Virus record (IMG/VR): IMGVR_UViG_3300047496_000368
Location: 1-25,581 of that record
Length of the DNA stretch: 25,581 nt
From: a virus
Reading direction: 5' to 3' (one strand)
Shown here: one piece after another, positions 1 to 25,581 of the stretch
Position numbering within the stretch: the stretch's first letter is position 1
Layout of the letters: every line of letters begins with the position of its first letter
Notes under the pieces: model-generated
Told to the model about the DNA's origin: nothing
The model's input: only the letters and a program-made list of their open reading frames with translations
Databases searched by the model: none
Position numbers and translations under genes: made by a program

Positions 1-2
1 TT

Positions 3-1061
3 TTCACGGCGAAATCCGTGGCAAACGAAGTCTATGGTGAAAACCATCCGGTCACCAAGGCGCTCGGCACCAATACCGGCGCCGGCGGTGGTTTTATTTT
101 GCCGCCCGACTATATGCCGGAAATCATTGAGCTGCTGCGTCCGCAAGCGGTAATCCGCGCCGCCGGCCCCCGGGTCATCCCGATGCCCCGCGGTACCATG
201 ACTCTGCCTGGCCAAGCCAGTGCGGCAAGTGCGGGTTACGGTGTGGAAAATACCAAGATTTCCAGCAGCCAGCCGAGCCTCAACCAGATTGTCGCCAGCT
301 ATAAAAAGCTGACGGCTTTGGTACCAGTCAGCAATGATATGATGCGCTATGCCGACCCGGCGGTAGATGCGTTTGTGCGGGATGATTTGGTCAAGGTGAT
401 CGCGCTGGCTGAAGATTATGCCTTCATGTTCGGGATGGGAACTTTGGCCGGCCCACGCGGGTTTTTGAGCTTCGCCAATGGCTATGCCAGTGCCAATGGA
501 GGGGCCGCCGGCGCATATAGCGCGACCGCCAACAGCACCGCTGCAACCGGGGGCAACTTCATAACCTCCAACGCCACCTATACGCTCGCGACTGTCACCA
601 ACGAGCTGGCTGGCATGGTCAACAAGCTGGACGTGGCGAACGTGCCGGATATCAAACGTTGTTGGTTCATGCACGCGCGCACCTTCAACTATCTGTACAG
701 CGTGCAGAATAGCCTGGGCGTTTATGTGTTCCGGGATGAGTTGAATGACGGCAAGCTCTATGGCTATCCGTTCAAAAAATCCAACCAGATACCGGTCAAT
801 ATTCAAAATCCGGCGGGCGTGGCTAACACCTCGTTCATTTTCCTGGCGGAAATGACTGAGGCGATGATTCTGGACTCCATGCAGCTTCAGCTCGCGGTCA
901 GCCAGGAGGGCACGTATATTGACAGCTCCGGCACCACGCAAAGCGCGTTCCAGAATGATCAAACGCTGATCCGCGCGATCGAAGAGCATGATTTCCAAAT
1001 CCGGCATGATGCCTCGGTCGCGGTTAATCAGTTCGTCGCATGGTCTCCGGCCAACAGCTAA
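3..1061 (+). CDS. Major capsid protein, HK97 fold (5' end missing)
   Basis: This is the shell-forming capsid subunit. The protein shows the usual run of the HK97 capsid family: a glycine-rich start followed by FILPPDYMPEIIELLRP, a central segment with PMPRGTMTLPG, the helix carrying VPVSNDMMRYADPAVDAFVRDDL, and a C-terminal part with a conserved EMTEAMILDSMQL region. The frame is open to the first base of the window, and the GTG at 18 has no ribosome-binding site, so the true start and any scaffolding (delta) domain lie upstream. About 350 residues are visible. A strong terminator-like hairpin follows the stop codon, as expected for a capsid gene that must be made in excess over its neighbours. 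Confidence 0.9.
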   Translation, partial: FTAKSVANEVYGENHPVTKALGTNTGAGGGFILPPDYMPEIIELLRPQAVIRAAGPRVIPMPRGTMTLPGQASAASAGYGVENTKISSSQPSLNQIVASYKKLTALVPVSNDMMRYADPAVDAFVRDDLVKVIALAEDYAFMFGMGTLAGPRGFLSFANGYASANGGAAGAYSATANSTAATGGNFITSNATYTLATVTNELAGMVNKLDVANVPDIKRCWFMHARTFNYLYSVQNSLGVYVFRDELNDGKLYGYPFKKSNQIPVNIQNPAGVANTSFIFLAEMTEAMILDSMQLQLAVSQEGTYIDSSGTTQSAFQNDQTLIRAIEEHDFQIRHDASVAVNQFVAWSPANS

Positions 1062-1077
1062 ACGCCGCGGCTTGATA

Positions 1078-1110
1078 AAGGCCATGCGTAAGCATGGCCT
1101 TAGGCTTTTT
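1078..1110 (+). terminator. Intrinsic terminator after capsid gene
   Basis: A perfect 10-bp stem (AAGGCCATGC at 1078-1087 with GCATGGCCTT at 1092-1101) closes a four-base GTAA loop of the GNRA class. Five T residues follow at 1106-1110. It lies 17 bases past the capsid stop and before the next ribosome-binding site. It probably stops part of the transcription, or stabilises the capsid mRNA 3' end, while leaving read-through to the tail genes. Confidence 0.8.
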
Positions 1111-1138
1111 CTCTCTTCTTAATCAGGAGTCCTTTTCG

Positions 1139-1615
1139 ATGGCTGACATTGTTCTGCAACATAATGTGGGGGCGTTGGGTTCCACCCGCGCGCTCACCGC
1201 ACCTTCCAGCGCCACCGCCGGCGGCAGTGGTGCCGGCACCCAGGTGGTGGGTACGGGGTTTGACCGCGCGAGCTTCGGCAATGGTTCGTTGCCGACAAGT
1301 GCTGAATTTTTCGTGCTGTTTGATACCACGCTGGCCAGCACGCATACGCTCTCGGTTGCTTTTGATGTGCAACATTCGCCTGATAATTCCACCTGGACGG
1401 ATTTTGCCACCCAAGCAGCAACCGTGTCCGCAACCGGCAATGTTGGCGGCACCGCGCAAATCAGCCAGATTACTCTGGGCGTGGATTTAACGCTGGCCAA
1501 CAGGTACGTTCGGCTCAATTACACCCCTACCTTCTCGGCCGGTTCGGTTGATACGGCGGCGTTGCAAGGCGGCGCGTTCTTCGCCGGGTTTGATCGCCTA
1601 GCGGCATCGCCGTAA
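1139..1615 (+). CDS. Hypothetical virion protein, probably head decoration or structural
   Basis: This 158-residue protein follows the capsid gene and its terminator. The ATG at 1139 is chosen because AGGAG lies nine bases before it at 1125-1129; an in-frame ATG at 1094 falls inside the terminator hairpin and is unlikely. The protein is rich in Ala, Gly, Ser and Thr with alternating beta-type stretches such as EFFVLFDTTLASTHTLSVAF and ends with an RYVRLNYTPTF-like strand. That pattern resembles phage proteins of this position that coat the capsid or measure as compact beta sandwiches. No catalytic motif is visible. The assignment as decoration protein rests on position and composition only. 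Confidence 0.6.
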   Translation: MADIVLQHNVGALGSTRALTAPSSATAGGSGAGTQVVGTGFDRASFGNGSLPTSAEFFVLFDTTLASTHTLSVAFDVQHSPDNSTWTDFATQAATVSATGNVGGTAQISQITLGVDLTLANRYVRLNYTPTFSAGSVDTAALQGGAFFAGFDRLAASP

Positions 1616-1619
1616 ACCC

Positions 1620-1799
1620 ATGAAAAAAGTGACAATGACGCGGGATATGCGGCCTTTCCGGGCTAATGATCCCGCGGTGGTGGAAGACCATGTGGCGGAT
1701 AGGCTGGTGGCGGATGGGGACGCGTCTGATGCGCGCCCCTGGCCGGAAGATAATGCGGTGCCACCGCCGGCCAAGCAATATAAAACCAAGGCAAAGTAA
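1620..1799 (+). CDS. Small charged hypothetical phage protein
   Basis: A 59-residue reading frame starts at ATG 1620, four bases after the previous stop, and ends immediately before the ATG of the next gene (TAAATG). It begins MKKVTMTRDMRPF and ends in a lysine-rich tail (QYKTKAK), with a proline and acid-rich middle. Its tight packing between two phage genes and sensible codon use support it as real. Short proteins of this type, sometimes with an N-terminal mini-domain and a disordered tail, are common beside capsid genes. No function can be read from the sequence. Confidence 0.6.
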   Translation: MKKVTMTRDMRPFRANDPAVVEDHVADRLVADGDASDARPWPEDNAVPPPAKQYKTKAK

Positions 1800-2084
1800 A
1801 TGCCCAATAATTATCAAGCCACGGATTTATATGCGGCAATGGGCGGGGATTTGCTCAGTCCGGCGCAAAGGCTGCGCGCGATTACGCCGGCGGATAACAC
1901 GGCGCTGCCCGTCGCCACCAAAGCAATTTATGTGGGCGGGGCTGGCAATCTGACCGTGATTGCGGTGGATGATACCAGCCCCGTTACGTTCGTGGCTGTG
2001 CCTGTTGGCACGGTTTTATTGGTCAGAGCCGGTTGCGTAATGGCCACTGGTACCACCGCCACCAATCTGGTTGGGTTGTGCTGA
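1800..2084 (+). CDS. Spike base-like protein, GTA Rcc01079 type
   Basis: This 94-residue protein contains the pattern IYVGGAGNLTVIAVDD, then VTFVAVPVGTVLLVRAG and finally VMATGTTATNLVGL. As I recall the family, that pattern marks small beta-rich phage proteins named spike base protein after the gene transfer agent locus. In the agent they sit at the base of head spikes. The start ATG directly follows the stop of the upstream gene, so the two are probably translated together. The location between capsid and connector is consistent with a head surface role. The match is by memory of the motif, not by alignment, so moderate confidence is appropriate. Confidence 0.6.
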   Translation: MPNNYQATDLYAAMGGDLLSPAQRLRAITPADNTALPVATKAIYVGGAGNLTVIAVDDTSPVTFVAVPVGTVLLVRAGCVMATGTTATNLVGLC

Positions 2085-2090
2085 AACAAA

Positions 2091-3191
2091 ATGAGTTTTC
2101 AGCTTATCTCATCGGTGCTTACGCCGGCGGTGCCGGTGGGGGCGGGTGCTGCTTATGATTTGGCAACGCTTGCTGATGTAAAAACGGATTTGAATATCCC
2201 GCTGGGAACGGCGTTCTCAACGACCGCTGATGTGACCTTTGGCAATGTGCTACCGTTTGCTTCCACGGGCGGCATTTCAAAAAATCAGACTGTTAGCGGC
2301 GTGAATATCGCTGTTGGATGCACGGTGCAGAGTGTCAACCCTGCCAGCATCACGCTCAGTGCGGCGGTCCTGGGCGATGTGCCAGCCGGCAGCCTTATCA
2401 TCATCAACGATGATGCGACCGCAGACACGTTTCTCGCCAGGCAGATCACGCTCAATTCGGCAGCCATTGCCAAATACTGTAATCGACAATTTCCGGTAGA
2501 GACGATTCAGGATTTATTTGACTTTCCGCGCAATAGTTATCATTGGGAAATTATCCAGTCTCTGGCGCATTTGAATTTGAGCAAGCAGCCTGTGGTACAA
2601 CAGACTTTGGTGACAAATGCGTCTGCGGCGGCTGGCGCTTACGTGCTTACCTTTGCGGCTGCAAGCAATGTGGTTGGTGGCCAGGGAGCCGTACAGGCAG
2701 CCATCCCGCCCGGCACTTTGGTTGAAGTTGTCAGCACAGCAGGCGGCGTGACCAGCGTGGCGTTGACCCAACCGCTGCGTGCCGCGTTGGCAAGCGGCAC
2801 GCCGGTATTGTTCGGGCCTGGTGTTACGGTTACGGAATATGATGGTACCGCCGTGATCTTGACCCAGAACACGGATTTTCTGGTCGACCCTGTGCTTGGA
2901 AAATTGACTCGGCTGGAAGCCAGCACCGGCTTGCCTATAAGCTGGCGGCCACGGCAGACGGTGGTGGTGTACCCGGCCGGGTTCGTCACCATACCCCCGG
3001 ACATAGATGATGCGTGCTCGCGCATGGTTAAAAAAGCCTGGTGGGCGCGCGGGCGCGACCCTAGCATTATGGAGACAGGCACCGGCCAAATGGGCTCCAC
3101 GCGCTATTGGGTGGATTCCGGCAATGGCGGAAATCTGCCGCCGGAAATACGTGAAATTCTGGATCAATATCGTTTCGTGACGGTGGGATGA
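2091..3191 (+). CDS. Head-tail connector, gp6-like, with two beta-domain inserts
   Basis: The core of a gp6-like adaptor, which sits under the portal ring, can be read in pieces: LATLADVKTDLNIP near residues 25-37, ADTFLARQITLNSAAIAKYCNR near 111-132 followed by the QDLFDFPR strand, and a C-terminal helix with PPDIDDACSRMVKKAWWARGRDP near 297-319. At 366 residues it is far longer than the usual 100 to 200 or so. The extra length is two beta-rich inserts at about 46-107 and 173-243 that resemble each other and a segment of the tail tube at 4371. The stop overlaps the next start (ATGA), which indicates coupled translation with the adaptor gene. Confidence 0.78.
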   Translation: MSFQLISSVLTPAVPVGAGAAYDLATLADVKTDLNIPLGTAFSTTADVTFGNVLPFASTGGISKNQTVSGVNIAVGCTVQSVNPASITLSAAVLGDVPAGSLIIINDDATADTFLARQITLNSAAIAKYCNRQFPVETIQDLFDFPRNSYHWEIIQSLAHLNLSKQPVVQQTLVTNASAAAGAYVLTFAAASNVVGGQGAVQAAIPPGTLVEVVSTAGGVTSVALTQPLRAALASGTPVLFGPGVTVTEYDGTAVILTQNTDFLVDPVLGKLTRLEASTGLPISWRPRQTVVVYPAGFVTIPPDIDDACSRMVKKAWWARGRDPSIMETGTGQMGSTRYWVDSGNGGNLPPEIREILDQYRFVTVG

Positions 3192-3637
3192 TGGAAATCG
3201 GGATGCAGATTACGGGTGACCGTCAGGTCGCTCTCCGGTTTGATAAATTTCCGGAATCAGCGCGGGTGAATCTGCGGGCGGCGATTGATGCTTCCACGCA
3301 AGATTTATGGCAGGCTGTGCAAGCGGCTGCGCCTCGGAAAACCGGCAAACTGGCCGCGTCGATTCAAAAACGAGTGACTGAAAGTAAAAATAAAATTACC
3401 GGAATCGTGAACGTGGCGGGTGATTTTGGCAAGGCGGGCGCGCTGGAATACGGCTCGCACCGCACCATCACCATGAAACTTAGCCATGTGTTTGGCCATC
3501 TTGTCCCAACGCTGGAAGTAAAGCGCACTCTGAATATCGAAGAGCATAATTTCCTGCGCGGGCCTGAAAAAGATATGGCGCCGGCGGCGTTTGAAAAAAT
3601 GGAGGCGGCGCTCAACCAAGTGGTGGATGATGCATGA
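3188..3637 (+). CDS. HK97 gp10-like head-tail adaptor or tail component
   Basis: The 149-residue protein has the layout of the HK97 gp10 family: an N-terminal strand with ITGDRQVALRFDKFP, a helix covering about residues 24-45, then APRKTGKLAASI near 50-61, which is the family signature (A-P-x-x-T-G-x-L). A VAGDFGKAGALEYGSH segment follows, then a C-terminal FLRGPEKDMAPAAFEKMEAALNQ helix. The family joins the connector ring to the tail. The start overlaps the preceding stop, and its own end overlaps the next ATG at 3634, so three genes are chained by short overlaps. Confidence 0.82.
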   Translation: MMEIGMQITGDRQVALRFDKFPESARVNLRAAIDASTQDLWQAVQAAAPRKTGKLAASIQKRVTESKNKITGIVNVAGDFGKAGALEYGSHRTITMKLSHVFGHLVPTLEVKRTLNIEEHNFLRGPEKDMAPAAFEKMEAALNQVVDDA

Positions 3638-4086
3638 GCGTGAATCGTGGGGCGATTTATGCCGCATTGTTTGCGCTGGTGGAAACTACGCCCGGCTTTG
3701 CCGTGGTGTTGCCGCGTTTGAAATACCCGGATGACCAAGCCGCCCAGCCCGCTTTGTTTCTGCGCCGTACGGATGATCATTACGAGCAGCGGGCCGGCGG
3801 CTGGGGCCCGGCAAAGGTGGTGCTGACGGCTGAACTGATTATCTATTATCGCGGTGGTGCCGATGAGGATTGCGGCGCCGAGCTGGATAATTTGATCGGC
3901 AATGTAGAGGCGCAGCTTGAACCTGGCGTGAATATGCAAACCCAAAATTTGGGGTTGGCATATGTGGAACGGTGCCGGATTAACGGCACAATTAAAAAGG
4001 ATGACGGATCCACGTCGTCTAAAAACCAGGCGGGGGCGATTATCCCGATCGAGATCATCACCACTTCCTGGAACCCAACATCATAA
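3634..4086 (+). CDS. Tail terminator / tail completion protein
   Basis: This 150-residue protein sits between the gp10-like gene and the tail tube gene, the standard place of the tail terminator that caps the growing tube. It begins with a helix (RGAIYAALFALVETTPGF), then QPALFLRRTDDHYEQ and a strand KVVLTAELIIYYRGG, then a helix LDNLIGNVEAQLEP, and ends with paired strands including IIPIEIITTSW. This alternation of helix and strands fits the gpU-like terminator fold. Individual residues are not diagnostic, so the call leans on position. Translation is coupled through the ATGA overlap at 3634. Confidence 0.72.
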   Translation: MSVNRGAIYAALFALVETTPGFAVVLPRLKYPDDQAAQPALFLRRTDDHYEQRAGGWGPAKVVLTAELIIYYRGGADEDCGAELDNLIGNVEAQLEPGVNMQTQNLGLAYVERCRINGTIKKDDGSTSSKNQAGAIIPIEIITTSWNPTS

Positions 4087-4099
4087 CATAGAGGTTGCA

Positions 4100-4357
4100 A
4101 TGGATGAGAATGTCGATGCTGCTGGAGATACCAGCGAGCAGCAGGAAATTGCGGCCGCCATACAAACCGTGCTGGCGGCGCATCCGGCCCCTGCAGGTCT
4201 CACCGCCGCGCAGGCCCAGGTGGAAGCGCAGGGGATTTATCACGTGTGGCGCAACAGTTTTTTAAACGCGTTGCCGCCTGATGCCTACCGGCTGGTGGAG
4301 ACCTCCTCCAGCGCCTTGGTCGCGGCGATCGCCGCCAAACTCACAACCGTAACGTAA
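4100..4357 (+). CDS. Hypothetical phage protein between tail terminator and tail tube
   Basis: An 85-residue product starts at ATG 4100 behind GAGG at 4091-4094; the frame stays open upstream but overlaps the previous gene, so this start is preferred. The sequence is helical: an acidic N terminus, a helix QEIAAAIQTVLAAHP, an Ala/Gln-rich stretch, then YHVWRNSFLNALPPDAYRLVETSSSALVAAIAAKL. No domain is recognised. The position just before the tail tube suggests a minor tail or assembly role, but nothing in the sequence confirms it. Confidence 0.65.
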   Translation: MDENVDAAGDTSEQQEIAAAIQTVLAAHPAPAGLTAAQAQVEAQGIYHVWRNSFLNALPPDAYRLVETSSSALVAAIAAKLTTVT

Positions 4358-4370
4358 GGGATTTCTGGCG

Positions 4371-5342
4371 ATGGCCTTAGAAAATTATCTTTTCGGCTCC
4401 AGCAAAATTTATCTGATCCAGCAGGGTGTTGCCGTGCCACGCCCGGTCGAGGTCGGCACCACCCAGGATTTTACGCTGGATATTTCGTGGGGCAGTAAAC
4501 CCCTGCAGGGCCGCAATGACATCGCCGCCATGATAGCGCGCGGCGCAGGCAAGGTGGAGGGCATGATCAAAGCCGCCAAGTTTGATTTTAAAGCCGTGAG
4601 CAGCCTTGTGTTTGGCGCAACCCCAGCTTCTGGCAGCACGCTGACGGCGGATAATGAGATGGCGCCGGTTGGTTACGTGATCCCTGCCCAGGTGACGCTT
4701 GTCACGAGCGCCTCGACCGCCACGGGTGCCGTGTTGACCTTTGCCTCCACCACGGGCGTGGTGCAGGGGCAAAGCGTGAGTGGTGCCAATATCGCTGCTG
4801 GCACCACGGTGCTTTCCACCACCGGCACCACGGTGACGTTGACCCAAAATGTAGCCGGTACCGTTGCAAACAGTGCCAGCATCGTGTTTGGCCCGTCTAT
4901 CACAGTGGCGAATGCCGCAAATTTTGTTTCGGATGGGGGCATCATCTATGCCGCAACTGGCGTGCAGCTCACCCCCGTGGCCTCCGCGCCGGCCACCACC
5001 CAATACACAGTCAGCAATGGGGTTTACACCTTCAGCGCGGCAGATGCCGGGCTGTATGTCATCCCTAGCTACGTTTACACCAAGACCACCGGCAATAATT
5101 TTACCTATTTCGGCCAGCCGATGGGTTATCGCCCGGCTTTCCAAATTGTGGCGAGCAATTTGCAGCGCACCAATAACCCGGCCTATAGCGGCACGCCGCT
5201 GGTGTGCACGGTTTTCAATGCCGGCATCGACAAATTCAGCCTCGATTTCAAAAACGAGGACTGGACGATTCCAGAGACGGGTTGGTCCGGCTCGCTTGAT
5301 TTCCTCAACCGCGCCTTTGCGTTTTCCGGGGACGTGAATTAA
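4371..5342 (+). CDS. Major tail tube protein with beta-domain insert
   Basis: The 323-residue protein occupies the tail tube slot between the terminator and the assembly chaperone. It begins LENYLFGSSKIYLIQ, followed by a strand TTQDFTLDISWGSKPLQG, and ends TIPETGWSGSLDFLNRAFAF, consistent with a tube subunit that stacks as hexameric rings. Residues about 107-174 form a Ser/Thr/Gly/Val-rich insert containing VVQGQSVSGANIAAGTTV and TTVTLTQNVAG. It resembles the two inserts in the connector at 2091 and is likely displayed on the outside of the tube. The stop codon overlaps the next start by one base (TAATG). Confidence 0.77.
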   Translation: MALENYLFGSSKIYLIQQGVAVPRPVEVGTTQDFTLDISWGSKPLQGRNDIAAMIARGAGKVEGMIKAAKFDFKAVSSLVFGATPASGSTLTADNEMAPVGYVIPAQVTLVTSASTATGAVLTFASTTGVVQGQSVSGANIAAGTTVLSTTGTTVTLTQNVAGTVANSASIVFGPSITVANAANFVSDGGIIYAATGVQLTPVASAPATTQYTVSNGVYTFSAADAGLYVIPSYVYTKTTGNNFTYFGQPMGYRPAFQIVASNLQRTNNPAYSGTPLVCTVFNAGIDKFSLDFKNEDWTIPETGWSGSLDFLNRAFAFSGDVN

Positions 5343-5692
5343 TGCCGCAAAATGATGGTGTGGTGCTGGGGGGCGTGACCTATGAGGTGCCACCGTTTAC
5401 TTTGGCCGATGTGCAAAAAATCATACCGTTGCTCAACGCTGCGGAGATGACAACTCTGGGTGGTACGGCCGCGACGGCATCGGCGATTCATTTCGCGATC
5501 AATCGTGGAGATGGCCGCGGGGTGGCGCTGAGCGCTGCTGATTTTCAAACGCTGCCGGGTGTGACGGTGCCGGAATTCATGCGCGCCCGCAAACGGGTTG
5601 GCCAGGCGGTGGGTTTTTATGACCCAGACCCGGAACCAGGGGAGCAAGTACCCGCGCCGGGGGAAGACAAAGGGGTGGAGGCACCCCTCTAA
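5342..5692 (+). CDS. Tail assembly chaperone, gpG-like
   Basis: The gene starts on the last base of the tail tube stop and precedes the tape measure, the fixed place of the chaperone that wraps the tape measure during tail assembly. The 116-residue product has a compact N-terminal part (TYEVPPFTLADVQKIIPLLN), a middle helix ending FMRARKRVGQAVGF, and a disordered acidic tail (PDPEPGEQVPAPGEDK). In the -1 frame an open stretch continues past the stop to 5868 and encodes a chaperone-like C-terminal domain. The full-length form is therefore probably made by ribosomal frameshifting near 5657-5690, as for lambda G and GT. Confidence 0.75.
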   Translation: MPQNDGVVLGGVTYEVPPFTLADVQKIIPLLNAAEMTTLGGTAATASAIHFAINRGDGRGVALSAADFQTLPGVTVPEFMRARKRVGQAVGFYDPDPEPGEQVPAPGEDKGVEAPL

Positions 5693-5868
5693 GCGAGCTG
5701 AACTGGCCAGATATCTATGCCACGCTGGCCACGGCGCTGGGCCTCACCGAGGCTGAGATTGATGCCATGACATGGGACCATTACCGGGCGCTTGCCAAAC
5801 ATTGGCAAGAAAGCCCGCCAGCGCAATTTGTGCTGGCGGCGTGGCTGCGGGCGAATTCCCGCCGATGA
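5692..5868 (+). CDS. T-like frameshift extension of the tail assembly chaperone
   Basis: In the -1 frame relative to the upstream gene, 58 codons run from 5692 to a TGA at 5866. They encode LNWPDIYATLATALGLTEAE, then a middle with MTWDHYRALAKHW, ending QFVLAAWLRANSRR. The W-P start, the LGLT turn and the short helices resemble the small chaperone of the gene transfer agent (rcc01693 group). The frame is open back through the upstream gene, and no standard start codon occurs before ATG 5767, so it fits a fused product better than a separate gene. In the zero frame the slip window reads CCG GGG GAA GAC AAA GGG, which lacks a textbook X-XXY-YYZ heptamer. A separate 33-residue protein from 5767 cannot be excluded. 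Confidence 0.55.
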   Translation, partial: SELNWPDIYATLATALGLTEAEIDAMTWDHYRALAKHWQESPPAQFVLAAWLRANSRR

Positions 5869-5871
5869 GGT

Positions 5872-6198
5872 TTAACCAAATTCGTGCCCGCAAAAGCGGC
5901 AGATGAGCGCGGCGCTCTTCACGTCCTCGGCGCATTTGGGGCAGGTTTTGGTGTTGAAAACGGCGTTCGCAGGGTTGGCTAGTTTCGGTTGGTATGATTT
6001 TGCCCAGACCATGGCAATCACCCAGCCTAAAAATGTCCAGCCAAGAAGTAGGTTTAAGGCTTTGATACCACCGATGTTCGGGTGATCCGCCCGCTTGGCG
6101 ACGATGGTTGGATAAAAATAAATCACGCCGATGATGAACAGCCCTATTAGACCTAAAATAAAACGTAGGACCGTGATAATTGCTTGAAAAACTTCCAT
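5872..6198 (-). CDS. Superinfection immunity membrane protein with zinc ribbon
   Basis: This 108-residue protein lies on the opposite strand inside the tail operon. Residues 8-32 form one hydrophobic segment and residues 47-66 a second (ALNLLLGWTFLGWVIAMVWA). The second carries the N-x-x-x-G-W-T-x-x-G-W pattern of the T4 Imm-like superinfection immunity family, which blocks DNA entry by later phages at the inner membrane. The C terminus carries a zinc ribbon with CPKCAEDVKSAALICRFCG, cysteines at 86, 89, 100 and 103. AAGGAAAG precedes the chosen ATG by about five bases. It converges with the chaperone extension (three bases between stops) and diverges from the tape measure. That placement marks it as a self-contained moron, probably expressed in the lysogen. 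Confidence 0.8.
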   Translation of the reverse strand: MEVFQAIITVLRFILGLIGLFIIGVIYFYPTIVAKRADHPNIGGIKALNLLLGWTFLGWVIAMVWAKSYQPKLANPANAVFNTKTCPKCAEDVKSAALICRFCGHEFG

Positions 6199-6232
6199 TT
6201 TTCTTTCCTTTCGAGGTTGCGCGGAGTTAATA

Positions 6233-8956
6233 ATGGCCGATAAGTCTTTGCAAGTCACCATTTCCGCCGATGTATCATCCCTGCAGGCTAAATCGGCGGT
6301 GGCTAAGTCTGAGCTGGGCAGTCTGAATGCCGAGGTTAAAAACCTGGCAAACCAGTTTCGGACGGCCAGTGACGATATGAAGGGCTCCCTGGAGGCCGAG
6401 CTGGAGCAGACCGTGGCGAAAGCAGCGTCCGCGAAGGCTGAACTGGCCACGCTGAACAAGGAGATTCAAGAACTATCCCATGCCGGTGGCGGCGGGGTGT
6501 TTGGGTCGCTGACTAAGGGCGTAACTGAGCTGGGCGAAAAGGCGGAAGCGGTGACCGCCAAGCTGACGGTTTTTCAAGGTGCGTTTAGCAAGGTGGCGGA
6601 ACTGGCGGCCGTGGGGTTTGCGGCGGATTGGGTGGGTGAGCAGATCAACCAGGTGGCGGAGCTGGGCGAGACTTATGCTCATCTGCAAGCCCAGACCGGC
6701 GCCACCTTGCAGCAATTGGGAGGTTTGAAAGTAGCGGCCAGCGAAACCGGTACGGATTTTGAGAATTTGGGCACGGGCTTTCGTGAGCTGGGCACAAAGA
6801 TGCAGGAAGCGGTACAAAAACCGACATCCGATGCTGCTGTGGCATTTGAAAAAATGGGCGTGTCTGTTGTTGATTCCGCGGGCAATCTTCGTCCGGTTGT
6901 CGATGTTTTTACTGACGTATCAAAGTCGCTTTCTGATTTTGCTGACGGTACAGCTAAAACCGCATTGGCGGGTGATGTTCTCGGCGCGCGGTATGGCTCT
7001 AATTTGATACCGATCATGAACCTGGTCGGCCAATCGATGGATGATTTGGAGACAAAGGGGCTGTCTCTCGGGGTCACAATGTCAGGCAGTGATGTTGAGG
7101 CGTCGGAAAGATTTAAAGAGGCGCAGGGTGATTTAAGCAGCGCCATGATGGGTGTCAGAAATGTTGCGGTCACGGCAAGTTTGCCCGCGCTCACGGCGCT
7201 AGAGCAAGAATTTACCATTGCGGCTGAGCAAGGCGGGTTGCTCAATAATACCGCCATTGCTCTTTCCGGGACGCTATATGTCGTTGCAAATGTTGTTGAA
7301 GAATGCGTTGTGGTCGTAACAGATATAAACGACGCGTTGTATTTTACCGGTGAAGTGATGGGTGATGTAATCACTGCAGCGGGCGCTCTGGCGTTGGCGC
7401 TCACCGGAGATTTTAAGGATGCAGACAAGGCGATTCATGCTTCAACCAATAATATCGCTTCCTCTTGGAAAGATATGGTAACAAAAATAAACGCACAGCA
7501 GGATTTGGCCCTGCACGTGAAAATGCCAGATGAGCAAAAACCAAATTTGCCGCCCGCCCCGCAATTGGCGCCGGATATAAAGAACAGCGGCCCGGACGTG
7601 CTGGCGCAGGACCAAGCCACGCTGGCGCAGCAGAATGCGCAGATCGAGGCCACGGCAACCTCGACCAAACAAGCAAACGAAGAAAAGCTGCAAAACACCG
7701 TGGAATATTGGAAAGGTGTGCTGGCGGCCGGCAACCTGTCCTCCAAGCAGGAATTGCAGGTGCAGACGGATCTATCCAAGGCTGAAACGGCGTTGCGGTC
7801 TCAGCAGCTCTCAGGTGCCAGCAGTGTCGCCAAAAGCGCTGAATCGGAGCAGACGCAAATTGCCAAGGATGCGGCAGAAGCGCGCAAGCAGATTGCCCAA
7901 AGCGAGTACGAGACTAAAGTGCAACTTTGGGATGCTGAGGTCACCAGCGGCAAAATGTCCAAGGCGCAGGAGGTGCAGGACGAGATTGCCGCACAGCAAC
8001 AAATGTATGCCGCGGCATTGGATGAGGCGCAAAAAGAAGCGGCGCTTGATAAGGATGGAACTGCCGCGAAGGCTAAAGCGCTGGATGATATTGCGGTGAT
8101 GCAAGCTCAGCATGTGGAGCTGATGGCGCGGCTCGACAACCAGTTGGTGACAGCCCAGACCGAGGCGGCGAACAAGGCGGCGGAGGTTCAGCAGGCGGCT
8201 GCTGAAAAAACCACGCAAGCCTGGCAAAAAGCATTTTCGCCGATCAACCAGGCGTTTGACTCTTCGATAAACGGCGTGATCCAGGGGACGCAGACATTGC
8301 AAAATGCTGAAGCAAAGGCGGCCCAGAGCATTGCTCTGGCCTTTATCGATGCCGAGGCCAAAAAGGTTCTCGCCTTTGCCGAAGGCGAGGCACAAATCGC
8401 GCTTGCCGCGCTCGCCAGCCAATTTAGAATCACCGCGGCGGTGCAGGCGGGAACGGCGGTGCAGACGGCCACCAAGGCCTCCGCCAGCGCTGAGGGCAAG
8501 TCGATTGATGCGGCGACCTCCAGCGCCACTATCCTCAACAATGCCCATACCGCATTCACCGGGGCTTTCTCGGCTGTGGCCGGCATCCCTTATGTCGGGC
8601 CGGTGCTGGCGCCCGTTGCCGGTGCCGCGGCGTTCGCGGCGGTGATGGCGATGGACGTGCTTTCCGCTGCCGGCGGCTTACAGGTGGGCTCTGGTGAGGA
8701 GCCCCTGGTGCAGTTGCACGAAAATGAAACGGTGCTGCCGGCCCACATCGCCATGCCGTTTCAAGCTATGATGGCGCGCGGGGACATCAATAATAATAAT
8801 GGCGGCGACACCCATTACCACAACACGTTCAACCAAACGGTAAATGGCGGTCCATCTGCCGCATCCCCAGAAGCCATTATGTCGGCGCTTAATGACCAAG
8901 TGCGCAGTGGCGCTATCCAAAATTACCCGGCAATTGCGCGTATGGTCAGGAGATAA
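6233..8956 (+). CDS. Tape measure protein
   Basis: At 907 residues this is the longest gene, and it follows the chaperone, as expected for the ruler that sets tail length. The N-terminal 90 residues form an Ala/Glu/Lys coiled coil (SSLQAKSAVAKSELGSL and onwards). A globular, less repetitive part follows to about 420, then a long coiled coil rich in Gln, Ala and Lys from about 440 to 680. A hydrophobic segment (IPYVGPVLAPVAGAAAFAAV) lies near 785-805, followed by the C-terminal GEEPLVQLHENETVLPAHIA motif common in lambda-like tape measures. GGAG precedes the ATG. Bases 6840-7500 look richer in A+T than the flanks, suggesting recombination within the gene. Confidence 0.9.
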   Translation: MADKSLQVTISADVSSLQAKSAVAKSELGSLNAEVKNLANQFRTASDDMKGSLEAELEQTVAKAASAKAELATLNKEIQELSHAGGGGVFGSLTKGVTELGEKAEAVTAKLTVFQGAFSKVAELAAVGFAADWVGEQINQVAELGETYAHLQAQTGATLQQLGGLKVAASETGTDFENLGTGFRELGTKMQEAVQKPTSDAAVAFEKMGVSVVDSAGNLRPVVDVFTDVSKSLSDFADGTAKTALAGDVLGARYGSNLIPIMNLVGQSMDDLETKGLSLGVTMSGSDVEASERFKEAQGDLSSAMMGVRNVAVTASLPALTALEQEFTIAAEQGGLLNNTAIALSGTLYVVANVVEECVVVVTDINDALYFTGEVMGDVITAAGALALALTGDFKDADKAIHASTNNIASSWKDMVTKINAQQDLALHVKMPDEQKPNLPPAPQLAPDIKNSGPDVLAQDQATLAQQNAQIEATATSTKQANEEKLQNTVEYWKGVLAAGNLSSKQELQVQTDLSKAETALRSQQLSGASSVAKSAESEQTQIAKDAAEARKQIAQSEYETKVQLWDAEVTSGKMSKAQEVQDEIAAQQQMYAAALDEAQKEAALDKDGTAAKAKALDDIAVMQAQHVELMARLDNQLVTAQTEAANKAAEVQQAAAEKTTQAWQKAFSPINQAFDSSINGVIQGTQTLQNAEAKAAQSIALAFIDAEAKKVLAFAEGEAQIALAALASQFRITAAVQAGTAVQTATKASASAEGKSIDAATSSATILNNAHTAFTGAFSAVAGIPYVGPVLAPVAGAAAFAAVMAMDVLSAAGGLQVGSGEEPLVQLHENETVLPAHIAMPFQAMMARGDINNNNGGDTHYHNTFNQTVNGGPSAASPEAIMSALNDQVRSGAIQNYPAIARMVRR

Positions 8957-8959
8957 ACA

Positions 8960-9979
8960 ATGGCTCTGCGGCATATTGAGTCTTTGAGATTTTCTCCGAA
9001 TTATAGCGATTATATAGCCTATGGCCGCGCTATAACTGGGCCCACCAGCCGTTTTTATATTTCAAGCGGTGGGCCTGGCGGCCGCCCATTTTTTAATATG
9101 GACAGCCTAGGTGCTGGTAACCAGACCCATATATGGGCGGTTATTGCGGGTGGCTCGCTGTCAAATTTGGGACATAGTTTGCGGTTGAATGTGCCTTATG
9201 GGCAAACTTCATACATTCAATTTTGGGACCTCGTAAATGGAAATTCGCAAACGACCATCGCCTTCAACGGCTCAAATGGCGTCATTACGGTTTCGTCCGC
9301 CTCCCAACTTTTACAAACAGGACCGTTGCAGTTTCCGTTAAATGCATGGTTTTGGGTTGAAATGCTGGTTGGAATAGCGACTGGAACGGCTGGCTTTGTA
9401 AAAGTTTGGTGCCAAGGTGCACAGATAATCAATCTTACCGGCGTGGCAACACAAGCTACCGGGCGTCCTTATGTGGATACCACGGCTGTATCGAGCAATT
9501 ATTCCTTTGCTATGGATCATCACTGGTGGGACCAGTCTGGCAGTTATAATAACACCGCCTTGGGTGACCGGGCGGTGTTTGGTTGGTTGCCGAACGCGGC
9601 AGGTGATAGTAGCGGCTATACGCCCAACGGTTTAGCATCTAATTATCTTAATGCCGCCAATGCGCCGCCAAACACCGCTGATTATAATGCATCCCCAACA
9701 ATAGGCGCGCTTGACCTTTATAAAGGGGCAAGCGGTACCGGCATTGTGAGTGTAGGCGCGGTGCAAACCAGTATAATTGGCCTCAAAGATGCAGCCGGCA
9801 CGCGCTCTGAGGCAACGGCGATCAAAAGTGGCGGCACGGTCGCGACAGGCGCCAGCACGGTGCTGTCGGTAAGCGCCATAAGCCAAAGCGATGTGTGGGA
9901 AACTGATCCATCAACCAGCGTCCCGTTTGTGCCAGGGGCGCTCACGTCTTTGCAATGGGGTGGTAAGGTGACGGCGTGA
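8960..9979 (+). CDS. Virion protein with concanavalin A-like (jelly-roll) domain
   Basis: The 339-residue protein starts three bases after the tape measure stop. Its first 180 residues follow a lectin-like beta sandwich: RFYISSGGPGGRPFF, then HSLRLNVPYGQTSYIQFWD, then WFWVEMLVGIATGTAGFVKVW with QIINLTGV, the usual last strands of a ConA/LamG-type fold. The second half has RAVFGWLPNAAGDSSGYTP, PPNTADYNASPTIGALDLY and VWETDPSTSVPF. That pattern is common to phage structural proteins with this fold. It may bind surface glycans or be a tail collar piece. The gene looks richer in A+T than its neighbours and is an extra relative to the gene transfer agent order. Its end overlaps the next GTG start. 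Confidence 0.65.
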   Translation: MALRHIESLRFSPNYSDYIAYGRAITGPTSRFYISSGGPGGRPFFNMDSLGAGNQTHIWAVIAGGSLSNLGHSLRLNVPYGQTSYIQFWDLVNGNSQTTIAFNGSNGVITVSSASQLLQTGPLQFPLNAWFWVEMLVGIATGTAGFVKVWCQGAQIINLTGVATQATGRPYVDTTAVSSNYSFAMDHHWWDQSGSYNNTALGDRAVFGWLPNAAGDSSGYTPNGLASNYLNAANAPPNTADYNASPTIGALDLYKGASGTGIVSVGAVQTSIIGLKDAAGTRSEATAIKSGGTVATGASTVLSVSAISQSDVWETDPSTSVPFVPGALTSLQWGGKVTA

Positions 9980-10818
9980 CAAATGCGCTAATCGAACAAG
10001 CCGTTCTCGAAGCATCGGGCGCTTATGCGCCCGATGCGGAAATTTTGCAGGCGCTGGCGGAAGTATCGGGTAGCGGTACACCAAACGCGCTGATTGAGCA
10101 GGCGCTGGCGGAAGTATCGATAACCGGCTTGCCAAACGGGCAGATTGCGCAAGCACTTCTCGAAGCCTCAGTTATTTTAGTGAGTTACCCGATGATCCCA
10201 ACTGTTGCGTTCCCGACGGCATCTTTATTGGCCGGCCAGGGATGGTCCGTGCACCGGCGTCCGACTTTCTCAACCCGCATACCGGTTGCTGTAAGCGGGC
10301 GAGAAGTAAGAACGCCATTTTATGCCACGCCGCTCTATGAATTTGAATTGACCTATGATGGATTGCTTTCAGGTGCCGCAATGGGGGCGATACCCGCGCA
10401 ATCACTACAAGCCTTGCAGGGATTCTTTTTGCAGTTGCAAGGACAATATGGCTCTTTTCTGTTTACCGATCCGGATTTTTGCCAAATCACGGGAGGCCAA
10501 ATCGGCACGGGTGATGGCAGCACCACAACATTCGTTCTGCAGCGGTCAGTTGGTGCCTATACGGAGGCTGTGCAGGCCGCAAACAATGTTGCGGCCGTCT
10601 ACATTAATGGTGTTGCGCAATCCAGCACAACGTGGAGTGTCGCCAACGGCAACCAAATTGTTTTCACCACCGCGCCGGCAACATCCGCGGTGGTGACGGC
10701 GGATTTCAGCTATTATTTTGTCTGCAGGTTCCTGGATGATGTGCAGGATTACGAGGAGATGATGTACCAGATTCACACGCTCAAGAGCTGCAAATTCCGC
10801 ACGGTCCGCACCTCATGA
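9976..10818 (+). CDS. DUF2460 distal tail protein with N-terminal repeat region
   Basis: Residues about 75-280 resemble the DUF2460 family of tail-tip proteins (gene transfer agent gene 12 position): FPTASLLAGQGWSVHRRPTF, then LQALQGFFLQLQGQYGSFLFTDP and a C-terminal half with QIGTGDGSTTTFVLQR and VVTADFSYYFVCRFLDD. The first 70 residues are four degenerate copies of an A-L-x-E-A/V-S motif. Translation starts at GTG 9976, overlapping the upstream stop (GTGA), and ends overlapping the next ATG. The family forms the ring at the tube end that joins the tip proteins. Confidence 0.78.
   Translation: MTNALIEQAVLEASGAYAPDAEILQALAEVSGSGTPNALIEQALAEVSITGLPNGQIAQALLEASVILVSYPMIPTVAFPTASLLAGQGWSVHRRPTFSTRIPVAVSGREVRTPFYATPLYEFELTYDGLLSGAAMGAIPAQSLQALQGFFLQLQGQYGSFLFTDPDFCQITGGQIGTGDGSTTTFVLQRSVGAYTEAVQAANNVAAVYINGVAQSSTTWSVANGNQIVFTTAPATSAVVTADFSYYFVCRFLDDVQDYEEMMYQIHTLKSCKFRTVRTS
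9985..10170 (+). repeat. Degenerate N-terminal coding repeats
   Basis: Four short units encode variants of NALIEQAVLEAS: positions about 9985-10017, 10039-10068, 10087-10119 and 10135-10170. Two of them share the identical DNA string CAGGCGCTGGCGGAAGTATCG (10048 and 10101 regions). Copies are separated by short variable linkers, so the region probably grew by duplication. Confidence 0.7.
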
Positions 10819-12197
10819 AACCAGGATATGCCGCATTGGTGGCGTTGGGCATTCAGTCGTGGGCTGAATTGCCATATGCCGAGTGCTTCACACTCACGCT
10901 CGCGAGCGGCGCTGTGCTGCGCTACACAAATTATGACGTGCCGGTTTGGCTAAACGGTTTGTATTTCGCCGCGAACGCCGTTCGCATCGATGACCTCAAA
11001 TTCAAACAGACCACTGGCCTGGATATTGACCAGCAGGAAATTGACCTTATCTATTCCGCGACTGATAATGTGCTTGGCGTGCCATGGGGGGTGGCAATCC
11101 GCAACCATGTTTTGGATGGTTGTTATGTGCAACGTGACCGGGCATTTTTTAACCCGTACACTACCTGGCTGGACCCGTTGCATGGTGCAACCGCTGCCGG
11201 CGGTGTGACGTTGTTTCGTGGCCGGGTTGCAGATATTTCCGCCTATGGCCGCACCTCAGCCCAGATTAATCTCAAGAGCGACCTTGTGCTGTTGGATATC
11301 GATTATCCGCGCAATATCTGGCAGGCGAGCTGTTTGCACACGCTCTATGATAGCGGCTGCGGGCTCAGCCGCGGGGCTTACCAAGGCACGGGTGCTGTAG
11401 GCGCCGGCGCCACCAATGTGATTGTTCCATACGCCATCGGTGGCACTGGCGGCGTGATCAATGTCAGCATGAGCGGTGCGGCTGGCGCGCCGATTGCGCG
11501 CGTGGTGCTGACAAGCCCGGCCTCGATCAACAATACCTATAACAGCGCGCCGCCAGTGACGGTGACAGACCCTACTGGCAGCGGCGCGGTGGTGGTGGCG
11601 TTGCTCTCCAATAACCGCGTTTTTAGCGGCGTACGCGCGCTTTATGGGTTCATGGTCCTCAATGGCGGGTCTGGCTATACTAACCCCACAATTTCCATGC
11701 CGGGCGGCGCCACTGCGCAAGCTGTGCTGGCGAGTGGGGCGCAAACGGTCTCTGGCCTTTCGGTGGGTGCTGGCGGCAATGGGTACAGCCAGGCGGCGCA
11801 GCTGGTATTTACCGGCGGCGACGGTACTGGGGCGGCTGGTAAGCTCATCATCTCATCGGCGGGGGTAATCACCGGCGTGGTCAAAACCAGCGGCGGCATT
11901 AATTACGCGACCGCGCCAACGGCAACGATTGTGGATGGTGCGGCGGAGAATTTCAACCAGGGCACGTTGATGTTCCAGGGTGGCCAAAATGCCGGTACTC
12001 TGGTGCAGATAAAATCCGCCACGCCTACGGCGCTCGTGCTGGCAAATCCATTGCAATACGTGCCCGCGGCGGGGGACGTGTTCAACATCTGGCCTGGCTG
12101 TGACCATACGCTTGGCGCCGGCGGTTGTGCAAAGTTCAATAACACGGTAAATTTCCGGGGCTTCCCATGGGTACCCCCGGCTGATTACGCGTTCTGA
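10815..12197 (+). CDS. DUF2163 / BR0599-type tail tip protein with glycine-rich insert
   Basis: The N-terminal 190 residues follow the DUF2163 family (gene transfer agent gene 13 position), including VLRYTNYDVPVWLNGLYF, DIDQQEIDLIY, LFRGRVADIS and a cysteine pair at 173 and 182 (SCLHTLYDSGCGLS). The last 35 residues carry the family's C-terminal module with a second cysteine pair at 429 and 438 (GCDHTLGAGGC) and NFRGFPWVPPADY. Between them, about residues 209-378, lies an insert of repeated GGSGYTNPTI-like and GGNGYSQAAQ-like glycine-rich beta motifs. The product should be a tail-tip hub protein with an added surface domain. Its start overlaps the previous stop (ATGA). Confidence 0.82.
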   Translation: MKPGYAALVALGIQSWAELPYAECFTLTLASGAVLRYTNYDVPVWLNGLYFAANAVRIDDLKFKQTTGLDIDQQEIDLIYSATDNVLGVPWGVAIRNHVLDGCYVQRDRAFFNPYTTWLDPLHGATAAGGVTLFRGRVADISAYGRTSAQINLKSDLVLLDIDYPRNIWQASCLHTLYDSGCGLSRGAYQGTGAVGAGATNVIVPYAIGGTGGVINVSMSGAAGAPIARVVLTSPASINNTYNSAPPVTVTDPTGSGAVVVALLSNNRVFSGVRALYGFMVLNGGSGYTNPTISMPGGATAQAVLASGAQTVSGLSVGAGGNGYSQAAQLVFTGGDGTGAAGKLIISSAGVITGVVKTSGGINYATAPTATIVDGAAENFNQGTLMFQGGQNAGTLVQIKSATPTALVLANPLQYVPAAGDVFNIWPGCDHTLGAGGCAKFNNTVNFRGFPWVPPADYAF

Positions 12198-12200
12198 ACC

Positions 12201-12650
12201 ATGCATTTATCAGCGGAAGAGATTGACCAGCGTACCGCGGTGGTAACCGAAGCCTGTAGCTGGATCGGCACGCCGTATCAATTACAAGCAGCCGTCAAAG
12301 GTGCGGGCGCCGATTGTGGTATGCTGCTTGTAAAAGTTTACACCGAAACGGTGCTGAATGAATCGTTTGACCCGCGTTTGAAAGGCTATTCAAACGATTG
12401 GTTTCTGCACCGGGATGAAGAAAAATATCTTGATTTCGTGAAGCAATATGCGCGGCCTGTTGAGGTGCCGTTGTTTGGAGATATCGTGGTGTTTCAGCAC
12501 GGGCGCACATTTAGCCATGGCGGTGTCGTGGTGAGCTGGCCAATGGTCATCCACGCCTCTCAGCCCGCCGGTTGCGTTCTGATGGAAAATATTGACAAAA
12601 GCCCGTTCGCGGCCAAGCGCCGCCTGTTTTTCTCGGTGTGGGCACAATGA
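12201..12650 (+). CDS. NlpC/P60 family cell-wall peptidase of the tail tip
   Basis: The 149-residue protein has the NlpC/P60 cysteine peptidase layout: helix WIGTPYQLQAAVKGAGADCGM with catalytic Cys39, GDIVVFQHGRTFSHGGVVV with His106, and VIHAS with His118 as third member. The family cuts peptidoglycan stem peptides, here to let the tail pass the cell wall during DNA injection. The order DUF2460, DUF2163, NlpC/P60 is that of the gene transfer agent and its phage relatives, in which the tip protein normally comes next. In this window a methyltransferase has been placed between them, its ATG overlapping this gene's stop. Confidence 0.88.
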   Translation: MHLSAEEIDQRTAVVTEACSWIGTPYQLQAAVKGAGADCGMLLVKVYTETVLNESFDPRLKGYSNDWFLHRDEEKYLDFVKQYARPVEVPLFGDIVVFQHGRTFSHGGVVVSWPMVIHASQPAGCVLMENIDKSPFAAKRRLFFSVWAQ

Positions 12651-13354
12651 GCCGGGTGGAACGGATTGGTGATTGCACGCTGTATTTGGGTGATTGCTTG
12701 AAAATATTGCCGATGCTCGGCACTTTGGATGCGGTGATAACTGACCCGCCATATGGGATTGGTTTTTGTCATAATGGCCAAGATGTAAAGGGCATCGGGG
12801 GGGGCAGATACAAAACGAGGTTCGGTGGAGTAAAAATTACGGGGGACGACATGCCGTTTGATCCGTCTTGGATTTTAAATTTGGGTGTCCCGTCTATTTT
12901 ATTTGGCGCAAACCATTATGCAGATAGGCTTCCGTCTTCTGCGTTTTGGATCGTTTGGGATAAACGTGAAGCCGATTCCACGCTATCTTTTGCTGATTGT
13001 GAAATGGCTTGGACAAATTTGAAAGGTAATTGTCGTATTTTTAGGCATCTCTGGAACGGAATGATGAAAGCATCAGAGCACGGGGTTTCTCGTGTTCATC
13101 CGACTCAAAAGCCGATAGCCCTTATGGCTTGGTGTATCCAAAAATTGCCTGAATTTGTTTCGGTAATATTTGACCCTTTCATGGGCTCTGGTACCACGGG
13201 TGTGGCGTGTGCAAAATTGGGATACAAATTTATCGGTATTGAAATCGAAGAAAAATATTTTGACATTGCTTGTGAACGCATCAAAAATGCTTATGCGAAT
13301 CCCGATATGTTTGTAGATAAACTACGTAAACCAGTGCAAGAGGTTCTGCTATGA
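12647..13354 (+). CDS. DNA methyltransferase, beta class, probable adenine-N6
   Basis: Counting from ATG 12647 (overlapping the previous stop), the 235-residue protein has the catalytic motif DPPYG at 33-37, HPTQKP at 151-156, and the S-adenosylmethionine motif DPFMGSGTTG at 176-185, followed by GYKFIGIEIEEKYFDIA. Catalytic motif before cofactor motif is the beta-class order, and D-P-P-Y favours N6-adenine as target. It would modify phage or host DNA, for instance to avoid restriction. The recognition region between 60 and 150 is short. The gene looks richer in A+T than its neighbours, is not expected in a tail operon, and contains an eight-G tract at 12797-12804 between the two motifs. A GTG at 12638 is an alternative start. 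Confidence 0.88.
   Translation: MSRVERIGDCTLYLGDCLKILPMLGTLDAVITDPPYGIGFCHNGQDVKGIGGGRYKTRFGGVKITGDDMPFDPSWILNLGVPSILFGANHYADRLPSSAFWIVWDKREADSTLSFADCEMAWTNLKGNCRIFRHLWNGMMKASEHGVSRVHPTQKPIALMAWCIQKLPEFVSVIFDPFMGSGTTGVACAKLGYKFIGIEIEEKYFDIACERIKNAYANPDMFVDKLRKPVQEVLL
12797..12804 (+). repeat. G8 homopolymer inside the methyltransferase gene
   Basis: Eight G residues encode the Gly-Gly-Gly at residues 51-53. A change of one base would end translation after the DPPY motif and before the cofactor motif, giving an inactive product. Confidence 0.9.
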
Positions 13355-15483
13355 GTTTTCTTTCCGCTGGCGCCAAAAATGCCACCACGCAGCCGGTTTA
13401 TACCGGCATCCAGGTCCAAACCTCTGTCAACACGCTGGTTATCCCCAAAGGCTGGGGGCAGTTCCGCATCGCACCGAATTTGTTGTGGTATAATAATTTC
13501 CAGCGCCATAACGCCAAACAGAAAGGCGGCAAAGGCGGCTTGCTGGGGGGTGGTAACAGCAGTGGCTATACCTATACCGCCGATATCATCATGGGTATCT
13601 GTGAGGGCCCGATCACCGAGATATTGCAAGTCTGGAAAGACAGTACCATTTATAATGGCCTCGGCGCCATTGGGCTTAGCCTGGCGTTGGGCACGTCCCC
13701 GCAAGCGGGGTGGAGCTATTTGTTTAGCAAATATCCAGCCCAGGCGCTCACCTATCCTGGCACCGCCTATGTGTATGCGGCGAATTATGCGCTGGATAGT
13801 TCTGCCAGCGTTCCTAGCCACAATTACGAAGTAAAAACCACTTTTGGTGGCACTGGGGCGAATGGCATTGATGCCGACCCGGCGCAAGTGATTGATGATT
13901 TTCTTTTCAACACCAAGGACGGCGTGCAATATCCCGCAACCTCGGTTAACACCGCCACGCTCTATTCCAGCGCCGCGGCTACCACCACGGGGGATGCCGC
14001 GCTGCAAACCTACTGCCGGGCGCTCGGCTTATGTTTCTCGCCTATTTTGACTGATGTTGAAACGGCGCAAAGCGTTTTGCAGCGCTGGCAAAAACTTTTT
14101 AATTTTGCAGTGGTGGATTCTGGCGGCGTAATACAATTCATCCCCTTCGGGGATAGCCCGGTGACGGGCAATGGTGTAACCTACGCACCTAATCTCACGC
14201 CGATATTCAACCTCGGCGATGATGATTTCCAGGGGGATGCCACGGCGGACCCGGTGCAAGGCCAGGTGACGGATTTGACCGAAGCGTATAACGTTGAGCG
14301 GATCAACATTAATGACCGTGCCAATGCTTATAATTCCACGCCGGTAGAAGCGCGGGATGAGGCGATGATCAACCGGTTTGGTATCCGGGCTGATACCGGG
14401 ACCGCCGCCACCGAAATTTGTGATATCGATGTCGGCGCACTCGCCGCGCAATTGATCTTGCAGCGCACGCTTTATACCCGCAATACGCACACCATAAAAC
14501 TGGACGCGCGCTATTGCGGGCTGGACCCGATGGATTTGGTGACGTTGACTGATATAAATATGGGCATGACGGATACGCTGGTGCGCGTCATGTCCATTTC
14601 AGAGGATGACCAGGGTGTGCTAACGGTGGATGTGGAGGAGATGCCGGCCGGCGTGGGTACTGCCGCACTCTATGCCAAGCAGGGTAGCAGCAGCTCGCTC
14701 AACGCCACCTACAGCACCGCCAGCCCCGTCAACCCGCCGATGATCTTTGAGCCGCCGCCATCCCTGACCAATAACCAGGCCCAAGTGTGGATCGCGGCTT
14801 CCGGCAGCGTGGGTGGCGTGGCGGATACGCTCTGGGGCGGGGCCAATGTGTACGTGTCATCGGATAATGCCACCTATGAGCTGATCGGCCAGATCACCGC
14901 GCCGGCGCGGCAAGGCGCGCTCCTGGCGGCCCTGCCGGCTTATACGGGCGGCAACCCGGATAATGCCGATACGCTGAGCGTGGATTTGACGATGAGTGCC
15001 GGCACGCTCACCACCGCGGCCTCGCCTGCATCGGCATCAGCCGGCAATACCATGTGCCTGGTCGACCAAGAGATTGTCAGTTTTACAACCGCGACCCTCA
15101 CCGGCACAGACCAATACGCGCTCACCGCCTTGTATCGCGGGCAATATGGCACGGTGGGTGCGGCTCATGCCCAAGGCGCGCAATTCTGCAGGCTGGATGA
15201 TGCGGTGCTGGAATATACCCTGCCGGATGAATGGATCGGCCAGACGATTTACGTCAAACTCGCCAGCTTCAACGCCACCGGTGGCGGCACGCAGAGCCTG
15301 GCGGATTGCACGGCTTATTCCTACACCCCCACCGGCGCCGGTGCTTTCGGCCCGGTCGCGAATGCCCTGGCGCTGGGGCAAAATATGGATTTTGGGCTGG
15401 TGACACAGATTGTGTCCATCTCAGATAGTTTCGGTGTCGTTTCCGATGCGTTTAATCTGCCGATTGATTGCGGCGTAGCTTAA
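13351..15483 (+). CDS. Tail tip / host-specificity protein (GTA gp15-like)
   Basis: At 710 residues and in the slot after NlpC/P60, this is the large tip or baseplate hub protein. The opening region has TQPVYTGIQVQTSVNTLVIP, a low-complexity KQKGGKGGLLGGGNSSG linker, then YTADIIMGICEGPITEILQVWK, typical of this family. A middle part holds a tail-hub fold (QSVLQRWQKLFNFAVVDSGG, then VTLTDINMGMTDTLVRVMSI). The C-terminal third is a series of beta modules including YALTALYRGQYGT and PDEWIGQTIYVKLASFN, a fibronectin-like layout. It probably contacts the host surface or holds the adhesin encoded next. Its ATG overlaps the methyltransferase stop, so it is coupled to that foreign gene. Confidence 0.85.
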   Translation: MSFLSAGAKNATTQPVYTGIQVQTSVNTLVIPKGWGQFRIAPNLLWYNNFQRHNAKQKGGKGGLLGGGNSSGYTYTADIIMGICEGPITEILQVWKDSTIYNGLGAIGLSLALGTSPQAGWSYLFSKYPAQALTYPGTAYVYAANYALDSSASVPSHNYEVKTTFGGTGANGIDADPAQVIDDFLFNTKDGVQYPATSVNTATLYSSAAATTTGDAALQTYCRALGLCFSPILTDVETAQSVLQRWQKLFNFAVVDSGGVIQFIPFGDSPVTGNGVTYAPNLTPIFNLGDDDFQGDATADPVQGQVTDLTEAYNVERININDRANAYNSTPVEARDEAMINRFGIRADTGTAATEICDIDVGALAAQLILQRTLYTRNTHTIKLDARYCGLDPMDLVTLTDINMGMTDTLVRVMSISEDDQGVLTVDVEEMPAGVGTAALYAKQGSSSSLNATYSTASPVNPPMIFEPPPSLTNNQAQVWIAASGSVGGVADTLWGGANVYVSSDNATYELIGQITAPARQGALLAALPAYTGGNPDNADTLSVDLTMSAGTLTTAASPASASAGNTMCLVDQEIVSFTTATLTGTDQYALTALYRGQYGTVGAAHAQGAQFCRLDDAVLEYTLPDEWIGQTIYVKLASFNATGGGTQSLADCTAYSYTPTGAGAFGPVANALALGQNMDFGLVTQIVSISDSFGVVSDAFNLPIDCGVA

Positions 15484-15493
15484 GGATTTTTAA

Positions 15494-17695
15494 ATGGCCG
15501 ACCAAGTACAATTACGCCGCGGCGCCGCCGCGCAAATCGCCACCTTCACCGGTGCGGTGGGGGAAGTAACGCCCTCCACCGATACCAACAGGCTTTTTGT
15601 GCATGATGGCACCACGGCGGGCGGCCATGCCCATGCGCTGCAAAACGAGTTGGTCGTCACCTGCGCGGATAGCAGTGGCACCGCCAATGCGGTGATCATC
15701 GCCAGCAACATTGGCCCCGCGGCGCCGGTGGATGGCATGTTGGTGGTGATTAAAATCGCTAACACCAGCACTGGTGCGTGCACGGTCAATTACAATAGCG
15801 CCGGCGCCGTGGCGCTGGTGGCGGGCACGGGTGCCGTACTTGTGGCTGGCGCGCTGCAAGGGGGGGCTGAGATCATCGCGCAATACCGCTCGGCATTGCC
15901 TGGCTACGTGCTGCTGGCCAATAATGGCGGCAACCCGCAATTTGCCAGCGCTTTGCCCATTTCCCAGGGCGGGACTGGCGCCACCACGGCTTCAGCCGCC
16001 GTGGCCAATTTGGGCCTTACCGAAGCGCTGGTTTTTGCCGGCACCTGGAATGCCAGCACCAATACGCCAAATTTGATATCCGGCACTGGCACGCCCGGTG
16101 CGGTGTATGTGGTGAGCGTAGCTGGCACCACCGCGCTGGATGGCACCAGCGAGTGGAATGTGGGGGACAAAGCCGCGTTCAACGGCATAACCAGCACCTG
16201 GACTAAGATTGACGGCGTGCCGAATGAGGTTTTGTCCGTCAACGGCGCCACCGGCGCGGTTTTGGTGCAGCCGCAGATACCGGCGGCATCCGGTTTGATT
16301 TTGGGCGGCCCGACGACGAAAGGCGGCAACCCTGTGCCGGTGACCATAGGGAGCAATCTCTCGCTCTCTGGCACCACGCTGGTGGGTGCGCAAGCTGTGA
16401 TTCCAGGTTCCCTTAACGGCGAAATTTTGCTCGGTGGTTCCACGCTTGCCGGCGCAGCGCCGATTGGGTTGACGAGCCTGGTCAATATTTCTTTATCCGG
16501 AACAACGCTTACGGCGGCGCAGGTCCCGATACCGGGTAGTCTCAACAATGAGTTGCTGTTGGGTGGATCAACATTGACAGGGGCGGCGCCAGTCGCAGCT
16601 GCCATTGGACCAGGTTTGAATTTGAATAATGGGGTTTTGTCTAACACGGGACTATTCGGTTCAGGGACCGACGGGAACGTCCTCATTTCGTCAGGAGTGG
16701 TAACCCTGAATCGCAATATGATGTATAATAATTTAACTATTAACGGAAGTGGTGTGCTCAGCACCAACGGGTTTGTTGTTTTTGTGCAAGGAACACTTGA
16801 TTTGTCCGGTGCCGGTGCCGGGGCCATTGTTTGTATTGGCGGCGTCGCTGGTAGCACGGGGGTTGGGGGCACCGGCGGCGCCCAAGGGGATGGGCTGTAT
16901 GGCTCTTTTGTTCCTGGAGCAACAAACCCGCCATTTGCCACATTAATGCCGCCTTTAAATGGCACGGATGGGGGTAGTGCTGGCGGATCATCAAACGATC
17001 AATACGGTAATGTTATTGCAAGTGTGGGAGGGGCAGGCGGATCGAGTAACGGGACCGGTGGTATTCCTGGTGGTTCGATGTCGAACGTAGTTTTTGTTGG
17101 TAATGGGAATCAATGGCCTCTTGACCCTAGTTTGGTTTTTTCAAATTTTATTACTGCATTTTCTCCGTTTTGTTTGAGTTCAGGTGGTAGTGGGGGGGCT
17201 CCTGGATTTAGCCCTTCCAATAGTAATGGTGGCGGTGGGGGCGGTGGGTGTGGCGGTGGTGCGGTAATTATTTTTGCTTCGACAATTTTCACAGGTACAA
17301 ATAACACTGCAGGAATTATACAAGCTAATGGCTTTAATGGCGGGAGTGGCGCTGCATCGACCACGGTCGCGGAAGGTGGTGGTGGTGGTGGTGGTGGTGG
17401 TGGTGGTGGTCTCGTTTATATTGTGTGCAAACTGCGGACCGGCCCTAACATTCCTAATGCGGTTCAAGTTAACGGGGGTGCCGGCGGAGCCGGCGGTGGT
17501 AGCGTCACTTCCGGATTGGCAGGCAGTGGGGGGGGCGGAGGTAATGGCGGCCTCTATCAATTTACCAATATGGTTATTGCTTCCAGCCAAATGAGAATAT
17601 TGCCAAACTCCGTTTCAGGTGCAGCAGGAATTGTGCCGTCAGGCACCACGGGTGGTGCGGGTGGTGCGGGAGCACTAGCTTCAGGCGTGCTATAA
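15494..17695 (+). CDS. Tail fibre / receptor-binding adhesin with poly-glycine domain
   Basis: The first 45 residues (MADQVQLRRGAAAQIATFTG and LFVHDGTTAGG) match the N-terminal attachment domain seen in phage tropism-determinant proteins. Near 155-175 is the fibre motif ISQGGTGATTASAAVANLGL. Three repeats of about 45 residues with IPGSLNxELLLGGSTL follow. The last 300 residues are glycine-rich, with runs of up to twelve glycines, a GGVAGSTGVGGTGG segment and a repeated AGGAGG pattern, resembling the poly-glycine tip of T-even gp38-type adhesins. The C-terminal third is less GC-rich apart from the glycine tracts, consistent with exchange of the receptor-binding tip. An in-frame GGT microsatellite and a G8 tract lie in this part. 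Confidence 0.85.
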   Translation: MADQVQLRRGAAAQIATFTGAVGEVTPSTDTNRLFVHDGTTAGGHAHALQNELVVTCADSSGTANAVIIASNIGPAAPVDGMLVVIKIANTSTGACTVNYNSAGAVALVAGTGAVLVAGALQGGAEIIAQYRSALPGYVLLANNGGNPQFASALPISQGGTGATTASAAVANLGLTEALVFAGTWNASTNTPNLISGTGTPGAVYVVSVAGTTALDGTSEWNVGDKAAFNGITSTWTKIDGVPNEVLSVNGATGAVLVQPQIPAASGLILGGPTTKGGNPVPVTIGSNLSLSGTTLVGAQAVIPGSLNGEILLGGSTLAGAAPIGLTSLVNISLSGTTLTAAQVPIPGSLNNELLLGGSTLTGAAPVAAAIGPGLNLNNGVLSNTGLFGSGTDGNVLISSGVVTLNRNMMYNNLTINGSGVLSTNGFVVFVQGTLDLSGAGAGAIVCIGGVAGSTGVGGTGGAQGDGLYGSFVPGATNPPFATLMPPLNGTDGGSAGGSSNDQYGNVIASVGGAGGSSNGTGGIPGGSMSNVVFVGNGNQWPLDPSLVFSNFITAFSPFCLSSGGSGGAPGFSPSNSNGGGGGGGCGGGAVIIFASTIFTGTNNTAGIIQANGFNGGSGAASTTVAEGGGGGGGGGGGGLVYIVCKLRTGPNIPNAVQVNGGAGGAGGGSVTSGLAGSGGGGGNGGLYQFTNMVIASSQMRILPNSVSGAAGIVPSGTTGGAGGAGALASGVL
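16276..16660 (+). repeat. Three coding repeats in the adhesin shaft
   Basis: Three units of roughly 45 residues each open with IPAASGLILGG, IPGSLNGEILLGGSTL and IPGSLNNELLLGGSTLTG, and close with LSGTTLVGAQ, LSGTTLTAAQ and a diverged LNNGVLSNTG. Such tandem units usually extend a fibre shaft. Boundaries are approximate. Confidence 0.75.
17375..17410 (+). repeat. (GGT)12 microsatellite coding for twelve glycines
   Basis: Twelve perfect GGT triplets lie in frame in the adhesin's glycine-rich tip. Pure codon use, unlike the mixed glycine codons around it, points to recent expansion by strand slippage. Changes of whole units would lengthen or shorten the tip without a frameshift. Confidence 0.95.
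17528..17535 (+). repeat. G8 homopolymer near the adhesin 3' end
   Basis: Eight G residues encode part of a Gly run about 55 codons before the stop. A one-base slip would replace the last part of the receptor-binding tip. Confidence 0.9.
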
Positions 17696-17764
17696 CAAGC
17701 TGCCAAAAAACATTTTTTTGTTTTGTTTTTGGATATGTTTTTGATGTGTTAAGGAGCGCGAATT

Positions 17765-18145
17765 ATGGCTGCTGACGAATACCCCGGCCCGAATGATCAT
17801 CCATTGGTGGATTATGGCGTGATCAAAGAACGTGTCGATAATCTGGTCGCATCTCTGCGACAATATCAGCTGGATACACAACAATATCAGCGTGATACCA
17901 ATGAGAGGTTTATCCGGGTGGAAAACCATATTGCTGAAGGTTTTCGGCAAAGCCAGGCTGACCGGGAGGCCGGCAATAAGGCGTTGGGGGAGATGATCTC
18001 GGAGGCCCGCAAGGAGACCCGCGAATTATCCGCCGGGCTTAGCCGGGGCCAAGGCGCGTTCGGCATGGGCTCCAAAATAATCGGTGTCATTGTCACCATC
18101 TTTGCCGCCGCTTTGGGTGGCTGGCTAAGCCATGTGGCATGGTAG
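17765..18145 (+). CDS. Coiled-coil protein with C-terminal membrane anchor (holin or lysis accessory candidate)
   Basis: The 126-residue product has AAGGAG eight bases before ATG 17765. It is mostly helical and charged: VIKERVDNLVASLRQYQLD, then repeated DTQQYQRDTNERF, then KALGEMISEARKETRELSAG. A single hydrophobic segment follows at about 103-123 (SKIIGVIVTIFAAALGGWL). This shape resembles the XhlA-type helper of lysis cassettes, which has a coiled coil and one C-terminal membrane helix. Its place at the head of the lysis genes supports a role there. The adhesin-to-gene gap (17696-17764) is AT-rich with T-runs and could hold a promoter, though no convincing boxes were found. Confidence 0.6.
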   Translation: MAADEYPGPNDHPLVDYGVIKERVDNLVASLRQYQLDTQQYQRDTNERFIRVENHIAEGFRQSQADREAGNKALGEMISEARKETRELSAGLSRGQGAFGMGSKIIGVIVTIFAAALGGWLSHVAW

Positions 18146-18163
18146 TTTTCGCCGTCATTGCAA

Positions 18164-18196
18164 GCCGCGTCTTATCCGTGGCGCGGCAATCCATCT
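18164..18196 (+). terminator. Possible weak terminator hairpin
   Basis: GCCGCG at 18164-18169 can pair with CGCGGC at 18182-18187 around a 12-base loop, followed shortly by six T residues before TAACC. The stem is short and the T-run is offset by seven bases, so the call is weak. It lies between two small genes of the lysis region. Confidence 0.3.
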
Positions 18197-18223
18197 TTTT
18201 TAACCTAAAACAAGGAGTTTGAC

Positions 18224-18466
18224 ATGAGTGAAACGATTTCTGGCGGCGCTGCATCTGTTTCCGGCGCGGTTTCTGTTCCTGCTGCCGGACCGGACAAAAC
18301 GGTTCTCATCGCCGGGCTGAAAGCAAAACTGCTGGAGGATATCACCGCGTTTGAAGCCGCCGCCGGCGTGGTGCTGGATGAAGCGCGCGCCGAGCTGGAA
18401 GCGATCGGCACCGATGCCGAAAGTTTTTGGGCAAAAGTTGAAGCCTGGATCAACAAACACTTTTAA
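18224..18466 (+). CDS. Small hypothetical phage protein in the lysis region
   Basis: AGGAG lies about eight bases before ATG 18224. The 80-residue protein has an Ala/Gly/Ser/Val-rich N terminus (about 1-22) that is probably unstructured, then an amphipathic helical part with LKAKLLEDITAFEAAAGVVL and AELEAIGTDAESFWAKVEAW ending in WINKHF. There is no signal peptide or membrane segment. The stop overlaps the next ATG (TAATG), so it is coupled to the holin-like gene. Proteins of this kind occur near lysis genes in many alphaproteobacterial prophages, but I do not know their function. Confidence 0.65.
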   Translation: MSETISGGAASVSGAVSVPAAGPDKTVLIAGLKAKLLEDITAFEAAAGVVLDEARAELEAIGTDAESFWAKVEAWINKHF

Positions 18467-18747
18467 TGGTGGACATTCCCCCTAAAACCCCGGCTAAAAT
18501 GCCGGGGTTTTTTGCAGCACTTATCAATGGTGATGAGATGGCTTTTATCGCGCTGGTCATCACCGCCAGTGGGCTCGCCACGCTGGCCTGCGATATTGCT
18601 TTGACAGCCTATGCCGTGGTGGTGCGGGGCCAGCATTTTGACGGCTCTGAATTCTGCCAGTCAGCCGCCATCCTGCTCGGCGCGCTCACCTCAGCCATTG
18701 GGGCGCTTGCTGGTTTCATGGGCGTAAAAGCCAAACTCGGAGGTTAA
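18466..18747 (+). CDS. Holin-like membrane protein
   Basis: The product is 93 residues from ATG 18466, or 69 from ATG 18538. It has two hydrophobic segments: about 25-53 (FIALVITASGLATLACDIAL and on) and about 66-87 (SAAILLGALTSAIGALAGFM), joined by a charged turn with RGQHFDGSEF. This two-helix layout and the location before the spanin and lysozyme genes fit a phage holin that permits endolysin release. A strong intrinsic terminator lies inside the first 16 codons, so either the shorter start is the true one or the hairpin regulates this gene. The 18466 start is coupled to the upstream stop but has no ribosome-binding site; GGTGATG before 18538 is weak. Confidence 0.65.
   Translation: MVDIPPKTPAKMPGFFAALINGDEMAFIALVITASGLATLACDIALTAYAVVVRGQHFDGSEFCQSAAILLGALTSAIGALAGFMGVKAKLGG
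18485..18513 (+). terminator. Intrinsic terminator within the start of the holin-like gene
   Basis: A GC-rich stem (AAACCCCGGC at 18485-18494 with GCCGGGGTTT at 18501-18510) closes a six-base TAAAAT loop and is followed by a T-run to 18513. It is one of the best terminator structures in the window. It overlaps the first codons of the reading frame that starts at 18466 and lies 25 bases before the alternative start at 18538. Confidence 0.8.
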
Positions 18748-18749
18748 CC

Positions 18750-19181
18750 ATGAGTATTGTTTCAACCGCGTTTGGGCTGGCCAAATCGGCCGGCTCTGCG
18801 CTTATCCCCGGCATCGGTCCGGCGCTGAAATTCGGCCCCTATGTCGGTGCCGCGTTGCTGTTTGGGTTGTTGATGTTTGAGCACCAGGAACTGCTCACCG
18901 CCAAAGAGACAATCCGCGCTGATGCCGCCACGTGCTCCAGCGAGCGCCAGGCAGACGCCGCGGCTTTGACCGCCAAAGCGCAGGCCGTGATTGACCAGCA
19001 GCGCGCCGCCCTGGATGCGGTTCAAGAATCGCTCCAGCGCGCCAGCACCGCCAACGCGGCCTGGGGGGCGGCATTGCAAGCCAACAATGCCGCACTCGCC
19101 TCTAAACCAGGCCAGGACGCGCCGCTATCGCCCGTGTTTCAGTCCGGGCTCGCGGCGCTGCGCGCGGGGGTGGGGCAATGA
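18750..19181 (+). CDS. Inner-membrane spanin subunit (Rz-like)
   Basis: The 143-residue protein has a membrane segment at about 31-44 (YVGAALLFGLLMFE) and a long periplasmic helix rich in Ala, Gln and Glu (TAKETIRADAATCSSER, then AQAVIDQQRAALDAVQESLQ). It ends with a Pro-containing segment (KPGQDAPLSP). This is the layout of i-spanins, which connect to an outer-membrane lipoprotein partner and fuse the two membranes in the last step of lysis. The partner gene follows with an ATGA overlap. The start is ATG 18750, with AGG near 18742. The fold assignment comes from layout and gene pairing rather than residue identity. Confidence 0.8.
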   Translation: MSIVSTAFGLAKSAGSALIPGIGPALKFGPYVGAALLFGLLMFEHQELLTAKETIRADAATCSSERQADAAALTAKAQAVIDQQRAALDAVQESLQRASTANAAWGAALQANNAALASKPGQDAPLSPVFQSGLAALRAGVGQ

Positions 19182-19468
19182 CAAGGTTAAAACCAAGTTT
19201 TATTGCCATAACAGCATTTTTTTTGGCAGGCTGCGCTACACCAGCGCCGATCATCCAGACCGTGGTGCAAACCAAGGTGGTGACACCCGATGTACCGGCC
19301 GGGCTGCTCACCTGCATGGGCGCGCCGCCGATCCCCCCCATGACCATGGAAAGCCAGGCGATGGACCTGCTGGTGCAGGAAATTATCGCCGGCCAAGACT
19401 GCCGCGACCACCTCGCGGCAGTTGCGCAGGCTCTGTCCGTGCCAGCGCCGTTATCAACAAAAAAATAG
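19178..19468 (+). CDS. Outer-membrane spanin lipoprotein (Rz1-like)
   Basis: The 96-residue product begins with a lipoprotein signal: basic MTRLK, hydrophobic core, and lipobox FLAGC with the lipidated cysteine at residue 19. The mature part has VVTPDVPAGLLTCMGAPPIP, a proline-containing stretch, and a helical C terminus with two cysteines (46 and 75). A short lipoprotein starting within the stop of an Rz-like gene is the usual sign of an o-spanin. Together with the upstream protein it should form the spanin complex across the periplasm. The start overlaps the previous stop by four bases (ATGA). Confidence 0.85.
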   Translation: MTRLKPSFIAITAFFLAGCATPAPIIQTVVQTKVVTPDVPAGLLTCMGAPPIPPMTMESQAMDLLVQEIIAGQDCRDHLAAVAQALSVPAPLSTKK

Positions 19469-19477
19469 GATTTTTTA

Positions 19478-19849
19478 ATGACACAATTCACTTTCAACCG
19501 CGCCGCCGGCACGTTTTGGCATGACAACGTGGAACTCAGCACCATCGCCTATTCCGGGCATGGGCCCGGCGTAAACAATCCCGCGTTTGAGGCTGAGCAC
19601 AATATCGGCCCGCTGCCCGCAGGCACCTATTCTATCGGGCCTGCGAAAGACCCGATCGACATCCTTGGGCCGGTGGCACTGCCGCTGACACCAATCGGCG
19701 GCCAGGAGATGTTCGGCCGCAGTGCATTTTTTATCCATGGCGACAATGCGTCGATGAACCACACGGCAAGCGATGGTTGCATTATTTTGCCCAAAACGAT
19801 TCGGGAATATATCGCCGCATCGCCAGATAAAACGCTGGTGGTGGTGTGA
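19478..19849 (+). CDS. L,D-transpeptidase-like protein (tlde1 / DUF2778 type)
   Basis: This 123-residue protein ends in the motif FFIHGDNASMNHTASDGCII, with His87 and Cys101 in the H...S-x-G-C arrangement of L,D-transpeptidase-type catalytic sites. The N terminus shows NVELSTIAYSGHGPGVNNP and GPLPAGTYSIG, features of the DUF2778 (tlde1) family that acts on peptidoglycan, also known from type VI secretion effectors. No signal peptide is visible. It sits in the lysis cassette, with GTG of the lysozyme overlapping its stop. It probably cleaves or crosslinks wall peptides, either during lysis or at virion entry. Confidence 0.8.
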   Translation: MTQFTFNRAAGTFWHDNVELSTIAYSGHGPGVNNPAFEAEHNIGPLPAGTYSIGPAKDPIDILGPVALPLTPIGGQEMFGRSAFFIHGDNASMNHTASDGCIILPKTIREYIAASPDKTLVVV

Positions 19850-20304
19850 CCGAAACGTTTGATATGCCGGCAATGCTGGCCGAGCTCGGCACGCAAGAGG
19901 GCCGCAAGCCCTTTGTGTATGACGATGCCACCGGGCTCCCGATCAGTAGGGGCACCATCGTGCGAGGCAACGCGACTGTAGGCATGGGCCGCAACCTGGC
20001 CACCGATGGCCTGTCAGATGCCGAGATCGACTTGCTGTGCACCAATGACTGCCTAAAATTCGCCGCCGTGCTTGACTGCCGCATTCCGTGGTGGCGCGGC
20101 CTATCGCCGGCGCGCCAAAGGCAAATGCTTAGTCTGGCCTTTAATATGGGGCCAGAAGAGCTTATCACGGGCTGGCCACATTTTTTGGCGGCAATGCAAT
20201 CCGGCAATTGGCAGGCTGCCGTTGATGAGCTGCAGAGCAGCAAATGGTGGCACCAGGTCGGCCAGCGCGGCCCAATGATTGCGGGCCAAATTTTAGCCGG
20301 ATAA
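19846..20304 (+). CDS. Endolysin, T4-type lysozyme (glycoside hydrolase 24)
   Basis: The 152-residue protein carries the GH24 lysozyme signature: Glu18 in TQEGRKPFVYDD as the general acid, acidic residues at 26-27, and Thr44 in NATVGMGRNL. A second block reads RQMLSLAFNMGPEEL and ends with the helix NWQAAVDELQSSKWWHQVG. These enzymes cut the glycan strand of peptidoglycan. There is no signal peptide or signal-anchor segment, so export would depend on the holin. Translation starts at GTG 19846, overlapping the stop of the tlde1-like gene. The stop is followed by a 38-base gap to a converging reverse-strand gene. Confidence 0.85.
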   Translation: MTETFDMPAMLAELGTQEGRKPFVYDDATGLPISRGTIVRGNATVGMGRNLATDGLSDAEIDLLCTNDCLKFAAVLDCRIPWWRGLSPARQRQMLSLAFNMGPEELITGWPHFLAAMQSGNWQAAVDELQSSKWWHQVGQRGPMIAGQILAG

Positions 20305-20342
20305 TGTTACCAAATGGGCTTAATCGGCGGCGTCGCGTTCCG

Positions 20343-20564
20343 TCATTTGCGAATTTTCTTTCCATCAGCCAGCATCTGCGCCTTAAACACCCGCTGTCGT
20401 TTGGGCTTAAACCGCTCAACGGCGGCGGCTTTGTCGAACCCCTCCACCAGAGAGATTTCGGCCTCGATTCGCTCGCTCACCATCCCGGCCAGAGATTGCA
20501 GAACGCCAGCCAGTGCCAGCCGTTCATCCCGAAGCGGGATTAAAACCGCCGTCACCTCGCTCAT
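20343..20564 (-). CDS. Small hypothetical phage protein
   Basis: From ATG 20564, which overlaps the stop of the upstream gene (ATGA), this encodes 73 residues: MSEVTAVLIPLRDERLALAG, a helical middle with SERIEAEISLVEGFDKAAAV and a lysine/arginine-rich end (FKPKRQRVFKAQMLADGKKI). The third of three chained leftward genes, it is basic at the C terminus and may bind nucleic acid or an acidic partner. No family is recognised. It converges with the lysozyme gene, and there is no clear terminator between them. Confidence 0.6.
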   Translation of the reverse strand: MSEVTAVLIPLRDERLALAGVLQSLAGMVSERIEAEISLVEGFDKAAAVERFKPKRQRVFKAQMLADGKKIRK

Positions 20565-20893
20565 GGCTCTCCCTCCATGCAGCGCAGCAACATCACCAGG
20601 TTGCCAGCGCTCATGCAGGCATTTTCTAGGTGCCCAAACATCACCGCCAAGCCATCGGCGGGCTGATATTCTGAAAGCGTGTGCGCCGCCTCTCGTCCGT
20701 ACCAAGTCACAACCCGCACGGAGTCACGCTCGGCAATCACCAGCTCCCGCACCGGCCGGGGCAGATGGTTCAGCCGCTCATCATTCTGCACCTGCACCAC
20801 ATCCGCCAAGGCCACCAGAAGGCCGCCAGCCGCCTCCCTCACCGCCGCGTACTTGTCCGCCGCCGCACCCAGCGGCTCAGCCTGCGCGCTCAT
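20561..20893 (-). CDS. Hypothetical phage protein, coupled to AlpA-like regulator
   Basis: The 110-residue product starts at ATG 20893, overlapping the stop of the AlpA-like gene, and ends overlapping the next start. It is mostly helical: ADKYAAVREAAGGLLVALAD, a middle with PRPVRELVIAERDSVRVVTW, and a C-terminal MFGHLENACMSAGNLVMLL. The three-gene chain points to a single functional unit. No domain is recognised. Confidence 0.65.
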   Translation of the reverse strand: MSAQAEPLGAAADKYAAVREAAGGLLVALADVVQVQNDERLNHLPRPVRELVIAERDSVRVVTWYGREAAHTLSEYQPADGLAVMFGHLENACMSAGNLVMLLRCMEGEP

Positions 20894-21141
20894 GCCCGCA
20901 CCGTCGCGGCGCTGGTGGAAGCCACACGCCGGGCGGCGGCCCAGGCTTCCAGGTCACTTATAGCGTAGCCGATGCGGCGTTCACCCAGCATGATGTAAGG
21001 CGGGCCGCCGCCGTTCAAACGCAAGTCTTGCAGGGTGCGCCGGCCGAGTGAGAGGCGAAGCGCCGCCTCGTGCTCCGATACGATACGAAATTGCGTATCG
21101 GGCGGCGGTGCCATCTGCCGTGTGTTTTTCGTGTCCATCAT
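20890..21141 (-). CDS. AlpA/excisionase-like DNA-binding protein
   Basis: From ATG 21141 this is an 83-residue protein. Of three successive ATGs (21144, 21141, 21138), the middle one is seven bases from GGAGG. The HTH region reads SEHEAALRLSLGRRTLQDLR, then a wing with NGGGPPYIMLGERRIGYAISDLEAWAA, the pattern of the winged-helix AlpA/MerR-type family. Such proteins serve as excisionases or transcription activators of phage genes. Here it heads a three-gene leftward chain, so it may act as an excisionase or a regulator of early genes. The integrase lies about 4 kb away at the right end of the window. Confidence 0.78.
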   Translation of the reverse strand: MMDTKNTRQMAPPPDTQFRIVSEHEAALRLSLGRRTLQDLRLNGGGPPYIMLGERRIGYAISDLEAWAAARRVASTSAATVRA

Positions 21142-21206
21142 CATCAAACCTCCACGCCGCGACATGCGGCAGGACATGATGAAGAGCCGTAATTCGCCCT
21201 GATGTC

Positions 21207-21231
21207 ATTCCACTTTATTCAATAGTGGAAT
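21207..21231. repeat. 8-bp inverted repeat between two leftward genes
   Basis: ATTCCACT at 21207-21214 and AGTGGAAT at 21224-21231 form a perfect inverted repeat around nine bases. It spans the stop of the frameshifted gene and lies about 65 bases upstream of the AlpA-like start. There is no T-run on either side, so it may be an operator or an mRNA-protecting hairpin rather than a terminator. Confidence 0.5.
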
Positions 21232-21932
21232 TTTCAGGAATTTTAGGGACTAAGACGACACCTTCCGAAGTCTCGGTTATATGATGCGTGTTCTTGAGCT
21301 TTCTACGAATGCGCTCATAAATTGCGGTGTTCTTCTCGCCTTTCACATTCACTTTTTTGTCGCCCTGCATCCGTTCGACAGCCGCCAGCAGAGTTGTCGC
21401 TTCTCGTTGGCGCAAGATTCGCATGACCTCAGCAATTGCCGCATCGTCAGGGTCAGACCGCCGCCCGCCTTTGCGTTTCGTCTCTATCGGTGGCTCAACA
21501 GGTGCAAGTATTGCCGGGATCACCGCCAGCAGTTCGGACGGTAGCGGCGCCACCAGGTCCACCATGATGAAGCGCGCGAAACGGTTCTTGCTGAAATCGT
21601 TGATGTGACCATCGTGAAATTCAAGCACAATGGCCGTACCGCCCCCCCCGAATAAGCTGCCATTGCCGGGCCCACCATTTAGGTGGAATCCTTTCATCCT
21701 GGGAAGCGGCCTCTTTGTTTTTTCGATAGCCAGAGGCGACAATCTCCCCCTTCGCTAAGGCTAAAAACAACGGCGTAACCAAATCTTCAAAAGCCTCCAT
21801 AGCCTTGACGTGGTCCTGTTGCTTAGGCTCAGTTCTACCAATGAAATTGAACGGGCTATTATCATCAAGGTTCGCCGCTCGCACGGCCGGATGAAGCCGA
21901 TGGGAGTCGATAAAAAGCGGAACTGTCCACTT
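21215..21932 (-). pseudogene. Frameshifted hypothetical gene broken at a G8 tract
   Basis: Two reading frames meet at an eight-G tract (21642-21649 in plus-strand coordinates, read as G8). The upstream part ends ERIPPKWWARQWQLIRGG and runs into a stop at 21621. The downstream part continues TAIVLEFHDGHINDFSKNRF and reaches 21215. Removing one G would join them into one protein of about 235 residues. The C-terminal half is basic, with KRKGGRRSDPDDAAIAEVMR and KGEKNTAIYERIRRKLKN. The 5' end lies against the transposase gene and has no clear start; ATG 21800 is possible. No family is recognised. Either a broken gene, a slippage-controlled gene, or a sequencing error in a homopolymer. Confidence 0.6.
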
Positions 21933-21945
21933 TAAGGCTTGATCG

Positions 21946-22827
21946 CTAAATGCAGTACGCCATCCATGAGCATCGGCTCCGCCGCATGTTGTACCGATAA
22001 ACGATCTCTCGCAGGTACAGCGGAAGATACTTGCGGCTGACGTGGTGGAATTGACCGATAATCGCCCGCTTGAGGATCGCCCAAAAGCTCTCAATCGTGT
22101 TGGTGTGCAGCGTGCCAAACAGGTCAGCGGACACGTACTCGCGCGAGTGATTGATAGTGCGATGCGCGACAAAATTGTTAAATCGGCTGTACCCACGGTA
22201 CTCGTCAGTGGTGAGACTGGCTCGCCTTGTGTCGATCATCTCACGGGCGAGAGCCTCAAGGTCAGCGCCGGTCACCTCCGCACTCTGGACGGCCTTGGCT
22301 TTGACGCGTCCACCACGCTCCACGGCACCAACAACCGGCGTCTTGCTGGTGCCACGCCCAAGCGGCTTGGGGTTATGGTCATCTTTGCGATTGGTTCGGC
22401 GCGGTTTGCCGCCCACATACGCCTCATCCATTTCCACCAGGCCCGACAACAACGCACCGTCATCCACCAGCGCCGCGCGAATCCGGTGCATCATCGACCA
22501 GACTGTAGGCCGGCGCATTTCAAGATCGCGCGCCGCCTGCATCGCAGAAAGTCCCTTTTTGGCGTTAAGCATCAGAGAGATCAGCAAAAACCATCGTTGC
22601 AAATCAATGTGACTGTTGTGGAAAATCGTGCCAACGGTAGCCGAAAAGGACCGCTCGCATGACCAACATTGCAGCCGGTCAAGCTGCGATTTTTCCGCTT
22701 TGCGCGCCACAGTATCCGCGCCGCAGGCCGGGCAGTGGATGCCATTTGGCCAGCGCACTTTCTCCAAATGAGCAATCGCCGCCCCCCGATCTGGGAAGCG
22801 GCGATAAATCTCTACCAGGGAGGTCAT
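21946..22827 (-). CDS. IS1595-family transposase
   Basis: The 293-residue protein begins MTSLVEIYRRFPDRGAAIAH and carries an N-terminal zinc ribbon (CPAC at 32-35, CWSC at 54-57). The DDE catalytic residues are placed at Asp134 (VEMDEAYVGG), Asp208 (LTTDEYRGY) and Glu246 (NTIESFWAILKR). Those features and length match the IS1595 group. Translation starts at ATG 22827, whose first base is the last base of the upstream gene's stop (TAATG). No terminal inverted repeats or target duplications could be found by eye, so its status as a complete mobile element is uncertain; it may be a captured transposase. Confidence 0.88.
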   Translation of the reverse strand: MTSLVEIYRRFPDRGAAIAHLEKVRWPNGIHCPACGADTVARKAEKSQLDRLQCWSCERSFSATVGTIFHNSHIDLQRWFLLISLMLNAKKGLSAMQAARDLEMRRPTVWSMMHRIRAALVDDGALLSGLVEMDEAYVGGKPRRTNRKDDHNPKPLGRGTSKTPVVGAVERGGRVKAKAVQSAEVTGADLEALAREMIDTRRASLTTDEYRGYSRFNNFVAHRTINHSREYVSADLFGTLHTNTIESFWAILKRAIIGQFHHVSRKYLPLYLREIVYRYNMRRSRCSWMAYCI

Positions 22828-23108
22828 TATTCGGCAAACTCCGGTTGAGTCGCGCCACAAACCGCGTTGAGGTTGCCAGCGGAACCCCAGAACATTTCGT
22901 AGCCGTTCAGCATCCCGTTGTTGGTGGCGTGCTCCCAGATGGCGCTGTAGTCGCACTTGCCACTAAAATCACCGTCCCAAAACGCCTCAGCTTCAGCGAC
23001 GCTGTGTGCGAAAAATGCAATCGCTTGCATGATGCGCACATCGGTTTCGAGGCTATCGCGAGAAGCGATAAAGGCGGCGGCTTCGTCGGTTTCGTTCCAT
23101 CTTGCCAT
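22827..23108 (-). CDS. Small hypothetical phage protein upstream of the transposase
   Basis: The 93-residue product starts at ATG 23108 with AGGAG seven bases upstream. It is acidic and helical: NETDEAAAFIASRDSLETD, then a middle with VRIMQAIAFFAHSVAEAEAF and YSAIWEHATNNGMLNGYEMFW. No family is recognised. The gene has its own strong promoter (23156-23184). Its stop overlaps the transposase start, so the transposase may be read from the same mRNA. It appears to be complete. Confidence 0.7.
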   Translation of the reverse strand: MARWNETDEAAAFIASRDSLETDVRIMQAIAFFAHSVAEAEAFWDGDFSGKCDYSAIWEHATNNGMLNGYEMFWGSAGNLNAVCGATQPEFAE

Positions 23109-23149
23109 TTTTTGTCTCCTAAATTTGGATTGCTTGATTGCTCTCCATG

Positions 23150-23180
23150 CATCTAAATCTAATCGCACTAGATTTAGATG
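23150..23180. repeat. 12-bp perfect palindrome overlapping a promoter
   Basis: CATCTAAATCTA at 23150-23161 and TAGATTTAGATG at 23169-23180 are perfect inverted copies around the spacer ATCGCAC. The repeat covers the spacer and -10 of the leftward promoter, and touches the -35, so it looks like a repressor operator. Confidence 0.85.
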
Positions 23181-23184
23181 TCAA
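23156..23184 (-). promoter_or_regulatory. Sigma-70-type promoter, leftward
   Basis: On the minus strand TTGACA (plus 23179-23184, consensus -35) is separated by exactly 17 bases from TAGATT (plus 23156-23161, four of six matching the -10). The predicted start near 23149 gives a leader of about 40 bases with AGGAG before ATG 23108. A perfect 12-bp palindrome lies across it. Confidence 0.75.
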
Positions 23185-23375
23185 GCCTTAAAACGTACAA
23201 TTCCGATAAAAAGCCACGGCTCATCCTCAGTCGGCAGGATATATTTCCATTGCGAACCCGGCAAATTTGGATTGCCGCAGACATCAATAATCCCCTCTGC
23301 CCGCGCCATGCGGTCCAGCGCATCGCATAGCGACGAATCGAAAAAGTCTTCTGGTTTAAATTGAACAGCTGTCAT
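23181..23375 (-). CDS. Small hypothetical phage protein
   Basis: From ATG 23375 this encodes 64 residues: TAVQFKPEDFFDSSLCDALD, then RMARAEGIIDVCGNPNLPG and a C-terminal WKYILPTEDEPWLFIGIVRF. Its stop is immediately beside the -35 box of the next promoter. The ribosome-binding site is weak, and the frame is open upstream, so the start is uncertain. No family is recognised; the composition suggests a small folded protein of an early phage region. The gap 23376-23537 to the next gene holds no feature I can support. Confidence 0.55.
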   Translation of the reverse strand: MTAVQFKPEDFFDSSLCDALDRMARAEGIIDVCGNPNLPGSQWKYILPTEDEPWLFIGIVRFKA

Positions 23376-23537
23376 CCCGGTTCGCCCCCGGTTGCTCGCA
23401 TGGAAAAGAAGTCCGGGGCGGCCGCGTGCGAAGTCGCGGCGTTCGGCGGCCAACCTAGCCCCGGAGTCGTGAGCATCACCATTTTTCTTGATTCTGCAAG
23501 CATTATCGGTCCGCATAGAATTTGAAACGAGTCGGCT

Positions 23538-23987
23538 TCAGATCTCAGCAGAGTGCTTGCCGCCATCCGGTCGGGCCGCAAACGGCGCCAGGTGACGGAA
23601 GGCAAAATCATCGGGGTTGATGCCGGCGGCTTTTGTGACCGCGAAAAACGCCGATATCGCGGCACGAGCAAGGCCTTTTATTTGGTAATCATCGTGATCT
23701 ACGGTCCAATTGTATATAATTAAAAGCTGGGCTTCTGCATCTTCTAAGGTCGTGGCAGGAGTTTCCAGCAACAGGCTCTCCACCGCATCACACCGCTCTT
23801 GCAGCGCCTCAAAACTGTTCCTCGCGACGTTTTTCTCAGGCGTGCCATTCAGCAAGCGCAGGATTTCAATATCAAGCGCCGTCCTTTGCTGCCATAATTC
23901 AGGCAGCGTGCGGGCCAAAGCGGCGCAGGTGATAGGCGTGGTAGGGGCGACGGGGTTTGTGGTATCACTCTCAATAGCCTTAGGCAT
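23538..23987 (-). CDS. Hypothetical phage protein, first of the leftward region
   Basis: The 149-residue product starts at ATG 23987 with GGAG seven bases upstream. It has a Pro/Thr-rich N terminus (about 10-22), then helices ALARTLPELWQQRTALDIEI, EALQERCDAVESLLLETP, AEAQLLIIYNWTVDHDDYQ and ARAAISAFFAVTKAAGINPD. No catalytic motif is evident. It is transcribed away from the Xre regulator at 24100, so the two share an intergenic control region, as is common for early phage genes facing a repressor. Confidence 0.6.
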   Translation of the reverse strand: MPKAIESDTTNPVAPTTPITCAALARTLPELWQQRTALDIEILRLLNGTPEKNVARNSFEALQERCDAVESLLLETPATTLEDAEAQLLIIYNWTVDHDDYQIKGLARAAISAFFAVTKAAGINPDDFAFRHLAPFAARPDGGKHSAEI

Positions 23988-24011
23988 GGGTTCACTCCAT
24001 GGTTTGGGTTA

Positions 24012-24045
24012 GGCCGAGCCGAGCGCGGGAACGCTCTGTTCGGCC
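24012..24045. repeat. Interrupted inverted repeat in divergent control region
   Basis: GGCCGA at 24012-24017 pairs with TCGGCC at 24040-24045, and GAGCG at 24021-24025 with CGCTC at 24032-24036, separated by three-base internal loops. It lies in the 112 bases between the divergent genes at 23987 and 24100 and may be an operator or a hairpin in the leftward leader. Confidence 0.55.
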
Positions 24046-24063
24046 GAATTTAGATTGAGGCAA

Positions 24064-24091
24064 TTGCAAAAAATCGCCACCACGTTACTAT
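24064..24091 (+). promoter_or_regulatory. Candidate promoter for the Xre regulator
   Basis: TTGCAA at 24064-24069 and TACTAT at 24086-24091 are 16 bases apart; an overlapping TATAAA at 24089 is an alternative -10. The predicted start is close to the ATG at 24100, with no ribosome-binding site between, suggesting a leaderless message. Confidence 0.45.
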
Positions 24092-24099
24092 AAACACTG

Positions 24100-24351
24100 A
24101 TGGCAGAAATCGCAACAGGGTTATCATTAACCCCTATTCAAGTTAAAATGGCGCGTGTTGCCCTCGGCTTAGGCGTGCGTGATCTGGCGTTAGCAGTAGG
24201 CATATCAACGAATACCATTGCCCGCTTTGAGCGCGGAGAGGAGCTGAAAGCCTCAACGGTGTCAGCCATCCGCACCGCCCTGGAAGCCGCCGGGGTAGAG
24301 TTCATAGCCGAGAACGGCGGCGGCCCCGGCGTTCGGCTCGGCAAAAAATAA
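24100..24351 (+). CDS. Xre-family transcriptional regulator
   Basis: The 83-residue protein consists of one helix-turn-helix unit: SLTPIQVKMARVALGLGVRD, LALAVGISTNTIARFERGEE, followed by TVSAIRTALEAAGVEFI and a glycine-rich end (ENGGGPGVRLG). This is a common small repressor-type protein in alphaproteobacteria. It is divergent from the gene at 23538 and may repress the intergenic promoters or its own. There is no ribosome-binding site just before the ATG, and the candidate promoter ends within ten bases of it. The lack of a cleavable C-terminal domain makes it unlike a LexA-type cI. Confidence 0.85.
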   Translation: MAEIATGLSLTPIQVKMARVALGLGVRDLALAVGISTNTIARFERGEELKASTVSAIRTALEAAGVEFIAENGGGPGVRLGKK

Positions 24352-24357
24352 CCCCCA

Positions 24358-24439
24358 CCCGCCGCCCGGTCCAAGCATTCGACTTTTAATCGAACGCCCC
24401 CGCCGCCCGGTCCGGGCACGAGACTTCTAATCACGTGGC
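24358..24439 (+). repeat. Two tandem 41-bp units with anticodon-arm-like hairpins
   Basis: Units at 24358-24398 and 24399-24439 share an identical 15-base start (CCCGCCGCCCGGTCC) and a GACTTnTAATC core exactly 41 bases apart. In unit 1, TTCGA (24378-24382) and TCGAA (24390-24394) form a 5-bp stem around the loop CTTTTAA. In unit 2, CACGAGA (24417-24423) and TCACGTG (24431-24437) pair with one mismatch around CTTCTAA. A 5-bp stem with a 7-base loop and T at loop position 2 is the shape of a tRNA anticodon arm, reading UUU (Lys) and UCU (Arg). No other tRNA arms are present. Confidence 0.7.
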
Positions 24440-24489
24440 TATTCGATAACGCGAACGGCGTTCTCACCTAACCCGCAGCCGCTTTATCA

Positions 24490-24506
24490 ATTCTCAAATA
24501 GAGAAT
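24490..24506. promoter_or_regulatory. Palindromic operator 1 of the toxin-antitoxin promoter
   Basis: ATTCTC-AAATA-GAGAAT is a perfect 6-bp inverted repeat with a 5-base spacer. It lies just upstream of the -35 box. Its arms are identical to operator 2, with centres 37 bases apart. Confidence 0.75.
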
Positions 24507-24511
24507 TTACA

Positions 24512-24540
24512 TTGACAATGCCCGGCATTCTCTGTAAGAG
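24512..24540 (+). promoter_or_regulatory. Promoter of the toxin-antitoxin operon
   Basis: A consensus -35 TTGACA at 24512-24517 is followed 17 bases later by TAAGAG at 24535-24540 as a poor -10. Operator 2 covers the -10. The expected start site is close to the GTG at 24547, leaving essentially no leader. Confidence 0.55.
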
Positions 24541-24543
24541 AAT
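24527..24543. promoter_or_regulatory. Palindromic operator 2 of the toxin-antitoxin promoter
   Basis: ATTCTC-TGTAA-GAGAAT has the same arms as operator 1 and overlaps the -10 region. Binding here would block the RNA polymerase, as expected for autoregulation by the Xre antitoxin or the complex. Confidence 0.75.
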
Positions 24544-24546
24544 TGA

Positions 24547-24798
24547 GTGGCCGTCATCATCCCTCCCGCTGTTTACAAACAGATGAAGGCGATACCTAAG
24601 GCGGATGTTGACCGCCTTGTGGCGGCCCTTGAACAAGTCGCGGCAGACCTCACCACTCGCCTGCCGTTTGTGACCGAGATGGTCGGCCAGCCAGGCGTGT
24701 GGCGGTTGCGTAAGGGGAACTGGCGGGCTGTGTACACCATCGAGGGTGCGGACGTAGTGGTGACGAGAGTCGGGAATCGAAGGGAGATTTACGAATGA
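24547..24798 (+). CDS. RelE/HigB-like toxin
   Basis: The 83-residue protein starts at GTG 24547. It shows the RelE-type layout: helices PAVYKQMKAIPKADVDRLVA, then a beta core with GVWRLRKGNWRAVYTIEGAD and a C-terminal RVGNRREIYE, where the basic residues of this family contact mRNA and the ribosome. RelE-like toxins cut mRNA at the ribosome. Gene order is toxin first with a four-base overlap to the antitoxin, the HigBA arrangement. Its promoter carries two palindromic operators. Sitting next to the integrase, it may stabilise the prophage. Confidence 0.85.
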   Translation: MAVIIPPAVYKQMKAIPKADVDRLVAALEQVAADLTTRLPFVTEMVGQPGVWRLRKGNWRAVYTIEGADVVVTRVGNRREIYE

Positions 24799-25181
24799 AC
24801 GCAATAAAACTTTTGGCAGAGACGGCCGATACCGTCACCATCAGCCGGGGAGACCTTGAGGCCTTGATCCAGGCCGCAGAAGATGCGGAAGACATCGCAG
24901 CCGTGCAGCAGCGCCGCCAGGAAGAGGAGCGCGCGGGCGGCTATGAGGCTGCAAAGGCGAATTACTTTACCCTTGATGAGACCAAGCGCCTGCTGGCGGG
25001 TGAAAGCCCGGTCCGCATCTGGCGGGAAAAGCGCGGCCTCTCCCAACGCGCTCTGGCTGAAGCCGCCCGGATGCAGCCCGGCTATTTGAGTGAGATAGAA
25101 ACCGGCAAGAAGCCCGGCAGCCTGGCCGCCTACACCGCCCTCTCAGCCGCCCTGAATGTCTCCATAGAAGACCTCACCTAA
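24795..25181 (+). CDS. Xre-family antitoxin
   Basis: The 128-residue product overlaps the toxin stop (ATGA). The N-terminal 50 residues are a charged helix (SRGDLEALIQAAEDAEDIAA, then QQRRQEEER) that could cover the toxin. The C-terminal half is a helix-turn-helix: WREKRGLSQRALAEAARMQP, then GYLSEIETGKKPG and TALSAALNVSIEDL. It should neutralise the toxin and repress the shared promoter at the ATTCTC palindromes. The gene ends 23 bases before the converging integrase stop, in a GC-rich stretch with a short inverted repeat (CCGCC at 25183-25187 and GGCGG at 25193-25197) too weak to call a terminator. Confidence 0.85.
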   Translation: MNAIKLLAETADTVTISRGDLEALIQAAEDAEDIAAVQQRRQEEERAGGYEAAKANYFTLDETKRLLAGESPVRIWREKRGLSQRALAEAARMQPGYLSEIETGKKPGSLAAYTALSAALNVSIEDLT

Positions 25182-25204
25182 CCCGCCGGCCGGGCGGCGG
25201 CCCA

Positions 25205-25581
25205 TCACCCCACCAGGTTCACCACGTTGGACCCGGCGGCCTTGCCCTCCGCCTGGCGGATCACATAACCCGCCCATGCCTCCAAGGCGCGGGCACGCTC
25301 CGGCAGGAACTCATTCCTCTGGTACACCGCCGCCACGCCCCGGATAGACCCCTGCACGTGGTTCAGCAGCTTGTCCGCGACATGCACGGGGAAGCCCAGC
25401 CCGGCCAGCACCGTAACACCCGTCCGGCGGAAATCATGCAGCGTCCAGTCAATCGGCGGCATCTCGGTTTTGGCTTCGGCCCGCTCCTTCAAAATCGCCG
25501 TGTCCAGCCAGCCCTTGGACCGCGTGAAGTCTGAAATCGGCTGCTTACCCTGCGCCGTGAACACGTAGGGGCACTTATCGA
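25205..25581 (-). CDS. Tyrosine-type integrase, C-terminal part (5' end beyond the window)
   Basis: About 125 residues of the catalytic domain are visible, with the frame open to the window edge (YVFTAQGKQPISDFTRSKGW). The signature reads WTLHDFRRTGVTVLAGLGFP, with the HxxR box, then VADKLLNHV and the nucleophile Tyr in AAVYQRNEF. The protein ends shortly after with a helical tail (ARALEAWAGYVIRQAEGKAA). Tyrosine integrases catalyse phage insertion and, with an excisionase, exit. GTG 25564 is not the start. The N-terminal domains and the attachment site are expected beyond the right edge. Confidence 0.9.
   Translation of the reverse strand, partial: DKCPYVFTAQGKQPISDFTRSKGWLDTAILKERAEAKTEMPPIDWTLHDFRRTGVTVLAGLGFPVHVADKLLNHVQGSIRGVAAVYQRNEFLPERARALEAWAGYVIRQAEGKAAGSNVVNLVG

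Follow-up and report, generated by a model that had tools for sequence, protein, structure and literature searches.

Tandem sequences resembling the anticodon arms of tRNA-Lys(UUU) and tRNA-Arg(UCU) downstream of an Xre gene in a temperate-phage fragment, and their possible role as RNA baits

Where a tyrosine integrase is directed at the anticodon loop of a tRNA gene, the DNA it acts on is a segment of about 21-25 bp with the loop in its middle, made up of a 7-bp overlap and the stem half-sites, and in the E. coli thrS operator an anticodon mimic within the mRNA is bound by an aminoacyl-tRNA synthetase. When tRNA sequence turns up in a phage, the normal interpretation is either a whole tRNA gene or a scar left by integration; in the present study we describe very probable tandem copies of the arms of two tRNAs, which fit neither. 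The anticodon-arm attachment sites of tyrosine integrases leave displaced 3' tRNA fragments, and a normal attP has one half of the tRNA, rebuilding the gene (PMC4383910). The locus shares with these sites the part of the tRNA gene that is concerned, the host group and a nearby integrase, and differs from them in that it has the arm only, with both sides of the loop, from two tRNAs in tandem, without a 3' half and on the wrong side of the integrase gene. In the tRNA-dependent lysogeny phages (Fionnbharth and others) attP likewise shares a short piece of tRNA-Lys-TTT without rebuilding it; there, however, the core is about 10 bp, the phage has a complementing tRNA gene and attP lies upstream of the integrase gene (PMC10865867), whereas here the identity extends over 21-23 and 17 nt, concerns two tRNAs, and is found in a 25.6-kb partial genome with no tRNA gene. 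Phage tRNAs that evade tRNA-targeting defences have in common with the locus a phage-borne sequence of the attacked isotypes; these tRNAs are whole and functional (PMC10264068, PMC11555353), whereas arms alone would be unable to decode. Finally, the mRNA of yeast HisRS contains an anticodon-arm-like hairpin that is bound by a tRNA-recognising protein (PMC6542539). Synthetase mRNA mimics of this kind regulate the synthetase gene, unlike the present units, which are phage DNA, resemble two isotypes and are accompanied by no synthetase gene.

The window, that is, the whole stretch of DNA analysed, is a 25.6-kb linear viral record representing a temperate-phage fragment, which extends from capsid and tail genes to an integrase gene cut at the right contig end (Table 1). 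Two tandem 41-bp units, beginning at 24358 and 24399 (spacing 41), show 82% identity over 34 nt with their first 15 nt identical, and the core GACTTnTAATC occurs twice in the whole window, both times in the units. Direct-repeat and pattern analysis thus bear out the initial annotation, in which the units were recognised by this common lead and core. It had also placed them between an Xre regulator and a toxin-antitoxin operon at about 0.8 kb from the integrase, in agreement with the 0.77 kb that separate them from the 3' end of that gene. The first repeat begins 7 nt past the xre stop codon, on the sense strand. Two TTCTCT..AGAGAA operators flank the toxin-antitoxin promoter, and the same pair, kept in related operons of other phages and genomes, precedes the related toxin genes of L072-L074, L093 and L094, where the repeats are absent. 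Type III toxin-antitoxin systems (ToxIN) likewise have short tandem repeats in front of a toxin gene; this candidate was ruled out, as the toxin is of the ParE type (PF05016) and not a ToxN/CptN/TenpN nuclease, the antitoxin is an HTH protein, and the operon relatives have no repeats.

Table 1. Features at the right end of the window, ordered by position
Feature	Position	Strand	Basis or remark
Xre-type HTH regulator, 83 aa	24100..24351	+	Pfam HTH_3; 74% DNA identity to G145 locus (same clade)
Leader copy 1, CCCGCCGCCCGGTCC	24358..24372	+	direct repeat
tRNA-Lys(UUU) anticodon-arm copy	24374..24396	+	21/21 to host-clade tRNA-Lys(TTT), 23/23 to L240 variant
Loop of the Lys arm, CTTTTAA	24383..24389	+	anticodon position 24385..24387
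Leader copy 2, same sequence as copy 1	24399..24413	+	direct repeat
tRNA-Arg(UCU) anticodon-arm copy	24416..24439	+	17/17 to tRNA-Arg(TCT); 21/23 over positions 24-46 to nearest variant; exact to 24432, 3' side then diverged (A.A stem mismatch)
Loop of the Arg arm, CTTCTAA	24424..24430	+	
Toxin-antitoxin operon promoter with inverted-repeat operators, separate from the repeats	24487..24546	+	inverted repeat
ParE-type toxin	24547..24798	+	Pfam PF05016
HTH antitoxin	24795..25181	+	Pfam HTH_3/HTH_31
Tyrosine integrase, C-terminal part, cut by contig end	25205..25581	-	PHROG integrase match

The loops of the two units had been proposed to read Lys UUU and Arg UCU, and comparison with real tRNA genes demonstrates that this reading is correct to the base. 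In unit 1, AGCATTCGACTTTTAATCGAA (24374-24394) matches tRNA-Lys(TTT) at 21/21 positions, and the prophage-borne tRNA-Lys in L240 is matched at 23/23, reaching 24396; in unit 2, GCACGAGACTTCTAATC (24416-24432) matches tRNA-Arg(TCT) at 17/17 positions, with 21/23 over positions 24-46 against its nearest variant, all these identities being to tRNA genes of the Acetobacterales clade, i.e. of the likely host clade and not of the host strain itself. The assignment of Acetobacterales as the host clade is likely on sequence grounds, and the best relatives of the integrase fragment (46-56% identity) come mostly from Acetobacteraceae and Rhodospirillales. A pattern covering both unit cores matched, in Acetobacterales genomes, GCATTCGACTTTTAATC and GCACGAGACTTCTAATC, which are the two sequences of the window, plus GCACGAGACTTTTAATC; in every instance inspected GCATTCGACTTTTAATC belonged to tRNA-Lys(TTT) and GCACGAGACTTCTAATC to tRNA-Arg(TCT), and no fewer than eight genomes of the clade have both tRNAs.

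Compared with the 42 tRNA genes of one genome (G416) on both strands, the window has its two longest exact matches in unit 1 (21 nt) and unit 2 (17 nt), lying 41 bp apart in a nearly equal register and followed by a third match of 14 nt. The longest tRNA match in 100 simulated windows (first-order Markov) was 12-15 nt in all but two, which reached 16 and 17 nt, and the expected number of matches is about 4e-5 for 21 nt or more and about 0.01 for 17 nt or more (51 kb x 3.3 kb / 4^n). Furthermore, wherever the 5' side or the anticodon distinguishes the two units, the bases of each are those of its own tRNA. The initial annotation had also considered a regulator site with a chance likeness to tRNA, for which it could be said that stem-loops with a 7-nt loop are common and that any likeness would appear two times in a simple repeat. 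The exact matches to two different tRNAs, set against the peak of the simulations, and the way in which each unit tracks its own tRNA lead us to reject this explanation, whose probability we consider negligible. The units are, very probably, authentic copies of just the anticodon arms of host tRNA-Lys(UUU) and tRNA-Arg(UCU); the comparison with host tRNA genes that had been suggested, made here with the host clade, found a match and leaves the proposed likeness standing.

The copied segment is the anticodon arm alone, corresponding to about positions 22-46 of the tRNA, with the identity ending at about 22/25 and 43/46, and neither unit contains any D loop, T arm or acceptor. ARAGORN finds zero tRNA genes in the 25.6-kb fragment, and the Rfam tRNA model, run over 24000-24800 with E up to 10, gives no tRNA and chance matches only. 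A tRNA gene or pseudogene is ruled out, the D arm, T arm and acceptor being unrecognisable by both programs. Thus, an arm-only copy lacking those parts can be taken neither for a tRNA gene nor for a normal attP, which restores the tRNA.

An attachment-site remnant had been among the roles initially suggested, and for the neighbouring integrase this is disfavoured. In five relatives of this integrase (L077, L078, L079, L081 and L082) the integrase gene is closely preceded on its 5' side by a tRNA-Arg(CCT) copy that reaches from the anticodon loop to the 3' end; in L078, L079 and L082 this copy ends about 0.1 kb short of the reading frame. The position expected from the relatives falls off the right contig end of the window, where the 5' side of the integrase gene is absent, and the repeats lie beyond its 3' end, which is the opposite side. 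As the attP of the resident integrase the units therefore fail in position, since they are not just 5' of the gene, and in the rebuilding of the target, since the identity reaches neither end of the tRNA. The lack of either tRNA half, together with the location on the wrong side of the gene, indicates that this is not an ordinary integration site. As regards the relatives themselves, the full tRNA-Arg(CCT) is located at a distance of 7-9 kb in L077, L079 and L082, which implies islands of that size; in L079 (6580-6870) the tRNA 3' fragment of the att site apparently occurs in about four repeats with an 88-bp spacing (GGTTCGAATCCCGCC...), and L078, L079 and L082 have a conserved GC-rich stretch of about 300 bp 3' of the integrase gene (from about 8390) with no obvious reading frame.

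The part of the suggestion that stays a candidate is that the units are cores of another integrase, being relics of, spare sites for, or attB-like lures of non-resident integrases aimed at tRNA-Lys(UUU) and tRNA-Arg(UCU). The copied segment corresponds to the minimal att core, L240, a prophage of apparently the same clade, has an integrase beside its tRNA-Lys(UUU), and the site used by the relatives of the resident integrase is in an anticodon arm as well, that of tRNA-Arg(CCT). Moreover, prophages with this Xre often have ordinary att copies of tRNA 3' halves within a few kb, and short-core attP sites without rebuilding exist, including at tRNA-Lys-TTT (PMC10865867). However, the known cores of the latter type share only about 10 bp (PMC10865867), and the identity observed here covers both sides of the loop instead of the one side usual for attP. 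Integration at the units would rebuild neither tRNA, the 3' half and the 5' half both being absent, and the window, although a partial contig from which the left part of the genome is also missing, contains no complementing tRNA gene. The side of the resident integrase gene is the wrong one, and two different cores share one identical leader. With these points on both sides we regard such attachment cores as quite possible, if short of probable; if they are real, the phage holds sites for two essential tRNA genes and rebuilds neither of them.

In viral contigs the relatives of the Xre gene do not share the sequence downstream of it, and the tandem motif is absent. Scans of viral contigs with exact patterns (leader plus core; tandem cores; leader plus any anticodon arm) gave none, or 3 and 2 matches without related context, and the same scans of 347 family, 299 order and 38 genus genomes gave none; no second tandem array or homologue keeping the repeats was found in these contigs and genomes by exact patterns, from which diverged arrays may escape. 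DNA comparison with phage records returned weak GC-rich matches only. With no homologous array at hand there is no covariation to be analysed.

Copies of single arms were also searched. The Lys arm is present in 21 viral contigs, essentially always within a full tRNA gene, the exception being a contig-end copy in L240; a Ser arm was found as an arm-only copy solely in L009's own contig. A search of 0.92 Mb of related loci gave four top-scoring arm copies (21/23, positions 24-46) that lack a T arm, namely the two of the window and one each in L009 and L035. The former, a 64-kb prophage contig, matches the anticodon arm of tRNA-Ser(UGA) exactly over 22 nt at 4315-4338 (-), with no other part of the tRNA, at 0.68 kb from an Xre gene of the window's family. 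The latter has at 4785-4815 (-) a tRNA-Thr(GGU) anticodon-arm copy (GGTAGAGCcCTCCCTTGGTAAGGGAGAG) that precedes an Xre gene of the same family by 0.2 kb and lies within a possible 82-aa reading frame. The location of arm-only copies within 0.7 kb of Xre genes in 3/3 phage contigs points to an enrichment that is suggestive only, given a small sample of loci fetched via that Xre and a share of near-Xre sequence of 18-30% of the searched DNA.

The absence of the repeats from the relatives of either flank (Xre and toxin-antitoxin), together with the divergence already seen in unit 2, would suit a neutral capture, in which pieces of tRNA genes were inserted by illegitimate recombination, duplicated with the leader and left functionless. 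Nevertheless, that two tRNAs should contribute nearly the same segment, on the same strand and behind the same leader, is hard to explain without selection or a site-specific process, and L009 and L035 each have an arm-only copy of yet another tRNA. We judge this origin to be unlikely.

The seven-base loops in short stems that had been described for both units are indeed seen. Unit 1 forms a perfect 5-bp stem (TTCGA/TCGAA), and unit 2 a stem (CGAGA/TCACG) with one A.A mismatch, extended by the outer pairs CACG/CGTG. The folding energy of the repeat stretch as RNA is not better than that of shuffles on the + strand (z about -0.6 to -1.3), and the minus strand reaches a z of -2.0; the energy is unremarkable, so that structure alone proves nothing and the claim cannot rest on it. 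The somewhat better folding of the minus strand could be taken in favour of an antisense or guide RNA pairing with both tRNAs over 17-23 nt, and so could the perfect complementarity over 21-23 nt (Lys) and 17 nt (Arg) and the repeat-spacer look of the units (15-nt repeat, 26-nt spacer). The repeats, however, are too short and, being only two, too few for a CRISPR-like array, no associated protein was recognised among the neighbouring genes scanned, and the search for close-range minus-strand promoter-like sites leading into the units gave one weak match only (24518-24490), all of which makes a guide function very improbable. Nor is a CRISPR-like array in the strict sense, with repeats of about 23 nt or more in several copies and cas genes, what is found here, the repeat being of 15 nt and in two copies.

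The explanation that we prefer is that the units may function as an RNA bait for proteins that bind anticodon arms, a tentative proposal almost equally likely as the attachment cores. The units would be transcribed with xre, forming the 3' end of its message, and would then fold in the cell into two anticodon stem-loops. These stem-loops may capture proteins recognising such arms, most simply tRNA-cutting anti-phage effectors of the host or rival toxins, and in consequence the real tRNAs would be spared. The computation gives directly the identity of the arms, their register, the absence of the rest of the tRNA and the position on the sense strand.

Several observations favour the bait. The exact matches concern the same part of two tRNAs that co-occur in genomes of the clade, the identity is confined to the arm on both sides, and two isotypes stand behind one leader at a place that is wrong for the integrase. 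Each unit comprises a complete anticodon arm, unit 1 folds as one and unit 2 nearly so, the units follow the xre stop codon closely in the sense orientation, and arm-only copies exist in two other phage contigs. In addition, the isotypes are of interest to tRNA-cutting effectors, tRNA-Lys(UUU) being a favoured target of PARIS AriB (PMC12409363) and of Cas13a (PMC11042736), and the evasion of tRNA-targeting attack by whole phage tRNAs is known (PMC10264068, PMC11555353). The proposal is weakened by the unexceptional folding energy, the mismatch in the stem of unit 2, the lack of a homologous array and hence of covariation, the location of the L035 copy in a possible reading frame, and the fact that core sites of integrases would also look like arm-only copies. 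No report of phage anticodon-arm decoys was found in the literature searched; if the units are baits, they would represent a new and very small counter-defence device against tRNA-cutting immunity, and a minimal alternative to whole tRNA genes. The wider generalisation, that some temperate phages carry stripped anticodon-arm copies beside a small Xre gene as RNA baits against anticodon-cutting defence, appears to us conceivable and rather doubtful.

With regard to the neighbouring genes, the region 3' of this Xre appears as a hot spot for cassettes, with ParE/HTH in the window, PemK/MazF in L190 and a TacA-type antitoxin in L035. An inverted repeat (CATCTAAATCTA / TAGATTTAGATG, 23146-23177), likely an operator, fronts a minus-strand open reading frame at 22827-23168, and a minus-strand open reading frame of 95 aa (20890-21177), located 4 kb from the integrase gene, resembles an excisionase/regulator (phrog_66).
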